Assembly: GCA_019638595.1 (NCBI GenBank)
Contig: JAHBTJ010000001.1
Coordinates: 124,001 to 188,000, forward strand
Direction: 5' to 3'
DNA: 64,000 nt
Source: Chitinophagaceae bacterium
Lineage (GTDB): Bacteria; Bacteroidota; Bacteroidia; Chitinophagales; Chitinophagaceae
Shown here: positions 1 to 64,000 of the stretch, piece after piece
Numbering within the stretch: position 1 is the stretch's first letter
Layout: each line of letters starts with the position of its first letter
Translations under genes and position numbers: made by a program
Notes under the pieces: model-generated
What the model saw: only the letters and a program-made list of their open reading frames with translations
What the model was told of the DNA's origin: nothing
Database searches by the model: none

Positions 1-803
1 GCCGCAGGTTAAAGTTTCCTCCCGCGTTCCATCCTCCCCGCCTGTCTATACCTGCCATAATATTGCCGTTGTACCCTGATTTCCGGTTCTTCTTCAGCAC
101 AATATTTAAAATACCTGCATTACCGCCGGAAGCATCATACTTGGCTGAAGGATTGGTGATCACTTCCACGCTCTCTATAGCGTCCGCGGGTATCTGGTCG
201 AGTGTTAAAGTAGTCGGTCTTCCATCTACATACAGTTGCGGACTGGCATTTCTTAGTTTTACGTTACCGTCAATATCTACCTGTAACGATGGTACGTTCC
301 GCATTACATCTACTGCCGTTCCGCCTGCCGTTACAATATTCTTATCAACATTGAACGTTTTTTTATCAATGTCCATTTTCATCAATGGCTTTTCAGCGGT
401 AACTACTACTGTTTCCAGTTGTTTTACTTCCGGTTTCAGTTCAATATTTCCCAGGTCCTTGTCGAAATTACCACCCAAAGCGGCTATTTCCTGTTCAAAG
501 CTGGTATAACCTACTGCCGATATTTTTAATTTCAGCTTAGAAACAACGGGTAGCTCTTCCAGGCTGAACTCTCCATTGTTCCTGGTTGAAACTCCCTTGA
601 GCAAAGTTTCTTTCGCCTTTTTTGTTTCGGGATTTATTTTATTTTCTAATATTAAAACCGAAGCATCTGCAATACCCTTGCCTGAGGCGTCTACTGCCTT
701 GCCGTATACATGACCGATAGACGGAGGTGTTTTGCCGGGCGGCTGGGCCACTGCCTGAATAGCAAAGAGCGCAGTGATTAAAAAGAAAGAAAAATGTTTC
801 ATA
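1..803 (-). CDS. TonB-dependent outer-membrane receptor-like protein, N-terminal part
   Basis: The gene runs off the left edge; 267 residues are visible. It starts with an ATG at 803 and a signal peptide (MKHFSFFLITALFAIQAVAQ). A carboxypeptidase-regulatory-like beta-sandwich follows (about residues 30-115, with GKAVDASGKGIADASV and a GYTSFEQEI strand). Next is a TonB plug-like domain with VVVTAEKPLMKMDIDKKTFNVD, a conserved VDVMRNVPSLQVDIDG segment, LYVDGRPTTL, and IESVEVITNPSAKYDA followed by GGNAGILNIVLKK. This layout is typical of the Bacteroidota outer-membrane beta-barrel family related to SusC-like receptors but without a classical TonB box. The barrel lies outside the window. The substrate cannot be told; peptide or siderophore uptake, or surface assembly, are possible. 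The two-component pair that follows points the same way but is separated by 92 bp. Confidence 0.85.
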
Positions 804-895
804 ACAAACTGAATTAACGAATGCAAAAGTATATGCAGATGATATTTGCAGGAAGGAATTGAGATGAGAAGGCAAAAAACTGCGACGAACGCTGT

Positions 896-1615
896 TTAAA
901 GTTGTTGACCGGTAATGGATGCGATCGCATCGGGGTAATTGCTGCCTACAGGCAACTCTGTTTTATCAATAAAAATGCTGTTTTTACGTACGGCGGTAAT
1001 GTGAAGCTTTGATACAATATACGACCTGTGAATACGCACAAAATCTTTTTCGGGTAATTGTTCTTCTATGGACTTCATTGCCATGCGTACGATCAACGGT
1101 TTAGAGCTGTTTTTGAGATGTATGCGCAGGTAATCTTTTAATCCCTCTATCCAGCGTATATCCTCCAGCACCACTTTTACCAGGCTGTAATCGGCATTTA
1201 CAAAAATATAGTCTAACCGGGCCGGCATAACATCCCCGGCTCCTTTTGCTTTGAGCCGGAGCTGGTGCAGATCCCACGCTTTGTTGCAGGCCTTTATAAA
1301 ACGGTCTATAGAAACCGGCTTTACAAGATAATCCACAACATCAAGATTGAAACCTTCCAATGCGTATTTTTCATACGCGGTAACCAAAATAGCCATCGGC
1401 TTGTTAACAAGCCCCTGCAGCAATTGCAACCCCGTAATACGGGGCATTTGTATATCAATGAAGATGAGGTCAATCTCTTTTTCCTGTAACAACCTCAATG
1501 CTTCTACGGGATTGGAGCAGCTTGCCGACAATTGAAGGAACGGCACTTTGCTGATGTTGTCTTCCAGCAGCTCAAGCGCCAGTGGTTCATCATCTATAGC
1601 AAGGCAGCGTAACAT
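896..1615 (-). CDS. LytTR-family response regulator
   Basis: This is a 239-residue LytR/AlgR-type response regulator. The receiver domain (residues 1-120) has the acidic pair D8-D9, the phospho-acceptor D54 in IFIDIQMP, and K99 in YLVKP. The LytTR DNA-binding domain (about 130-235) shows the family pattern IRWIEGLKDYLRIHL, then FVRIHRSYIVS and LPVGSNY. It begins 1 bp after the stop of the upstream histidine kinase, so the two are almost certainly one transcript and a cognate pair. Such pairs in Bacteroidota often control nearby envelope genes, so the receptor-like gene downstream (1-803) is a possible target, but nothing in the sequence proves it. Confidence 0.93.
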   Translation of the reverse strand: MLRCLAIDDEPLALELLEDNISKVPFLQLSASCSNPVEALRLLQEKEIDLIFIDIQMPRITGLQLLQGLVNKPMAILVTAYEKYALEGFNLDVVDYLVKPVSIDRFIKACNKAWDLHQLRLKAKGAGDVMPARLDYIFVNADYSLVKVVLEDIRWIEGLKDYLRIHLKNSSKPLIVRMAMKSIEEQLPEKDFVRIHRSYIVSKLHITAVRKNSIFIDKTELPVGSNYPDAIASITGQQL

Positions 1616-1616
1616 A

Positions 1617-2651
1617 TTAATGAAGTATTAGTTTAAGTACAACAGTAAACCATCCGTCTTTTTTTTCTATTTGCAACTGGTGGCTGTGGGGGTACAGCAA
1701 ATTAAGACGTCTTCTTACATTCGCAAGTCCTATACCGGATGTTTTATCTTTTATTTCATTATCTTCTGCATTGTACTTATTCCGTACAAAAAAAAGTAAA
1801 TTTTTTTCAGTTGTGCTTAATTGAATGTTGATCTCAGCATTTTCAATAAAGCCCGTTCCGTGTTTAATGGCATTTTCAACAAAGGGAATAAGCAGCATAG
1901 GTTCAATATGAAGGTTTTGGTGCGGGCGTTGCAGGGAAATGCTAAACTGAACATTGCTGCCAAACCTTTGCTGCTGAAGGTCAATATAGCTTTCCAGGTA
2001 GTCAATCTCTTTTTCCAGCTCTACTGTTTCTTCCAGTGTTTCGTAAACCGTATATCTTATAAGGGAAGATAATTTAATAAGCGAAGGTTCCAGCAGATCT
2101 GATTTTTTTCGCGCCAGCGCCACCATATTATTTAAAACATTGAACAGAAAATGTGGGCTTGCCTGCGAGCGCAATAGCGACAGCTCGGTTTTCAGGCTCT
2201 CGGTTTCCTTGTCGCGGGCAAGGTTATCAGCACGGTTTTTGTCAATGATCAGCCGGTAGGCGATGCTGCTTGCCAGGAAAAACAGGAAGATCAAAAAGTT
2301 GAATATGATGTGGCGTAACAAATTAAAATGATCTGCTTTTGACAGGTATAAAAAAAAGACAGCCTGTAAAAAAGCGATCACACAGAAGCCAATCAACAAA
2401 GCTATAATATACCGGGCAAAAAAGTTCCGGCTTAGCAGCTTGGGCACAAGCAGCAGGGCGTTTACATAAAAAAATATTACCCACAGCAGGTTGCTGACTA
2501 TATAGGAAGCTATTTCAGGTAAGGTAAGCGTGTGCTGTTGACCGTTATCATCGTGCGGGCGCAGCAGGAAGGGGAGGCAAAACAAGCCGGTCCAGATAAC
2601 CGCGTGTATCAGTACTACCCAGCCTTTTTTGTTGTACCAAACCGACTTCAT
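1617..2651 (-). CDS. LytS-like sensor histidine kinase (His_kinase domain)
   Basis: This integral-membrane histidine kinase of the LytS/YehU type has 344 residues from the ATG at 2651. That start places four predicted membrane segments (about residues 11-32, 48-73, 81-103 and 117-135) at the N terminus. A longer frame reaches a TTG at 2735 but adds 28 residues of unlikely sequence. After a short coiled region comes the His_kinase motif SQASPHFLFNVLNNMVALA, with phospho-acceptor H167, and an HATPase domain with PMLLIPFVENAIKHG (N box) and SGIGLANVRRRL (G box). It has no periplasmic sensor domain, so the signal is probably sensed in or near the membrane. It is paired with the LytTR regulator directly downstream. 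Confidence 0.9.
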   Translation of the reverse strand: MKSVWYNKKGWVVLIHAVIWTGLFCLPFLLRPHDDNGQQHTLTLPEIASYIVSNLLWVIFFYVNALLLVPKLLSRNFFARYIIALLIGFCVIAFLQAVFFLYLSKADHFNLLRHIIFNFLIFLFFLASSIAYRLIIDKNRADNLARDKETESLKTELSLLRSQASPHFLFNVLNNMVALARKKSDLLEPSLIKLSSLIRYTVYETLEETVELEKEIDYLESYIDLQQQRFGSNVQFSISLQRPHQNLHIEPMLLIPFVENAIKHGTGFIENAEINIQLSTTEKNLLFFVRNKYNAEDNEIKDKTSGIGLANVRRRLNLLYPHSHQLQIEKKDGWFTVVLKLILH

Positions 2652-2777
2652 GCCTGAAAAGTAAGGCTTTCTTCCATTAGCGGATAGCTTGTTATAAAAT
2701 GATGCGATGAACAGGCATTTTTCTGATACAAACAATAAACCTGGTGGCAGAATAACCGATCGGTTCCGTTCATCCCC

Positions 2778-2798
2778 GGCTGTTGTTATATAACAGCC
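2778..2798. promoter_or_regulatory. dyad-symmetric site upstream of the LytS/LytTR operon
   Basis: GGCTGTT (2778-2784) and AACAGCC (2792-2798) form inverted arms around a perfect 12-bp palindrome TGTTATATAACA (2784-2795). It lies about 130 bp before the kinase ATG and just beyond the stop of the PaiB-like gene. No T-run follows on either strand, so an operator is more likely than a terminator. The binding protein is unknown. Confidence 0.35.
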
Positions 2799-2827
2799 CG
2801 GCAGGGTATATGAAATCTCTTTCTGTC

Positions 2828-3448
2828 TTATTTTTTCCTCTTTTCCATTTCTTCTGCAATGGTTACGGCGTTGGCCGATCCCTGTTGACGGAGCTGTTCA
2901 ATGATGTTTCCGTATGACCCCGCGTCGCGGTTTTGGCTTAGCTTGAACGTAGTATTAAGCTCCAGCACTTCCATTTCGAAGCCAATAATAGCTTTGGATA
3001 GCTGTGCTATATATTCTTCCGGCATTTTTTCGAACGATGCCGGCGAGTTGGGATCGTTTTCAAAATAAGCTGTTGTACGCTGCAGGATACCTGATAATTG
3101 ATCCTGTTCAACAAAATGAACATTGCCTTTTGCCTGCACGGTCATGTAATTCCAGGTAGAAGCTACCTGTGGGTTGGTATACCAGCTCGCGCTTACATAA
3201 GTATGCGCGCCGGTAAATATTACCAGCACATGAGGGTTGAGCTCAAGTGCCAGGTGATGCTCTGTTTTTCGTTGAATATGGCCTGTCAATACCAGCTTAT
3301 TTCCCCGCTCTTCAATTAAAAAAGGAATTTGCGTGGCTACAGGTTTATGATCCCTGTCGCACCCGCATAACATACCAAACGGGTTTTGTTTAATAAAATC
3401 CATTACAACCTCCGGATCCGTTTCTCTTGAATAAGATGGACTATACAT
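2828..3448 (-). CDS. PaiB-like FMN-binding split-barrel protein
   Basis: This 206-residue protein matches the FMN-binding negative transcriptional regulator (PaiB) family in length and motifs: MYSPSYSRETDPEVVMDFIKQNPFG at the N terminus (given here only as a landmark in pieces), then ATQIPFLIE, LTGHIQRKTEHH, VLVIFTGAHTYVSASWY, and VASTWNYMTVQAKG. The fold is a flavin-binding split barrel that forms homodimers. PaiB of Bacillus was described as affecting sporulation and protease genes, but in most bacteria the role is unproven and a flavin oxidoreductase or detoxification role is equally possible. It starts at an ATG 18 bp after the Mrp gene and may be co-transcribed with it. Confidence 0.88.
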   Translation of the reverse strand: MYSPSYSRETDPEVVMDFIKQNPFGMLCGCDRDHKPVATQIPFLIEERGNKLVLTGHIQRKTEHHLALELNPHVLVIFTGAHTYVSASWYTNPQVASTWNYMTVQAKGNVHFVEQDQLSGILQRTTAYFENDPNSPASFEKMPEEYIAQLSKAIIGFEMEVLELNTTFKLSQNRDAGSYGNIIEQLRQQGSANAVTIAEEMEKRKK

Positions 3449-3466
3449 AAGCAGGCGATGTTGATC

Positions 3467-4561
3467 CTATACTACTATTTCTACGATCCTGGTCGCATCC
3501 ATACTGGCATTGCGCATAGCCACGTTCCGGGCGGTATGACCTGCCAGATCCCAAAATGCTTTTTGGGTAATGCTGTCGTCCGATAGCATTATTGGCACTC
3601 CCGTGTCCCCCCCTTCCCGTATGCTTTGTACCAGGGGTATCTGGCCCAGTAAGGGTATATCAAACTCTTCGGCCATTCGTTTGCCACCATCTTTCCCGAA
3701 AATATAATATTTATTTTCCGGTAATTCGGCAGGCGTGAACCAGCTCATATTTTCCACTATACCAATAACAGGTACTTTTATCTGCGCCTGTCCAAACATG
3801 GCGATCGCTTTTTTAGCGTCTGCCAGGGCAACCGGTTGAGGGGTAGTTACTACTATTGCACCCGTTACCGGCACTGTTTGTACAAGGGTCAGGTGAATAT
3901 CCCCGGTTCCGGGCGGCATGTCAATTACCAGGTAATCCAGCTCCCCCCATTCTACATCGCTCACAAATTGTTTAATGGCGCTGCTTGCCATAGGCCCTCT
4001 CCATACGATCGCCTGTTTTTCATCTACCAGCAAGCCAATGCTCATGAGCTTTATGCCAAAGCGCTCCAGGGGAATAATCACTCCTTTGCCATTCACTTCC
4101 TTCATTAAAGGGCGTTCACCCCTTACGCCAAACATAATGGGCACGCTGGGTCCGTATATGTCCGCGTCCATCAGCCCTACCGAAGCACCGCCTTCCGCCA
4201 GCGCCAGCGCCAGGTTGGCGGCAACAGTAGATTTTCCGACTCCTCCTTTACCGCTTACCACCGCAATGATATTTTTTACAGCAGGCAGTATGGATTTATT
4301 GTCTTTCCGGTTACTGCTGGTATTGGCTGTAAATTTTACGTTTACTGCTGCATTCCTGTTCACCAGCAGGTGCACGGCATTCACGCACGCACTTTTTATT
4401 ACCTCCTTTAACGGGCAGGCAGGAGTAGTAAGCACTACCGTAAAAGAAACGCTATCTCCTTCAATTACAATGTCTTTTACCATGTTCAATGTTACAAGGT
4501 CCTTGCCAAGGTCAGGCTCAATTACGTTGCTCAGAGCCTTCAATATATCTGTTTCTGTCAT
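3467..4561 (-). CDS. Mrp/ApbC-type iron-sulfur cluster carrier ATPase
   Basis: This 364-residue protein has an N-terminal MIP18/DUF59 domain (residues 1-80, with TPACPLKEVIKSACVNAV) and a ParA/MinD-like ATPase domain with the deviant Walker A GKGGVGKST (104-112), MDADIYGPSVPIMFG, and VIDMPPGTGDIHLT. Family members bind and transfer [4Fe-4S] clusters in the cytoplasm. The place where most ApbC/Nbp35 proteins carry the CPxC cluster-binding pair after VENMS reads instead WFTPAELPENKYYIFG with no cysteine. I recall the same variant from other Bacteroidota Mrp proteins. Cluster binding here may therefore use the MIP18-domain cysteine or a different site. Confidence 0.93.
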   Translation of the reverse strand: MTETDILKALSNVIEPDLGKDLVTLNMVKDIVIEGDSVSFTVVLTTPACPLKEVIKSACVNAVHLLVNRNAAVNVKFTANTSSNRKDNKSILPAVKNIIAVVSGKGGVGKSTVAANLALALAEGGASVGLMDADIYGPSVPIMFGVRGERPLMKEVNGKGVIIPLERFGIKLMSIGLLVDEKQAIVWRGPMASSAIKQFVSDVEWGELDYLVIDMPPGTGDIHLTLVQTVPVTGAIVVTTPQPVALADAKKAIAMFGQAQIKVPVIGIVENMSWFTPAELPENKYYIFGKDGGKRMAEEFDIPLLGQIPLVQSIREGGDTGVPIMLSDDSITQKAFWDLAGHTARNVAMRNASMDATRIVEIVV

Positions 4562-4597
4562 CTCCCGAACTTTTTGTTAAAAAGGTTGATCTGAAGG

Positions 4598-4605
4598 CAA
4601 AGTTA
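4598..4605 (-). promoter_or_regulatory. candidate -7 promoter box for the Mrp gene
   Basis: On the minus strand TAACTTTG matches the Bacteroidota -7 consensus TAnnTTTG, 37 bp before the ATG of the Mrp gene. I see no convincing -33 TTTG at the usual spacing, so this is a moderate-to-weak call. Confidence 0.35.
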
Positions 4606-4837
4606 ACCCCATAAATCCTTACTTTGTTTATTTAGTAAGTTCAAAGTATTATTGCAATTGCTAAGGCTGTTGGGATGCGTTCCAAATTTTCGCACCAATA
4701 TTCCCCTCGCTCCCGCACGTGTGGGATGAAGAGGGGATAAAGGGGTGAGGACGCCTGGCTGTTGCCGTAACGGTTTTAACCTTATAAAATAATTATCCGT
4801 AAGAGTAATGAGGCTCTTGAAACGATAAAAACCAGGG

Positions 4838-5473
4838 ATGAAAAAACTTTTACATTGTACATTATTCTTTTTTTTGCTGGCCCCTTTTGCTGCAAAAGCT
4901 CAATTTGAGTCGCTCAGGGATTCTGTAGTGCAATTGTATGGTATTGTTATGACGCACGACAGCCTGAAAGGAATACCAGATGTGAACGTAATGGTGAACG
5001 GAAGGGGTACAAGAACAAACGCACAGGGGGTATTTTCCATTGTTGTATTAAAAGGGGATATGGTTGAATTTTCGCATGTGGCATACCGTAAGGAATTTGA
5101 TAAGATTCCAGCCGACCTGGAAGGCAACCAGTATAATATGGTTAAGCTGATGGCGATAGATACGGTATACCTGCCTACCGCCATTATTAAGGCCCGCCCC
5201 ACGCGCGAGCAGTTTGAACGCGATTTTGTAAATACGGATGTGCCTGACGATGGTATTGAAATAGCCCGGCAAAATACAAGTGAAGCCAAGCGGAGAGCTT
5301 TAATGCGCTCACTACCGCGCGATGGAACAGAAGCAGCCAACTATACATTGAATAAAAATGCTCAAAGCTATTATTACTACGGTCAAACGCCGCCCATGAA
5401 TATCCTTAACCCGTTTGCCTGGAATGAATTTATAAAGGCATGGAAGCGGGGAGATTTTAAGCGTAAAGATTAG
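4838..5473 (+). CDS. secreted carboxypeptidase-regulatory-like domain protein
   Basis: This 211-residue protein begins with a signal peptide (MKKLLHCTLFFFLLAPFAAKAQ). A CarboxypepD_reg-like beta-sandwich follows (about residues 32-105): QLYGIVMTHDSLKGIPDVNV, TRTNAQGVFSIVV and VEFSHVAYRKEF. This is the same domain that sits at the N terminus of TonB receptors, but here no plug or barrel follows. The C-terminal half is charged and ends with a tyrosine-rich QSYYYYGQTPPMNILNPFAW and a basic tail KAWKRGDFKRKD. The role is unknown; a periplasmic or outer-membrane-associated protein is the safe reading. The ATG is preceded by a short AGG. The next gene starts 2 bp after the stop, so the two may be co-translated even though their functions look unrelated. 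Confidence 0.85.
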   Translation: MKKLLHCTLFFFLLAPFAAKAQFESLRDSVVQLYGIVMTHDSLKGIPDVNVMVNGRGTRTNAQGVFSIVVLKGDMVEFSHVAYRKEFDKIPADLEGNQYNMVKLMAIDTVYLPTAIIKARPTREQFERDFVNTDVPDDGIEIARQNTSEAKRRALMRSLPRDGTEAANYTLNKNAQSYYYYGQTPPMNILNPFAWNEFIKAWKRGDFKRKD

Positions 5474-5475
5474 GT

Positions 5476-6357
5476 ATGATAAAAACTGTTGCTGTTATAG
5501 GCGCCGGAACCATGGGCAATGGTATAGCGCATGTTTTTGCACAATATGGCTTTTCGGTAAACCTGGTGGATGTTCAACAGGCAACACTTGAAAAAGCGCT
5601 TACAACCATTCGTAAAAATGCGGAACGCCAGGCAGCTAAAGGAACTATTACCGCTGAAGTGCAAGAAGCTATCCAAAACAATTTGCAAACATTTACCAGC
5701 ATACAGCAGGGTGTAAAACAGGCGCAGCTTGTTATTGAAGCTGCAACCGAAAACAAGCAGATCAAACAGGAAATTTTCAGGCAACTGGATGAATATGCCT
5801 CCGGCGGAACAATACTGGCAACCAACACATCATCTATTTCTATTACAGCCATCGCTACCGCCACCAGGCGCCCGGAAAAAGTGATTGGGATGCATTTTAT
5901 GAATCCCGTTCCTGTAATGAAGCTGGTGGAGATAATTAACGGGTACAGCACTTCAAAAGAAGTAACCGATACCATCGTTGCGCTTGGTAAACAGCTTGGT
6001 AAAATACCCTGTGTAGTAAACGATTATCCCGGCTTTATTGCCAACCGCATTTTAATGCCCATGATAAATGAAGCGATACACAGCTTGCATGAAGGCGTAG
6101 CAGGTATGGAGGAAATTGATACGATCATGAAGCTGGGAATGGCACACCCGATGGGACCACTTCAGTTAGCGGACTTTATAGGACTGGATGTGTGCCTGAG
6201 TATTTTAAAAGTGTTACACGAAGGATTGGGTAATCCAAAATACGCGCCCTGCCCTTTGCTGGTAAATATGGTAACCGCCGGAAAGCTGGGCATTAAAACG
6301 GGAGAGGGCTTTTACAGGTATACTGCCGGAAGCAGGGAAATAACACCTGCAAAATAA
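5476..6357 (+). CDS. 3-hydroxybutyryl-CoA dehydrogenase
   Basis: This 293-residue cytoplasmic enzyme should oxidise (S)-3-hydroxybutyryl-CoA to acetoacetyl-CoA with NAD(P), in fatty-acid or butanoate metabolism. The N-terminal Rossmann domain has VAVIGAGTMGNGIAHVFA (residues 5-22). The catalytic histidine is H140 in GMHFMNPVPVMKLVEI, followed by NDYPGFIANRILMPMINEA (about 177-195), the typical start of the helical dimerisation domain, and MGPLQLADFIGLDVCL. Length and motifs fit the stand-alone dehydrogenase, not the fused FadB type. It starts 2 bp after the preceding gene. No thiolase or crotonase lies nearby. Confidence 0.94.
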   Translation: MIKTVAVIGAGTMGNGIAHVFAQYGFSVNLVDVQQATLEKALTTIRKNAERQAAKGTITAEVQEAIQNNLQTFTSIQQGVKQAQLVIEAATENKQIKQEIFRQLDEYASGGTILATNTSSISITAIATATRRPEKVIGMHFMNPVPVMKLVEIINGYSTSKEVTDTIVALGKQLGKIPCVVNDYPGFIANRILMPMINEAIHSLHEGVAGMEEIDTIMKLGMAHPMGPLQLADFIGLDVCLSILKVLHEGLGNPKYAPCPLLVNMVTAGKLGIKTGEGFYRYTAGSREITPAK

Positions 6358-6410
6358 ATGGTTGTATGATCTTTGTTTTCTCTTCGCCGGTACCGTCGTC
6401 AGGTTCATTA

Positions 6411-7580
6411 TTAAAACTGATCAATATCCTGCCAGGGTATAGTATTATCTGAAGCAATAAAATTCACAATGTCAATAAAACCCACAAGCGCATTGTTGGG
6501 AGTAGGGGTGCGGCTATTGGAGGTGGCAGATATACATATACCATTAACGTTGCGGTAAAGTATGGAAAAAGTACCCGGCAGACTTCCCCACCAGAACCAT
6601 TCTCCCTGTTCCACCACCCATCCGCAGCCAAAATGCCATCCAAAGCCTATGCTGTTTGCAGTGGGAGTAACCATTGTTTTAATGGTTTGAAGCGATAATA
6701 TGTCCGGCCTGCCGGAAGAACTATCAACCGCTGTTGCAAAACGCAAAAGATCGGATGCTGTAACCAGCCAGCCCATAGCTCCGTTTGCTCTTTGAAAATT
6801 AGTATAATTATAGGCAAGCTGCGATTCGGATCCCTGCCCGTAATACTTCACTTCGTTGATTTGCCTGTCAGATAAATTCATTCCTGCAATAGCTGCGCTG
6901 CCCGCGCCCACTTTATTCCATATTTCTTCTGTAACGTATTGGGTATAAGGTTTACCGCTCACTTTTTCAATGATCGCGGAGAGCAGCATATACCCGAAAT
7001 TGCTGTAGGCAAAGGATGTTCCCGGTTTTTTGGTGAGCGGAAGATGATCGAGCGTATGATTAATTACAGCAGTTGCGTTCATGTTGTTATCAAAAAATGC
7101 GGGATCATTGTCCTGCCCCCATCCGCCGATAGTATGATGGAGCAGGTCGCTTACCGTAATATCCGTTACATATTGCTTATAAGGCTGGGTGCCATACACA
7201 ACACTTAAAATACCTGAATTGCCAAATACTTTAGATTCCATGGTAAGTTTACCATCCTGGAGCAGCTTCATTACCGCCACGGAAGTAATAAGCTTACTAA
7301 CGCTGGCCACCCTGAAGCGGGCATCTGTAGTAACAGGCGCATTGGCTTCTTTGTCTGCCACTCCATATCCTTTGTTGTATACCAGCTTGCCGTTTTTGCT
7401 AACGGCCAGCGATAAACCCGGCATATTGTTTTTTGTAAGCCAGGCATCTGTTTTCGTATCAATGGCGGGAATGTCGGCCTGCTTTATTCCGGGAGTTTCA
7501 AAGGGTTCGTTATTTTTTTTGCAGGCGGTAAGTAATAACAGAACTGATGTGCAGGCGATAAATACCTTTCCTTTTAGCAT
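6411..7580 (-). CDS. serine hydrolase lipoprotein, beta-lactamase/DD-peptidase family (class C fold)
   Basis: This 389-residue protein has a lipoprotein signal (MLKGKVFIACTSVLLLLTAC, lipid-anchored C20) followed by KKNNEP. The penicillin-binding-fold catalytic motifs are present: SVSK (S93-K96), YSN (192-194), and a late WHFGCG that fits the third HxG/KTG-type motif. Such proteins (beta-lactamase-related serine hydrolases, Pfam Beta-lactamase) include esterases, D-aminopeptidases and carboxypeptidases, so true beta-lactamase activity should not be assumed. It is probably anchored to a membrane facing the periplasm or surface. It is separated from the sugar genes upstream by about 180 bp and converges with the dehydrogenase gene on the other strand. 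Confidence 0.9.
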   Translation of the reverse strand: MLKGKVFIACTSVLLLLTACKKNNEPFETPGIKQADIPAIDTKTDAWLTKNNMPGLSLAVSKNGKLVYNKGYGVADKEANAPVTTDARFRVASVSKLITSVAVMKLLQDGKLTMESKVFGNSGILSVVYGTQPYKQYVTDITVSDLLHHTIGGWGQDNDPAFFDNNMNATAVINHTLDHLPLTKKPGTSFAYSNFGYMLLSAIIEKVSGKPYTQYVTEEIWNKVGAGSAAIAGMNLSDRQINEVKYYGQGSESQLAYNYTNFQRANGAMGWLVTASDLLRFATAVDSSSGRPDILSLQTIKTMVTPTANSIGFGWHFGCGWVVEQGEWFWWGSLPGTFSILYRNVNGICISATSNSRTPTPNNALVGFIDIVNFIASDNTIPWQDIDQF

Positions 7581-7757
7581 AACTCTTCTTTTTTGTTGTA
7601 TATCGTAAGAAGAAGCAACAGGTCATCAATATAACCGGGATAAATTTTTATTGCATGAAGGGGAAGCGGAGCGCTGACCGCGAGAGCGGTTTTCGATATA
7701 CGGGATTGCCGGAGGAACGGCCGGAATGCCTGGCACGACGGAGCTTTCCAGTTCTAC

Positions 7758-8501
7758 CTACAATTTCTCCACCACATGTTCCGGCAGTATATACCCGTCT
7801 TCCAGTTCTATTACCTGAAGGTTGCGAAATTCTATCCGGGCGCCCTCCGCTTCCAGGCATAAATAGCCTTTACGTTGTGAAGACTGCCGGATGCCATTTA
7901 CATATTTCCCGTTAACGGACAGCTTAATAGTTCCGTCTACACAAACAACAGTGTATGTATTCCATTCACCCACACCCAGGCACCTGTTCTCTATAGATTT
8001 GCTCCTTTCACCACGAGGATTATCAGGAGTGGTTTTGGCTTTGCCCGCCCCGAAAAGCTCGCCATGCACATAGGCAATGGGAGGTATTTCTCCATTGCGT
8101 TTGTTTTGATTCACCCAATCCAGCTCCAGCATCTGCACTTCCACACCGCTGGGCAGGCGGTTATGGTCTTCCGGCTGCGCATCGCACCACACAAAAATTC
8201 CGGAGTTGCCGCCTTTTTCCATATGCCGCCATTCTACATGCATAATAAAATTCTGGTACATCCTTTCCGATCGTACAACACCGATCGGCCAACCCTTGCC
8301 AACAAGCGTATCTCCTTTTTTGTACCATGTGGTATCGGTAGTGTTTACATCTACCCAGCGCAAGGGTTCACCTGTTGCATTGCCAGCGATCAATTTGTCA
8401 AAGTTTTTTCTTTCGCCAAACTCAAAAAGTATTTCCTGGCTGAAGCCGGGAATACATACAGCAAGATTCAAAATAATGAGGATACATTTCAAAGATTTCA
8501 T
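7758..8501 (-). CDS. DUF1080 (3-keto-disaccharide hydrolase-like) periplasmic protein
   Basis: This 247-residue protein has a Sec signal peptide ending at GFSQ and a DUF1080 concanavalin-like beta-sandwich over the rest. Landmarks are [60 protein letters not shown] and [22 protein letters not shown]1080 is the Pfam 3-keto-disaccharide hydrolase family; members act on 3-keto glycosides made by Gfo/Idh/MocA dehydrogenases. A Gfo/Idh/MocA gene and three sugar-enzyme genes lie just upstream, which supports the same use here. The signal peptide places it in the periplasm. The gap behind it (7581-7757) is locally GC-rich with small palindromes but holds no gene I can support. Confidence 0.88.
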
Positions 8502-8554
8502 GTTGTTGTTTTAGCTAATGCAAGTACAATGTACGATATACTGAACAAATGCAT

Positions 8555-8833
8555 TTTCGCTGTACGAAGTCTCTGGCTATAAACGTTCGAAACCTGCGAA
8601 AATGCCGCTCCTACGGCGCTTTGTCAATACGTTACTGTATAATTGCCACCAAACTTTCGCGTCTATGACGCTATAAAATTGATGATATGGCAGCCTTCAA
8701 AATAACGTTTCGAATACTTATGGTCTCCGACTTCGTATCATGTTCTTCAGGGACTTTGTTCCGTAATATTCTTTTCATGTTGAAGCCGCCGGCGACAGGA
8801 AAACGCGCTAAGCGAAGGCCTTAGCACAGCAAA
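8555..8833. repeat. degenerate, apparently interrupted copy of the multi-hairpin element
   Basis: The 19-mer at 8555-8573 (TTTCGCTGTACGAAGTCTC) is identical to the head of the intact copy at 8885-8903. The rest of that element resumes at about 8723 and continues to 8833, ending GGCCTTAGCACAGC. The 150 bp between (8574-8722) look like an insertion. They are bounded by an 8-bp inverted repeat, TTCGAAAC (8586-8593) and GTTTCGAA (8707-8714). Inside are further small hairpins: GCCG/CGGC (8604-8617) and GCGTC-TAT-GACGC (8659-8671). In the resumed part the second hairpin keeps GGGAC/GTTCC pairing, while the third and fourth are decayed. I see no coding potential. Confidence 0.6.
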
Positions 8834-8884
8834 GAATTCACCCGGAATGACGGTTGTAACGCTGATGTAGCAATCCATATATTA

Positions 8885-9016
8885 TTTCGCTGTACGAAGT
8901 CTCCGACTTCGTATTTCCTATGTTCTTACGGGACTTTGTCTCGTAATATTTACTGCATGTTAAAGTCGCCGGAGGCGACAGGAGAAAAATGCTAAGCGAA
9001 GACGCTTAGCACAGCG
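8885..9016. repeat. intact multi-hairpin palindromic element
   Basis: Four short stem-loops follow one another. (1) Arms 8893-8901/8905-8913, TACGAAGTC with GACTTCGTA, loop TCC. (2) Arms 8926-8934/8938-8946, TTACGGGAC with GTCTCGTAA (one G-U), loop TTT. (3) Arms 8965-8970/8974-8979, GTCGCC with GGCGAC, loop GGA. (4) Arms 8991-8998/9003-9010, GCTAAGCG with CGCTTAGC, loop AAGA. The whole is framed by CGCTGT (8888-8893) and ACAGCG (9011-9016), an outer inverted repeat that could close a branched fold. No frame, transposase or T-run accompanies it. It resembles a REP/BIME- or MITE-like non-coding element; its class is unknown to me. Confidence 0.65.
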
Positions 9017-9350
9017 GGCTTTTGTGCAAATGCTCAACATCTGCACTACTTCCCACCCTACCGCTAAGCCGCACTTGCAGCATGAGGCATAAAAGCCAAT
9101 AATGTCTACCACAATAAGGATACGGTGCATTTTTAAAAATTGAAAAAGACCTTGCAGCTCTAATGGGTTAAACCCCAAAAATGACTGTTTATTGAAGTGT
9201 ACTTTTTATTAAACTGTTTAGCATTAAATTGAAAAAATTATCGAATAAAGTACTACTATAAAAAAATATTCAACCTGTAATCCAACTTTTTCTCATCATT
9301 GAAGAGTGCGATGTAACGGAAGCACAATAGTAGTACTATAGCCGGGAACA
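9017..9350. other. intergenic stretch without a supported gene
   Basis: This is the AT-rich remainder of the 932-bp gap between the Gfo/Idh and DUF1080 genes. A 72-codon minus-strand frame (9178 to 8960) runs through it into the hairpin element; it has no family signature and its C-terminal half is just the translated palindromes. The stretch must hold the promoter of the DUF1080 gene or lie upstream of it, but I see no clear TAnnTTTG box. Confidence 0.4.
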
Positions 9351-9391
9351 ATAAATAAAAAACCGCCACGATTTGAAAAACGGGGCGGTTT
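9351..9391 (-). terminator. rho-independent terminator of the sugar operon
   Basis: On the minus strand AAACCGCC (9391-9384) pairs with GGCGGTTT (9367-9360) across a 16-nt loop, followed by a T-rich tail (GGTTTTTTATTTATT). It begins about 40 bp after the stop of the Gfo/Idh gene and closes the operon 14143-9434. Confidence 0.85.
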
Positions 9392-9433
9392 AATTTAGAA
9401 AAATGATTCGTAAGACATGAATCCGGGCAAATA

Positions 9434-10597
9434 TTACTTCTCCACCCACTCAACCTCAGTCTCTTTCCAACTCCTGCTTTTAGCAGAGTCAATAACCGCT
9501 TCACATACTTTTTGTGTTTCGTATGCATCTCGGAAATTGGGGTGACATTCGGTGCCGTCTTGTAACGCTTTCAGGAAATCGGCTGCCTGGTGTATAAAGC
9601 TGTGCTCATAACCAATAATCAAACCTGGCACCCACCATTGGCCCATATAAGGCTGGTCGCCATCGGTAACCAGTATGGAGCGCCATCCGCGTACAATGCC
9701 TTCATCGTTGTGGTCAAAATATTCCAGGCGGTTCAGGTCGTGCAAGTCCCAACGCAGGGAACCTTTTTCGCCATTGATCTCGAAGGTGTACAGAGCTTTA
9801 TGCCCGCGGGCATAGCGGGTAGATTCAAACAACCCTAATGAGCCGTTGGCGAAATGGCAATGAAAAATACAGGCATCATCAATACCTACTTTTTCCACTT
9901 TGCCGGTTAACTGGTGAAACCTTTCTTTGATGAAGGTTTCTGTTACCGCGGATACATCTGTAATGCCACCGTTCAGCCACATGGCGGTATCAATGCAGTG
10001 TGCCAACAGGTCGCCCGTTACGCCGGAACCTGCAGCTTCCACATCGAGCCTCCAGGCAGCAGTACCACCCTGTGGCACATCAGCGCTGATGGTCCAGTCT
10101 TGCAAAAAGTTAGCGCGGTAATGGAATATTTTGCCAAGCTTGCCGCTGTCAATAATTTGCTTTGCCAGTGTAACCGCGGGTAAACGGCGATAATTATACC
10201 AAACGGTATTTTTTACTTTCGCTTTTTCTATGGCGTCTACCATTCCTTTTGCTTCTGCAAGTGTGCGAGCCAGCGGTTTTTCGCACAATATCATTTTGCC
10301 TGCTTTTGCAGCAGCAATAGCTATCTCCGCATGCATATCGTTGGGAGTACAAATATCCACCGCATCAATATCATCACGGGCAATGAGCTTTTTCCAGTCC
10401 GTTTCAATGGATTCATAGCCCCACTGGTCGGCAAATGCCTGTACTTTTTCTTTGTTGCGGGAGCATACCGCTTTTAATACCGGCGTATACTCTAAGTCGG
10501 GAAAAAAGTTAGGTACCCTGTTGTATCCGTTGGAGTGTGTACGACCCATAAAGCCCGTACCTACCAAACCTATGCGTAGTTGTTTTTTATTTGACAT
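9434..10597 (-). CDS. Gfo/Idh/MocA-family sugar dehydrogenase
   Basis: This 387-residue NAD(P)-dependent oxidoreductase has a Rossmann domain with [16 protein letters not shown] (residues 10-25), [19 protein letters not shown], and the family's EKP motif (E106-P108 in CEKPLA). The C-terminal domain has GGTAAWRLD and [19 protein letters not shown], with the His and Asp positions typical of the substrate pocket, and a late [13 protein letters not shown]. It is the last gene of the four-gene sugar operon. I see no Tat or Sec signal, so it should be cytoplasmic. In keto-glycoside pathways this family oxidises the C3 hydroxyl of a sugar; myo-inositol or other polyol substrates are alternatives. 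Confidence 0.92.
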
Positions 10598-10600
10598 AAG

Positions 10601-10755
10601 CGATTTGAAATTTGAGATTTGATTTAGCTGTCAGCCATCAGCTGTCAGCCATCGGTTATCAATATTGTTTTTACTTTTTACAAGTTTCAGGTTTCGGATT
10701 TCAGGTTTGCCAATTTGCAAGAGCTGTATTGTTTAAACACCTGTAACCTGCTTAC
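10601..10755. repeat. degenerate word-repeat tract 1
   Basis: This low-complexity intergenic tract is made of short imperfect reiterations: GATTTGAAATTTGAGATTTG, two copies of AGCTGTCAGCCATC, then CAAGTTTCAGGTTTC and CTGTAACCTG. The same words recur in the gaps at 22.6, 26.9 and 50.5 kb. It separates the TIM-barrel and Gfo/Idh genes, which otherwise belong to one tight operon. I see no hairpin with a T-run and no frame. Confidence 0.6.
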
Positions 10756-10757
10756 CA

Positions 10758-11783
10758 CTAACTCCACCCATGCGCCTCTCTCACCTTTATCATCACGGCA
10801 AGAATATCATTCCAGGTTTGCTGGTTGTGCATTACCGCATTGGGGAACATACAACCATCCCAGCAGATATGCGTGAATTTTTTAGTGAGGTTCCCGTTTT
10901 CATCGCGAAGCCAGTAACCTGCATCTTTTACAATATCCAATCTCCCGTTTGGATCAGTTGCAAGACAGTGACGCCCCGTTTTATCGTGCGAGCCGGTGCC
11001 ATGAACCGTACCATCATTCTGCGCTACGTGAAAGTCAATTGTCCATGGGCGAAGCGCAGCAGTTAATTTCTTCAAACCTTCTTCCAGTGCGGCGCGATCG
11101 CTCCACTGGAAGTTTTCAGGAAGAATGCGATGCTCCGGGGCATTGTATCCTAATAAATACAGGAAAGTATGCGACATGTCTGCCTGGAATCCGAGGTTGG
11201 GGCTGTTTACCGCTTCCAGCGTATCAAGCATTGTCTTCCAGCTATGCATACCAGCCCAGCAAATTTCACCTTCGGCGGCTAACTTCTCGCCATTGTCGCC
11301 GGCAATTTTAGCCGCCTCTTTAAATGTGTCTACTATTAATTTCTGGCTGCCGGCAGGGTCTTTCGCGTATTGCTCAGGGCTGCTGGCAGAATCAATACGC
11401 ACAATACCATACTTGCGTATACCGATATCATTCAGCTTTTGTGCAAACACGCAGCTTTTGCGTACTTCTTCCAAAAATGTTTTGCGGTCATCGGCAGTAC
11501 CTAATATAGGTCCACCCCAGATAGGCGCCACCACGCTTCCTATAACAAGATTATGTTTGGCTACTTTATCAGCCAGTTTTTTTGGCCCGTCAGGATCATT
11601 CAGATCAATAGAGGGATCAAAGAAGCCCACATCAACGCCATCGAATTTTACGCCGTTCACTTCTGCTTTCGCAGTATACTCAAGCATGGTATCAATCAAT
11701 AAAGGCGGTTCGGAGTCGGGTCCTTTACCAACCACGCCGGGCCAGGTAGCATTGTGTAATTTGGGGAAATTGTTTTGTGCCAT
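10758..11783 (-). CDS. sugar phosphate isomerase/epimerase family TIM-barrel protein
   Basis: This 341-residue protein is of the AP-endonuclease-2/xylose-isomerase-like TIM-barrel family. Features that fit are [14 protein letters not shown] near the N terminus, [23 protein letters not shown], the metal-ligand-like [30 protein letters not shown], and [12 protein letters not shown]. It has no signal peptide. It sits between the cupin gene (37 bp upstream) and the Gfo/Idh gene. In keto-sugar clusters such proteins isomerise or epimerise keto-sugars downstream of the dehydrogenase; the exact reaction cannot be read from the sequence. Somewhat longer than the common 270-300 residues of the family. 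Confidence 0.88.
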
Positions 11784-11820
11784 ATACTACTATATTAAAG
11801 GTGTTAAGATAAAATATTCG

Positions 11821-13035
11821 TTACAATTTCAAATCAGGATTGGATGGTCCGAAATGTTTCAATATCACTATCGGATCTGTTGCAGACTGGTTGGTGATGG
11901 TAACGCCTTCCTTCGCTGCCTGCTCACTTACAAAAAACTCATCGTTGGTTAACTGACCATAACGTATCAGCGCAGGGCAATCAATATTCCATACACCGAA
12001 TTTACCATGTCCCTGCATTAAGATGATACCATACGCCGCGCTGTCTTTAATGGTTACAGTAGCGCCGGGCAATACGGTTAATTCTTTTGCGCTGAACGCG
12101 TCTGATTTATAACATATCCATGTTTCATAATAACCCTGCGGTTTTGTTTGCTCGAAAGGCTGCACAGGTATGGGCGCCATAAACCTGTTCTGGAATTGAT
12201 TGGGATCAACATTCAGTTCCCAGTCAATCACGTCCATCAACGCATCGAAATTACCGATTTGATCGGCAGGCGTTCCGTTCCATAGTAATACTTCAGGTAC
12301 GATCGCTTCATTTACCAGGCTTTGATACATGGCAAATACATCCGATGCTTTTTGCGGCTCATAAGTACAAAGACTACCTGGTGCATGTAACAGCCCCGGA
12401 GGCACATCCCAGCCGGTGCCGGGTTGCAAACGGTATGCCTGTGAGTAGTTGGTAATTTTGTTATCGCCTTTGGTAAAATTCATCAGGCATTCTTTGATCT
12501 GATCTTTGGAAGTGCCCGGCGCTATACCCATAAATGTATACGGAAAATCACCGCCATGGTTATTTACCTGCGGCGGAAAATAATAGGCCTCGGGTTTACC
12601 CAACTGACCAATTAACGCAGCCTTTTCATCGTTGTGATGAATATGATGCGGCAACGGCCCCATATTATCAAAAAACTTGGAATACATTGGCCAACTTTCG
12701 TATTCCTTCCATAAGCGTTCGCCAATCAACTGGCCTTTCAGCTCATTCACCGCATCTCTCAATAATACCTGTTCTGTTTTTCCGCCGTCTTCAATTACAA
12801 TCTGGCTAAGCCCTTCGTTTACCCCTGTAAGCGGGCCGTTTTTGGCAGGCGTGGTAGAAGAAAACCATCTTTCGTCTATACCGCCCCGTTCTCCACCTAA
12901 TACATAATAATCATCGGGATGGAGCTTTATTCTTCTGCCCGGCACACAAAATGAACGCGGCACCCAGTTAGGGGCTAACCGCAAAATACCTTTTCCCTGG
13001 TCAAATGCTTTCTGCGCTAAACTTAATTTTTCCAT
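11821..13035 (-). CDS. cupin-type protein resembling class I mannose-6-phosphate isomerase
   Basis: This 404-residue cytoplasmic protein has a likely metal site PHHIHHNDEKAAL (HHIHH at 130-134) followed by GKPEAYYFP. The His cluster followed by an acidic or Glu-containing strand is the pattern of cupin isomerases. RLQPGTGWDVPPGLLHAPG (about 224-242) fits the second metal-binding strand. A second jelly-roll (from about 310, YETWICYKSDAFSAKELTV and ILMQGHGKFGVW) completes a bicupin. It starts at ATG 13035, 4 bp after the DUF4432 stop, and is clearly co-transcribed with it. The likely job is sugar isomerisation within this pathway; the substrate, phosphorylated or not, is unknown. Confidence 0.8.
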   Translation of the reverse strand: MEKLSLAQKAFDQGKGILRLAPNWVPRSFCVPGRRIKLHPDDYYVLGGERGGIDERWFSSTTPAKNGPLTGVNEGLSQIVIEDGGKTEQVLLRDAVNELKGQLIGERLWKEYESWPMYSKFFDNMGPLPHHIHHNDEKAALIGQLGKPEAYYFPPQVNNHGGDFPYTFMGIAPGTSKDQIKECLMNFTKGDNKITNYSQAYRLQPGTGWDVPPGLLHAPGSLCTYEPQKASDVFAMYQSLVNEAIVPEVLLWNGTPADQIGNFDALMDVIDWELNVDPNQFQNRFMAPIPVQPFEQTKPQGYYETWICYKSDAFSAKELTVLPGATVTIKDSAAYGIILMQGHGKFGVWNIDCPALIRYGQLTNDEFFVSEQAAKEGVTITNQSATDPIVILKHFGPSNPDLKL

Positions 13036-13039
13036 TGGT

Positions 13040-14143
13040 TTATTTATTTGCTTTCGTTGAAATATGTAAAAAATGATTGATTGCTTCCGTATTGTTAAAT
13101 ACTTCTATTTTGAGATGATAGCTTTTGGATTCACCGGGCTCAATAAAGATCAGTTTATTTTCCGCTCTTGCTTTCGCCTGCCCCAGTGGAGGAAGGGTAG
13201 CGGGTTCTAAACCGGTAACATATTCTCCCTTACCCCAATGCTGCCAGTTAATAAGCCAGGGCAATTCTTCTTTATAAAACCGTATACTAACAGCTATGCC
13301 TAACCGCTCATTGTATAATCCGCAATAACATTCACCGTCTTTGTTCTTTGTTATATCAATAAATGCTGCTTCTTCTCCTCTGCCTGCATGATCATCCAGC
13401 GGTGGGGGGCATTTCCTGAAATTATTATTCTTATTGAAAATTTTGTTGTTGGGCTCTCCTTCGCGGGATTGCCATTCTCCATCCCACAATATATCTGTTC
13501 CTTCGTCAACTAAGGGCCAGCCGAAGTTACAATGATAGAGCAGCATGTGCGGCGCAGGCTGATTACCGCGGTTTATAATTGTATCAATAATTTGAATGGA
13601 TGATGAACCGAGTGTGCTTTTAATGGTTCTTTTTAATTCCAGATTGGGGCCTAATGCCATGGATTGTTTTACCGTACCGGTAATGCTCATCTCTAACTTT
13701 CCTGCAACAGGATCAGGTTGAATAACGGATTCGATTTCCGCAGGCAAATTACTGATCTCACCATGCAGTCCACGTTGCCCGTATTCATCACTTTCCGGCC
13801 CGCCGGTGTGCGAAAGCCCGCAGGTAGTAAGTAAACCGCCGGCAAATGTTTTTAACCAGTCAATACCCTGGTTGGAAAATGGCTGGGGGGCAGTAATGCC
13901 GCCATGACTTAACCATACAAGATTGTGCTGGTTGAAAAATGCATCGGCAATATCCATTGCCCTGTCTAAAACAACTTTGTAACGAAGCCCGGTTCCGGTA
14001 TTGATCCATGCGATGCGTGTGCCCCTTGCCGGTCCGTTATCAAGAACAGCCGTTTCTATTCCGCCAATCTGGGCATGATTGGAAATTTTATGTTTCCAGG
14101 AAGGGTGACTGGTATCTGTTATTGTTTCTTTAGTTGTAAGCAT
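13040..14143 (-). CDS. DUF4432 / aldose-1-epimerase-like protein
   Basis: This 367-residue protein belongs to the galactose-mutarotase superfamily, DUF4432 branch. Characteristic segments are VLDRAMDIADAFFNQHNLVWLSHGG, read here in two blocks (VLDRAMDIADAF and LVWLSHGGITAP), then FAGGLLTTCGLSHTGGP, YGQRGLHGEISNLPA, PHMLLYHCNFGWPLVDEG, and ENKLIFIEPGESKSYHLKIEVF. The His-rich LLYHCNFGWP is the usual active-site region. It is the first gene of the leftward operon and probably converts an anomer or C2 epimer of the sugar handled by the downstream enzymes. It has no signal peptide and is cytoplasmic. It is transcribed from the gap 14144-14500. Confidence 0.87.
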   Translation of the reverse strand: MLTTKETITDTSHPSWKHKISNHAQIGGIETAVLDNGPARGTRIAWINTGTGLRYKVVLDRAMDIADAFFNQHNLVWLSHGGITAPQPFSNQGIDWLKTFAGGLLTTCGLSHTGGPESDEYGQRGLHGEISNLPAEIESVIQPDPVAGKLEMSITGTVKQSMALGPNLELKRTIKSTLGSSSIQIIDTIINRGNQPAPHMLLYHCNFGWPLVDEGTDILWDGEWQSREGEPNNKIFNKNNNFRKCPPPLDDHAGRGEEAAFIDITKNKDGECYCGLYNERLGIAVSIRFYKEELPWLINWQHWGKGEYVTGLEPATLPPLGQAKARAENKLIFIEPGESKSYHLKIEVFNNTEAINHFLHISTKANK

Positions 14144-14500
14144 CGTTAATTAACAAGCGCTCCGTTTGTAAAAATGTAATTCCTTTAACGTTTGTTTTGC
14201 ATTTAGCACAGGCGTTTTTGCTTGTGCCGGAATCAAATGTCTAATATCCAATATTTTCTTTAAGAAAGCGACTAAAATAGCAAAATACTATGAAAGTAAT
14301 GGGCAGGTAACTTCAGGATAGTTGTTTGGCGTTTTTTGTGTAAAGGCTTATTGGGAGCCGTTTCCAGCAAAATAAAGTGGGTTGGTTTTAAAATAATTTC
14401 ATTGCTTTGCATTGTTTCATTTCTTTCGTTGCCTGCCATTTTATAACCAGCAATCGCCAGCGAAAAGAATATCAACCGTTACATTTTAAAAATTTAAAAA
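14144..14500. promoter_or_regulatory. divergent promoter region with a hairpin
   Basis: This 357-bp AT-rich gap separates the leftward sugar operon from the rightward DUF1080 lipoprotein gene, so it must carry both promoters. The only structured site I see is at 14206-14227: GCACAGGC (14206-14213) and GCTTGTGC (14220-14227) pair over 8 bp with one G-U and a six-base loop. It could be an operator or a leader hairpin for the leftward operon, about 65 bp before its ATG. A 67-codon minus frame inside shows no family features. Confidence 0.4.
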
Positions 14501-15292
14501 ATGCTCACAAAAAAAGGACAGCTTTTTATTGCATGTGGATTTTTACTGGCTGCTGCCGTTGCAGGCTGCAACTCAGGAACAACTGATGAACAAAAATCAG
14601 CAACTGTAGACTCTTCTGACAATGGCGGTGCTGTGGGAGGTGCAGACTATACCCAGCTATTTGACGGCAAAACGCTGACCGGCTGGGAAGGGGATACAAC
14701 TTACTGGCACGTGGAAGACGGAGCTATTACCGGAGAAATTAAAGACAAGCCCTTAAAAACAAACAGCTTCCTGATATGGCGCGGCGGCGAAACCAAAGAC
14801 TTTGACCTGGTTGCCGATTTTAAAATTACAGAGGGTGGGAATAGCGGTATCAACTACCGCAGTGAGCAATTAGCCGATATTCCGTTTGCCCTGAAGGGTT
14901 ACCAGGCGGATATTGACGGGAAAAATGTATATACCGGTCAAAACTACGAAGAGCGGGGCCGTACGATCATTGCCTTTCGCGGGCAAAATGTTACTTTACT
15001 GGCAACAGATACCGGAAGGTCTGTTGGGAATGTTTGGAATGCAGCAAAGCAGGGGCCTGCTTTGGGCAATGCAGACTCATTGAAATCGCTCATTAAAGCA
15101 AATGACTGGAACGAAATACGTATTGTTGCTAAAGGTAACAGCCTTAAGCACTATATCAACGGTGTGCTGATGAGTGAAATTACAGATGAAGATACAGTGC
15201 ATAGCAAGTCATCCGGTTTGCTTGGTGTACAGGTGCATGTGGGTCCGCCAATGAAAGTACAGTACAAAAACATCCGGTACAAAGCATTATAA
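14501..15292 (+). CDS. DUF1080 lipoprotein (3-keto-disaccharide hydrolase-like)
   Basis: This 263-residue protein has a lipoprotein signal with lipobox AVAGC (C23) and then an acidic linker. The DUF1080 domain covers residues 50-262: YTQLFDGKTLTGWEGD, WHVEDGAITGEI, NSFLIWRGGE, DFDLVADFKITEGGNSGINYRS, NEIRIVAKGNSLKHYINGVLMSE and GLLGVQVHVGPPMKVQYKNIRY. This is the canonical DUF1080 pattern (LFDGKTLxGW). It is divergent from the sugar operon and probably shares its regulation. The second DUF1080 gene, at 7758-8501, lacks a lipobox, so the pair is likely placed differently: one soluble, one membrane- or surface-anchored. Followed by a strong terminator. Confidence 0.93.
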   Translation: MLTKKGQLFIACGFLLAAAVAGCNSGTTDEQKSATVDSSDNGGAVGGADYTQLFDGKTLTGWEGDTTYWHVEDGAITGEIKDKPLKTNSFLIWRGGETKDFDLVADFKITEGGNSGINYRSEQLADIPFALKGYQADIDGKNVYTGQNYEERGRTIIAFRGQNVTLLATDTGRSVGNVWNAAKQGPALGNADSLKSLIKANDWNEIRIVAKGNSLKHYINGVLMSEITDEDTVHSKSSGLLGVQVHVGPPMKVQYKNIRYKAL

Positions 15293-15315
15293 GCTGAGTT
15301 ATCCCGTACCATACT

Positions 15316-15344
15316 ATCCCGTCTGTAAAAGGACGGGATTTTTT
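15316..15344 (+). terminator. rho-independent terminator after the DUF1080 lipoprotein
   Basis: ATCCCGTC (15316-15323) and GACGGGAT (15332-15339) form a perfect 8-bp stem with an eight-base loop, followed by a run of T to 15344. It overlaps the stop codon of the convergent AHSA1 gene. The minus strand lacks the T-run, so it acts rightward. Confidence 0.9.
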
Positions 15345-15723
15345 ATGCCTCGTAGAATTCCTGCAGCGACCCAAAATAAATTTCGTTCCAGCCCTGCACC
15401 ATTTCTTCGTATACTTCATCCGGTATATTGGTATGCCTTAACTCCACCGAAGTTCCCTGTTTGTCGGTATGCAATTTGATGGTTACCACCGATGTCTCTT
15501 CCTGCCCGTCAAAATACCATTGCTGAACAATTTTTTTGTTCTTTTCAAATTCCAGGTTCTTACCACTAATGCTGCCTTCCCACAACGAAAACTCAGAACC
15601 CGGCTCGGTGCTCATTACTGCCGGTTCACCGCTCCACAACTGTATGGTGGCGGGATTGGTTAGGGCGGCATATACTTCAGCGGGAGGAGCGGGCAGGCTG
15701 AAATATTTTTTATAGTCCCTCAT
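15343..15723 (-). CDS. SRPBCC / AHSA1-like ligand-binding domain protein
   Basis: This 126-residue small cytoplasmic protein has the START-like helix-grip fold of the AHSA1 family. It shows KYFSLPAPPAEVYAALTNPATIQLWSG at the N terminus (split here as SLPAPPAEVYAAL and TNPATIQLWSG), then EFSLWEGSISGKNLEFEKNKKIVQQW, VVTIKLHTDKQGTSVELRHTNIP and a final amphipathic helix VQGWNEIYFGSLQEF. Such proteins bind hydrophobic ligands or act as Hsp90 co-activator homologues; the bacterial role is generally unknown. It converges on the DUF1080 lipoprotein gene and has no partner in an operon. Confidence 0.9.
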   Translation of the reverse strand: MRDYKKYFSLPAPPAEVYAALTNPATIQLWSGEPAVMSTEPGSEFSLWEGSISGKNLEFEKNKKIVQQWYFDGQEETSVVTIKLHTDKQGTSVELRHTNIPDEVYEEMVQGWNEIYFGSLQEFYEA

Positions 15724-15865
15724 AATTTATTAATATTTTGAATGAATGTGCTAAAATATCTACTTTTTAACGGGTTGCCGCGGGGCAATCTGTCCGGAAA
15801 ATAAAACTTTCTTCGTATAATGTGCTTTTAATGTTACCGGAAAGTAGCCGATCGGAACTGCCTGT

Positions 15866-18800
15866 ATGAAAGGAGGTTGTTTATACCTGTTTATTATAAC
15901 ATTGCTTATCCATGCTGGCGCTTCAGCACAGGAGTTTCCTTACCAGTTCAGAAGGCTAGAACTGCGTAACGGGCTCTCGCATAACCAGGTAAATACCATT
16001 TACCGCGATTCAAAAGGATTTATGTGGTTTGGCACCATGTCGGGACTGAACAGGTTCGACGGGTATGATTTTAAAGTATTCAAGCACGATCTGCGTGATT
16101 CTACCACGCTCAGCGATAATTATGTTGAAAGAATATACGAGCTGCCGGGGCGGAAGTTGTGGATCGCTACCAGGAATGGCAATAATATTTATGACCCGTT
16201 CACGGAAAAATGCAGCCGGAAAGACCAGGATTATCTTGCCGCCATGGGCTTGCCGCCCGGTGTGGTAGGCTCTGTATTTAAAGACCGGCAGAATAACTTC
16301 TGGTATGTTTATCAAAATAACGGTGGCGTATACCGTTATAATGCCGCTACTAAAAAAATAAACGCTTTTCAGCACGATCCGCTCGATTCATTCAGCATAT
16401 CTACCAGCGATGTTGCCGCCATAATGCAGGATAGCAACAATGATATGTGGATGGTGCACCGAAACGGGATGATTGACAGGTTGAATGGGGCCAGCTATAA
16501 GGTAACATTCAGGAGCAGCCGGCTTAAAACATTTGCCGGTAACAACACCCAGAACTATACGTTATTTATTGACCGGGATAATGAGCTTTGGATAACCATA
16601 CCGCTTTCAGGAAGCCCGGGTGGAGTATTTTACTACCAGCCTGCTGCCGATCATCTTTTACATATTACTAAGGAAAGCGGGCTGCCGCGGCTTAATAATA
16701 ACATCGTTACAGGAGTTACCCAGTCGGGTGATGGTTTGATATGGATTGCCACCGATCACGGGGGTATTAACCTGCTGGATAAAAAAAGCAGAACTATCGG
16801 GTATTTGCTGAACGATGCCGAAGATCATACTACCATCAGCCAAAATACCATTTACGCAGTTTATAAGGATAGTAGCGATGTAATATGGCTCGGAACCTAT
16901 AAGCAGGGCATTTGTTACTACGATAATGATCTTTCATTGTTCAGCCTGTTCAGGCACAAAGTGTCGGACCCGAACAGCCTCCCATACGAAGACATCAACC
17001 GCTTTGCGGAAGACAGCAAAGGAAATATCTGGATTGGAACGAATGGAGGAGGGTTGATATACTATGACCGTAAACAAAATAAATTTACGAATTACCGTCA
17101 CAATCCATTGGATCCAAACAGCCTGAGCAATGATGTGATCGTAAGCTTATGCATTGATTCGGAGCAGAAGCTGTGGATAGGCACTTATTTTGGAGGACTG
17201 AATTGCTTTGATGGTAAAAAGTTCATTCACTACCGCAGGAATATAGCCGATACCAATAGTATTTCCGGCGACAGCATTTGGGAAATATTTGAAGATTCGG
17301 ATAAGGATTTATGGATCGGCACACTGGGCGCAGGCCTGAACCTGTTTAACAGGAAAACGAAAAAATTTACCTGTTACCGGGTTGAAGACGGTCTTTCGGT
17401 GCATTCGAACTATATATCGTCGTTAATGGAAGATGAGCAAAAGAATATATGGATTGGCGCCTCGAACGGGATTGATGTGCTGGATAAGAAAACGCAAACA
17501 TTCCGGTATATCGGTCACGATGATAATGATTCCAGTTCCCTGAGCAATAACAATGTTTTTTGCGTGTTAAAAGACAGCAGGGGCCTGATATGGATAGGAA
17601 CCCGCGAAGGACTTAACCTGCTGAACGAAGATGGCAATACCGTTACCGTATTTCGCAGGGAAGACGGGCTGGCGGATAATACTATTTTCGGTATTCAGGA
17701 AGACAGTCGCCACACTTTATGGATGACAACTCCCAATGGGCTGTGTAACGCGGTCGTGATACAGAGCGATACGGCTCCCGTAAAATTAAAATTCGTGAAT
17801 TACGATGAATCAAACGGTTTGCAGGGCAGGGAATTTAACGATAAGGCCTTTTATAAATTGAAAACGGGCGAGCTGATTGCAGGCGGGCCTTATGGTTTTA
17901 ATATCTTTAACCCCGCTAAGTTTGTGGAAACAAGCAACCCGCCTGTTACTGTTATAACAGGTCTTCATATTTTTAACCGCCCGGTAGCAGTAGGGGAAAA
18001 GATCAATGGGAATATTATCCTGAACCAATCAATAACCGAAGCCGAACAAATAACGCTCCGCTATAATGAAAACGTGTTTTCCATTTCTTTTTCCGCTTTG
18101 GGATCTATGCGATCGGGTAAAGACCGTTTTATTTATACCCTGGAGGGCTTTAACAAGCAATGGCTTACTACCGATGGCAGGCAGCGTACTGTTACCTATA
18201 CCAACCTCGATCCCGGGGATTATGTTTTTAAAGTAAAGTCGGAAAACGATACGGATATAAATGGCGGTCAGCAATTGATCATTACCATTTTACCGCCTTT
18301 CTGGAAAACCGGGACCGCTTTTGTGTTATACGCACTGCTTATTGTGGCATTACTATTACTGGCACGCAGGTTTACAATACAGCGGGCTAATATGCGCTTT
18401 CAGTTGGAGCAGCAAAAAAAAGAAGCCCAACGGGTACACGAGCTGGATATGCTTAAGCTGAAATTCTTTACCAATGTCAGTCACGAGTTCCGCACTCCAC
18501 TTTCGCTTATTATTACCCCCGTTGAAAAGATAATGAAGCAGGCTGACGATATAGGGCAGAAAAAACAATTGCAACTGGTATACCGGAATGCTAAAAGGTT
18601 GCTCGGGCTGGTAAATCAATTGCTGGATTTCCGTAAGCTGGAAATGCGTGAGTTAAGGTTGCAAACATCGCTGGGGAACATAGTAAGCTTTATCAGGGAG
18701 CTTACTTTGTCGTTTACCGATCTTGCTGAAAAAAAGAATATCCACTTTACTTTTTCCACCGATACGGAATCTGCTGAAATTTTCTTCGATCCCGATAAAA

Positions 18801-20011
18801 TTGAACGGATCATGTTCAACCTGCTTTCCAATGCGTTTAAGTTTACGCCCGAAAAGGGAACGGTAACCGTTCAGATGCATGTAAAAGACAACGATCATAT
18901 ACCTGGTATAGAAATAATGGTGAAAGATACGGGTATAGGCATACCTCCCGAAGACCAGGATAAGATATTTGAACGTTTCTTTCAGCATGAGCTGCCTCAA
19001 AATGTATTGAACCAGGGCAGTGGTATAGGGCTGGCGATCACCCGTGAGTTTATTCGTTTGCATGGTGGGAATATCAGGGTGAAAAGCGCTCCGGGCGAAG
19101 GGACGGCTTTTACGGTATGGCTGCCACAAAAAACCGCTGCACCCGCTTTGCACGCAGAACTTATGGAAGACCAGGAAATTGTTATGCACACAACAGAGGA
19201 AACGGATATGGAGGAAGCGGGAGGAGAAAAAACAGGGAAACGGAAAGGAAGTGTGCTGGTTGTGGATGATAATGATGATATCCGTTTTTATATTAAAGAC
19301 AACCTGCGCATGAACTATACCGTATATGAAGCTGCCAATGGAGCGGAAGGCTGGAAAAAAGCGCAGGATTTTTTACCCGATATTGTGATCAGCGATATTA
19401 TGATGCCCGAAATGAATGGCGTGGAACTGTGCCATAAAATAAAAAACAATACGCACACTTCTCACATCCCGGTCATCCTGCTTACCGCCCGTACCGCTGA
19501 GGAACAAAAGCTGGAAGGTTTTGAAAGTGGCGCCAACGATTATATAACCAAGCCTTTTAGCTTTGAAATGCTGCAATCCCGTATTAAAAACCTGCTGGCT
19601 CACCGGGAGGCTGTGCGCAGGCTGTTCCAGAAGCAGATAGAGGTGCAGCCTAAAGAAATTGGTGTTACACCTGTTGATGAGGCGTTCATCCGCAGGTCAA
19701 TAGAAGTAGTAGAAAGCAGGATCAGCGAAGCGGAGTTTTCTGTGGAAGACCTTAGTCGTGAAATGTTGATGAGCAGGGTGGCTTTATACAAAAAATTATT
19801 GTCTCTTACAGGAAAGTCCCCGCTTGATTTTATCCGGACTATCCGTATGAAGCGAGCTGCCCAGATGATGACAAAAACTCAAAAATCTGTTTCGGAAATC
19901 GCGTACGAGGTAGGCTTTAATAACCCTAAATACTTTGCAAAATTTTTCAGGAAGGAGTTTGGCATGTCGCCCACGGAATATATAGCGGCTCACCGCATAA
20001 AAAAGGTATAG
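15866..20011 (+). CDS. hybrid two-component system regulator (HTCS)
   Basis: This 1381-residue one-protein two-component system has a signal peptide (ending GASAQ) and a periplasmic two-part beta-propeller of Reg_prop repeats (about residues 25-690, recurring DSKGFMWFGT-, NIWIGTNGGG- and LWIGT-type blades). A Y_Y_Y domain (about 730-805) and one membrane helix (about 815-837) follow. Then come a HisKA domain with H873 in NVSHEFRTPLSLI, an HATPase domain (DTGIGIPPEDQDKIFERFF), a receiver domain with D1177 in ISDIMMPEMNG, and a C-terminal AraC-type helix-turn-helix (RAAQMMTKTQKSVSEIAYEVGF). HTCS proteins sense oligosaccharides and activate polysaccharide-use loci. No SusC/SusD pair lies beside it; the nearest sugar genes are the DUF1080/Gfo-Idh cluster upstream. 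Confidence 0.96.
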   Translation: MKGGCLYLFIITLLIHAGASAQEFPYQFRRLELRNGLSHNQVNTIYRDSKGFMWFGTMSGLNRFDGYDFKVFKHDLRDSTTLSDNYVERIYELPGRKLWIATRNGNNIYDPFTEKCSRKDQDYLAAMGLPPGVVGSVFKDRQNNFWYVYQNNGGVYRYNAATKKINAFQHDPLDSFSISTSDVAAIMQDSNNDMWMVHRNGMIDRLNGASYKVTFRSSRLKTFAGNNTQNYTLFIDRDNELWITIPLSGSPGGVFYYQPAADHLLHITKESGLPRLNNNIVTGVTQSGDGLIWIATDHGGINLLDKKSRTIGYLLNDAEDHTTISQNTIYAVYKDSSDVIWLGTYKQGICYYDNDLSLFSLFRHKVSDPNSLPYEDINRFAEDSKGNIWIGTNGGGLIYYDRKQNKFTNYRHNPLDPNSLSNDVIVSLCIDSEQKLWIGTYFGGLNCFDGKKFIHYRRNIADTNSISGDSIWEIFEDSDKDLWIGTLGAGLNLFNRKTKKFTCYRVEDGLSVHSNYISSLMEDEQKNIWIGASNGIDVLDKKTQTFRYIGHDDNDSSSLSNNNVFCVLKDSRGLIWIGTREGLNLLNEDGNTVTVFRREDGLADNTIFGIQEDSRHTLWMTTPNGLCNAVVIQSDTAPVKLKFVNYDESNGLQGREFNDKAFYKLKTGELIAGGPYGFNIFNPAKFVETSNPPVTVITGLHIFNRPVAVGEKINGNIILNQSITEAEQITLRYNENVFSISFSALGSMRSGKDRFIYTLEGFNKQWLTTDGRQRTVTYTNLDPGDYVFKVKSENDTDINGGQQLIITILPPFWKTGTAFVLYALLIVALLLLARRFTIQRANMRFQLEQQKKEAQRVHELDMLKLKFFTNVSHEFRTPLSLIITPVEKIMKQADDIGQKKQLQLVYRNAKRLLGLVNQLLDFRKLEMRELRLQTSLGNIVSFIRELTLSFTDLAEKKNIHFTFSTDTESAEIFFDPDKIERIMFNLLSNAFKFTPEKGTVTVQMHVKDNDHIPGIEIMVKDTGIGIPPEDQDKIFERFFQHELPQNVLNQGSGIGLAITREFIRLHGGNIRVKSAPGEGTAFTVWLPQKTAAPALHAELMEDQEIVMHTTEETDMEEAGGEKTGKRKGSVLVVDDNDDIRFYIKDNLRMNYTVYEAANGAEGWKKAQDFLPDIVISDIMMPEMNGVELCHKIKNNTHTSHIPVILLTARTAEEQKLEGFESGANDYITKPFSFEMLQSRIKNLLAHREAVRRLFQKQIEVQPKEIGVTPVDEAFIRRSIEVVESRISEAEFSVEDLSREMLMSRVALYKKLLSLTGKSPLDFIRTIRMKRAAQMMTKTQKSVSEIAYEVGFNNPKYFAKFFRKEFGMSPTEYIAAHRIKKV

Positions 20012-20133
20012 CCTGTATATTACGATGCTATTTTTTGAGATAGAAGTAAACGTTGAAAAATTAACCCGGGACTAACAGTTTACATTATTAAATTGCAGCA
20101 TATTTTTTAGCCCGGTATAAAAAGGATGGAAAT

Positions 20134-22551
20134 ATGAAAAGGACATTGTTTTTAATTGGAATGTGCCTGTTGTTTATTACTGCTGCGTTCTCTCAGAACA
20201 AAGCTGAGCAGGCGCTGCAACAGTTTGAGCAGAACTATCCGCAGGAAAAAGTATATATGCTGTTCAGCAAGAGCAGCTATGTTGTTGGGGAAACGATGTG
20301 GTTTAAAGCGATAGTGTTTGAGGGATACAACAGGTCCGCCATTTCAACCAGTATTTTTGTAGAGCTGTACAACAGCAATAAAAACCAGGTGAGCCGGCGT
20401 ATTGTTCCTTTGTTTGATGGTGAAGGAAACGGGAGCTTTGTATTGCCTGATTCTTTGAAGGAAGGCGCATATTATGTAAGAGCGTACACCCAGTGGATGC
20501 TGAACTTTGACGAATCGTTCCAATATATACAACCTGTAGCGGTATACAATCCTTCATCGCCACAAAAGCTGGTAGCAGATAGCATAGCCGCCTGGAGCGC
20601 GGCCGCGTTTCCGGAAGGGGGAACTTTTATAGAAGGTACCCCCAATAAGGTGGCTGTAAGACTTTCTTCGCCGGGCGTTTTGCCTGCAGAATGGAGCGGT
20701 TATGTGGTAGACGCTGCAAAGCCATCTGAAAAGATCACCAGTTTTAATTCGCTTGACAGGAATGTAGGGCTTTTTATTATTACGCCTGAAAAAGGAAAGC
20801 AATACCAGGTAATGCTGCAGGATAAAAAAGGGAAAAAGCAAACGGTCAGTCTTCCCGCCGTTGCAGCTTCCGGTGTAAACCTGCAGGTAAACAGTACACC
20901 CGAATCTATCTTTTATGCTATTAAATTTATAAATATTCCCTCCGGGTCAAAAGGATATAAGATAATCGGTACCATTAATAACACACTGGTATATAAAGCG
21001 GCTATCAATAAAACAGCTCCCGAAATTTCCAGCTCTATCCCAACCGATAAGCTGATCAATGGCATATTGCGCATTACTGTTTTTGATGAGCAGGAAAACG
21101 TGGCTGCAGAGCGTCTTTGTTTTATACAGCCTGAAAACGTACAGGTTGGCCGGCCATCTTTCCCACCCTTGTACCTTAGCAAAACAGCACGGGGTTTAAA
21201 TGCGTTTGATATAGCGCCCGATACCAGCTACCTCAGTTATACCATACTGGTAAGAGATGGCGCGTCGAAAGATGAGCTGGAAAATGACAATATTTTGACC
21301 ACCATGTGGATAACGGGAGACTTGCCCGGTAAAATACATGCCCCTGCCACATACCTGGGGTACGATGCCAATACCCAGGGGCTGGATGCTTTGCTGATCT
21401 CAGAAAAGTGGAAACGGTTCAACTGGACTTCTATAATAGAGGGTAAGTTCCCTGAAATAAAATACCGTCCTGAACCTTATATTTCTTACAAAGGGAAAGT
21501 AACCACCAACGGGGGAAGGGCGGCTGCCAACAGCACCGTAAACCTGATCTTTTATTTCCAGGATTCAACCAACCAGATACAGCAGGTGCAAACAGACGCC
21601 AACGGCTCATTTGTGCTCAATAACCTGATCTTCGAGGAGCCGATAAAAGTATATTACCAGTTGAACAGTGAAACCAAAGGCGCTGTTGCCCGGGAAACGA
21701 ATGTAATATTTGAGCCTCTTTATATGTTCGTTCCGTTCAGGGGCAATTTACCCGCCAGCGGCTATACTTTAACAAAACGCCCTGCCAACGATGTATTGCC
21801 CAGGGATGTGGCGCGTGGATTAACTACCAGGAAGAACCAGCAGGACGCAGATGAAAAATTTAAAACCCTGCAGGAAGTGACCATTACCGCGCAAAAGAAA
21901 AGCAATAAAGAAAAGCTGAATGAAGAGCTCAGCAGCGGCATGTTCAGGAGTATGAACGAAAATGTATTTGACTTTGTGAATGAAAACCAGGAAGCTCAAT
22001 CATATACCAATATATTGCAATGGCTACAGGGGCGTGTGGCAGGCTTGCAGATACAAATGCAAAATGGTAACTATGTACCTATAATGAGAGGTAGCCAGGT
22101 AGGTATTTACCTCAACGAAATGCAGACGGATCCCAGCCAGATCAGTAGCTTACCTGTTGCCGATATTGCTATGGTAAAGGTGATAAAAGGACCTTTTGTA
22201 GGGGGTGTTGGAGGAGGTGGCGGCGGAGCAATAGCCATTTATACCAAACGGGGCGATACAAGGCCTGCGGGAGGAGCCAAACAACCTCCGGCTTTGAACA
22301 GCGCCACTATTACAGGGTATGATAAAGTTGCTGAGTTTTATGCTCCTGATTATAAGGAAACCGGTGTAAAAAGGGTAGATAAGGATGTAAGGGATGTGCT
22401 GTACTGGAATCCCGTGGCGGTTACAGAAAGAAACAGGCCCGTAACGGTTAAATGGTATAATAACGACGATGCTAAAAATTACAGGGTAATTATTATTGGA
22501 TTTTCAAAAGACGATGATACGGTGCTGTACTACAACGATATTTTTAAATAG
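20134..22551 (+). CDS. MG2-like / TonB-plug domain protein without a beta-barrel
   Basis: This 805-residue exported protein has signal peptide MKRTLFLIGMCLLFITAAFSQ. An N-terminal macroglobulin MG2-like region comes next (about 25-130; KVYMLFSKSSYVVGETMWFKAIV split as EKVYMLFSKSSYVVGE and TMWFKAIVFEGY). Several beta-sandwich domains follow, including a CarboxypepD_reg-like one (about 450-540, YISYKGKVTTNGGRAAANST). The last third holds a TonB-plug-like domain (about 585-705): LQEVTITAQKKSNK, ILQWLQGRVAGLQIQ, PIMRGSQVGIYLNEMQTDPS and VADIAMVKVIKGPF, then glycine-rich GGVGGGGGGAIAIYTKRG. No barrel follows the plug. RBS AAGGA precedes the ATG. The role is unknown; it could cap or signal to an outer-membrane barrel. 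Related proteins occur widely in Bacteroidota. Confidence 0.82.
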   Translation: MKRTLFLIGMCLLFITAAFSQNKAEQALQQFEQNYPQEKVYMLFSKSSYVVGETMWFKAIVFEGYNRSAISTSIFVELYNSNKNQVSRRIVPLFDGEGNGSFVLPDSLKEGAYYVRAYTQWMLNFDESFQYIQPVAVYNPSSPQKLVADSIAAWSAAAFPEGGTFIEGTPNKVAVRLSSPGVLPAEWSGYVVDAAKPSEKITSFNSLDRNVGLFIITPEKGKQYQVMLQDKKGKKQTVSLPAVAASGVNLQVNSTPESIFYAIKFINIPSGSKGYKIIGTINNTLVYKAAINKTAPEISSSIPTDKLINGILRITVFDEQENVAAERLCFIQPENVQVGRPSFPPLYLSKTARGLNAFDIAPDTSYLSYTILVRDGASKDELENDNILTTMWITGDLPGKIHAPATYLGYDANTQGLDALLISEKWKRFNWTSIIEGKFPEIKYRPEPYISYKGKVTTNGGRAAANSTVNLIFYFQDSTNQIQQVQTDANGSFVLNNLIFEEPIKVYYQLNSETKGAVARETNVIFEPLYMFVPFRGNLPASGYTLTKRPANDVLPRDVARGLTTRKNQQDADEKFKTLQEVTITAQKKSNKEKLNEELSSGMFRSMNENVFDFVNENQEAQSYTNILQWLQGRVAGLQIQMQNGNYVPIMRGSQVGIYLNEMQTDPSQISSLPVADIAMVKVIKGPFVGGVGGGGGGAIAIYTKRGDTRPAGGAKQPPALNSATITGYDKVAEFYAPDYKETGVKRVDKDVRDVLYWNPVAVTERNRPVTVKWYNNDDAKNYRVIIIGFSKDDDTVLYYNDIFK

Positions 22552-22555
22552 GATT

Positions 22556-22657
22556 TGTAGTTTATGGTTTCGGGTACAAGTTCCAGGTTCCTGGTATAGT
22601 TTGTGGTTTGTAGTTTGAAGTTTCTTGTTTCATAAACAAAAAACTATAAACTATAAA
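22556..22657. repeat. degenerate word-repeat tract 2 between convergent genes
   Basis: This tract consists of variants of TAGTTTGTGGTTTGTAGTTTG and GGTACAAGTTCCAGGTTCC, then on the other side CATAAACAAAAAACTATAAA. The left part is roughly the reverse complement of the right part, so a long imperfect hairpin is possible. It could serve as a bidirectional terminator for the genes ending at 22551 and 22671. It shares words with the tracts at 10.6, 26.9 and 50.5 kb. Confidence 0.55.
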
Positions 22658-22670
22658 TAACCGCCCACCG

Positions 22671-23720
22671 CTACCTCATTTTAACCCGGGGGTCAACAAT
22701 AGTATATAGTATATCCGCCAGGATATTGATCATTACAAATAAAGTGGCTGTAATAAGTACGCTGCCCATTACCACCGGGAAGTCGAGTTTGTCGAGCGCG
22801 TCAACAGTGATCTTTCCAACTCCCTTCCAGCCAAAAATATATTCTACAAAAAAAGCGCCTGCCAGTAGTTCGGCAAACCAGCCTGTAACAGCGGTAAGCA
22901 CCGGGTTCAGCGCGTTTCTTAATGCGTGTTTAAAAATTACCCTGGCTTTGCTTAATCCTTTTGCATAAGCTGTGCGGATATAGTCCTGGTTCAATACATC
23001 CAGCATGGCGCTGCGGGTAAGCTGCGTTATAATAGCAAGCGGCCGTATGCCCAGCGTAAGCGCAGGAAGTACCAGGTTTTTCAGCGAAAGATATTTCTCT
23101 CCCGTATAACTATCGTACTCGTAATAGCTGCCGGTAATATTAAGCCCGGTGTAAGGGCCTAATACTATGGCAAAAAGATACGCGATCAATATTCCCATGA
23201 AAAATGATGGAGCCGAAATGCCAAGTACGCTTGCAAATACTGCCGAAGTGTCCATCCATGTATTTTGCTTTATAGCTGCCAGTATGCCCAGCGCTATGCC
23301 TGTAATGGTGGCGAATAGCATGGCCGCCATAGCCAGCAGCAAAGTACCGGGCAGGGCTTCGGTTAGCACGGTAAGCACATCTCTTTTGGTTTGATAAGAC
23401 GTGCGCAGGTAAGGCAGCTTGATAGCCAGCGCGTTCTCCTTCCCGATAAATATTCCTCTCAGCTTTTTCTTTTCTATTTCTGCTCTTGAATGATAGCTTA
23501 CAGGCGATATATCCTTTACGTACAATAAAAATTGTTTCCACCGCGGCTGATCAAGATATAGCTCTTTCCGGATGTTCTGGATAGTAGCGCTGTCGCCGGC
23601 TTGGCCCAATACAAGCCTTGCCGGGTCTCCAAATCCCTGGAACAGGAAAAAAACCATTACTACCACGCCGGCAAGTACCAGCAAGCCATATAATATCTTA
23701 TTTGCCAGGAACCGTATCAA
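22671..23720 (-). CDS. DppB-type ABC transporter permease
   Basis: This 349-residue inner-membrane permease of the BPD_transp_1 family has an N-terminal membrane helix (YGLLVLAGVVVMVFFLF), a GQAGDSATIQNIRKELYLD segment typical of DppB/OppB, and five further helices. It has the EAA-loop-like TRSAMLDVLNQDYIRTAYAKGLSKARVI and a C-terminal NILADILYTIVDPRVKMR. The first family segment is RFLANKILYGLL. The start codon is a TTG at 23720, only 3 bp after the stop of the upstream gene, which suggests translational coupling. It also has an unusual insert before the second helix. No partner permease, ATPase or binding protein lies in the window, so it may work with subunits encoded elsewhere. Confidence 0.9.
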   Translation of the reverse strand: MIRFLANKILYGLLVLAGVVVMVFFLFQGFGDPARLVLGQAGDSATIQNIRKELYLDQPRWKQFLLYVKDISPVSYHSRAEIEKKKLRGIFIGKENALAIKLPYLRTSYQTKRDVLTVLTEALPGTLLLAMAAMLFATITGIALGILAAIKQNTWMDTSAVFASVLGISAPSFFMGILIAYLFAIVLGPYTGLNITGSYYEYDSYTGEKYLSLKNLVLPALTLGIRPLAIITQLTRSAMLDVLNQDYIRTAYAKGLSKARVIFKHALRNALNPVLTAVTGWFAELLAGAFFVEYIFGWKGVGKITVDALDKLDFPVVMGSVLITATLFVMINILADILYTIVDPRVKMR

Positions 23721-23723
23721 TGT

Positions 23724-24866
23724 TTAATTGGATTGTGCATTAACTGTTTCAATAGCTTCATCAAAATCAGCGTAGCTCCATTTGTTTAATATTGTTCCAT
23801 TGTTCAGCAGGTAAAAAGAAGGATTGGCTCTTGCCGCTGTTTTAATAGGCACCACATCGCATTTCAATAATGTTACGCCGGGTATATTTGTAAAATAGCC
23901 CGAAACCTCGTCGGTATTATTTGAAATAACATACACCGGGATCTGTTTTTGCTGCAGGGCTGTTTGCAATTCTTTAAAATGGTTCAGCCATTGTTCTGTA
24001 CCGGGATTATCTTTAATAAATAGTAATCCTGTTTTACCCGGCGCAGCAAGCAAAGCCTGCGTGGTATCGTTGCCCGACAAAGTAGTTAAAACAAAATCCT
24101 TGATAGGCGCTTCCGCGTTCCCTTTTCGTATAAGCTTATCGTAACGCTTTACAAAGTGGTAGATGCTGTCATCGAAATCGTCAGGAAAATTATCGGATGT
24201 AAACTCAACGGTTTGTCCGCCTTTTTCATATACAAAAGTTATAACGGAGCTATCGGGAACAGCGCCCGCAGGTATTTTCATTTTTTCGGGGATGGAATTT
24301 CCTTTCTGAAAAGGAAGACAATCGGCCAATGGCAAATGTTTTAAAACATGCCCCTGGAACCATAATGTAATAATAGTTGAAATGATGATGATAGAAACGC
24401 TGAGAAAGGCCGGTAAGCCGGGTTTGATCTTTTTGCGATAAAGGAAAATAACAAGAATGAACAGGGTAAGAAAAATATCTTTAATAAAAGATGCTTTGGG
24501 CGTTAAAGGTATACAATCGCCAAAGCAGCCGCAGCTTCTGAACTTTCCCGATAAGTACGCGTATCCTGTAAGAAAGGTAAAAAACAGGATGAGCAGCAAT
24601 AACAACCAACTGAACAATGGCATGCGCCAACCCACTATTACCGCTACACCGGCAACAATTTCAAAAGTGATCATGATAATGGAAAAAGCCAGTGCGTAAT
24701 CGTTCAATCCATGCATTAAGCCAGGCAAAAAGCCGGACTGCGCCCATATTTCAAAAAACTCCTGCATTTTATAGGCCAGTCCCAGGGGATCGTTGGCTTT
24801 TACAAGCCCCGAGAAAATGAAGAGAATGCCTACAATGAACCTGACAACCGTAATAAGGGATTTCAT
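23724..24866 (-). CDS. MauE/DoxX-like membrane protein with thioredoxin-like C-terminal domain (BT_3928 type)
   Basis: This protein has 380 residues from the ATG at 24866; a TTG 33 bp further upstream is less likely. The N-terminal half holds four or five membrane segments of the DoxX/MauE type with FIFSGLVKANDPLGLAYKM and, in a loop, CGCFGDC, the cysteine motif of MauE-like proteins that handle disulfides. After a last helix, the C-terminal part (about 180-380) has a thioredoxin-like pattern (TGLLFIKDNPGTEQWLNHF, VYVISNN, ANPSFYLLNNGTILNKWSY) with no CxxC. The family is widespread in Bacteroidota with no proven role; redox work in the membrane is a reasonable guess. It is coupled to the permease gene. 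Confidence 0.85.
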   Translation of the reverse strand: MKSLITVVRFIVGILFIFSGLVKANDPLGLAYKMQEFFEIWAQSGFLPGLMHGLNDYALAFSIIMITFEIVAGVAVIVGWRMPLFSWLLLLLILFFTFLTGYAYLSGKFRSCGCFGDCIPLTPKASFIKDIFLTLFILVIFLYRKKIKPGLPAFLSVSIIIISTIITLWFQGHVLKHLPLADCLPFQKGNSIPEKMKIPAGAVPDSSVITFVYEKGGQTVEFTSDNFPDDFDDSIYHFVKRYDKLIRKGNAEAPIKDFVLTTLSGNDTTQALLAAPGKTGLLFIKDNPGTEQWLNHFKELQTALQQKQIPVYVISNNTDEVSGYFTNIPGVTLLKCDVVPIKTAARANPSFYLLNNGTILNKWSYADFDEAIETVNAQSN

Positions 24867-25005
24867 GGAATAATAAATTAATGAGCCAATGATTATCAAA
24901 TGTAAAAACAGATGCTCACATAACCCTGTTGCGCCTTAACATTTTATTGAGCTATGCGGAATAATTTTTGAATAGTTTCGTTTATCCATTGGTCGAATAA
25001 CAATT

Positions 25006-26919
25006 ATGAAATATATCATTACACTTTTTTATTGCTTCCTGGTATCGGGGTTTTGCTTTGCACAAAAATATAATCCCGGTAAGGTGAACAAAAAAGCGAT
25101 CAATCTTTATAACCTGGGGCTCGACGAGGCCCAGAATGGGAATTTTAAGGAAGCGCTGCGGTTGATAGACCAGGCCTTACAGCTTGATAATACCTATATA
25201 GACGCTTATCTTACCAAAGCAGGTATTTACGGGCAAATGAAGGATTATGCGAATTGTATTGTTAATTACGAAAAGTCGTTTGATATTGACCTGGAGTACA
25301 GCAAAGATTATAAGCTGCCTTATGCTATCAACCTGGCAGGTACAGGGCAGTTTCAAAAAGCGCTTGCAGCAGTGAACGAATTTTTAGCTACCTCCGAGCT
25401 GAATGAGCCCAGCCGCAGAGCAGGAGAATACAGGAAGCGTACATTTGAGTTCGCAGTACGGTACGAGCGTGAGCAGAATACAAAAGATTACGTTTTTGCA
25501 CCTCAGAACGCGGGCGATAGTGTTAATACTACAGACCTGGAGTATTACCCTTCGGTTACGGTAGATGGCAATACCCTGGTGTTTACCCGGCGCGTAAAGG
25601 GACATAATGAAGATTTTTTTGAAAGTGAAAGAACCCCGGGTGGCTGGAGCAAAGCAAAAGGCATGGACGGAGACATCAATAGTAATTTTAATGAAGGCGC
25701 GCAGAATATATCGCAGGACGGTGAATGGCTGATCTTTACCGGCTGCAATTTCCCCGAAGGATTAGGGAGCTGTGACCTGTACTTTTCATCCAAAACCAAA
25801 AAAGGATGGAGTACACCCGAAAACCTGGGAGAGCCTGTAAATACAGAGTTTTGGGAATCGGCTCCTTCACTATCACCCGATAAAAGAGAGCTTTATTTTT
25901 CCAGCAACCGGCCCGGTGGCTTTGGGGGAAAAGATATTTATGTTAGTCGCCGTTTACCAAATGGAGGATGGAGCGAGCCTGAAAACCTGGGACCGCAGAT
26001 CAATACAGCGGGCGATGAAAGCTGCCCTTTTGTGCATGCCGATAACCAGACACTGTACTTTACTTCCAACGGGCTTTTGGGGTATGGTGGCGATGATCTG
26101 TTCCTGGCCAAGCGACAGGCAAATGATCAGTGGGACAGTGTAAAAAACCTGGGCTATCCCATCAATACAATAGAAAATGAAGGTAGCCTTATAGTTGCCT
26201 CGGATGGCAAGACCGCTTATTATGCCAGCGACCGGAGCGATACGAGAGGAGGCCTGGATATTTATTCGTTTGAGCTGCGGGAAGATGTACGCCCCAGCAA
26301 AACCTTATGGGTGAGCGGGAAAGTATTCGATAAAAAAACAACAGAGGGATTGCCATCGGCGGTTGAGCTGATTGATATTGCATCGGGTAAAGCTTTATTA
26401 AAAGTGCAAACCGATGAAACGGGCAATTATCTGATCACGCTTCCTTTAGGTAAGGATTACGCGTTCAATGTAAACAGGAAAGGCTACCTGTTTTATTCGC
26501 GCAATTTCCCTTTCAGTCAAAAAGCGCCGGATTCTACCTATGTTATCAATATTCCCTTGCAGCCGGTAGAAGCCAACGCATCGGTGATACTTAATAATAT
26601 CTTCTTCGATGTAAACAAATATGAGCTGAAGCCTGAGTCGTTGGCGGAGTTAGACAAAGTAGTACAGTTGTTGAACGATAACCCGGGTATCCGGATACGC
26701 ATCAGCGGGCATACAGACAATACAGGGAAAGCGGCCGACAACCTCAAACTATCGGATAACAGGGCAAAATCCGTAGTGGCTTATCTTGTTTCAAAAGGTG
26801 TTCAGGCAGAACGGCTCCAGTCAAAAGGTCTTGGATCATCAGTACCTATTGCTGATAATACTACCGAAGAAGGACGAACACAGAACCGCAGAACGGAACT
26901 GACAATACTATCGAAATAA
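25006..26919 (+). CDS. PorE-like OmpA-family protein (TPR, WD40-like propeller, OmpA)
   Basis: This 637-residue protein has, in order, a signal peptide (ending CFAQ), TPR-type helices (about 28-130: AQNGNFKEALRLIDQALQLD, YIDAYLTKAGIYGQMKDY), and a PD40/WD40-like beta-propeller (about 165-420; repeats such as SAPSLSPDKRELYFSSNRPGG and CPFVHADNQTLYFTSNG). A carboxypeptidase-regulatory-like domain (about 435-515) and a C-terminal OmpA domain (about 525-637; FFDVNKYELKPESLAELDKV, RIRISGHTDNTG, LSDNRAKSVVAYLVSKGV) complete it. This exact four-domain order is that of PorE, a T9SS-associated peptidoglycan-binding protein of Porphyromonas. Bacteroidota often have several paralogues, so the T9SS role is likely but unproven. 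No lipobox is seen. Confidence 0.88.
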   Translation: MKYIITLFYCFLVSGFCFAQKYNPGKVNKKAINLYNLGLDEAQNGNFKEALRLIDQALQLDNTYIDAYLTKAGIYGQMKDYANCIVNYEKSFDIDLEYSKDYKLPYAINLAGTGQFQKALAAVNEFLATSELNEPSRRAGEYRKRTFEFAVRYEREQNTKDYVFAPQNAGDSVNTTDLEYYPSVTVDGNTLVFTRRVKGHNEDFFESERTPGGWSKAKGMDGDINSNFNEGAQNISQDGEWLIFTGCNFPEGLGSCDLYFSSKTKKGWSTPENLGEPVNTEFWESAPSLSPDKRELYFSSNRPGGFGGKDIYVSRRLPNGGWSEPENLGPQINTAGDESCPFVHADNQTLYFTSNGLLGYGGDDLFLAKRQANDQWDSVKNLGYPINTIENEGSLIVASDGKTAYYASDRSDTRGGLDIYSFELREDVRPSKTLWVSGKVFDKKTTEGLPSAVELIDIASGKALLKVQTDETGNYLITLPLGKDYAFNVNRKGYLFYSRNFPFSQKAPDSTYVINIPLQPVEANASVILNNIFFDVNKYELKPESLAELDKVVQLLNDNPGIRIRISGHTDNTGKAADNLKLSDNRAKSVVAYLVSKGVQAERLQSKGLGSSVPIADNTTEEGRTQNRRTELTILSK

Positions 26920-26923
26920 GGGT

Positions 26924-27030
26924 AAGCTATCAGCAATTAGCTATCGGCTATCAGCTATGGTAATCCAATTTCAAATTTTCTACACCCGAAACCTGAAACT
27001 TGTAACCTGCAACCAACACACCACACCAGG
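26924..27030. repeat. degenerate word-repeat tract 3
   Basis: This tract contains AGCTATCAGCAATTAGCTAT, CGGCTATCAGCTATGG, CAATTTCAAATTTTC and CGAAACCTGAAACTTGTAAC, then CTGCAAC. These are the same words as in tract 1 (partly reverse-complemented) and tract 4. It separates the PorE-like gene from the small membrane-protein gene. No frame or terminator-like T-run. Confidence 0.55.
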
Positions 27031-27154
27031 GTCTCATGGCTGCCCGCAATAGCTTTACATGAATACCCCGGTGCGACTTAATACCGTAAAGGGAACTATT
27101 GCGCGTAAGAAAATTATATTGTATTTTAACAGCAACCGTATAATTAACCAGCAT

Positions 27155-27568
27155 ATGGGTGATGCTGACAATAAACTAAAAGCAATTGAGCTGCTTTCCG
27201 ACTGGAGTAAATGGTTAATAGGCATTAACTTCGGCGCTGCAACAGGATGTACTGTTGTATTAAAGACAGGAGTGAGCGAAAAAGTAAGCCCTCTTCTTTT
27301 TGCAGCTATTTTATTATTTATTTGTTCGCTGGTAGTAGCCACTTTGCTTACACTTGTTCTTACAACCGCGCTTCATAAAAATTCCGGTATCAGTAAAATG
27401 CATCAATTTCTTGCATGGCTGCAGCTTGTTTTATTCTTTATAGCCATTGTTTTTTTGCTTACCTGGGTTTGGAAGCTAAAGGAGCTGCAGGGTAAAACAC
27501 CTGCCAAGGCAACAACTTCAGCTATTGCAGGCAGTAACACCGTCAGGCATAATGTCTTTAACAAGTGA
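27155..27568 (+). CDS. small two- or three-helix membrane protein of unknown function
   Basis: I place the start at the ATG at 27155 (137 residues, MGDADNKLKAIELLSDWSKW). A longer frame from 27059 adds 32 unremarkable basic residues. Three hydrophobic segments are visible: LIGINFGAATGCTVVLKTGV (weak), LLFAAILLFICSLVVATLLTL, and LQLVLFFIAIVFLLTWVW. A short soluble tail ends HNVFNK. It looks like an inner-membrane protein with the N terminus in the cytoplasm. I recognise no family. It lies between the PorE-like gene and an NlpC/P60 lipoprotein on the same strand. Confidence 0.6.
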   Translation: MGDADNKLKAIELLSDWSKWLIGINFGAATGCTVVLKTGVSEKVSPLLFAAILLFICSLVVATLLTLVLTTALHKNSGISKMHQFLAWLQLVLFFIAIVFLLTWVWKLKELQGKTPAKATTSAIAGSNTVRHNVFNK

Positions 27569-27626
27569 GTTGCTATTGCTGGTTTGGTTTTTGTGGGTAA
27601 ATTTGCGTTTTTAAAATTTATCGAAT

Positions 27627-28328
27627 TTGCGTTACCTGATTCTTCTTTTAGGCATTTCGGCATTTATTACAAGTTGCAGCAGCACCAGGTCTGCTTCCCG
27701 CTCGGGCGGCAACGCTAAGAATCAGCCTGCAGGCGCTAAATCCAAATTTTTAGATAATATTTCAATAAATGGGTCAGCGGCTGGTAACAACGATGAAAAA
27801 CTCCCTGCCATGCCGGAAGTACGGTCAGCTCCTAAAATATTTTTCATTCCCGCTTTTAATATCGAGTATGGAGAGCCTTTGCAATTTAAATATGCTATTA
27901 AAATGAATGTTGAAGTAGAGCGGCTGGCTAACGCAGAATTGTATAAGTTCATTGAAAGCTGGTGGGCTACTCCTTACAGGATGGGCGGCTCCACTAAAAA
28001 AGGAGTTGATTGTTCGGCCTTTACACAAACTTTATTATCTGCCATATATAATATACAGGTTCCAAGAACCGCCAATGAGCAAAAGCAGCATTGCATACCT
28101 GTAGATCCGGAACAATTAAAGGAAGGTGACCTTGTTTTTTTCAATACAAAAGGCCGCGGTATATCGCATGTAGGGATATATCTTCACGATAATAAATTTG
28201 TGCATGCGGCAACATCAAGCGGGGTAATGATAAGCAGCCTGAATGAAAATTACTGGAGTAAAAAATATGCAGGCGCGGGCAGGGTAGTGGAAGAAAAAAT
28301 AACAGGCAATGTTTCATTTGGCCGTTAG
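27627..28328 (+). CDS. NlpC/P60 (C40) peptidoglycan hydrolase lipoprotein
   Basis: This 233-residue protein starts at a TTG at 27627. An in-frame stop at 27612-27614 leaves no ATG upstream, and the TTG gives an ideal lipoprotein signal (MRYLILLLGISAFITSC, C17). After a low-complexity linker comes the NlpC/P60 domain (about 105-225) with the catalytic triad C129 (GVDCSAF), H181 (ISHVGIYL) and H193 (FVHAA), and the usual GDLVFF. It should cleave cell-wall stem peptides (gamma-D-Glu-diamino acid bond) from the periplasmic side, anchored to a membrane. TTG starts are uncommon, so low translation may be intended. Confidence 0.92.
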   Translation: MRYLILLLGISAFITSCSSTRSASRSGGNAKNQPAGAKSKFLDNISINGSAAGNNDEKLPAMPEVRSAPKIFFIPAFNIEYGEPLQFKYAIKMNVEVERLANAELYKFIESWWATPYRMGGSTKKGVDCSAFTQTLLSAIYNIQVPRTANEQKQHCIPVDPEQLKEGDLVFFNTKGRGISHVGIYLHDNKFVHAATSSGVMISSLNENYWSKKYAGAGRVVEEKITGNVSFGR

Positions 28329-28343
28329 CCGCTATTAGCTTTT

Positions 28344-31178
28344 TTACTTTTTCTTTTCCGCATCTGCAGGCATTAAAATAGCGGTATACCTGTTTTTGCC
28401 ATTCAGTAATAAAGCGGCGGCTTCCTGTACGTCTTTGGTTGTGAGTTTATCAATGTATTTTTCAAAATTCACAAACCTGTTTATGCTTTTACCTTCTGTT
28501 TTAGCAGCCAGCAGGTTCGAAGACCAGGGAGCGTTTTCCTTCAGTTGCTGTTTCTGCGATTCACGCCATTGCTGTTTTACCTTGTTCAGCGTTTGTTCTG
28601 ATGGTCCGTTTTTAATAATGGCTGCTATTTCGTGATCCAGCGCTTTGAGCAATGTATCTACCTTTTCAGGGCCGCATGGTAATTGAACCACCAGTTGAAA
28701 CGATTGATAAGGAACTTTATTCAAACCTCCGAAAATGCCTCCGCCATAAATACCCTGTACTTTTTCTCTCAGCTCTTCAATAATGCGTATGTTCAATACT
28801 TCCGTTAATGCGCTTGCTTTTAAAGCCAGGTCCTCATTATAGGCAAGCTCGCCGTGATAAATAGAAAGGATAAGGCTTTTTTGTTCGGCTCCTTTATAAA
28901 AAGTCAAATCTTTTTTTCCGTTGACAGGGCGTACTTTATTGTCTTTATAATTGAATTTTTTACCGCTAGCGGGAAGCCCGGCAATATAGGTTTCAATCAG
29001 TGGAATAATAGCTTCCGGTTTAAAGCTCCCTGTAAATACAAAATGCAGGCCGCCTGCATCACCCAGCCTTTCTTTATAAATGGCTATGGCCCTGTTTAAT
29101 TGAATGCTGTCAAAGTAAGCTGCTTTAGGAACATTGATAGACGCCAACGGGTTGCTATTGGTATAAACACGAAAGGCGGTATCAATAAATGCGGCTTCGG
29201 GATTGGAGGCCAGCAATGCCAGTTGCGCTTTATTTTTTTGAATAAAAGACTGGTACAGGCTGCTGTCTTTACGGGGCGAGGTAAGCTTAAGATAAGCCAG
29301 TTGAAACATACTTTCAAGGTCTTTAACGGTAGAGCTTCCATTAATGCCTTCGTTGGTGCGGCCGATGAAGGGAGAAGCCGATATGGATTTACCCGATAAT
29401 ACTTTTTGCAGATCAGTAGGCGAAAAGCTACCGTAACCCATGGCATTTACAACCGATACAGAATAGTTGGCGTTGTATTTGTCCGCCAGCCCGTAATTAA
29501 TAGTACCGCCATAGCGGGATGCGGCCATCAGTATTTCATCGTTCTTAAAGTCGGTAGGTTTTAAAGTAACGGTTATGCCATTGCTTAATGTTAGTTCTGT
29601 GGTACCTAATACGGCATTGGTTTTTCGCGTAATGATCTTACCCGGTTTGGGCTTTGAAGCCAGGAGGTTATCCGCGATCGTTTTTTCTTCATAGGGCTTT
29701 ACCTCCGCTTTTTCAGCAGCCGTTACTGTTGCTATCAACTCAGCCGATGATGGCAGCTTTACATTTTCTCTGTCAGGGCCTATAATAAAACTGAACAGGT
29801 GCTGATCTCCTTTCAGCGGGTTGGCAACTGCATTCACGTCTTCAACAGTAATAGCAGGCAGAAATGATTTCACCAGCTCATATTCAACCGCTATTCCCGG
29901 TACAGCTTCATTTTGTAAAAAATGTGTTACATATTCCTGCACAAAAGAAGAAGATTCTCTTTTGTCGCGGTCGTTGTAGCTCTTTTCATATCCTGCCAGC
30001 ATATTTTTTTTAGCCCTTTCCAGCTCGGAGGCAGTAAATCCAAAACGTTTAACACGCTCAACTTCCTGCACGCCGGCTTCAATAGCAGCGGTTGGTTCCT
30101 TATCGCCGGAAACCACGAAGATTTCAAAATTTTCGTATCCTCTTGCAAAACCGCTAAAACCTGTTACCCCATATACAAAAGGAGGATTTTCTTTTTGGGT
30201 CAGCTCCTGCATGCGTTTATTCAGCATAGTGGTAAACAGATCTTTCAGCAGGTTGTTCCTGTAATCGTTGTAAGTAACTAACGGGTTATTTTTTTGAGCG
30301 GGATACTCAACTGCAGCCTGGTAGCTTGTAGCTTCCTTATCAGTAACGATCATGGCATTGCTTTCGGTATAGGCGGGTACCGCGGTCGCCTTACGTTCGC
30401 GTGGGTTAGCAGGGTTGCTTAACCCGCTAAAGTGTTTCGTAACCAGCTCTTTTGCTTTTTCCTTTGTAATGTCTCCCACCACTATTACTGCTATCAGGTC
30501 GGGACGGTACCAGTCTTTGTAATATCGCCTGATCACATCGTGCTTAAATGTTTTGATCAGGCTGTCTTTCCCTATCGGCAGCCTGTCGGCGTATAACGAG
30601 CCTGCAAATAACCCGGGCAGGATCTTTTTGAACATTCTTTCTTCAGCCCCTTTACCCAGCCGGCTTTCTTCCAGGATAATGGCTCTTTCGTTATCTATGT
30701 CTTCGTCGAGGAAGGTTACATTGTGCGCCCAGTCTTCCAGTACGTCAAATCCTTTTTCAAGGTTACCGGGCTTATCTGTAGGAATGGGGAGTATATAAAT
30801 CGTTTCATCAAAGCTGGTTTGCGCGTTCAGGTCGTTCCCGAACCCTACCCCTATATCCTGCAGAAAAGAAACGATCTCGTTTTTCTTGAAATTTTTGGTG
30901 CCGTTGAACGCCATGTGCTCTGTCATATGCGCCAGCCCCAGTTGATCATCATCTTCCGTGATCGAACCGGTATTGATCACCAGTCTTAATTCTACCTTTT
31001 GTTCTGGTTTGCTGTTGGGTTTAATGTAATAAGTTAATCCGTTGGGAAGCTTGCCTATAGTAAGGCTTGTGTCGCTAGGTAGCTTGCTGTTAAGGTCTGA
31101 TTGTGCATGAACAGGAGCAAAACAAATTGCCACCAGCAACAGCAGCGCTGTGTTTTTCAGTATCGTCTTCATTTGCAT
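28344..31178 (-). CDS. M16 family zinc metalloprotease, two-module
   Basis: This 944-residue protein with a signal peptide (ending VHAQ) is the full-length form of the family, with two M16 halves. The first half carries the inverted zinc motif HMTEH (H84, E87, H88) and the distant glutamate in RAIILEESRLG. The second half (from about residue 500) has only the non-catalytic fold, with REKVQGIYGGGIFGG. It should degrade peptides in the periplasm. Related pitrilysin-type pairs in Bacteroidota are often split; here one chain holds both halves. A second in-frame ATG lies 6 bp after the first. It converges with the NlpC gene with a 15-bp gap. Confidence 0.94.
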   Translation of the reverse strand: MQMKTILKNTALLLLVAICFAPVHAQSDLNSKLPSDTSLTIGKLPNGLTYYIKPNSKPEQKVELRLVINTGSITEDDDQLGLAHMTEHMAFNGTKNFKKNEIVSFLQDIGVGFGNDLNAQTSFDETIYILPIPTDKPGNLEKGFDVLEDWAHNVTFLDEDIDNERAIILEESRLGKGAEERMFKKILPGLFAGSLYADRLPIGKDSLIKTFKHDVIRRYYKDWYRPDLIAVIVVGDITKEKAKELVTKHFSGLSNPANPRERKATAVPAYTESNAMIVTDKEATSYQAAVEYPAQKNNPLVTYNDYRNNLLKDLFTTMLNKRMQELTQKENPPFVYGVTGFSGFARGYENFEIFVVSGDKEPTAAIEAGVQEVERVKRFGFTASELERAKKNMLAGYEKSYNDRDKRESSSFVQEYVTHFLQNEAVPGIAVEYELVKSFLPAITVEDVNAVANPLKGDQHLFSFIIGPDRENVKLPSSAELIATVTAAEKAEVKPYEEKTIADNLLASKPKPGKIITRKTNAVLGTTELTLSNGITVTLKPTDFKNDEILMAASRYGGTINYGLADKYNANYSVSVVNAMGYGSFSPTDLQKVLSGKSISASPFIGRTNEGINGSSTVKDLESMFQLAYLKLTSPRKDSSLYQSFIQKNKAQLALLASNPEAAFIDTAFRVYTNSNPLASINVPKAAYFDSIQLNRAIAIYKERLGDAGGLHFVFTGSFKPEAIIPLIETYIAGLPASGKKFNYKDNKVRPVNGKKDLTFYKGAEQKSLILSIYHGELAYNEDLALKASALTEVLNIRIIEELREKVQGIYGGGIFGGLNKVPYQSFQLVVQLPCGPEKVDTLLKALDHEIAAIIKNGPSEQTLNKVKQQWRESQKQQLKENAPWSSNLLAAKTEGKSINRFVNFEKYIDKLTTKDVQEAAALLLNGKNRYTAILMPADAEKKK

Positions 31179-31206
31179 ATATATAAGATGATGTTTGCTT
31201 AAGTTC

Positions 31207-31214
31207 CAAAAATA
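31207..31214 (-). promoter_or_regulatory. candidate -7 promoter box for the M16 protease gene
   Basis: On the minus strand TATTTTTG fits TAnnTTTG, 29 bp before the ATG at 31178. A -33 TTTG at the expected spacing is not evident, so the call is tentative. Confidence 0.3.
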
Positions 31215-31340
31215 TGCAAATAAAAGGGAACCTTGTTACCGTTCATCTATAGGATAGGGCAAGCGCATCCTCCGGGGGGGTGGCAAAAGGGGATTACTGG
31301 TGTTCCACCCAGGTCAATATGACCGGCATTATGGTGTTCA

Positions 31341-32771
31341 TTAAAGCGCGAGCTTTCCCTGGTAGAAATCAAGTATCCTGGTACGGAAAATATATTCGTA
31401 CCAGGTTTGTGTAAGGTTAAGCCTGGCCCTGTCGTAATTGTTTTTGGTGATCAGGTATTCTGTTGAAACGATCGTTCCCAGGTTAAAACGTATTTCAGCC
31501 GAACGGAAAGATTCTTTATACTGTACTACCTGCTCCTGCAGCACCTTATACCGCTCAAACGACGAAACCATGTCCTGGTGCGCTTTTTCTATGTTTTGCC
31601 TCAATACTATTTTGGTATTTTCAGCCTCGTACTCCGCATTTTTTGCGGTAAGTTTTGCCCTTTTTACGTTGGTGTTTACCTGCAGGTTATTGAAGATGGG
31701 AATGCTCAGGCTTAATCCTACATAAGTACCTACGTTGTTCTTTAGCTGGTTGTTATAAGAAATTTTATGTGAAGTATAATTCTGTTGTTCCTTCAGAACC
31801 GGCGCCCTGTCGCCATTTATATTTACATATTGGCCCGTAGCAACTTCGGTAATATTGGTGGGCGTTAAGGTGTTGGATACGCTGGAATAATTGGAGCTTA
31901 GATTACCATTCAATCTCAGGTAGGGATAGTATCCGCCTTTGGCTACCTGGTAGGCCTTGTGCGTGCTTTTAACCCGAAGGTCAGCCGCCTTTACCATAGC
32001 AAGATTTTGCAGCGAAGCGGCATACACGCCTGCCGCATCAACCGGGTATATTTCCAGCAATTCAGCTTCGCTTAGCCTTTCCAGTTGCATATCTTTGTTG
32101 TAGGTAATATTCATTAACTGGGCAAGGTTCAGCTTAGCGGTTTGCAACGCGTTGTAATTATTGATGGTTGCCAGCTCATCCGATGCCAGTTGACCTTTCA
32201 TGTCGGACAGCATATAGCTGCCTGTTGCTCCTTTTTCAACCATTACGGTTAAGCGTTCTGCTTGTTTGCGGGTAATTTCCGCCTGCTCCGATATGATCCG
32301 CCAGGTATCTTCATTATTCAACACCGTAAGGTAGGCAAGAATCACATCCAGGGTTAGCTTGTCCTTAGACTGCTGCCATTCCATTTCACTGGCATGATAA
32401 GCAAAGCCTGTTTGCCGTATCAGGTTCTGCAACTGCAAGCCGCTGAATAAAGTAAGCCCTGCATTTAACCCCGCTCCTGAAGACGAAAATCGTTGGTCAA
32501 TGTAGGTATTGGTAAAAGGGTCAATAGCGCGACCCTGGTTCCATCCGTAACCCCAGTTGCCGTTTACATCCGGCAGCAGGTTGGCCTTTGCTTTGGTCCA
32601 GTCTGCTTTTGCCGCCTCAGCCAGTAATCCTGTTTGCTTTACAGGTATATTATTATCAAGCGCTGTTTCAACGCATTGTTTCAACGATAGCTTTACATCC
32701 TGCGCATAGCCACCAACCGTTATTGCACACGCCAATATGCACATCATCCATCCAGAGTGTATTTTAAACAT
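31341..32771 (-). CDS. TolC-family outer-membrane efflux protein
   Basis: This 476-residue protein has a signal peptide (ending GYAQ) and the two OEP repeats of TolC: LSLKQCVETALDNNIPVKQ and, in the second half, LAMVKAADLRVKSTHKAYQVAKGGYYPYL. Long coiled-coil helices are evident (for example AEYEAENTKIVLRQNIEKAH). TolC forms a trimer spanning the outer membrane and periplasm, for export. The adjoining gene (21 bp upstream) is a MacB/LolD-type ATPase, and the two are probably one transcript. The adaptor and permease such an exporter needs are not in the window. A second TolC gene occurs at 36640. Confidence 0.92.
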   Translation of the reverse strand: MFKIHSGWMMCILACAITVGGYAQDVKLSLKQCVETALDNNIPVKQTGLLAEAAKADWTKAKANLLPDVNGNWGYGWNQGRAIDPFTNTYIDQRFSSSGAGLNAGLTLFSGLQLQNLIRQTGFAYHASEMEWQQSKDKLTLDVILAYLTVLNNEDTWRIISEQAEITRKQAERLTVMVEKGATGSYMLSDMKGQLASDELATINNYNALQTAKLNLAQLMNITYNKDMQLERLSEAELLEIYPVDAAGVYAASLQNLAMVKAADLRVKSTHKAYQVAKGGYYPYLRLNGNLSSNYSSVSNTLTPTNITEVATGQYVNINGDRAPVLKEQQNYTSHKISYNNQLKNNVGTYVGLSLSIPIFNNLQVNTNVKRAKLTAKNAEYEAENTKIVLRQNIEKAHQDMVSSFERYKVLQEQVVQYKESFRSAEIRFNLGTIVSTEYLITKNNYDRARLNLTQTWYEYIFRTRILDFYQGKLAL

Positions 32772-32792
32772 TTTTAAGCTTTAAATTTCAAA

Positions 32793-33455
32793 TCAAACAA
32801 TCCTTCCATCCAGCAGGTTAATGATACGCGATCCGTACTCCGCGTTTTTTTCTGAGTGCGTTACCTGTATAATGGTCACCCCGTCTTCCTGGTTTAGTTT
32901 TTTAAACAATGTCATGATCTCTTCTCCCTGCTTTGAGTTGAGATTACCTGTAGGCTCATCTGCCAGCAACAGGCTGGGTTTAGCCACCAGCGCCCGTGCA
33001 ATGCCCACCAGTTGCTGTTGTCCGCCCGAAAGCTGGGTAGGAAAAAGATCTTTTTTTCCTACAATCTGGAAACGGTCTAGTATATCTGCCACCACTGCTT
33101 TTCGTTCAGAAGATTTCATATCCTGGTAAATCAGGGGCGTTTCTATATTTTCGTATACTGTCAGCTCATCAATGAGGTGATAAGCCTGGAACACGAAACC
33201 GATGTATTTTTTATACAACTGCGATCTTTGCTTTTCCTTCATCAGGTGCACCGCTTCGCCCATGAAATAGTGGTATCCTTCCGAAGGGTCATCCAGCATG
33301 CCCACAATGTTCAACAGGGTTGATTTTCCTGATCCGGAAGGCCCCATAATAGATATAAATTCGCCCTGGTTCACCTTACAATTGATGTCTTTTAAAATAT
33401 AGGTTTTAACACCGCCTATATTTACGGTTTTTGAAATGTTCTTTAATTCTATCAT
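32793..33455 (-). CDS. ABC transporter ATPase, LolD/MacB type
   Basis: This 220-residue stand-alone ATPase has Walker A GPSGSGKST (38-46), Q-loop FVFQAYHLIDELT, signature LSGGQQQLVGIARAL (142-156), Walker B LLLADEPTG (162-170), and the switch H200 in IIQVTHSEK. The length and the ...TYILKDINCKVNQGEF start fit the LolD/MacB/FtsE group, which energises lipoprotein release or efflux rather than import. A partner permease (LolC/E or MacB membrane subunit) is absent. The downstream TolC gene suggests export. The signature carries an extra glutamine, LSGGQQQ, a common variant. Confidence 0.92.
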   Translation of the reverse strand: MIELKNISKTVNIGGVKTYILKDINCKVNQGEFISIMGPSGSGKSTLLNIVGMLDDPSEGYHYFMGEAVHLMKEKQRSQLYKKYIGFVFQAYHLIDELTVYENIETPLIYQDMKSSERKAVVADILDRFQIVGKKDLFPTQLSGGQQQLVGIARALVAKPSLLLADEPTGNLNSKQGEEIMTLFKKLNQEDGVTIIQVTHSEKNAEYGSRIINLLDGRIV

Positions 33456-33728
33456 TGGTTCTGTTTTAGGTAGAAGAAGCGATGAAGATATGGCATGTTC
33501 ATCCTTCTCCTTTCATTGTATGCCACCCAGTTTCAGTAAATTCAGTGCCATACATTTAATTTGTTGAAAATCAGTTTATTGACACTGTACAGCTTAAACG
33601 AACTGTACGCTTTTGATACAATAAAAGTATGATTATGATACATCTTGTACCATTGACGCGCTTTACTAAAAATCTTAACTTCAATCGTATAGAAGAAAGA
33701 AGCCGGAAAAAAATATAAAATCTTTAGT

Positions 33729-35114
33729 ATGCTGTCTACTACGGTATTGCTGTTAATTATAATAATAGTGCTCCTGGTTATTAACCTGGTTGTGCATTTT
33801 ATGCGAAACGGTTCAGCCAACACCGAACAGCTCCGCAACGAGCTTATCCGCCTGGGCGCCGATGTTTCGAGGATTGATCCGTTGATCCGGGCAGAATTTT
33901 CCGGAAGCCGGAGCGAACTGGCAGAACAGGCACAGGGCAACCGGCAGGAGCTCAGGGCTGCTTTGCAGTCTTTTGAAGAAAGGTTTGCCATTAATATTAA
34001 AGATATGAACGACATGCAGCGTCAAAAGTTCAGTGATCTTTTCTTGAAGCAGGACCAGTTGAAAGCCGAAACCGAAAGCAGGCTGGAAAAAATACGCGAT
34101 ACGGTAGATAAAAAAATATCGTTGCTGCAGGAAGATAATAATAAGAAGCTGGAAGAAATGCGCAGCACGGTGGATGAAAAATTACAAGCTACCGTTGAAA
34201 AAAGATTTGCGGAATCGTTTAAGCTGATCAGCGAACGATTGGAGCAGGTGCATAAGGGACTGGGAGAAATGCAGACGCTTGCTTCAGGTGTGGGCGACCT
34301 TAAAAAAGTACTTACCAATGTTAAAACCCGTGGTAACCTGGGAGAGATACAGTTGGGCGCCATCCTGGAGCAGATCCTTTCCCCGGGACAGTATGAACAG
34401 AATGTGGTGGTTAAGCAGCATGGTTCTGAGCGGGTGGAGTATGCCATCAAATTTCCGGGAAGAGCTGATGAAGAAAAGGGGGTGTTATTACCGGTTGATT
34501 CTAAATTTCCCAACGAAGATTATCAGCGCCTGCTGGATGCATATGATAATGCGGGTACAGCAGACGTAAGAGAACTGGAAACAGCGGGAAAGCAGTTTGA
34601 AAATGCCGTGAAGAAAAATGCGAAAGATATTCACGATAAATATATCAATCCTCCTTATACAACCGATTTTGCCATTATGTTTGTACCCACGGAAGGACTG
34701 TATGCTGAAATATTGCGCAGGACAGGCCTGTTTGAAAGTATGCAGCGCGATTACAGGATAACAGTAGTAGGTCCCACTAATCTTGTTGCTTTTTTGAGCA
34801 GCTTGCAGATGGGCTTCCGTACGCTGGCAATTGAAAAAAGATCAAGCGAGGTATGGCAATTGCTGGGCGCTGTAAAAACCGAATTCGGGAACTTTGGTAA
34901 TGTGCTGGAAAAAACAAAACGAAAGCTGGAAGAAGCAGCGGCTACCATAGATAAAGCCGGCGTAAGAACACGTGCCATAGAACGGCAGTTGCGGAAGGTG
35001 GAAGCCTTGCCGGCTGCTCAATCTGTTACCATGCTCGACGAGATAAGTGATATGGACAGGGATATTGAACAGTTACCGGGAGTGGAAGCAACGGAACAGG
35101 ATACACGTAAATAA
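33729..35114 (+). CDS. rmuC: DNA recombination protein RmuC
   Basis: This 461-residue RmuC family protein has an N-terminal membrane anchor (residues 2-23, LLLIIIIVLLVINLVVHFM in pieces), a long coiled-coil region (about 45-185) and the RmuC nuclease-like core (about 190-430). In the core, TRGNLGEIQLGAILEQIL, YAIKFPG, LLPVDSKFPNEDYQRLLDA, HDKYINPPYTTDFAIMFVPTEGLYAEIL and GFRTLAIEKRSSEVW are recognisable. The PVDSKFP motif belongs to the PD-(D/E)xK-like active site. RmuC limits inversion between short inverted repeats. The gap 33456-33728 to the divergent ATPase gene is AT-rich with no clear promoter box. Confidence 0.93.
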   Translation: MLSTTVLLLIIIIVLLVINLVVHFMRNGSANTEQLRNELIRLGADVSRIDPLIRAEFSGSRSELAEQAQGNRQELRAALQSFEERFAINIKDMNDMQRQKFSDLFLKQDQLKAETESRLEKIRDTVDKKISLLQEDNNKKLEEMRSTVDEKLQATVEKRFAESFKLISERLEQVHKGLGEMQTLASGVGDLKKVLTNVKTRGNLGEIQLGAILEQILSPGQYEQNVVVKQHGSERVEYAIKFPGRADEEKGVLLPVDSKFPNEDYQRLLDAYDNAGTADVRELETAGKQFENAVKKNAKDIHDKYINPPYTTDFAIMFVPTEGLYAEILRRTGLFESMQRDYRITVVGPTNLVAFLSSLQMGFRTLAIEKRSSEVWQLLGAVKTEFGNFGNVLEKTKRKLEEAAATIDKAGVRTRAIERQLRKVEALPAAQSVTMLDEISDMDRDIEQLPGVEATEQDTRK

Positions 35115-35163
35115 ATTCTTTCCGGCATTGTGATTGGAAAAGCTGACTATTATAAATATTATC

Positions 35164-35946
35164 ATGGGATTTTATGATCTTTCAAAAGAAGAACGTTTGG
35201 TGTTGGTTGCAGAGATGAGTGAGATTATTGAAAAAGCGCTTCGTAAAAAGGCTACCTCAAAACTTGCAACTTACTTTTCCGATGAAGATACTTATATAAG
35301 ACGGAACGCCTACCTTGCTACTGGCAGAATATACCGTGCTAAGCCTGAACTGCAACCCGGAATTGTAGCCGCATTGAAAAAGATGCTGCAACACGATGAT
35401 TGCAGGGTAAGGCAAACGGTAGTGAATGCGGCGGGAGAAGTTGGCAAGACAGACTTTACGATCGTTCAGGATTTTTTTGACATTGGGTTAAAAGATGAGC
35501 ATCACTCAGTACGCAACGCTGTAATTGGATCGGTTAAAAAAATGGGTGAAGTAAATCCGGGTCCGGTGTTGAGCTGGGCTAAAAATTATCTGCATCATCC
35601 CGATAAAGAAATACGACGGGAAATTTGTCATGGTATAGAACTGAGAGGGAGGACACATCCGCAGGATATATTGCCCCTGTTACAGGCACTTGAGTTTGAC
35701 GCCACTGCCCGGGTAAAAAATACCCTGGTGCATGTGCTTGGACAAATTTCGTATAAAAAAGGCTGCCTGGAAAAAGTGCTGCAACATTTAACGCAATGGA
35801 AGAATGAGGAACTGGTTGTGAAGGCACTCCATGAAATGATTGAAGTGCATTATCGCTATTGCAACTTTTCATTTTACAGCCAGGCACAGGCAATTGATAA
35901 AGTGCGAGCAAAATTTTCAAAGAAATTCCCGGGAAAATTTGCATAA
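35164..35946 (+). CDS. HEAT-repeat protein
   Basis: This 260-residue protein starts at ATG 35164 (MGFYDLSKEERLVLVAEM); a TTG ten codons earlier is less likely. It is made almost wholly of HEAT-like alpha repeats with the pattern DEDTYIRRNAYLATGRI, DDCRVRQTVVNAAGEVG, DEHHSVRNAVIGSVKKMGE, PDKEIRREICHGIELRG and DATARVKNTLVHVLGQI. It is a cytoplasmic scaffold or adaptor with no catalytic residues. Related DNA-alkylation-repair-like folds exist, but the AlkD motif is not evident. It ends 2 bp before the first TetR operator, on the same strand as the efflux operon. Co-transcription with the operon is possible but the operator argues for a separate promoter. Confidence 0.78.
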   Translation: MGFYDLSKEERLVLVAEMSEIIEKALRKKATSKLATYFSDEDTYIRRNAYLATGRIYRAKPELQPGIVAALKKMLQHDDCRVRQTVVNAAGEVGKTDFTIVQDFFDIGLKDEHHSVRNAVIGSVKKMGEVNPGPVLSWAKNYLHHPDKEIRREICHGIELRGRTHPQDILPLLQALEFDATARVKNTLVHVLGQISYKKGCLEKVLQHLTQWKNEELVVKALHEMIEVHYRYCNFSFYSQAQAIDKVRAKFSKKFPGKFA

Positions 35947-35947
35947 C

Positions 35948-35960
35948 TTAACACTGTTAA
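35948..35960. promoter_or_regulatory. TetR operator, copy 1
   Basis: TTAACACTGTTAA, a perfect 13-bp palindrome (arms TTAACA/TGTTAA around a central C), lies 18 bp before the ATG of the TetR gene. An identical copy lies before the TolC gene at 36625-36637. Two identical palindromes flanking a TetR gene are best read as its own operators. Confidence 0.75.
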
Positions 35961-35977
35961 TTATTTTTGTTCCTGCA

Positions 35978-36607
35978 ATGGGAATTAAAGAAAGAAAACT
36001 GAAGCATAAGGAAGATCTGAAGCAGGGTATACTGAATGCTGCCAAAAAGCTTTTCCTGGAAAATGGATATGAAGCCACTTCAATCAGGAAAATAGCGGCT
36101 GAGATAGAATTCAGCCCTACCACTATTTACCTGTATTATAAAGATAAGCACGAGATCGCCCATGCCCTGCACCAGGAAGGTTTTAAAATAATGGGAGAGA
36201 GCTTTAAGGTGCTGGCGCATGTAGAGCATCCTTTTGAGCGGCTGAAGGCAATGGGCCGGTTGTATATACAATTTGCTCTCGAAAACCCTGATTTTTACGA
36301 GCTTATGTTTGTAATGAAAGAGCCGCTTGAGCATATTGAGAACGATTGTGCCTGGGAAGAAGGAGAGCAGGCCTTTGGGGCTCTTGTAGAAACCATTAAA
36401 GCATGTCAGCAGATCGGTTATTTCAAAAACTTTGAAACCAATGTGTTTGCGTTGCTGGTGTGGAGCACTATGCATGGATTGTGCGCGCTGAAGATCAACA
36501 ACCATCTTGATCATATGGTAACCAATAAAAAAATTCTTGAGAATGTTACTGACGGGTTAGGGCACGCTTTTGAAGCGTATGTGCAAACACTGGAAAAACT
36601 GAAATAA
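35978..36607 (+). CDS. TetR-family repressor of the RND efflux operon
   Basis: This protein has 209 residues from the ATG at 35978. The longer frame starting at 35840 is read through the HEAT gene's end and is not believable. The N-terminal helix-turn-helix has AAKKLFLENGYEATSIRKIAAEIEFSPTTIYLYY, read as LENGYEATSIRKIAAEI and SPTTIYLYYKDKHEI, the hallmark of TetR. The C-terminal ligand domain has AMGRLYIQFALENPDFYELMFVM. It is the first gene of a four-gene efflux operon and should sense a small molecule and release the operators on both sides of its own gene. Confidence 0.93.
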   Translation: MGIKERKLKHKEDLKQGILNAAKKLFLENGYEATSIRKIAAEIEFSPTTIYLYYKDKHEIAHALHQEGFKIMGESFKVLAHVEHPFERLKAMGRLYIQFALENPDFYELMFVMKEPLEHIENDCAWEEGEQAFGALVETIKACQQIGYFKNFETNVFALLVWSTMHGLCALKINNHLDHMVTNKKILENVTDGLGHAFEAYVQTLEKLK

Positions 36608-36624
36608 TTTTTTTACCATTTTAG

Positions 36625-36637
36625 TTAACACTGTTAA
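36625..36637. promoter_or_regulatory. TetR operator, copy 2
   Basis: This is identical to the palindrome at 35948-35960 (TTAACACTGTTAA). It ends 2 bp before the ATG of the TolC gene, so a bound repressor would block a promoter for, or transcription into, the transport genes and might also mask the ribosome-binding region. Confidence 0.75.
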
Positions 36638-36639
36638 TA

Positions 36640-38022
36640 ATGAGAACGATATTAATTCTTTGTAAAAGAAGGGCTGTTTTATCCTTCATTTTGATGGTAA
36701 GCACGGTAACCCGGGCGCAAACCAACTCCCTGGATGCTTATATAGATACAGCCTTTGCAAACAACATTGTGCTGAAGCAAAAAAACATTTCGTTGCAAAA
36801 AGCAGGTTATGCATTAGAGGCTGCCAAAGGGTTATTCTACCCAACAGTTGCTTTCCAGGCAGGGTATCAAACAGCCGATGGAGGGCGCGATATCCAGTTG
36901 CCGCTGGGTGATTTATTGAATGGCGCTTATGCTACCCTCAATCAGCTTACTCAATCCAATAAATTTCCACAGCTAAAAAACGAGCAGATCAATTTTTTAC
37001 CCAGCAATTTTTATGATGCCAGGGTCAGGACAACGGTTCCTGTCATCAACACAGATATCACTTATAATAAAAAAATAACGGAGCAACAACTTGCTATCAG
37101 TGAATATGAAACGGAGATATATAAACGGGAACTGGTGAAGAATGTAAAAACTGCTTATTACAATTACAGGACGGCATTGGAGGCGGTTAAGATCTATCAA
37201 TCTGCGCTGCAACTGGCGGAAGAAGGAAAAAGAGTGAACGAAAAGCTGCTGGAGAACGGAAAAGGATTGCCTGCCTATATTGTGCGCGCCACCAGTGAAA
37301 TAGAAAACGTAAAGGCACAGATAATTGCTGCACAGCAACAGCAGAACAACGCCCGGCGGTATTTCAACTTTTTACTGAACAGGGACCAGGCGGCGTTGAT
37401 AGATACGGATTATGTTCCCCGTGCAGAAGTGGCGGCATTGCAGATGCTTGCTGTAAAGGATATTTCTACCGCACAGCGGGAAGAGTTAAAGGTATTGAAG
37501 GAGTCGGTAACGCTGAATGCTACGGTACTGCGGATGAATAAAGCCGTTTACTATCCAAGGCTGAACGGCTTTCTCGACCTGGGTTCGCAGGCACAAAACT
37601 GGAAATTCAATGCACAGTCGCGCTACTATATGGCAGGGCTTCAGCTCGATGTGCCCATCTTTGCAGGATTCCGGAACAGGAATAAAATAAAACAGTCTGA
37701 CCTGGATGTAAAAAACGCAGAACTCAATCTTGACCAGGTGAAGCAGCAGCTTGATCTTGCAGGGAATGTCGCCGCCAATAATTTATTATCTGCCTGCCAG
37801 ACATTTCTTTCTTCTCAAAAACAACTGGAAGCCGCGCAAACCTATCAGCGTCTGATCGACCGGGGGTATAGGGAAGGCGTAAATACTTACATCGAAACAA
37901 TAGATGCACGCAACCAGTTGACCCAGGCACAGCTTGCTGTTTCCATCAACCAGTATAAATTATTAATAGCCGCGGCAGGTGTGGAAAGAGAAACCGCTTC
38001 CTTCCCTTTACAAAAACAATAA
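36640..38022 (+). CDS. TolC-family outer-membrane protein of the RND efflux system
   Basis: This 460-residue protein has a signal peptide (ending VTRAQ) and the OEP double repeat (TNSLDAYIDTAFANNIVLKQKNISL split as SLDAYIDTAFANN and IVLKQKNISL; ITEQQLAISEYETEIYKRELV; second half SVTLNATVLRMNKAVYYPRL and LQLDVPIFAGFRNRNKI). It forms the outer-membrane channel. It starts 2 bp after the operator palindrome and 32 bp after the TetR stop. It is followed by adaptor and pump genes with short gaps. The end of the reading frame is close to the adaptor start (38033). Confidence 0.93.
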   Translation: MRTILILCKRRAVLSFILMVSTVTRAQTNSLDAYIDTAFANNIVLKQKNISLQKAGYALEAAKGLFYPTVAFQAGYQTADGGRDIQLPLGDLLNGAYATLNQLTQSNKFPQLKNEQINFLPSNFYDARVRTTVPVINTDITYNKKITEQQLAISEYETEIYKRELVKNVKTAYYNYRTALEAVKIYQSALQLAEEGKRVNEKLLENGKGLPAYIVRATSEIENVKAQIIAAQQQQNNARRYFNFLLNRDQAALIDTDYVPRAEVAALQMLAVKDISTAQREELKVLKESVTLNATVLRMNKAVYYPRLNGFLDLGSQAQNWKFNAQSRYYMAGLQLDVPIFAGFRNRNKIKQSDLDVKNAELNLDQVKQQLDLAGNVAANNLLSACQTFLSSQKQLEAAQTYQRLIDRGYREGVNTYIETIDARNQLTQAQLAVSINQYKLLIAAAGVERETASFPLQKQ

Positions 38023-38032
38023 AACCATTGTT

Positions 38033-39082
38033 ATGAAATATACAGTTGCATTCATTGCCGGCTTATATGTATGTTTAGCATTTGCTTCCTGCAAAAGCCG
38101 TGCAGAAGTTGACCATACGAAAGAGGATATTATACCGGTAAAGCTGCTGCCTTTGCAACAGGAAACCGTGCAACAGGTTATCCATGCTTCCGGGCAGTTC
38201 AGTACCGATGACGAAACCAACCTTGCATTTAAAAGCGGTGGTATTATTAATAGTGTGCTGGTAAAAGAAGGCGATGCGGTAAAAAAAGGACAACTGTTGG
38301 CCACCCTTCATCTTACAGAGATCAATGCCGCTGTTGAACAGGCTTCATTGGCCTATCAAAAAGCGCAACGCGACTATGAACGTGCCGGTAATCTTTATAA
38401 AGACAGTGTAGCTACCCTGGAGCAAATGCAGAATGCCAAAACCGCCATGGAAGTAGCGAAACAGCAATATACCAGCGCCGGCTTTAACCAGCGCTATGCC
38501 GAAATACGGGCTACCCGTAACGGTTATGTGCTTAAAAAATATTTGAACGATGGACAATACGCCTCCGCAGGGGCACCTGTGATCCAGGTAAATGGTGCCG
38601 GTGATGCCAACTGGCTGTTAAAAGTAGGCGTGAGCGATTACCAATGGGCGGCAATTCATGCAGGCGATAAGGCAACAGTTAGTACAGATGCCCTCCCGGG
38701 GAAACTGCTGAATGCCGTGGTTGTCCGTAAGTCAGAAGGAATAGATCCTGCGAGCGGTACTTTTATCATTCACCTGAAACTTACAGAACAACTGACTGCC
38801 TCTATAGCGTCAGGACTTTTTGGAAAAGCTGCCATACAACCTTCTCTTGCTACTGCTGCCTGGTCAGTACCTTATGATGCTTTACTGGATGGAGATGCCA
38901 GCCAGGGATATGTATTTGTAACCAATGACAACGTTACCGCGCAAAAGGTGAAAGTGCAGGTTGCAAAAATTGAAAACGGTAAAGTAATGATCGCTTCCGG
39001 CCTGGAAAATGTAAAGTCATTGATCGTATCGGGCAGCGCTTACCTGGATGATGGTTCTAAAATTAAAGTGATCGTTCAATAA
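38033..39082 (+). CDS. RND efflux periplasmic adaptor (HlyD/AcrA-like)
   Basis: This protein has 349 residues from the ATG at 38033, which follows the TolC stop by 10 bp; a GTG start at 37979 would overlap the TolC gene and bury the signal. It is a lipoprotein with lipobox CLAFASC (C21). Barrel-sandwich parts are IHASGQFSTDDETNLAFKSGG, VLVKEGDAVKKGQLLATL and later NGYVLKKYLNDGQYASAGAPV. The helical hairpin has AVEQASLAYQKAQRDYERAGNLYKDSVATLEQMQNA. It bridges the inner-membrane pump and TolC. Confidence 0.92.
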   Translation: MKYTVAFIAGLYVCLAFASCKSRAEVDHTKEDIIPVKLLPLQQETVQQVIHASGQFSTDDETNLAFKSGGIINSVLVKEGDAVKKGQLLATLHLTEINAAVEQASLAYQKAQRDYERAGNLYKDSVATLEQMQNAKTAMEVAKQQYTSAGFNQRYAEIRATRNGYVLKKYLNDGQYASAGAPVIQVNGAGDANWLLKVGVSDYQWAAIHAGDKATVSTDALPGKLLNAVVVRKSEGIDPASGTFIIHLKLTEQLTASIASGLFGKAAIQPSLATAAWSVPYDALLDGDASQGYVFVTNDNVTAQKVKVQVAKIENGKVMIASGLENVKSLIVSGSAYLDDGSKIKVIVQ

Positions 39083-39106
39083 AATGCTGATTAAATATTT
39101 CCTGAA

Positions 39107-42100
39107 ATGAAAATAGCTGAATACGCCATAAAAAATTACCAGTTCACACTTATCATGGTATTAATGGTAATTGCATTGGGTGTTTCCACCATACTCAATA
39201 TGCCCCGTTCGGAAGATCCTGAACTGAATGCGCCCAGTTTCCCGGTGGTGGTAGTATACCCGGGAACAAGTCCCAGGGATATGGAAGAACTGGTGGTAAA
39301 GCCCCTGGAACAAAAGATTTACGGGCTGGATGATATTAAACGCATCAAAACAAATATCAACGATGGGCTGGCGGTTTTGCTGGTGGAATACAAATATGAA
39401 AGCAACGTAGATGATAAATACCAGGAACTGGTGCGTGAAGTGAATGGGCTTCGTTCGCGGCTCCCGCAGGATATACACAGCATTGAAGTAAAAAAAATTG
39501 ATCCTTCGAATGTGAACATCCTGCAAATGGCTTTGGTATCGGAGAATGCATCGCGCGATAAGCTAAAAAAAGTGGCTGAAGACTTGCAGGATGTGCTGGA
39601 AAAAATACCGGGATTGAAGAATGTGGAGATACAGGGCCTTCCCGACCAGATCATCCGTGTGGATATCCAACCGGATAAGCTGGCGCACCTGGATATACCG
39701 GTAAACTATATAACGGGCGCTTTGCAGAGCGAAATTGCGAATATACCCGGCGGTAGCGTGAACGAAGGAAGCAAATCATTCAACATAAAAACAAATGGCA
39801 ATTACCGTAACCTGGAGGAGATAAAAAATACGATCATCTTTAGCAGCGGCGGCAAAAACATTTTCCTGAAGGATATTGCCAGCGTATACTTCGATTATTC
39901 GCAGGAAAAGCATATTACCCGGCTCAACGGCCACAGGGCTTTAACTGTAATTGCCGCTTTAAAGAGTGGGGAGAATATTTCTAAAACACAGGAACAATAC
40001 CTGCCGGCGATCCGGGAATTTAAGAAAACGCTTCCCGCAAATATTGACCTGGTACTCCATTTCGACCAGGCGGATAATGTGAACCGGAGACTTTCCGGGC
40101 TGGGTAAGGATTTTTTAATTGCGATTGGCCTGGTATTGCTCACGCTGCTTCCATTAGGCAACAGGGCTTCGCTCGTAGTGATGATCTCGGTGCCCCTGTC
40201 GCTGGCGATAGGAGTAGTGTTGATCAACCTGATGGGTTACAGTCTGAACCAGTTGAGTATAGTGGGTTTTGTAGTAGCGTTGGGTTTGCTGGTAGATGAC
40301 AGCATTGTAGTGGTAGAAAACATTGAACGCTGGATGCGCGAGGGGCATTCCAGGCTGGAGGCGACCATAAAATCTGTGAACCAGATAGGAAAAGCCGTGT
40401 TGGGTTGTACCGCTACCCTGATCATTGCCTTTATGCCGTTGGTATTTATGCCTGAATCGTCCGGCGATTTTATCCGGAGCTTACCCATGGCCGTTATCGC
40501 TACTGTTTTCGCGTCAATGATTGTGGCATTAACCATCGTTCCTTTTTTGTCGAGCCGTTTATTAAAACCGCATGAACATGCAGAAGGTAATATTTTTTTA
40601 AGAGGGTTGCAGAAAATTATTCATGGCAGCTATGCTAAATTGTTGGACAAGGCATTACAACATCCTGTAATTACCGTGGTTGTAGCCGGTATTATTTTTA
40701 TTGCTTCGCTGCAGTTGATACCAGTCGTTGGTTTCAGTCTTTTTCCCGCGTCGGAAAAACCACAGTTCCTGGTGGATGTATCGGCTCCTTTACAGTCTAA
40801 TATATACTATACGGATACCATTACTCGCAGACTGGAGAAAGAGCTGAAAGACATCCCGGAAGTACAATATTTCGCTTCTAACACCGGTAAGGGAAATCCC
40901 AGGATATATTACAACGTTAACCAGCAAAATGAACGCAGCGATTTTGCGGAAATATTTGTACAGCTTACTCCCGGAACAAATCCTAAAAGAAAGATTGAGA
41001 TCATTGAACATTTAAGGGAAAAGTGGACACCTTATCCGGGCGCAAAAGTAGAAGTAAAAAATTTTGAGCAGGGGCAACCGATGATATCGCCTGTGGAAGT
41101 CCGTTTGCTGGGCAACGATTTAGATACGTTACGGGCTTTGTCGGCAAGGGTAGAAGAAATGCTGAAAAAAACAAAAGGTACTTTGTATGTAAATAATCCT
41201 GTCCGAAATTTAAAATCTGATATCAGGGTAGATATCAACAAAGAGAAAGCACAGGCCCTGGGAGTACCTACTGTAAATATCGGGAGAGCGGTACGCATGG
41301 CTGTGGCAGGATTGCCTGTTGGTAACTTTACCAATCCCGATGCCGACGGGGACGATTACAGCATTGTATTAACTGTGCCGCGTCCGTCTTATCCTGACCT
41401 GGGCGTGTTCAACAGCCTGTTTGTGAACAATCACCAGGGGCGTTCCTTCCCGTTATCCCAACTGGCAAATGTGCAGCTCGAAACATCGCCGTTGAGCATC
41501 AATCATTTTAACAAGACAAGAACCGTATCTGTTACATCGTTTGTACAAAAGGGTTATTTAAACGATGAAGTGATCAACGGCGTGATAGCGCAAATGGATA
41601 AAATGGAGCTGCCTGCAGGATATCATTACGAAATGGGCGGTGAGCTGGAAGGCAGGAACCAGTCTTTTGCAGGGTTTGGCAGCATCATTATGGTAACGGT
41701 ATTCATGTTTATTGCGGTATTGGTACTGCAATTCAAAACTTTCAAAAGCACGTTGATCGTATTATCGGTCATTCCGTTGGGGATAGTAGGAGCGGTGCTG
41801 GCGTTGCTGGTAACAGGCAATTCCATGTCGTTTGTGGCAACCATTGGTATTGTTGCGTTGGCCGGTATTGAAGTAAAAAATACCATACTGCTGGTAGATT
41901 TTACCAACCAGTTGCGCCAGGAGGGCATGGCATTGAATGATGCTATAGAAAAAGCGGGCGAAGCCAGGTTCCTGCCAATTATTTTAACCACTTTCACTGC
42001 TATTGGCGGATTGATACCGATCGCTATGTCAAGCAACCCGCTGATCTCGCCGTTGGCCATTGTAATGATAGGCGGTTTGATCAGTTCAACATTGTTGTCA

Positions 42101-42151
42101 AGGATAGTAACACCGGTTATTTATAAGCTGATGCCGCCCGCTGTTGGTTGA
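39107..42151 (+). CDS. RND efflux pump (HAE-1 type)
   Basis: This 1014-residue inner-membrane proton-driven pump has the AcrB layout: 12 membrane helices, two large periplasmic loops and an internal repeat. Landmarks are AYPSF-like RSEDPELNAPSFPVVVVYPG, VKPLEQKIYGLDDI, IANIPGGSVNEG, the proton-relay pair D397-D398 in VALGLLVDDSIVVVENIERWM, and GIVALAGIEVKNTILLVDFTNQLRQEGM at the C-terminal TM10, where the usual relay Lys lies in VKN. The initial segment is AEYAIKNYQFTLIMVLMV. It completes a TolC-adaptor-pump set under the TetR regulator. Substrates cannot be told; drugs, detergents and fatty acids are typical. Confidence 0.95.
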   Translation: MKIAEYAIKNYQFTLIMVLMVIALGVSTILNMPRSEDPELNAPSFPVVVVYPGTSPRDMEELVVKPLEQKIYGLDDIKRIKTNINDGLAVLLVEYKYESNVDDKYQELVREVNGLRSRLPQDIHSIEVKKIDPSNVNILQMALVSENASRDKLKKVAEDLQDVLEKIPGLKNVEIQGLPDQIIRVDIQPDKLAHLDIPVNYITGALQSEIANIPGGSVNEGSKSFNIKTNGNYRNLEEIKNTIIFSSGGKNIFLKDIASVYFDYSQEKHITRLNGHRALTVIAALKSGENISKTQEQYLPAIREFKKTLPANIDLVLHFDQADNVNRRLSGLGKDFLIAIGLVLLTLLPLGNRASLVVMISVPLSLAIGVVLINLMGYSLNQLSIVGFVVALGLLVDDSIVVVENIERWMREGHSRLEATIKSVNQIGKAVLGCTATLIIAFMPLVFMPESSGDFIRSLPMAVIATVFASMIVALTIVPFLSSRLLKPHEHAEGNIFLRGLQKIIHGSYAKLLDKALQHPVITVVVAGIIFIASLQLIPVVGFSLFPASEKPQFLVDVSAPLQSNIYYTDTITRRLEKELKDIPEVQYFASNTGKGNPRIYYNVNQQNERSDFAEIFVQLTPGTNPKRKIEIIEHLREKWTPYPGAKVEVKNFEQGQPMISPVEVRLLGNDLDTLRALSARVEEMLKKTKGTLYVNNPVRNLKSDIRVDINKEKAQALGVPTVNIGRAVRMAVAGLPVGNFTNPDADGDDYSIVLTVPRPSYPDLGVFNSLFVNNHQGRSFPLSQLANVQLETSPLSINHFNKTRTVSVTSFVQKGYLNDEVINGVIAQMDKMELPAGYHYEMGGELEGRNQSFAGFGSIIMVTVFMFIAVLVLQFKTFKSTLIVLSVIPLGIVGAVLALLVTGNSMSFVATIGIVALAGIEVKNTILLVDFTNQLRQEGMALNDAIEKAGEARFLPIILTTFTAIGGLIPIAMSSNPLISPLAIVMIGGLISSTLLSRIVTPVIYKLMPPAVG

Positions 42152-42216
42152 CAAATTGAAATAAATAAAGCAATGCAGCAGGTTTTGCATCAGTAATTAC
42201 AGCCGATGAAGTAGTG

Positions 42217-42582
42217 ATGAACAAAATTTACTACATCCGAAAGCAAAAAGTGATGCTGGACAGAGACTTGGCGGAATTATACGACGTACAGGCAATCCGG
42301 TTAAGAGAGCAGGTAAAAAGAAATATAGAAAGATTCCCTGCCAATTTTATGTTCCGGCATACAGAGAAAGAAGCGGGAGCTATGGTGTCGCAAAATGCGA
42401 TATCATCCAGGAAACAGTTGGGCGGATATCTTCCATTGCCGGCGGAAAAAATAATAAGTAATTGTATTGTTGTACACCATAAGGCAGTTTTTCTACAAAA
42501 AGCTTTAGTGATATGTTTCGTAGAATTGATTGCTGAATACTTCGGAAGGATCATATGTTTTCTTTTTTCCCCTCTGATTTAG
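42217..42582 (+). CDS. ORF6N-domain protein, truncated or frameshifted remnant
   Basis: This 121-residue frame starts at ATG 42217. Its first 70 residues are a good ORF6N domain: NKIYYIRKQKVMLDRDLAELYDV, read as IRKQKVMLDRDLAELYDVQ, then RLREQVKRNIERFPANFMFR and MVSQNAISSRKQLGGYLP. Intact ORF6N proteins continue with an AFTEQGVAMLSSVL-like helix after GGYLP. Here the sequence turns into hydrophobic, unrelated residues ending at 42582, so a frameshift or deletion near 42440 is likely. ORF6N proteins are DNA-binding, phage-associated antirepressor-like proteins often mobile in Bacteroidota. This copy is probably not functional. Confidence 0.6.
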   Translation: MNKIYYIRKQKVMLDRDLAELYDVQAIRLREQVKRNIERFPANFMFRHTEKEAGAMVSQNAISSRKQLGGYLPLPAEKIISNCIVVHHKAVFLQKALVICFVELIAEYFGRIICFLFSPLI

Positions 42583-42700
42583 CTTGTAACACTAATTCGG
42601 AAATTTGACTGATCGCTTTTCCGGTATCTTCGAAGTGTTTTCGTTTTTTCACAGTATTTATTTGAAACAGATTTTTATATCGTTATGGCACAGGTGAATC

Positions 42701-42724
42701 CCGGCCTTGCAACCGTAAGGCCGG
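42701..42724. other. 8-bp hairpin upstream of the ThuA-like gene
   Basis: CCGGCCTT (42701-42708) and AAGGCCGG (42717-42724) form a perfect stem with an 8-base loop. No T-run follows on the plus strand (TTATAGAAAAG), so it could be a leader structure, an operator or a weak terminator. It lies 80 bp before the ThuA gene start, downstream of the ORF6N remnant, in a 221-bp gap that holds no gene. Confidence 0.4.
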
Positions 42725-42803
42725 TTATAGAAAAGTTTATCCCGGGTTGCTGATCTTGATCTATCTTAGAACGATCAATTCATCCATTTTTAAATTGTTT
42801 ATC

Positions 42804-43688
42804 ATGCGCTGTATACTAAATTGTTTTTTGTTCACGATCATTACCTGCTTTTTTATGGTATGCATCAACCCGGCAAACGCCCAGTCGTCCAACAAGAAGC
42901 CCTATGTGGTTTTTGTTACCGGCGATCACGAATACAGCAGCGAATTGACAATGCCATTGATTGCAGCGGAGCTGGAAAAGAATTACGGTATGCGTACCCG
43001 TGTGTTAACATCCTATCCTGATCATGAAGCGGAAAAAAATATACCCGGACTGGAGGCATTGGATTCCGCTGATCTTGCTGTATTCTACTTGCGCTGGCGT
43101 TTATTGCCCGCAGAGCAGGTAGCGCATATTGAAAAATACCTTCAGTCCGGAAAACCGGTAGTTGGATTCAGAACCACTACTCACAGCTTTCATTATCCTG
43201 CCGGCGATCCACTGGAGAGGTGGAATGCTTTCGCGGAATTTGCTTTTGGCGCGCCTCCCGGCTGGGGAGGTAAGGCCAGGCATACCCATTACGGGCACGA
43301 AAGCGCTACCGATGTAACCATTATTCCCGCTGCCGCAAAAAATCCAATCCTGAAAGGCGTGGCATCCTCCTTTCATGTGCGTTCCTGGTTGTACAGGGTA
43401 TTGCCAGATTATCCTGAAAAAAGCGCCACATGGCTATTAATGGGAAAAAGCGTGAATCCTGATAAGGAAGCCATTGAAAATCCTGTGGCATGGACCTGGA
43501 CAACGCCTGCCGGCGGCAGATCATTTATGACTACGATGGGGCACCCGGAAGATTTCCAGGTTGAATCGTTTCAAAGGCTGGTATTTAACGCAATATGCTG
43601 GACATTGAACAAGCCGTCAAAAGGATGGAAAGGGAAAATGGATATCAATATTCCGTATGGCAAACATGCCGCCCCGGCTTCAGAATAA
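42804..43688 (+). CDS. ThuA-like (trehalose-utilization) secreted protein
   Basis: This protein has 294 residues from the ATG at 42804 (an earlier TTG at 42747 would only add a leader without signal-peptide logic). Signal peptide ends NAQS. The ThuA domain (33-280) shows VVFVTGDHEYSSE, TRVLTSYPDHEAEKNIPGL, ADLAVFYLRWRLLP, GKPVVGFRTTTHSF, ILKGVASSFHVRSW, and PVAWTWTTPAGGRSFMTTMGHPEDFQ. ThuA-like proteins are linked to 3-keto-trehalose and other glycan degradation, mostly by context. Here the next genes are an esterase and a glycosidase-like protein, which suits a carbohydrate role. It is followed 2 bp later by the esterase gene. Confidence 0.88.
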   Translation: MRCILNCFLFTIITCFFMVCINPANAQSSNKKPYVVFVTGDHEYSSELTMPLIAAELEKNYGMRTRVLTSYPDHEAEKNIPGLEALDSADLAVFYLRWRLLPAEQVAHIEKYLQSGKPVVGFRTTTHSFHYPAGDPLERWNAFAEFAFGAPPGWGGKARHTHYGHESATDVTIIPAAAKNPILKGVASSFHVRSWLYRVLPDYPEKSATWLLMGKSVNPDKEAIENPVAWTWTTPAGGRSFMTTMGHPEDFQVESFQRLVFNAICWTLNKPSKGWKGKMDINIPYGKHAAPASE

Positions 43689-43690
43689 AA

Positions 43691-44662
43691 ATGATCTGTA
43701 TTTCATTGAAGAACGTGCTGAAATCATACAATGCTTTTTTGCTGTTAGCCCGGTTGGGTATAGCATGTATATGCATCACCAACAGCATATACTGCCAGGA
43801 TAGTACCAGGTATCACTCTATGATCTTCGAAAAGGTAAGTGTTATCAAAGATGTTCAGTACAATGAAGTCAGTGAAAAAGGGGTAAAACCCAAAAGGAAC
43901 AGGCTGGATGTATATATGCCTGGTAATGATACTGCCATACGCAGGCCGCTCATTGTGTGGATACATGGCGGAGGGTTTAAGTTCGGCAGTAAAAAGTCGA
44001 GAGGTATTCCGTTATGGAGTAAAACTTTTGCCAGGCGTGGTTATGTATGCGCTGCCGTTAATTACAGGTTCAGCAAAAAAAATACATTGAATGATTTTAA
44101 AGAGCTGGCCCGTGCCTGTTATTATGCGGTGGAGGATATACATAAGGCGGTTGATTACCTTACAACGAATCATGCCGCATTTGGTATAGATACCAACTAT
44201 ATAATCCTTGCCGGTAACTCTGCCGGCGGAATGATCGCGCTGCAAACGGTGTATGCCAGTTATAACGAATTGGGCAAATTAGCCGGACTCGATATAGCTG
44301 AAAAAGAGGCGGCTGTTCATAACGGTTTGAATATATGCGCTGTTGTCAATTTTTGGGGAGCCATGTATGATACAACGTGGTTGCACAATGTAAAAGTGCC
44401 CATTGTAAGTGTGCATGGACGTAAAGACGGCATTGTTCCTTATGATCATAAAAAAGCACCGGTATATGGGAGCTATGCCATTCACAAGAATGCGGATGCT
44501 TTAGGAATTCCCAACAGCTTACTCGGTTTTGATAAGTATGCGCACGAATTGCAGAAAAACTTCAATCCCTTGTGGGCAGGCAAAGCGGCTAAAAAGCGCT
44601 GGCTGCAGGCAGGTGAATTTGCCGCTGCATTTCTTTACAGGGAATTATTTTTGCCCGATTAG
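43691..44662 (+). CDS. alpha/beta-hydrolase, carboxylesterase-like, secreted
   Basis: This protein has 323 residues from the ATG at 43691, 2 bp after the ThuA stop. The N-terminal hydrophobic stretch (LLLARLGIACICITNSIYC) is a membrane anchor or signal peptide. The hydrolase core has the oxyanion motif HGGG (92-95), nucleophile S177 in AGNSAGG, and an aspartate and histidine late (GRKDGIVPYD, KYAHELQK). It fits the BD-FAE/carboxylesterase type; acetyl-xylan, feruloyl or other acyl groups are possible substrates. Its coupling with ThuA suggests both act on the same exported carbohydrate. Confidence 0.88.
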   Translation: MICISLKNVLKSYNAFLLLARLGIACICITNSIYCQDSTRYHSMIFEKVSVIKDVQYNEVSEKGVKPKRNRLDVYMPGNDTAIRRPLIVWIHGGGFKFGSKKSRGIPLWSKTFARRGYVCAAVNYRFSKKNTLNDFKELARACYYAVEDIHKAVDYLTTNHAAFGIDTNYIILAGNSAGGMIALQTVYASYNELGKLAGLDIAEKEAAVHNGLNICAVVNFWGAMYDTTWLHNVKVPIVSVHGRKDGIVPYDHKKAPVYGSYAIHKNADALGIPNSLLGFDKYAHELQKNFNPLWAGKAAKKRWLQAGEFAAAFLYRELFLPD

Positions 44663-44804
44663 ATGCACAGGGCTACGGAATTTTTGGCTCATGATGAGAA
44701 AGATTCTCACCCGCAGTAATACATCTTATAATTCAGTACAACCTGCGGGCGGGTTCGAAATGACGGCCGCGAACGTTATTTCTTCTTCGCGAAAGAGCGA
44801 TCCA

Positions 44805-45785
44805 TCATTCCACCCACGCCATTCCATCCGGGCCTTTACCGGGCTGAATGCTGCCCGTAAATTCCATTTTTTTAAGATCAAGCACACTTACTATCCCACT
44901 TTCCATACGTGCCACAAATGCTTTCCTGCCATCAGGAGTGATCAGTATCCCTACCGGCAATCCTTCGGCTTTTACCCGTTTGATTATTTTCCGGGAGGCG
45001 GCTTCTATTATTACCAGTTCACCCCCGGTATGATCCGATACCAGCACCAGTTTTCCGTCGGGTGTAAACTTAACCCGGATGGGCAGCTTGCCCACGCTGA
45101 TGGTTTCTTTTACTTTGTTAGAGGATACATCAATAATGGAAATGGTACCATCATCGTTATTGCCTACCCAAAGCTCTTTGTCATCGGGAGAAATATCAAT
45201 GCCTTCCGGGCGCCTGCCTACAGGTATATGAACAATGTCTTCCGGGGTGGGAGGAACCCGCACATGAATGGAACTAACGGTATTGGATAACCTGTTTGCC
45301 GTAAATATCAACGGTGAATGATGCGCTATGGTAAGCAGGTGCACCCCGTTTTGCCCCGTTCCTGTCAGCCAGTCTGTTTTGCCGGAAACAAAATCATATC
45401 GCCCTACGGTACGACTGAGCTCGGAAGTAAAATACACTTTTCCCTGCTGGTATGCCAGTCCGTGCGGGCGGTAACATGCGCCCAGGTCAACACGGCGTAT
45501 TTCCTTTCTTGCGTTGATGTCAATTATGCTAAGACTGTTGCCTGGCTGTTGCGATCCGTAATTGGCCACAAAAGCCAGTTGGCCATCATCCGATACAATG
45601 ATCTCGTGTGGGCCATCACCGGTGGGTACTGTTGCTGTAACTTTTAGCGCAACAGGATCAATAAAAGCGAGTGTGTTCTCAAACTTGTTCAGCACAAGCA
45701 ATAGCCCCTTTTTTGAAGCGGTGGTTTGCGCAATAGCAGTAGTGCAAATGCAGCCTACTAATAACAGGATACAAACAAAACGCAT
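44805..45785 (-). CDS. YVTN-type beta-propeller protein, secreted
   Basis: This protein has 326 residues from the ATG at 45785 (a TTG 9 bp earlier is possible). Signal peptide MRFVCILLLVGCICTTAIAQ. The rest is a seven-bladed YVTN/surface-layer-type propeller: GPHEIIVSDDGQLAFVANYG, YRPHGLAYQQGKVYFTSE, RRPEGIDISPDDKELWVGNNDDG, LPIRVKFTPDGKLVLVSDHTGG, and LPVGILITPDGRKAFVARMESG. Each blade repeats the xP(x)GIxxxPDGxxxxV pattern. It is a periplasmic or cell-surface protein that probably binds proteins or carbohydrates; no catalytic site is seen. It has no operon partner that I can prove; the gene upstream of it on this strand is the glycosidase-like one, 88 bp away. Confidence 0.85.
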   Translation of the reverse strand: MRFVCILLLVGCICTTAIAQTTASKKGLLLVLNKFENTLAFIDPVALKVTATVPTGDGPHEIIVSDDGQLAFVANYGSQQPGNSLSIIDINARKEIRRVDLGACYRPHGLAYQQGKVYFTSELSRTVGRYDFVSGKTDWLTGTGQNGVHLLTIAHHSPLIFTANRLSNTVSSIHVRVPPTPEDIVHIPVGRRPEGIDISPDDKELWVGNNDDGTISIIDVSSNKVKETISVGKLPIRVKFTPDGKLVLVSDHTGGELVIIEAASRKIIKRVKAEGLPVGILITPDGRKAFVARMESGIVSVLDLKKMEFTGSIQPGKGPDGMAWVE

Positions 45786-45873
45786 AAAAAACAATTTTGG
45801 ATGACAGTTTGTTTGTAAAAATACCCAAAGAAAACTATTTATGGCGGAGACTGCTTCCGGGGGCGCAAGCGTG

Positions 45874-48231
45874 TTATTGCTTCAGCAGCCAGATATCCGA
45901 AATACGGGAGTGTTGCCGCCAGTTCAGGTGCGATTCTTCCGGCTCATCAAAGCTTACGGTTATCTTTCCATCCTGTGTGAGTGAAAGCGGTATGATCCAT
46001 TCTTTGAATGTATCCGCTTCTTTGTTGTATTGCAATGGTGAGAGACGTATTCCGTCTACACGCAGCAAAGCTTCTCCAAAGCCGCAAACACGTATGATGT
46101 ACCTGGCATTTGGGTCAAGATCCTTATAATCCAATTGGGGTGTCCCTTGAAAAGTTTGAAAGGAAAGTCTTTTCCTGCTTTTGCCATTGTCCCACCAGGC
46201 AATATCCGTAGCGTCATCGGATATCGTTTTTATGCGGGGACCTTTACTTACGCTCGAAACATCATCATAGTAGCTTCCGTTCCCGGGATGCTCCCAACGG
46301 CATATATGCTGAATGTATTTTAGTTTTTCGTCCGCATCATTCAATGCTTTGATCTTCGCAAATTCATCAGCCAGCCACCAGCGGTTGTTCAGCGGATAGT
46401 CAACAAAATCCAGCACACACCCTCTTTCATATCCTTTTGCCTGGTATTTATCAACGCTTGTTTGCAGCCCGGTAGAAACAAACAGGTCATCGCACAACTC
46501 CACGATCCTTTGGCGCAGGTCGGGCGCCGCAGGTATTTTGTCGGCCGTGTTTACCATCGCCAGGGCATCATCCATTGCTTTATCAGCATCTGCTTTCGTT
46601 GCTTTAGCCAGTATAGTATTGGCTTTTTCTTCGAGCCGCTGTTCGTACAGCAACCTTCTTCTTGTATATGCATCGTAGTAGGCCCTGAGCAGTAACATTT
46701 GCCAGCGCCAGTTATTTTTCAGCGCAGGGTTTTCTTTTTCAAGCTTTTGCCAGTAGGAAAGGGTTGCTTCTACGCCGCCGTTTGCCGCCAGCGCGCCGTT
46801 CCAGTTTTGCTCCAGCGCCGTAATACCTGCTGCCGCGCTGTACTCTACTTTATCATTGAAAAAGAACCGGCAGTATTCTCTCAGTATCTCGTCTACATCT
46901 TTATGCACATCCCATCCCCGCATGCTCCATATTATTTTGTTGATATCATCGTGGTTCCCGTCTGAGTACGATACAAAGCCATCTGTGAACGGGGCATAGG
47001 TTTCGTGTATTTTAGCAAAGGCGTATGGCCGGGGGTTTACGGATTCACGACCTAATGTTAACGCGTAAGCCTGGTCCCATTTTTCCACAGGGAACTCGCA
47101 GCGTACGGAATGTGTTATATCGGGGTATTGCCTGTGTTTGTATGTAGCCGGCAGCCGGTAACGGGTTTCTGCTATTGGCGGACTGCTGGGGCCCGATACC
47201 ACTCCTTCTAACCAATCGGGGTTGTAGTTTTCCAGGTACTGGTAAAAATAGTCGATCTGCTCTGTATTGAATCCCTGGAGGGAGATCCACATTTTAGCAT
47301 TCGGGTGATACTTAATAAGGCGTTTCTGCAGTTCGTGCAGGAACGGTAATACTTCGGAAGGATGATTGTCTCCCGGATCGCCGCCGGGGAAAAAAATATG
47401 ATCCAGCCGTGGACAGGCTTTGTAAAACTGCTCGTGTACCTGCAATTCCGCGTCACGCCTGTTTTTATCTTTTAGATCAAACTCTACAGGCGTCCATACC
47501 CAGTAATCCATATCGTACGCCCGGCATATTTCGCTGATGCGTATGCGCATTTCAGAAGCAGGGATTTTAAAATGAGGGCTTCCTTTATCATCTTCGTGAA
47601 ATGGTATACCTTCTACCGCGTTAGAACCAAAAATAGCCAGCTCGCGAATATATTCATCAAATTGCTGCACCGTCCACGCGTCGTATGAATTGGCGGTATG
47701 CCTGTACCCTAACTGGTGCCCGCGAATAGGATACAGCGGCGAAGATGCGATGTTAACAGGTTGCTTCAGCTCCAGCGTTTTATTTTTCATTTCCAGGTTA
47801 CGCAATAACCAGCCTGCACCAAATAATACGCCTCTTGTATCGGCGCCAATGATCCAGATCACCTGTTGCCCGCCGTTGTTTTCGGATACAACGCGGTACC
47901 CTTCTTTTTTATATTCGGCGCTTGCCGTGTTAGAGGATACGGGCACTTTTTTTCCTGTATACTCTTTGTCGGAAGACAGCACGATCGCAATTACGGGTAC
48001 AGATTTAACAGGCCACGATCCGGTAGTGTTTAAGCGGATGGCTGTTCTTTTGCTGATCTCTTCCTGTAATACTTTAACTACTGTAGTGCGCATTGGATCC
48101 GGAACGGAAGGCGACACAGCAATTGCAGCATTTTTTAACTGTACGGGTTGCGCATTACTTATTTTAACGAAAAAAAAGAGCATCCATGCCATGCAAAGGG
48201 TCATTCGGGAAAAGCAGTGTTTATTTGTCAT
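45874..48231 (-). CDS. glycoside hydrolase-like secreted protein with GH67N/GH20b-type N-terminal domain
   Basis: This 785-residue exported protein has a signal peptide ending SNAQ. Residues 30-145 fit the non-catalytic alpha/beta domain found before GH67 and GH20 barrels (VIAIVLSSDKEY, EGYRVVSENNGGQQVIWIIGADTRGVLFGAGWLLRNL). A TIM-barrel-like region follows (about 160-460): YDAWTVQQFDEYIRELAIFGSNAVEG, CRAYDMDYWVWTPVEFDL, LDHIFFPGGDPGDNHPSEVLP, AKMWISLQGFN and DGFVSYSDGNHDDINKIIW. The last 150 residues look like a beta-sandwich (LDYKDLDPNARYIIRVCGFGEALLRVDGIRLSP). Alpha-glucuronidase (GH67/GH115) or an unclassified family is possible; I cannot assign catalytic residues. Confidence 0.72.
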   Translation of the reverse strand: MTNKHCFSRMTLCMAWMLFFFVKISNAQPVQLKNAAIAVSPSVPDPMRTTVVKVLQEEISKRTAIRLNTTGSWPVKSVPVIAIVLSSDKEYTGKKVPVSSNTASAEYKKEGYRVVSENNGGQQVIWIIGADTRGVLFGAGWLLRNLEMKNKTLELKQPVNIASSPLYPIRGHQLGYRHTANSYDAWTVQQFDEYIRELAIFGSNAVEGIPFHEDDKGSPHFKIPASEMRIRISEICRAYDMDYWVWTPVEFDLKDKNRRDAELQVHEQFYKACPRLDHIFFPGGDPGDNHPSEVLPFLHELQKRLIKYHPNAKMWISLQGFNTEQIDYFYQYLENYNPDWLEGVVSGPSSPPIAETRYRLPATYKHRQYPDITHSVRCEFPVEKWDQAYALTLGRESVNPRPYAFAKIHETYAPFTDGFVSYSDGNHDDINKIIWSMRGWDVHKDVDEILREYCRFFFNDKVEYSAAAGITALEQNWNGALAANGGVEATLSYWQKLEKENPALKNNWRWQMLLLRAYYDAYTRRRLLYEQRLEEKANTILAKATKADADKAMDDALAMVNTADKIPAAPDLRQRIVELCDDLFVSTGLQTSVDKYQAKGYERGCVLDFVDYPLNNRWWLADEFAKIKALNDADEKLKYIQHICRWEHPGNGSYYDDVSSVSKGPRIKTISDDATDIAWWDNGKSRKRLSFQTFQGTPQLDYKDLDPNARYIIRVCGFGEALLRVDGIRLSPLQYNKEADTFKEWIIPLSLTQDGKITVSFDEPEESHLNWRQHSRISDIWLLKQ

Positions 48232-48306
48232 ATACCTGGAATTGTTGCGGTACTAATCAGGAGCATATTCTATACATCCTATACTCGTTTCAAAGGAAGA
48301 AGTATA

Positions 48307-48343
48307 GCTAAAAAAAGAGGCTATCACTCCGACAGCCCCTTTT
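48307..48343 (-). terminator. rho-independent terminator of the outer-membrane beta-barrel gene
   Basis: On the minus strand a 10-bp stem with one G-U (arms 48343-48334 and 48322-48313; AAAAGGGGCT with AGCCTCTTTT) and an 11-base loop is followed by T residues down to about 48307. It lies 23 bp beyond the stop at 48366. Confidence 0.82.
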
Positions 48344-48365
48344 AATATGAAGGTTATTGCAGTTT

Positions 48366-49052
48366 CTAAAATTTATATCCGACCGAAAAGCTGACACCCG
48401 CATTTTTAGTATTCGTTTTATTGATGTCTGTTGAAACGCTTTCAATCTGGGGATTGATTTTTGCCAGCCCCAGTTGACCATTGATCTGGAAATTTAACCC
48501 GTTATTAAACTCGTATCCTACCAATGCGTTAGCGCCAAAATCGAACGGTTTAACCACATTTACGTTGTTGGTGTTAAGAAAATCAGAAGGAGTAATAGTG
48601 TTTTTAAATTTGGTATCCACTTCTATAGCTGCATTTCCTGTTTTCGACTTGAATTGGCCGCTTATGCCATAGGCTGCATAAGGCCCGGCCCCCAGCAATA
48701 ATTTTCCTCCACCGAGTTCGGGTTTAAAAAGAAGATTGATGGGTAATTCTATATAAGAAATGCGCTGTGTTTTTTTGATATTATCCTCGGTTTTTTCTGC
48801 TCCCTTGGTAGAATATAATAAAGCCGGCTGCAGGAAAAACGCAGGTGTAACGAGCAGGTCGGCTGTAACTCCCGCATGGAAACCGGTTTTGAAATCACTG
48901 TTAACTTTGTCGCCATTCAATTCTTTTCCATAAATTTTCTGCAGATTAACACCTGCACGTAAGCCAATTGTTACCAGTTTGTCATCTTTTTGGGCCAATG
49001 CCGTGGTGCCTGTCAGTAAAGCAACAATAAAAACAAAAAAAATCTTCTTCAT
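48366..49052 (-). CDS. PorT-family outer-membrane beta-barrel protein
   Basis: This protein has 228 residues from the ATG at 49052 (a longer frame adds 17 residues before MKKIFFVFIVALLTGTTALAQ, the true signal). It has the alternating strands of an 8- or 10-stranded barrel (OMP_b-brl_2): TIGLRAGVNLQKIYG, GFHAGVTADLLVTPAFFLQPALLYSTKGAEK, ISYIELPINLLFKPELGGGKLLLGAGPYAAYGI, NALVGYEFNNGLNFQINGQLGLAKI and a C-terminal VSFSVGYKF ending in an aromatic. It belongs in the outer membrane; function unknown. It is transcribed alone and has its own terminator. Confidence 0.9.
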   Translation of the reverse strand: MKKIFFVFIVALLTGTTALAQKDDKLVTIGLRAGVNLQKIYGKELNGDKVNSDFKTGFHAGVTADLLVTPAFFLQPALLYSTKGAEKTEDNIKKTQRISYIELPINLLFKPELGGGKLLLGAGPYAAYGISGQFKSKTGNAAIEVDTKFKNTITPSDFLNTNNVNVVKPFDFGANALVGYEFNNGLNFQINGQLGLAKINPQIESVSTDINKTNTKNAGVSFSVGYKF

Positions 49053-49268
49053 AATGGGGTTGTTTTTGTGGCAGCAAAGATAGAATGCCCTATGAAACAG
49101 CATATACTTAAGCGCTTTCTTTTTATTAAAGAGTTCTTAAAGTTGAATAACGTCAATTTTTAATTCCTCATTGATGGCTGCGGGCAGGTAGCATTTGTAT
49201 GTTCCTGTATGAGTGAGCAATTCCACAACGTTACCGGCTGCAGTAAGCGGGAATATTGAAAATGGTAT

Positions 49269-49460
49269 TTATATGCGCTGGATCAAACGAACGGGTAACA
49301 TACAAATCGCTTTGATCAAAGCGAAAACTCCATTTACAGCTACGCCCAATAAACGGAAGGGCAGCAGTAATAACCACATAACAGGATATACTATCAATGC
49401 CAGTATAGCGAGGGGTGCGCACAATACCAATAATATAAGCCAAAGTAAAAAAGTGATCAT
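49269..49460 (-). CDS. small hydrophobic membrane protein, 63 residues
   Basis: This 63-residue protein starts with ATG 49460, preceded by AAGCAAGG as a possible ribosome-binding site. It is almost entirely hydrophobic (ITFLLWLILLVLCAPLAILA, then LIVYPVMWLLLLPFRLLGV, then VNGVFALIKAICMLPVRL) with two or three membrane segments. Family-like motifs LLPFRLLG and FALIKAI suggest the small, conserved but uncharacterised membrane proteins of Bacteroidota. The plus-strand frame covering the same DNA is a shadow. An open stretch of 43 codons continues in frame after its stop (49140-49268) but has no ATG. Confidence 0.6.
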   Translation of the reverse strand: MITFLLWLILLVLCAPLAILALIVYPVMWLLLLPFRLLGVAVNGVFALIKAICMLPVRLIQRI

Positions 49461-49527
49461 AACCTTGCTTTAAAAGTAGTAAGATACAACAACACAAAAA
49501 GCAGGAATGCAAAATTGTGATGACCGG

Positions 49528-50400
49528 TCAGCCCGGGCTTGCATCAAACGTTTTTCCATTATAGTCTTTACTGAATATCAGCACTTCTTTTGACATTTTA
49601 TCGTTGCTCATGCCGTATTTCCAATTAGGTGTGATGATGTGCAATCCTTTGTACAACGCTCTTATTTCCGTACAATCGTTGTACGACATCAGCCAGCGCC
49701 TGCGTTGCTTTAGCTGAGCAGCCAGTCCTGCATGATCAAAATCCCTGTGCGCGTCGCCTTTTTTGCCATATAATGAACTTTTGATCAGGTAGGGCGGGTC
49801 GAGATAGGCAAAAGTGCCAGGGTTGTCATTCAGTGACTTTTTAAAGTCGGCCGGTTGAACCTGCAGGTTAGGATTAAAAAAATCCCTCAGCCTTTGTATG
49901 GATGAAACAGTAAAGCGGGGGTGCTGCGGAGACATGCCGCCGGAAAGCGTTGATCCGGAAAAGGACGAACGGTTGAGCACATAATAAACAGCAGCTCTTT
50001 TTAGCTTCGTTTTAAAATGGGTTTGCGCCTGCTGCAGCTCATAAAATTTTTCTTTGGGCAGGGGGTGAAATTTTTCTACTTCGTCTGCCAGTTTATCCGG
50101 GCTGCTCAGCAAGCATTGCCAGAACTCCACGAGCGGCTGAAATGCGTCGTATCCTGACACTTTTACTCCTTTTGAAGCCATATATAATTCAATGGAACCT
50201 CCCCCCAGAAATGGTGAAAGGAGGGTTTTTATATGGGAAGGAAAATATCGGGCAATAAACTGAACAGCCCTTGTTTTGCCACCGGGATAACGTAGAGGTG
50301 AACGGGAAGAAAAACCGGAGCTCGTATCTCTTCCGGTGTCTGGATGGGTTGGCTGTGTTTTGCTTGTGTTTCCGCTTGCCTGATCAACTGTTAGCTTCAT
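49528..50400 (-). CDS. D12-class N6-adenine DNA methyltransferase
   Basis: This 290-residue protein has SPLRYPGGKTRAVQFIARYFP, LLSPFLGGGSIELYMASKGV (the SAM-binding FxGGG motif, about 62-74), the catalytic DPPY (201-204) in FAYLDPPYLI, and the Dam-type AAVYYVLNRSSFSG and SMSKEVLIFSK-like ending (KMSKEVLIFSKDYNG). It methylates adenine in a short sequence, as Dam does (GATC) or a site from the same class. No restriction enzyme lies beside it, so it is an orphan methylase or regulator. The first 30 residues are a Ser/Thr-rich, poorly conserved extension. Confidence 0.92.
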   Translation of the reverse strand: MKLTVDQASGNTSKTQPTHPDTGRDTSSGFSSRSPLRYPGGKTRAVQFIARYFPSHIKTLLSPFLGGGSIELYMASKGVKVSGYDAFQPLVEFWQCLLSSPDKLADEVEKFHPLPKEKFYELQQAQTHFKTKLKRAAVYYVLNRSSFSGSTLSGGMSPQHPRFTVSSIQRLRDFFNPNLQVQPADFKKSLNDNPGTFAYLDPPYLIKSSLYGKKGDAHRDFDHAGLAAQLKQRRRWLMSYNDCTEIRALYKGLHIITPNWKYGMSNDKMSKEVLIFSKDYNGKTFDASPG

Positions 50401-50433
50401 TCACTGCTTATTTGTTCAAAGATAGATGTTCGG

Positions 50434-50552
50434 TAGATTTGAGATTTGAAATTTGAGATTCGAAAAACTTGTGACCTGTAACTTGCAACTTGTAAGTCTG
50501 CCTTCAAACCATAAACAAAAAACTATAAACACTGTTAGCTGACGGCTGATAG
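50434..50552. repeat. degenerate word-repeat tract 4
   Basis: This tract contains GATTTGAGATTTGAAATTTG, then CTTGTGACCTGTAACTTGC and AACTTGTAAGTC, CATAAACAAAAAACTATAAA, and TTAGCTGACGGCTGATAGCT. Each word also occurs, forward or reverse-complemented, in tracts 1 to 3. It lies between the methylase gene and the small T9SS protein gene, two minus-strand genes, with no frame and no T-run hairpin. Confidence 0.6.
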
Positions 50553-50906
50553 CTACTTGGACACCTGGAACTTGCCGGACTCGATGATCTTGCCGGATTT
50601 GTCGCGAAGCTGAAAAATGTATACACCCCGGTTAAAATCATTGAGATTTACCTGGTTGGTTATTAAAACATTGTTAAGTTCCAGTACTTTTTTACCAAGA
50701 AAATTATAGATCTGGAGGCTGTAGGATTTATCGTACCCCTTTTGGAACTCAAAATTGATGATTGTGGTAGCAGGGTTTGGATAAAATTTGATGATCCTGG
50801 CTGTGAAATCTTTGGCTGCGATAGGCCCAACATCGCTTTTTCCCTGGCTAAAGCCGGAAAAATGCAGTATTAAACCTAATAAAACGAGCAGTGTAAAGTT
50901 TTTCAC
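50553..50906 (-). CDS. minimal T9SS type A sorting-domain protein
   Basis: I place the start at a GTG (50906), giving 117 residues with a proper signal peptide (MKNFTLLVLLGLILHFSGFSQ). The longer 150-codon frame upstream of it lacks signal logic. After about 20 residues of linker (GKSDVGPIAAKDFTARI) the whole mature chain is a type A C-terminal sorting domain: IIKFYPNPATTIINFEF, YSLQIYNFLGKKVLELN and NLNDFNRGVYIFQLRD, ending GKFQVSK. So there is no cargo domain. It lies 123 bp downstream of the PorP/SprF gene and may belong to the same operon. Confidence 0.82.
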   Translation of the reverse strand: MKNFTLLVLLGLILHFSGFSQGKSDVGPIAAKDFTARIIKFYPNPATTIINFEFQKGYDKSYSLQIYNFLGKKVLELNNVLITNQVNLNDFNRGVYIFQLRDKSGKIIESGKFQVSK

Positions 50907-51029
50907 AGTATAAAAATAGACTTTTATCTCAAAACATAACGTAAAAATTACAGGTACAAGTATGCCTGTCTGTATTGAAAAATGATAATTTGTAAAGATT
51001 ATCAATGCTTTATGTCAATCACTCCGACT

Positions 51030-52043
51030 TTAAAACCGGGGGCAGCGTAAAATATCCTTTGTGCTGCTGCGGTTATTCAAAAAGCCCCGGTAGCTTAACG
51101 ATAGCTCAAACCCGCCTCTTCCCTGGCTGGCAGTGCGTAACTGCGAAATGTTCATGTCGTAGCTAAAGCCCAGCGAAAACGGATCATAATCCAGCTTCAC
51201 TACAGGTATAATAGCATCATTCCATCTTATATACCCGCCAAAATGAAGTATATAGTCAGGTGCTTCAAAGTCGCCGATCTTTCTTGAATACATCACCCCG
51301 GCTATATACTCCCGGGATATTCCCTGTATACTTATATCTCCATTAAAAGTGATATACGCCATTTCCCCCATGGTAGTACGTAATCCACCCGAAGCGACCC
51401 ATTTAGGAAGATGCTGCAGGCGCTGGTAGAACGCGTTTACCGGTTTATTGAAATGATGATATGCAATTCCAACAAAATAATTATTGTTCTTATTGTCGCC
51501 CAGCGATGAGTTATAGCTCATACCCACGCTTGCGTCGAAATAGGAGTAGTTGCTGGCAAAGGTTTCACCATCGGGCAAAGAACCATTATATCCAAATCCG
51601 TCGTATTGGTTGTTGGTGGTCACTTTAGAACGGTCCAGCCGCCTCGAAACCAGGCCGCCCATAAAGCCCAGGGATATATACCTGTTTTTATCGGCGCTTA
51701 AAGATTTATGATAGTTGACTGCCGGTAAAAGGTTGGTAGTAGTAAGGGCTACTGTACCCGCACGGTCCCATAATACCTGCAATCCCGCGGTTAAAAAATC
51801 ATCGCCTTTTCCTACGGGAAGCTTATACTCTCCGTTTAATGATCCAGTTTGATATGGGTTGGTTACGCTGCCCCATTGATTCCTGTAAACCATCTGCGCT
51901 CTTATGTCTCCTTCAAATAAGCCTGCCAGCGCCGGGTTGCGCACCAGGGGCGCTTCGTAAAACTGCGAGAAATGCAGATCCTGGGCCTGCAGGTTAACAG
52001 CAAGCGTTATCCAGAAGAGTAAGATAATACAGCGTGGTTTCAT
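51030..52043 (-). CDS. PorP/SprF-family T9SS outer-membrane protein
   Basis: This protein has 337 residues from the ATG at 52043 (a GTG 21 bp earlier is less likely). Signal peptide ends VNLQAQ. PorP/SprF hallmarks: DLHFSQFYEAPLVRNPALAGLFEGDIRAQMVYRNQWGSV (landmark blocks HFSQFYEAPLVRNPALAG and VYRNQWGSVTNPY), a long barrel with AGLQVLWDRAG, and FSLGFSYDMNISQLR towards the end. It is an outer-membrane barrel that partners with secreted surface proteins in gliding and adhesion. It starts 36 bp after the PKD protein, which carries a type B sorting domain, a pairing typical of T9SS systems. Confidence 0.93.
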   Translation of the reverse strand: MKPRCIILLFWITLAVNLQAQDLHFSQFYEAPLVRNPALAGLFEGDIRAQMVYRNQWGSVTNPYQTGSLNGEYKLPVGKGDDFLTAGLQVLWDRAGTVALTTTNLLPAVNYHKSLSADKNRYISLGFMGGLVSRRLDRSKVTTNNQYDGFGYNGSLPDGETFASNYSYFDASVGMSYNSSLGDNKNNNYFVGIAYHHFNKPVNAFYQRLQHLPKWVASGGLRTTMGEMAYITFNGDISIQGISREYIAGVMYSRKIGDFEAPDYILHFGGYIRWNDAIIPVVKLDYDPFSLGFSYDMNISQLRTASQGRGGFELSLSYRGFLNNRSSTKDILRCPRF

Positions 52044-52079
52044 ACAAAGTCTATAAGCATTCACAAAAACATATCACTT

Positions 52080-55000
52080 TTATCTTATTAATGTAACATT
52101 TCCTTTCATGGGCACAATCTGCGCGTTGTCGCAAACAAATTCAACAATATATACATATACATCGGGGGGTAAAGGCTGGTTGGCCATCCTGCCGTTCCAT
52201 CCCTTCGACGCATCGTTCGCCATAAAGTTCTTTTTTTCAAAAACCTGTTGCCCCCAGCGGTTGTATATCCGCATGCTTTGCACACGCGCCAGCCCTCTCC
52301 CACGGGGATAAAATACATCGTTCATGCCATCGCCGTTGGGCGAAAAAGTATTAGGCACAAAATAGTTTTCTTCTGTACATAATACCCTAACGGTTATTTC
52401 GGCCGAGCTCATGCAGGTATTACTATCGGTTACGGCTACTGTATATGTTTTGTCGAACTGCGGACTGGCCACCGGGTTCGGGCAATCGGTGCAGCTTAAT
52501 CCATCGGCGGGCGTCCATACATAAGAGGCTATACCCGCGCTGTAGGTAACCGGCAGCGGTATTTGCCCGCCTATAGGCATGGTAACCGGCGTGGTGGTAA
52601 TTACAGGCAATGGCGCAACGGTAAACGGATGTTGCGTTGTGCCCGAGCAATTAAGAAAGTTGGCTGCCGTAAGGGCAATATTGTATTCACCCGCCCGGTC
52701 GTATACGATCGTATTGTTTTGTTCTGCCGATGTTCTGCCATCTCCGAAATTCCAGCTCCACACAATAGCGGTATCGGGATGTGCCAGTGTGCCATCAAAG
52801 CGTATTGCCCTGTTAATGCAGGTAAGATCATCCGCATTAATAACAGGTTGGGGGGTGCGTGGCACCCGGACTGTATCGTAAAACGATAATGTGCACCCGG
52901 TTGCGGTAGTAGCCGATAAGGTGATGGGGTATAACCCCGGTGCGCTGTATGTATGAGGAGGAGGATCCTTTTCGGTATAAGTGGTGCCATCGCCAAAATC
53001 CCATGATTGAGATACCACCGGATCGCCGGATCTGCTGATGGTAAAATTTGTTGCGAATATGGTGCCCGAATCGCAAAATGCCCGCCTGTCGAGATTGAAT
53101 GCCGGCACCGGGCCACGTATGTCTATAGCCGAGGGGCCGCTTACCTGCGACCGGCAGTCGCCCGAATCTATTATGTAAACGGAAGGCCTGTAAACATTGG
53201 GGTAATTATAGGTATGTTGTAATGTTTTTTGCCCTGATGAATCAATGCTGCCGTCTCCAAAATAAAAATAGTACCTGGTATTGGGAGGAACGGTGAAATC
53301 GAAATCAACAGTCAGCTCGTTGCAGGCGTAAGCGGGAACGCTGTAATTGATCTGCGTATAGACATTGGGGTCATATACGTTGATAGGGAAAGAAGCGGAA
53401 TCTACACAACCTCCGTATCCCCTGGCATATAGTTTAGCGGTGTAATTACCAAAATCGCCGTAAAAGTGGCGTACCACGGGTTGATCCAGCCGTGAATCAA
53501 TGCCATCTCCAAAATCCCATAACAGTGATTCATAATTCTGGCTGTTGTGATAAAATTTGGTTTCCAGCACCTGGCAGGTAGAAGTGCTGTCTTCTACCGT
53601 AAACGCGGCTACGGGTTGCCTTACCGAAATATAATCAGCCCTGGTTATGGAATCTTTGCAACCGGTATCGTCGGTAATAGTAAGCTTTACGGAGTAAACG
53701 CCTTCGGTGGTATATGTATGTAAAGGATATTGGTCGGTACTGGTTTGTCCATCGCCGAAGCTCCAGTTGTAAGTAAGATTATTTCCAGCGGAAGAATCCC
53801 GGAAGGGCAGTTCCAGGCCGGGGCAGAACAATTGATAGTCTGCACCGAATGCTGCTGTGGGATGAGTAACTCTTATAGTATCGTCGGAAATAAATTCGTG
53901 GGTACAACTGGCATTATCTGTAACCATGAGTTTTACTACAAACGAGCCGGTATCGGAATAGGTATGCGTAAAGGGCGCCGTTGTAAAATTTTGCGTTTGT
54001 CCATCTCCAAAATCCCAGGTCCATGATGCAATACCTGCACCGGCGGTTGACTGATCATTAAAAGTTACCTCGCCGTTTTTACATACAGCCGGCGGAACGG
54101 TAAACAAGGCATTAGGGCCTGTAACCGATATGGTTTGCGTACTGTTTACTTCACATCCGTGTATATCACGCACCCGTAATCTTATAAGAGAGCTGCCTAA
54201 AGAAGAGAATGAAGTGTCAAGGGTTTGCGTGCTAACAGATAAAGGCTGCCCATCCAGGTACCAGGCAAAATCCCTGATGTTGGAGGGGTCTTCAAGAGCG
54301 GTAAAGCTCACCCGTTCATCCCTGCACAAGGGGTTTTTGGAAACGCTGAAAGTACTATCCAATGGTCTTACATCAATGGGTTTTTCTACCGTGCTTGTAC
54401 AACTGCCGTTTATAACGGTTAAGCGTACTGTATAAGTGCCATATTGAGCGTAAGTATGGGCTCCGGGCAGGGCAGTGCCGGATGAATTGCCATCCCCGAA
54501 ATTCCAGTCATAGCTTACATTTCCCAGCGCGGCATCTACTATGGAGCTGTCTGAAAATGCAACCGAAAGCCTGTTGTCGCAATCGGGGGTAAACCCGAAG
54601 TTGGCCAGGGGCGCCTGCTTAAAAATGAAATTGGTTTTAATAACTGCCGGAGCGGAACAGCCATTATTCAGGGCGGTAAGACTTACTGTAAGCCTGCCGG
54701 TATCGCGGTATATATGTAACGGGTTCTGGAGGGAAGAAGAATCGCCATCCCCAAAATCCCATCTCCATTCATTGGCATTGATAGCAGTTCCCACAAAGCT
54801 AACGGTATCATCAATACAGTCGCCGGTGGTGCTGGCGGTAAAATCCACAGCAGAAGGTGCTGTTCCTGCCCTGACTGTTGAAGTGGCGGTGGCGGTGCAT
54901 CCCCCGTTGGTAGTAACGGTAACGCTTATTGTGTAGGTGCCGGAAATTGTATAACTGGTTGAAGGAGTAGCGCTGCTGCTGGTATTGCCATTCCCCAAAT

Positions 55001-56408
55001 CCCATGCATAAGCGGCTACGCCATCTATAGCATTTACATTGGCTGTTGGAGTAACGTTTGTCAGCGGGGCGCAGCCGCTGCTTTTTGCATTGATGATGCT
55101 CACCGTGGGAGTAATAATTCGTACAAACTGGTTTTTGGTAGCCGAATTTTCACATCCGCCTGCGGTAGTAATAGTGAGCGTTACGTTGTATTCGCCTGCG
55201 GTAGTATAAGTATGCTGTGGCGTTGCGCCGGTTCCTTGTGTTCCATCTCCAAAATCCCACTGCCAGGTAACGGCTCCGGGAGCGTTTGCCTGGAAGCTTA
55301 CATTCAGCGGAGCCTGGCAGCCGGAGTTACCGGTGGCGGTAAAATCAACGGGCGGCTTGCCGGTAACCACGATCGTTTTTTCCAGCGAATCGGTACAACT
55401 GCTGAACCTGTTGACCAGCTTAACATTGTAATTACCGGGAGTATTGTATGTTTTTACAGGATTTACTTCCGTGGAGCCGGCGCCATCACCAAAAGCCCAG
55501 TCAAACGATACCACGCCTGTTCCGGATGTGTTCCCGAAGCTGACCTGTTGCCCTATACAAACAGTGTCGGGGTTATTGAAGTCGGTAGTAAATGCATTGA
55601 CCGCTACTGTTTTTTGTACGGTATCCACACATCCAAAATCACTACGCGTAGTAAGGCGCACATTATAATTGCCGCTTGTATTGAAGGATGCAACAGGAGC
55701 AGGGTTGGTAGAAGTGCTGCCATTGCCAAAGTCCCATTCGTAGGTTAACGTACCTGGCCCGGACGACTCATTGGTGAAAGCCACATTAAAAGGCGGGCGG
55801 CATTCGGGCGAAGGCGTGTTTAAAAATTCCGCCTCAATTCCACCTACCATGCGTATATATCTTCCCCTGCTGGTGCGCCCAATACAGCCGTTGCTGCTGG
55901 TAGCGGTAAGGGATACATTGTAATATCCTGTTTGTTCGTATACATGCGAGGGGTTTTGAGCGGTTGAAGTGTTGCCGTCACCAAAGTTCCATTCGTAACT
56001 GGTAATGGTACCCTCTGTTGTATTAGCTGTGCCGGTAAATTGTAAAGGCGCCGGTAAGCAGGCGGTTGTAATATCAGCAGATAAGCCTACGGATGGCGAC
56101 GGGTAAACCGTAATATAATCGGTTTTGGTAATAGCATTTACACCATTTTGATTGCGCACCACAAGCGTAACCGTATAGGTGCCCGGAGCGCTAAAGGTAG
56201 CGGTAGGGTTCTGAAGATTGGAGAGTTGCCCGTTACCAAAATCCCAGTCCCAGTATTTGGGGTTGCCGGTAGACTGGTCTCTGAAAGCAACAATCAGCGG
56301 TGAACATCCGGATTGAACCGACGCTGAAAATTCGGCCACAGGTGTTTGCGCGTTAGCAGTAAGCACAATCAACAATACGAATATGGTATTGAATATTCCT
56401 TTTTTCAA
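52080..56408 (-). CDS. PKD-repeat surface protein with T9SS type B sorting domain
   Basis: This 1442-residue protein starts at a TTG (56408; no upstream ATG in frame) and has a signal peptide ending TANAQ. About 15 PKD domains in tandem carry the WDFGDG/WNFGDG motif (such as YWDWDFGNG, EWNFGDG, YNWSFGDG, YFYFGDG). Nearly every domain has one cysteine at its first strand (SGCSPL, SGCQAPL, SGCAPL, FCPGLE) and one near its end (NGCIGR, FGCVDT, GGCENS, TGCKDS), probably forming disulfides. The end is a CHU_C/type B domain: NYFVPNTFSPNGDGMNDVFYP and MRIYNRWGQQVFEKKN. It is a secreted adhesin-like surface protein, the cargo partner of the PorP/SprF gene behind it. Confidence 0.95.
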   Translation of the reverse strand: MKKGIFNTIFVLLIVLTANAQTPVAEFSASVQSGCSPLIVAFRDQSTGNPKYWDWDFGNGQLSNLQNPTATFSAPGTYTVTLVVRNQNGVNAITKTDYITVYPSPSVGLSADITTACLPAPLQFTGTANTTEGTITSYEWNFGDGNTSTAQNPSHVYEQTGYYNVSLTATSSNGCIGRTSRGRYIRMVGGIEAEFLNTPSPECRPPFNVAFTNESSGPGTLTYEWDFGNGSTSTNPAPVASFNTSGNYNVRLTTRSDFGCVDTVQKTVAVNAFTTDFNNPDTVCIGQQVSFGNTSGTGVVSFDWAFGDGAGSTEVNPVKTYNTPGNYNVKLVNRFSSCTDSLEKTIVVTGKPPVDFTATGNSGCQAPLNVSFQANAPGAVTWQWDFGDGTQGTGATPQHTYTTAGEYNVTLTITTAGGCENSATKNQFVRIITPTVSIINAKSSGCAPLTNVTPTANVNAIDGVAAYAWDLGNGNTSSSATPSTSYTISGTYTISVTVTTNGGCTATATSTVRAGTAPSAVDFTASTTGDCIDDTVSFVGTAINANEWRWDFGDGDSSSLQNPLHIYRDTGRLTVSLTALNNGCSAPAVIKTNFIFKQAPLANFGFTPDCDNRLSVAFSDSSIVDAALGNVSYDWNFGDGNSSGTALPGAHTYAQYGTYTVRLTVINGSCTSTVEKPIDVRPLDSTFSVSKNPLCRDERVSFTALEDPSNIRDFAWYLDGQPLSVSTQTLDTSFSSLGSSLIRLRVRDIHGCEVNSTQTISVTGPNALFTVPPAVCKNGEVTFNDQSTAGAGIASWTWDFGDGQTQNFTTAPFTHTYSDTGSFVVKLMVTDNASCTHEFISDDTIRVTHPTAAFGADYQLFCPGLELPFRDSSAGNNLTYNWSFGDGQTSTDQYPLHTYTTEGVYSVKLTITDDTGCKDSITRADYISVRQPVAAFTVEDSTSTCQVLETKFYHNSQNYESLLWDFGDGIDSRLDQPVVRHFYGDFGNYTAKLYARGYGGCVDSASFPINVYDPNVYTQINYSVPAYACNELTVDFDFTVPPNTRYYFYFGDGSIDSSGQKTLQHTYNYPNVYRPSVYIIDSGDCRSQVSGPSAIDIRGPVPAFNLDRRAFCDSGTIFATNFTISRSGDPVVSQSWDFGDGTTYTEKDPPPHTYSAPGLYPITLSATTATGCTLSFYDTVRVPRTPQPVINADDLTCINRAIRFDGTLAHPDTAIVWSWNFGDGRTSAEQNNTIVYDRAGEYNIALTAANFLNCSGTTQHPFTVAPLPVITTTPVTMPIGGQIPLPVTYSAGIASYVWTPADGLSCTDCPNPVASPQFDKTYTVAVTDSNTCMSSAEITVRVLCTEENYFVPNTFSPNGDGMNDVFYPRGRGLARVQSMRIYNRWGQQVFEKKNFMANDASKGWNGRMANQPLPPDVYVYIVEFVCDNAQIVPMKGNVTLIR

Positions 56409-56584
56409 GCAAAATATAATTTATACAGGGAACAGATTCACAATCATAGGTGCGTTATGCCCGCTGCAAACCGGCACAAAATTATAGTTTTATAAATAAG
56501 TGGTTTAAAGGCGGGATTCAGTTGCTTTCAGAGGAAGGATAGTAAAAATTTATATGAATAATTGATTTTCATATACGTTAGGGC

Positions 56585-56607
56585 AAAAAAAACAGTTGGC
56601 GAAACTG
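56585..56607 (-). terminator. rho-independent terminator of the M32/lipocalin-like operon
   Basis: On the minus strand CAGTT (56607-56603) and AACTG (56597-56593) pair with a five-base loop and are followed by eight T residues (56592-56585). It begins 1 bp after the stop of the small lipoprotein gene (56609). Confidence 0.75.
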
Positions 56608-56608
56608 C

Positions 56609-57037
56609 TCAGCTTTTTTTAACTAACTTAAGATAAACATCGCGGCTGCCGTTAAATGGTTCAGCTTCTACCAGTTTGGTAGTATTATTGATTATTTTAA
56701 AAGTGTCGTTCAGTTTTTTTAAAGGGTCGCCGGCCGATGGAAAGTTTGAATAAATGGTAAGATTGTCAACATCTCCTTTCCATGTTCCTTCGGTTTGCCC
56801 GGTGCCGGTTATGGCATACACTTTTCCGTCTTTAGTGAACTGAAACTCATAACCTTCAAACGCAGCTGTTTCATCTACATCAGCTTCTTTATATACGTCA
56901 ACAATCCATTTTCCATTGGTCATGGCATCCAGCAGGAACTTCATGGCAATATCTTCCTTTATTTTTTTGCAGCCCGTAAACGATAAAGCCAAAAAAAGTA
57001 CAAGAATAATGTTACCTGCCGCGTATATCTTTTTCAT
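56609..57037 (-). CDS. lipocalin-like lipoprotein
   Basis: This 142-residue lipoprotein has lipobox SFTGC (C23) followed by KKIKEDIAM. The mature part fits a lipocalin-like or membrane-bound stress-type beta-barrel: NGKWIVDVYKEADVDETAAFEGYEFQFTKDGKVYAI (blocks GKWIVDVYKEA and YEFQFTKDGKVYAITG), then GTWKGDVDNLTIYS and LNDTFKIINNTTKLVEAE. Similar small lipoproteins are common in Chitinophagaceae and unstudied. It is the last gene of a three-gene operon with the M32 peptidase (15 bp gap) and is closed by the terminator at 56585. Confidence 0.82.
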   Translation of the reverse strand: MKKIYAAGNIILVLFLALSFTGCKKIKEDIAMKFLLDAMTNGKWIVDVYKEADVDETAAFEGYEFQFTKDGKVYAITGTGQTEGTWKGDVDNLTIYSNFPSAGDPLKKLNDTFKIINNTTKLVEAEPFNGSRDVYLKLVKKS

Positions 57038-57052
57038 ATAAAAAATTTAAGA

Positions 57053-58546
57053 TCAGCGATATATAATGTCGTACTTGTCGGTAATATAGTCCATAAAATA
57101 CCTCATCCGTAACGGTTCGCCGGTTACTTTATTGCACAATTCATCGCTGGTAAAGGTTCTTCCGTATTGATACACATGGGTTTGCAGCCATTTGTGTATG
57201 TCCGAAAAATCACCGCTTCCTACCGCTTCGTTCAGTGCGGGCGAGCTTTGCTTTATTGTATGATAAAATTGTGCCGCATATAAGCTTCCGAGGGTATAAG
57301 TGGGAAAATATCCGAAACTTCCATGGCTCCAGTGAATATCCTGCAAACAGCCATTTTTGTCGTTGGGCACCGTAACGCCCAGGTATTTTTTATATAATTC
57401 ATTCCAGTACGCGGGGATATCCTTTGACAGCAGGGAGCCTTCCATCAGCATTTTTTCTACCTGGTAGCGGATCATCACATGAAAATGATAAGTGAGCTCA
57501 TCTGATTCGGTACGGATGAGCGAAGGCTGCACTTTGTTTACAGCGCCGAATAATTGTTGGGCACTCACGGTGCTGAGCTGCGGGAAATAGCGTTGCATAA
57601 CGGGCAACGCAAACCTTATAAATTCCAGGCTCCTGCCTATACAGTTCTCCCATAGCCTGCTTTGCGATTCATGGATGCCCAATGAGCAAAATTCGCCCGA
57701 GGGCAATCCATACGCGTCAACCGGCAGTCCCTGTTCATACAGGCCATGTCCTCCTTCGTGCAGGCAGCTCCAGGTCATGGAAGTGAAATCATTTTCGTCA
57801 ATACGGGTAGTAACCCTTACATCGCGGGCGTTAAAGCTGGTGGTAAACGGGTGTTCGGAAATATCCTGCCTGCCCGCTTCAAAATCATATCCTGTCAGCT
57901 TTAAAATTTCCAGCCCGAATTTCCATTGAGCGTCTTTGTCAAAATGCTGGTGAAGAAAACCGGTTTCCGGCGCTTTCTTGTTTTCTATCCTGCCCAGCAA
58001 TGCTTTCAAAGGAGCCTGCAGCTCATCAAACAATTGATCCAGCCATTCAACGGTCGCTCCTTTTTCATATTCGTTCAACAAGGCATCGTAAGGGTGTTTT
58101 GTATAGCCGAGTATCTGCGTTTCTTCCTTTTTTAATTGTACCAGCTCATCCAGCTCTTTTGCAAAAACCGGAAAGCTATCCTGTTTACGCGCATTGATCC
58201 ACGCGTGATAGGCTTTGCTGGTAGCTTCCGACATTTTACGTACAAAAACGGTACTGTATTTTTTGTTCTTGTTGTAATCTTCCAGCGTTAACGCTACATT
58301 TTTTTGTTCCTGTTTTGTTATTTCTTTTGCGGTTGACAGCTCGTTCAATAAAGTTCCGAGAGCCGGATCGGTAAAGAGTTCATGCGCTATTTCGCTCAGC
58401 GTTGCCATTTGCTGCCCACGCAGCGCGGCGCCTTTGGGGGGCAGGTATGTTTCCTGGTCCCATTGTAAAACGGCATTGGCATATCTTACATCGGCTATGC
58501 GATGCATTTTCTGAACAAACTCGTTGTATTTTTCTTTCGCGCTCAT
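57053..58546 (-). CDS. M32 family metallocarboxypeptidase
   Basis: This 497-residue cytoplasmic carboxypeptidase (Taq/Pfu-type) has the zinc motif HEGGH (H263, E264, H267) in SCLHEGGHGLYEQGLP and the second family motif LGIHESQSRLWENCIGR, which supplies the third zinc ligand. Other family regions are ADVRYANAVLQWDQETYLPP near the N terminus, GYDFEAGRQDISEHPFTT, ESDELTYHFHVMIRYQVEK and HGSFGYFPTYTLGSLYAAQF. The length is standard. It removes C-terminal amino acids except proline-linked ones. It is in the middle of the operon, between the DUF695-like gene (18 bp) and the lipocalin-like gene. Confidence 0.95.
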   Translation of the reverse strand: MSAKEKYNEFVQKMHRIADVRYANAVLQWDQETYLPPKGAALRGQQMATLSEIAHELFTDPALGTLLNELSTAKEITKQEQKNVALTLEDYNKNKKYSTVFVRKMSEATSKAYHAWINARKQDSFPVFAKELDELVQLKKEETQILGYTKHPYDALLNEYEKGATVEWLDQLFDELQAPLKALLGRIENKKAPETGFLHQHFDKDAQWKFGLEILKLTGYDFEAGRQDISEHPFTTSFNARDVRVTTRIDENDFTSMTWSCLHEGGHGLYEQGLPVDAYGLPSGEFCSLGIHESQSRLWENCIGRSLEFIRFALPVMQRYFPQLSTVSAQQLFGAVNKVQPSLIRTESDELTYHFHVMIRYQVEKMLMEGSLLSKDIPAYWNELYKKYLGVTVPNDKNGCLQDIHWSHGSFGYFPTYTLGSLYAAQFYHTIKQSSPALNEAVGSGDFSDIHKWLQTHVYQYGRTFTSDELCNKVTGEPLRMRYFMDYITDKYDIIYR

Positions 58547-58564
58547 ATTTTAAATATCAAATCG

Positions 58565-59383
58565 TTATTTCACCGCAAAAGTTTCCCATCCGTCGTACCT
58601 GCCTCCATATTGCAGCGATAGTTCCCATACATACAGGCTTACCTTGTCTATGCTGGCCCCGTCTGTTTTATCAACCCTGGATATCTGCAGGCTATAGGGC
58701 CGGTCTTTTATTCCTTTCTCCTCCCCTCCGTTCTCAATCAAAAAGCCATTATCCTGCACTATCCGTACAAATTTCTTCCTGTCCTGCTCATCTTTAAAAA
58801 ATATAAAATGATCTATTTTTCTTGGAGCGGTTGAATGGTCTCCCGCTTCTGCCAGCCTGTCGAGCATATGCCTGTTGTAAATGCGTTGCATTTCTCTTTG
58901 CGACGGATACAATACGGTAAAATAATTATCCATCTTCCCATCTGGCTTTGCCATAGTGTTCCACCTGCCCAAAGCATATGCGCCTATTGAGCTTAAGATA
59001 TACTGCCTGTATTTCAATGTATCGCCTGTATAGAAAAAATAATCGCGTTTGCCGTTTTGGGTATACCTGCCGGCATAAGACGCGTTAAGATTTTCCGCCA
59101 GTGCCAGCACCAGCTTATTTTCTATTGTATCAAGCTTTTTTGCTTCGGCATACGAAGGCATGCCTTTGTTGTTTTCGGTAAACAAAAGAAGGCTCACAAT
59201 AATAACATTGGTTTTGGTTTTTGCCTCGGCAGAAGAACCGTAAGCAAGATCCACCATTACCGATACCGGGCGTTTATCCATTTCCATCACATAGGTTTCC
59301 CAATGGCTGTTTTCCTGCGCTTGTACGGCTAAGCAGGTAAAGCCACAAAGGATCAATGCCAGTAAGGTTTTTATTCCAGTCAT
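58565..59383 (-). CDS. DUF695/RraB-like domain protein with a signal peptide
   Basis: This 272-residue protein has a signal peptide (ending AVQAQ). Residues 25-150 resemble DUF695: WETYVMEMDKRPVSVMVDLAYGSSAE and DTIENKLVLALAENL. Residues about 175-270 look like RraB (regulator of RNase E): KIDHFIFFKDEQDRKKFVRIVQDNGFLIEN and a final VYVWELSLQYGGRYDGWETFAVK-like strand (VSLYVWELSLQYGGRYDGW). RraB itself is cytoplasmic, so a signal peptide is odd and suggests that this fold has been reused outside the cytosol. It is the first gene of the operon to 56609 and diverges from Nif3 with a 61-bp gap. Confidence 0.75.
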   Translation of the reverse strand: MTGIKTLLALILCGFTCLAVQAQENSHWETYVMEMDKRPVSVMVDLAYGSSAEAKTKTNVIIVSLLLFTENNKGMPSYAEAKKLDTIENKLVLALAENLNASYAGRYTQNGKRDYFFYTGDTLKYRQYILSSIGAYALGRWNTMAKPDGKMDNYFTVLYPSQREMQRIYNRHMLDRLAEAGDHSTAPRKIDHFIFFKDEQDRKKFVRIVQDNGFLIENGGEEKGIKDRPYSLQISRVDKTDGASIDKVSLYVWELSLQYGGRYDGWETFAVK

Positions 59384-59444
59384 TGCACATTCAATAAATT
59401 CGCAGCAAAGTAATGTCTATTTTTATATACGTATTAACAGGAAC

Positions 59445-60542
59445 ATGAAAATTAAGGACATCATTAACGTTTTGGAAAACCGGGCGCATCCCTCGTTGCA
59501 GGAAAGTTACGACAATGCAGGTTTGATCACCGGTAACCCGGAGGAAGAATGTACAGGCATCTTGTGTACGCTCGACGCAACCGAAGCAGTGGTAGAAGAA
59601 GCCATTGCAAAAAAATGCAACTGTATTGTAGCGCATCACCCTATTGTATTTAAAGGATTAAAAAAAATAACCGGTAAAACATACGTGGAGCGCACTATTA
59701 TAAAAGCCATCAAACACGATATTGCCATTTACGCCATCCATACCAATCTTGATAATATAATGGAAGGGGTAAACGGCTACATGGCGGCTAAGCTGGAACT
59801 AACAAACTGTGAGCCGCTGCTGTCTAAAGCAGGAGTGCTGAAAAAGCTATATACGTTTGTTCCGCAGGCGCAGGCCGAGCAGGTTCGAAAAGCTGTTTTT
59901 GATGCCGGCGCCGGGCATATAGGCAATTACAGCGAGTGTAGCTTTAATGCCGAAGGTACCGGAACTTTTAAAGGGGGAGAGGGTGCAAACCCGTTTGCAG
60001 GCGTTCCGGGGCAGCGGCATGCAGAAAGCGAAGTAAAGCTGGAAGTTATTTTCCCCGGCTGGTTGCAGCACCGGGTAACAGAAGCGCTTATACAGGCGCA
60101 CCCTTATGAAGAACCCGCGTACGATATTGTGCTGCTCGAAAACAGCCACAGGCGGGTAGGATCGGGCTTAACAGGATTGCTTCCGGCCCCCTGCGAAGCC
60201 GGTCATTTCCTGGAAAAATTGAAAAAAGCGTTTCAACTGCCCGTGATCCGGCATACAGCGCTTACCCATGGTATCATACGAAGGGTGTCGTTATGTGGGG
60301 GAGCAGGCAGCTTTTTAATTTCCAATGCATTACATTTTAAATCAGATATTTATATTACTTCGGATATTAAATATCATGAATTTTTTGATGCCGATTCGTG
60401 CATGATACTGGCGGATATAGGGCATTATGAAAGTGAACAATTTACCACAGACCTGCTATATGATATTTTGCAGGAAAAATTCCCTACCTTTGCCGTCCTT
60501 AAAACCGCAGTAAATACCAACCCGGTACTTTACTACGCTTAA
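59445..60542 (+). CDS. Nif3-like dinuclear metal-centre protein
   Basis: This 365-residue protein of the Nif3/YqfO/YbgI type has ESYDNAGLITGNPEEECTGIL, then CNCIVAHHPIVFKGLKKITG (metal-binding His pair), the middle PII-like insert (about 130-230; LYTFVPQAQAEQVRKAVFDAGAGHIGNYSECSF), and C-terminal HTALTHGIIRRVSLCGGAGSFL, DIYITSDIKYHEFFDA and ADIGHYESEQFTTDLL with the second group of metal ligands. The protein forms hexamers or toroids with a GTP cyclohydrolase-like but uncertain activity. The longer YqfO form with insert fits. It is followed 23 bp later by the zinc-ribbon gene, an arrangement common in Bacteroidota. Confidence 0.93.
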   Translation: MKIKDIINVLENRAHPSLQESYDNAGLITGNPEEECTGILCTLDATEAVVEEAIAKKCNCIVAHHPIVFKGLKKITGKTYVERTIIKAIKHDIAIYAIHTNLDNIMEGVNGYMAAKLELTNCEPLLSKAGVLKKLYTFVPQAQAEQVRKAVFDAGAGHIGNYSECSFNAEGTGTFKGGEGANPFAGVPGQRHAESEVKLEVIFPGWLQHRVTEALIQAHPYEEPAYDIVLLENSHRRVGSGLTGLLPAPCEAGHFLEKLKKAFQLPVIRHTALTHGIIRRVSLCGGAGSFLISNALHFKSDIYITSDIKYHEFFDADSCMILADIGHYESEQFTTDLLYDILQEKFPTFAVLKTAVNTNPVLYYA

Positions 60543-60565
60543 CCTGTAAACTGTATTATCATTAT

Positions 60566-61321
60566 ATGGCCAACGTAAAAGAATTCTCTGTAGAAGAAAA
60601 GCTTTCTTCACTTGTTTCTTTGCAAAAAATAGATTCCAAGCTCGACGAGATCAAAATCCTGAAAGGTGAACTGCCTATGGAAGTTCGCGACCTGGAAGAT
60701 GAGATACAGGGTTTGCATGCCAGGCAAACACGTGTGGAAGAGGAGATCAACGGCATACAGGAGTTTATTGAGCAGAAAAAAAACACGATAAAAGAGGCGC
60801 AGGCGCTGGTTAAAAAATATGAAAAGCAAAGCGAAAATGTAAAGAACAGCCGTGAGTTTGAAGCGATCAATAAGGAGATGGAGCTGCAGAGCCTGGAAAT
60901 AAAGCTGGCTGAAAAGCACATTAAAGACGCCAACGAAGAAATAGGAGATAAGGCCCGCCTGCTTGAGAACGCTAAAAAAGCGGTAGCTGCAAAGGAAGGG
61001 GTGCTGAAGCACAAAAAAGGTGAATTGGAGAAAATTGTGGCGGATACTGAAAAAGAAGAAAATGAATTCAATACAATAGCAGCCGAAGCCCGTGAAAAAG
61101 TGGATCCCCGCCTGCTGGCTTCGTATGAAAGGATCCGTAAAAGCTACCGCAACGGACTGGCTATTGTGCCAGTATTAAGAGATGCCTGCGGCGGTTGCTT
61201 TAACGCTATTCCCCCGCAAAGGCAAAGTGAGATCCGCCAGCGTAAAAAAATTATTATTTGCGAGAACTGCGGGCGTATTTTGATAGATGAAGACCTTTAC
61301 CAGGGTACCGACGTAAAATAA
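60566..61321 (+). CDS. coiled-coil zinc-ribbon protein (CT398/DUF164 type)
   Basis: This 251-residue cytoplasmic protein is a long antiparallel coiled coil (residues 5-190, rich in E, K and A; RTRVEEEINGIQEFIEQKKNT-like heptads) followed by a C4-type zinc ribbon: ACGGCFNAI and ICENCGRIL, with CxxC pairs 35 residues apart. Chlamydial CT398 is the structural prototype and interacts with sigma-54 and secretion components; no role is known here. It probably shares a transcript with Nif3. A TAnnTTTG-like box (TACCTTTG, 60485-60492) inside the Nif3 gene could add a promoter. Confidence 0.92.
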   Translation: MANVKEFSVEEKLSSLVSLQKIDSKLDEIKILKGELPMEVRDLEDEIQGLHARQTRVEEEINGIQEFIEQKKNTIKEAQALVKKYEKQSENVKNSREFEAINKEMELQSLEIKLAEKHIKDANEEIGDKARLLENAKKAVAAKEGVLKHKKGELEKIVADTEKEENEFNTIAAEAREKVDPRLLASYERIRKSYRNGLAIVPVLRDACGGCFNAIPPQRQSEIRQRKKIIICENCGRILIDEDLYQGTDVK

Positions 61322-61350
61322 ATTGATAACGATCTTATCTTAATAGTAAG

Positions 61351-61373
61351 GGCGCTTTTACAGCGCCTTTTTT
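61351..61373 (+). terminator. rho-independent terminator after the zinc-ribbon gene
   Basis: GGCGCT (61351-61356) and AGCGCC (61362-61367) form a 6-bp stem with a TTTAC loop, followed by six T residues to 61373. It ends the Nif3/zinc-ribbon unit. Confidence 0.88.
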
Positions 61374-61392
61374 AATTTTGTGTATTTGAAGT

Positions 61393-62118
61393 ATGAAAAC
61401 TTTTGCTGACAAAGTAATTGGTTTTAATAAGCAATTAAACTATAAAGGGAGCCTTCCTGCCGGCATTCAGATCATGAATCCTTTCAGGGAAAGTAAGGAT
61501 GTAAGTAAACTTTCCGGCGAATTTTACCGTAAATATTACAGCGATGAGCAGCCGCGGCACATTATTCTCGGGATCAATCCCGGAAGGTTTGGCGCGGGTA
61601 TTACCGGCGTTCCTTTTACCGACCCCAAACGGCTGGTAGAAAAATGCGGTATACCATATAGTGGTAAAATGGCGCACGAGCCCTCATCGGTTTTTATATA
61701 CGAAATGATAGACGCTTTTGGCGGACCTGAAAAATTTTACAGCCTGTTTTATATCAACTCCATTTGCCCGCTGGGATTTACTGCCGCCAAGCCCGGCAGC
61801 AAAACCGTTGTAAACTATAATTATTACGATAACGCGCAGCTCACCGAAGCTGTGTATCCCTTTATTGTAAAAAGCGTAAAGCAACAAATAAAGCTGGGCG
61901 TATATACGCATGCCTGTATTTGTTTTGGTACCGGAAAGAACGAAAATTTTCTTCGTAAGCTGAACGACAGGGAAAAGCTTTTCAACGAAATAATAGCCCT
62001 GGAACATCCCAGGTTTATCATGCAATACAAATCCAAATCGAAGGATTTATATATTGATAAATACCTTTCGGCTTTCCAAAGAATTGCTACCTTTCAAAAA
62101 AATATCCAGTCTGTATAA
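61393..62118 (+). CDS. SMUG2-like uracil-DNA glycosylase family protein
   Basis: This 241-residue protein fits the SMUG2-type uracil-DNA glycosylase superfamily: HIILGINPGRFGAGITGVPFTDP (residues 56-78, the catalytic GINPGxFG motif), LYINSICPLGF, HACICFGTGKNENFLRKL and IIALEHPRFIMQYKSK, where HPRFIMQYK fits the C-terminal DNA-binding HPSPxx-like loop. Such enzymes remove uracil or related damaged pyrimidines in base-excision repair in the cytoplasm. It lies 12 bp upstream of recN, so this is a small DNA-repair pair. Length agrees with the family. Confidence 0.88.
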   Translation: MKTFADKVIGFNKQLNYKGSLPAGIQIMNPFRESKDVSKLSGEFYRKYYSDEQPRHIILGINPGRFGAGITGVPFTDPKRLVEKCGIPYSGKMAHEPSSVFIYEMIDAFGGPEKFYSLFYINSICPLGFTAAKPGSKTVVNYNYYDNAQLTEAVYPFIVKSVKQQIKLGVYTHACICFGTGKNENFLRKLNDREKLFNEIIALEHPRFIMQYKSKSKDLYIDKYLSAFQRIATFQKNIQSV

Positions 62119-62130
62119 GTCGCAGGTATT

Positions 62131-63783
62131 ATGCTTCAAAAATTACTGATACGCAATTACGCTATTATAGAATCGGTTGAAATACAATTTTCGGATAAGC
62201 TGAATATCATTACCGGTGAAACAGGAGCAGGCAAAAGCATACTGGTAGGCGCGCTGGGGCTGATACTGGGCGAAAGGGCCGATAGCGCTGTATTGTTCAA
62301 CGCATCACAAAAATGTATAACCGAAGGCGTATTCAATATAAGGGGACGGGATGCATTGCGGCAATACCTGCAGCGGAACGACCTGGATGCAGAAGATGAA
62401 ATGGTAATAAGGAGGGAAGTTGCCGCTAATGGCAAATCGCGCGCTTTCATCAACGATACTCCTGTTAATCTTACACAGCTCAGGGAATTTACATCGCTGC
62501 TGGTAGATCTGCATCAGCAATTTGATACACTGCAACTGGGCGATGATGATTTTCAACGGGAAGTGCTGGACGCGCTTGCCGGTAATAACGCGTTGCTAAC
62601 TGAATACAGGAAGGCGTATGCGCTATACAGCGCTACCCAAAAAGAGCTCTTTGCTGCTAAAGAACAGCAGGCTTCCTTTAACAAAGAGCTTGACTATTAC
62701 AGGTTTTTGCTGAATGAGCTGGAAGAAGTAAAGCTGCAGCCCAATGAGCTGGAAGATGCGGATGCAGAGTTGAAGCTGCTGGGTAATTCGGAGAACATTA
62801 AATCAACGCTTGGTAAAATTCTATATGAGCTGGGCGAGGGTGAACAGCCCGTGGTGCACCAGGTTAAAGCGCTTGCCGGACAGTTACAATCCCTGCATGC
62901 GTATCATGCCGGTATTCCTTCGCTGTCGGAAAGATTATTGTCGGTGCAGATAGAGCTGAAGGACATAGCGGATGAAATAGAAAAACTGAATGATGACATC
63001 CGGTTTGACGCGGAACGCATACAGTTGCTGAACGACCGGCTGTCTGCCGGGTATAAATTGCTCAAAAAACACGGTGTGCAAACTACTGCCGCGCTGCTGG
63101 GCATACAGGAAGACCTGCAGCAAAAGCTCAACAAAGTACTCAACCTGGATGCAGATATAGAAAAGCTGGAGAAAAAGCTGTCGGCACAATTGCAGCAGGC
63201 AAAAAAGCTGGCCGAAACGCTTACCGCGGCGCGGCAAAAGGAAACAGCTCCTTTTGAAAAAAAGGTAAGCAAGCTGCTGGCGCAGGTAGGTATGCCCAAC
63301 GCCCGGCTGAAGGTACAGGTAACAGCTTCCGGTCTTTCTTCCACCGGTGGAGATTCTATCGAATTTTTATTTGACGCCAATAAAAGCAACCGCTTTGAAC
63401 CGCTTAAAAAAGTGGCCAGCGGCGGAGAGCTAAGCCGGTTAATGCTTTGCATTAAATCGCTGGTGGCAATATCTGTTCAGTTGCCTACGCTTATTTTCGA
63501 TGAAATAGATTCAGGTATCAGCGGTGAAGCTGCCAGGCAGGTGGGGGGCATTATGAAAGACCTCGGCAAGTCGCACCAGGTGATCGCTATCACACACCAG
63601 CCCCAGATCGCGGCAAAGGCAGACGCCCATTTTTTTGTATACAAAAAAGAAAAAGGCGACCGGATCAATACACGTATAAAATTACTTTCTCAAGACGAAA
63701 GAGTAGACGCGATAGCGCAAATGCTGGGTGGTGAAAAGCCAACAGCCATTGCATTGGAAAATGCCCGGGAGATGATGAAATAG
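62131..63783 (+). CDS. recN: DNA repair protein RecN
   Basis: This 550-residue SMC-like ATPase has Walker A GETGAGKS (29-36) in LNIITGETGAGKSILVGALGL, the coiled-coil arms in the middle (about 160-375), and the C-terminal ABC domain with SGGELSRLMLCIKSLVAI (signature) and PTLIFDEIDSGISGEAARQVG (Walker B and D-loop). The second half of the head is VIAITHQPQIAAKADAHFFV. It acts in double-strand-break repair by recombination. It starts 12 bp after the glycosylase gene. A strong hairpin follows the stop. Confidence 0.96.
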   Translation: MLQKLLIRNYAIIESVEIQFSDKLNIITGETGAGKSILVGALGLILGERADSAVLFNASQKCITEGVFNIRGRDALRQYLQRNDLDAEDEMVIRREVAANGKSRAFINDTPVNLTQLREFTSLLVDLHQQFDTLQLGDDDFQREVLDALAGNNALLTEYRKAYALYSATQKELFAAKEQQASFNKELDYYRFLLNELEEVKLQPNELEDADAELKLLGNSENIKSTLGKILYELGEGEQPVVHQVKALAGQLQSLHAYHAGIPSLSERLLSVQIELKDIADEIEKLNDDIRFDAERIQLLNDRLSAGYKLLKKHGVQTTAALLGIQEDLQQKLNKVLNLDADIEKLEKKLSAQLQQAKKLAETLTAARQKETAPFEKKVSKLLAQVGMPNARLKVQVTASGLSSTGGDSIEFLFDANKSNRFEPLKKVASGGELSRLMLCIKSLVAISVQLPTLIFDEIDSGISGEAARQVGGIMKDLGKSHQVIAITHQPQIAAKADAHFFVYKKEKGDRINTRIKLLSQDERVDAIAQMLGGEKPTAIALENAREMMK

Positions 63784-63816
63784 ATTGGTATTTTGAACAT
63801 TTTTTGCTGCAAAAAC

Positions 63817-63853
63817 AACAAAGGTAGTCGGCTTCCGGCCAACTACCTTTGTT
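63817..63853. terminator. long hairpin between recN and the convergent gene, likely terminator
   Basis: AACAAAGGTAGT (63817-63828) and ACTACCTTTGTT (63842-63853) form a 12-bp stem with an inner GGC/GCC extension. The plus-strand tail (ACTGGTACTGGTATTTTTG) has a T-run only 13 bases later, but the minus-strand side has TTGTTTTTGC directly after the stem. It can serve convergent transcripts from both sides, best leftward. Confidence 0.65.
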
Positions 63854-63881
63854 ACTGGTACTGGTATTTTTGATGCAGGTG

Positions 63882-64000
63882 TTACCTGGAAATCAATTCC
63901 AGCACGGCAACTATTATCTTCCCGTCTTCTTTTTCTTTAGGGGTGCTTACAATGTATACAGTATGTGTTCCGTTAAGCGCCTCCGTGAAATTAAACTTCA
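63882..64000 (-). CDS. C-terminal end of an unknown protein (partial)
   Basis: The minus strand is open from the right edge to a TAA at 63882. The last 38 residues read KFNFTEALNGTHTVYIV, then STPKEKEDGKIIVAVLELISR. The beta-rich THTVYIVxxPK style would suit a beta-sandwich or carbohydrate-binding module end, but I cannot name a family. The upstream part lies outside the window. Confidence 0.6.
   Translation of the reverse strand, partial: KFNFTEALNGTHTVYIVSTPKEKEDGKIIVAVLELISR

Follow-up and report, generated by a model that had tools for sequence, protein, structure and literature searches.

A probable hybrid dimer of two REP-like double-hairpin units, each linked to its own RAYT type, in a Chitinophagaceae genome

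A short four-hairpin element in the genome of a Chitinophagaceae bacterium is very probably a non-autonomous, RAYT-less hybrid dimer of the REPIN/BIME kind, composed of two units, A and B, with their tags facing outwards. We conclude this because A and B units each go with their own type of RAYT transposase. Since each unit belongs to a family that adjoins, and is probably moved by, its own RAYT elsewhere in the genome, the element is most likely a tiny passenger and not an RNA gene.

Structure and setting of the element

The element is intergenic, between a hydrolase and an oxidoreductase gene of the window, by which we mean the whole stretch of 64,000 nucleotides that we analysed (Table 1). 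The first-pass annotation described four hairpins with tight loops, and all four are found at 8888-9016, with loops of 3-4 nt; the arms of 8-9 bp that it gave for hairpins 1, 2 and 4 are of 9 bp in each case. We set the start at 8888 because CGCTGT begins there. The outer inverted repeat that had been reported, CGCTGT and ACAGCG, is present, but it consists of two inverted copies of one tag, with bases common to the outer hairpins. The linker of unit B differs from that of unit A. The window unit A is the top match of covariance model R1, and the window unit B is matched by model R2, each being also among the model's own sequences. No tRNA was found in 7000-11000.

Table 1. Features of the window around the element (window coordinates)
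Feature	Position	Strand	Description
3-keto-disaccharide hydrolase gene (PF06439)	7758-8501	-	Neighbour, context
Second, degenerate A/B composite	8559-8830	+	Split by insertion at 8578-8722; unnoticed by the first-pass annotation
MITE-like 145-bp insert	8578-8722	+	In outer hairpin loop of degenerate unit A; separate element
Element ends	8888-8893, 9011-9016		CGCTGT, ACAGCG
Unit A	8889-8946	+	Tag GCTGT 8889-8893, outer hairpin 8892-8914, linker with TATGTTCT, inner hairpin 8926-8946
Hairpin 1	8893-8913		9 bp, loop TCC; extra G-T pair 8892/8914
Hairpin 2	8926-8946		9 bp including one G-T, loop TTT
Spacer between units A and B	8947-8964	no strand	18 nt, resembles spacer of other A/B composites
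Unit B, inverted	8965-9015	-	Tag GCTGT 9015-9011, outer hairpin 9012-8989, linker, inner hairpin 8979-8965
Hairpin 3	8965-8979		6 bp, loop GGA
Hairpin 4	8990-9011		9 bp, loop AAGA
Gfo/Idh/MocA oxidoreductase gene	9434-10597	-	Neighbour, context

An intergenic position would also suit a bidirectional terminator, or a stabiliser of mRNA 3' ends, kept for the sake of the neighbouring genes. There are three terminator-like matches in 8480-9460 where 0.8 are expected, and roles of REP sequences in termination and mRNA stabilisation are put forward as a hypothesis in the parts of PMC3733652 considered here. The first claim that no T-run is present is not entirely correct, as TTTTTCTCC follows hairpin 4 on the minus strand, but four or more consecutive T after the hairpin occur in only 6 of 30 aligned unit B copies, which speaks against a terminator. 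So does position: the window copy is 5' of the hydrolase gene, whereas the congeners G123 and G154 have the composite or a unit A immediately 3' of a homologous gene. In the source genome no unit was found 3' of the hydrolase gene; the copies there are on its opposite side. Such a role would moreover leave the link to RAYTs unexplained, and we consider it very unlikely as the reason for the element, although termination could be a side effect of it.

Two families of units and their transposases

A DNA search of the source genome (7.06 Mb, 52 contigs) with the element gave 31 matches, mostly of the left or right half alone. With the covariance models, at E ≤ 0.01 and with 150 candidates scored per genome, we retrieved 29 matches to unit A and 60 to unit B, that is, many dispersed palindromic copies as in REPs and REPINs, the intergenic position having been checked for the window copy alone. 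Similar elements in related genomes, which the first-pass annotation had asked for, do exist: DNA matches to the element occur in 12/12 genomes of the genus and in 0/26 outside it, and the covariance models, under the same settings, detected unit A in 12/12 and unit B in 11/12 genomes of the genus. Judging from sequence, the genus of the source and its congeners is probably Agriterribacter (Chitinophagaceae); the RAYT locus of Agriterribacter humi shows no visible difference from that of congener G148 over the aligned stretches shown.

Paired substitutions, proposed at the outset as a check on the fold, are abundant in the arms of both units. In an alignment of 24 of the 25 type-A units (L090 left out), 93.6% of cells pair, changes on both sides affect 10 of 17 pairs, and 52 cells are changed on both sides of the pair against 17.3 in shuffles (reached by 0/500). 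The unit B alignment holds 30 of 36 units; of the six excluded, four lack an intact inner hairpin and two come from another genus. In its 29 distinct copies 99.4% of cells pair, both-side changes occur at 8 of 16 pairs (a count reached by 8/500 shuffles), and 54 cells are changed on both sides against 16.1 in shuffles (0/500). Slid controls pair in 26-41% (A) and 27-43% (B) of cells. Pairing is favoured in these figures because the search for units relied in part on their hairpins and because units lacking an intact inner hairpin were omitted, and further pair types do not exceed shuffles, 84/500 (A) and 105/500 (B) of which reach the count.

A strong fold with paired substitutions would be expected of a structured non-coding RNA too, in which the closed multi-branched fold is transcribed and acts as RNA. 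This fold, as first proposed, is indeed far better than in shuffles, with a predicted -52.8 kcal/mol against a mean of -31.8 (z -6.31, equalled by 0/200), but the reverse strand (z -5.23) and 8888-9016 folded with DNA parameters (z -5.73) are also far better than shuffles. Rfam yielded 0 matches at gathering score in the whole window and 0 at E ≤ 1 over 8480-9100, and 8480-9460 has one promoter-like site against 2.6 expected in its shuffles. Further, the halves are found apart and in either order, singly, around RAYT genes, or paired as B-B, A-B and B-A. Nothing besides the fold and the paired substitutions supports a non-coding RNA, which is thus highly improbable; of the three options raised by the first-pass annotation, the best is a palindromic mobile element, in the form of RAYT-linked repeat units.

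Five matches to Pfam Y1_Tnp were found in the source genome, the weakest of which is RAYT-A, on contig C19 (frame 18691-19344). It is flanked by inverted A units, at 18325-18382 (+) and 19259-19316 (-), and a third A unit, damaged and interrupted by a copy of the 145-bp insert of Table 1, lies nearer to it on the left. RAYT-B (C14, 100746-101300) was found by protein search, has no Pfam match at E ≤ 0.001, and is flanked by B units at 100678-100728 (+) and 101336-101386 (-). The original statement that no transposase accompanies the element is therefore true locally but not of the genome, which has two RAYT genes flanked by A or B units. RAYT-A and RAYT-B score 86 and 107.8 bits, respectively, with the NCBIfam model for REP-associated tyrosine transposases (NF047646, cut-off 80), and the RAYT of locus L050 also passes that cut-off; for the IS200 family, RAYT-A stays below the cut-off (20.1 vs 55 bits). 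Their motifs are NHVH in RAYT-A and NHMH in RAYT-B, YIHQNP / YIHNNP, and SS near the end, one of the sequence comparisons covering 14 of 25 loci. A structural model predicted for a 94% relative of RAYT-A (mean pLDDT 64, C-terminal part poor) resembles E. coli TnpA-REP in complex with its hairpin (4er8; TM 0.57/0.65), which has the best TM-scores among the matches listed and ranks third by E-value, amid other Y1 transposases; a sequence search of the PDB with RAYT-A gave nothing at E ≤ 0.01. The HUH and Y motifs, the family profile and this fold match point to membership of the RAYT / TnpA-REP family. Matches to RAYT-A at 1e-10 occur in 88 of the 147 genomes of the bacterial family.

The type of unit matches the type of RAYT throughout the genus. 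Within 400 nt, 6/6 RAYT-A orthologues (at least 73.5% identity) have A units only, and 6/6 RAYT-B orthologues (at least 72.8%) have B units only. Ten of these 12 orthologues lie between nearest units of opposite orientation whose tags point outward; the exceptions are L131, where the downstream B unit points the same way as the upstream unit, and L132, where a single side has a unit. Nearest units lie 9-59 nt from the RAYT, except for 80 nt on one side in L131 and 339 nt on one side in L142. Nine distant RAYT paralogues (best identity 37-47%) were also inspected: eight are without A or B units in the available DNA up to 400 nt from the gene, and the ninth has a weak A unit at 330 nt. An A unit also lies 9 nt from a single RAYT-A remnant.

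The RAYT-A cassette occupies the same gene neighbourhood in six genomes (L139, L134, L135, L140, L141 and L142), and because its flanks align the gene looks stably inherited while its units are scattered. Numbers of units do not track the presence of RAYTs. For instance, G155 has 18 unit A matches, yet no RAYT match at 1e-20. Among genomes without a RAYT-B orthologue, G149, G151 and G153 contain 21, 24 and 26 unit B matches, and G147, G154 and G155 contain 1, 1 and 0; the six genomes with an orthologue contain 10 to 60. Old units may outlive their enzyme or use another.

Double hairpins at other RAYT loci and relation to known repeats

Among 59 RAYT loci of the family and of named genomes, a double hairpin, with 3-16 nt between its members, occurs at 60 of the 118 flanks, compared with a mean of 0.92 and a maximum of 4 in shuffled flanks, and with 3 of 116 control stretches situated 600-700 nt away. 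It is present on both sides in 21 of the 59 loci and never in shuffles; the rule is not universal, since the other 38 lack it on at least one side. For this count 61 loci were entered and two (L042 and L126) dropped as too short; L054, L056, L065, L104, L106, L108, L109, L125, L128, L139, L142, L144 and L147-L150 were not entered, being at contig ends, duplicates or fragments. The set holds orthologues and two loci of one species, so that loci are not independent. Loops and stem lengths were counted on the same set, again excluding L042 but including L126: viewed from the tagged side, 108 of 122 loops start with T, and the outer stem is the longer one in 47 of 61 double hairpins and equal in 4. 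Outside the genus (40 loci), GCT is at the foot of 23/40 double hairpins, against a background of 6.4%, and GT[AG]G at 2/40 feet; stems differ, and these loci are not independent either. A RAYT of another genus (L051) is flanked instead by very long palindromes, with arms of 16 and ~21 bp and a few G-T pairs.

By analogy with known enzymes, each RAYT would be expected to read the tagged single strand, in view of the GCT foot, the loops beginning with T and the strand polarity. A protein-binding DNA array, such as a nucleoid or gyrase site passively spread by recombination, would account for repeated palindromes, but the type-specific tie to two transposases, and the loop polarity at RAYT flanks, which indicates a single-strand DNA enzyme as main reader, make it the least credible of the explanations considered.

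Bacteroidetes RAYTs of subclass 2.6 accompanied by "atypical secondary structures" have already been published (PMC6006769). According to the parts of that paper considered here, subclass 2.6 of TnpA-REP, or Bertels group 5, resembles our proteins in its presence in Bacteroidota, the Y motif YIH[QN]NP, the NHVH found in RAYT-A, the SS near the end and the HuH-Y distance (median 82 residues; 86 in RAYT-A and 84 in RAYT-B), and also in flanking hairpins that have copies elsewhere in the genome and lack a GT[AG]G foot. As described in those parts, however, the subclass has no hairpin consensus and weaker structure, in contrast to the strong double hairpins, GCT(GT) foot, linker and T-first loops found here; RAYT-B also departs from it in its NHMH, and both proteins in the W located 21 residues before Y, which is followed by T or I where the spacing predicts WQ.

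REPINs and BIMEs of E. coli, Pseudomonas and Stenotrophomonas consist, in the sections of PMC3733652 used here, of inverted REP-like units with tags outside (HH dimers), with a cognate RAYT elsewhere in the genome, and hetero- and hybrid REP dimers are known from the same source; a RAYT gene between two inverted REPs is the classical arrangement (PMC2817692, in part). The window composite is such an inverted pair with tags outside, and a cognate RAYT is flanked by inverted copies in the 10 of 12 orthologues already mentioned. Unlike those of REPINs and BIMEs, the halves here consist of two hairpins each, carry GCT and not GTAG at the foot, and are tied to two different resident RAYTs. Two hairpins per unit are common to A, B and the RAYT flanks of other genera, and the foot is GCT(GT) in place of GTAG (GT[AG]G); both features being at variance with canonical REPs, we consider the element REP/REPIN-like. 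The view in the first-pass annotation that it is unlike REP sequences is not supported in the sense intended, since its parts are REP-like units of kinds that flank RAYT genes, one type each, although their foot is not GTAG and each of them carries two hairpins.

The CGTC-tagged REPs of PMC3733652 are also tagged palindromic repeats, occur in Bacteroidetes too and are mostly HH dimers. In that paper, in the parts considered, CGTC is an unpaired end tag and no transposase genes are tabled for them, whereas the CGTC of unit B extends over both stem and loop, and RAYTs adjoin the units. With IS200/IS605 elements (IS608, ISDra2) our system shares the HUH Y1 fold and hairpins near the ends, but it differs in the score of RAYT-A below the IS200 cut-off, the inverted units on both sides, and the few gene copies against many hairpin copies.

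We found no description of the double-hairpin layout, the GCT foot or the A/B hybrid in the REP/RAYT literature searched, that is, in the parts considered of PMC6006769, PMC3733652, PMC8266576, PMC2817692, PMC11194056 and PMC1525189, leaving aside Table S1 of PMC6006769, which may list subclass 2.6 hairpins, and the Bertels paper on RAYT groups. Our results give a concrete anatomy to the atypical structures beside Bacteroidetes RAYTs, with a searchable consensus and testable oligonucleotides. Because stems vary freely while tag, loops, linker and the pairing with RAYT type persist, the presence of two systems in a single genome is a natural experiment on how single-strand transposases recognise their own hairpins.

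Composites, possible movement and a separate insert

A/B composites with a similar spacer, several of them damaged, were found four times in the source genome (at the window site, twice on C50, once with a damaged inner B hairpin, and as the degenerate copy just upstream in the window) and three times in two congeners (two in G123, with diverged A halves, and one in G149, with a damaged A half). The composite alignment comprises 11 sequences, of which seven are composites and L068, L070, L079 and L089 are A units with an eroded or absent B half. Among the matches listed for the source genome (15 of 29 A and 43 of 60 B), 7 of the 9 pairs less than 200 nt apart have their tags outside, as four B-B, two A-B and one B-A pairs; the other two are tail to tail and tandem.

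G152 has one B unit that G148 lacks, with flanks ~91-92% identical, and the difference, of ~84 nt, is without polarity. No target duplication of units was found. At the window locus, we found no clean empty site among 10 congeners in the 3' flanks of the oxidoreductase gene: two align over ~120 bp only, G150 through its own unit only and six not at all, and one contig leaves just 43 nt.

In E. coli, TnpA-REP binds single-stranded REP and not its complement, needs GTAG, and cleaves at CT 5' or 3' to the structure, according to the parts of PMC8266576 considered. By analogy, we infer movement of the element by RAYT as follows. When the tagged strand is single, as on the lagging strand, each unit would fold into two hairpins; the RAYT would bind the tag and hairpins of its unit, and could cut at the CT near the foot (GCT) and join the ends, so that units or whole dimers would be copied or moved. 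The dimer may have originated by gene loss from a unit-RAYT-unit cassette together with recombination or insertion uniting an A end and a B end. L150 (G123, C6:116952-117110), where 53 codons of a RAYT-B gene remain between inverted B units at distances of 8 and 35 nt, is a possible intermediate, by deletion, from RAYT cassette to RAYT-less dimer. Both the A/B hybrid and this remnant suggest a route by which RAYT-less dimers (REPINs) could form.

It is possible, although we lean slightly the other way, that Bacteroidota RAYTs use a separate REP design, with GCT-footed tandem hairpins, T-first loops, a spaced linker and a pair of hairpins per end, and that the element in the window is a mobile chimera, with each end read by a different resident RAYT. 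If so, the chimera would move only with both RAYTs acting, or with one accepting the end of the other.

The 145-bp insert in the degenerate composite was considered as part of the element and rejected, as it is an independent repeat, with distinct ends close to CATAAACGTTCGAA and TTCGAACACTTATG and with flanking duplications. Matches to it number 25 in the source genome and 0 in 11 congeners, and as DNA it folds no more stably than its shuffled versions (z -0.13). Sites were judged by eye for 24 of the 25 matches, the scripted right end being misplaced in L151, L154 and L173; 10 of these 24 copies sit in the outer loop of a unit A, one such unit being partial. Flanking duplications are of 9 bp (e.g. 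L160, L162 and L167) or 10 bp (L170), and imperfect in others. From these sites and the duplications of 9-10 bp in several of them, the repeat seems to aim at the hairpin apex of unit A; REP sequences are known as targets of insertion sequences (PMC1525189, in part). A search for an autonomous partner by the terminal 14 bases showed no excess, with 60 matches with at most 2 mismatches, known copies counted, against 95 for the reversed control. Elsewhere in the window, 52729-56252 contains short direct repeats (families D1-D3) at a spacing of ~250 bases and its multiples, and may encode a protein built of numerous short repeats.
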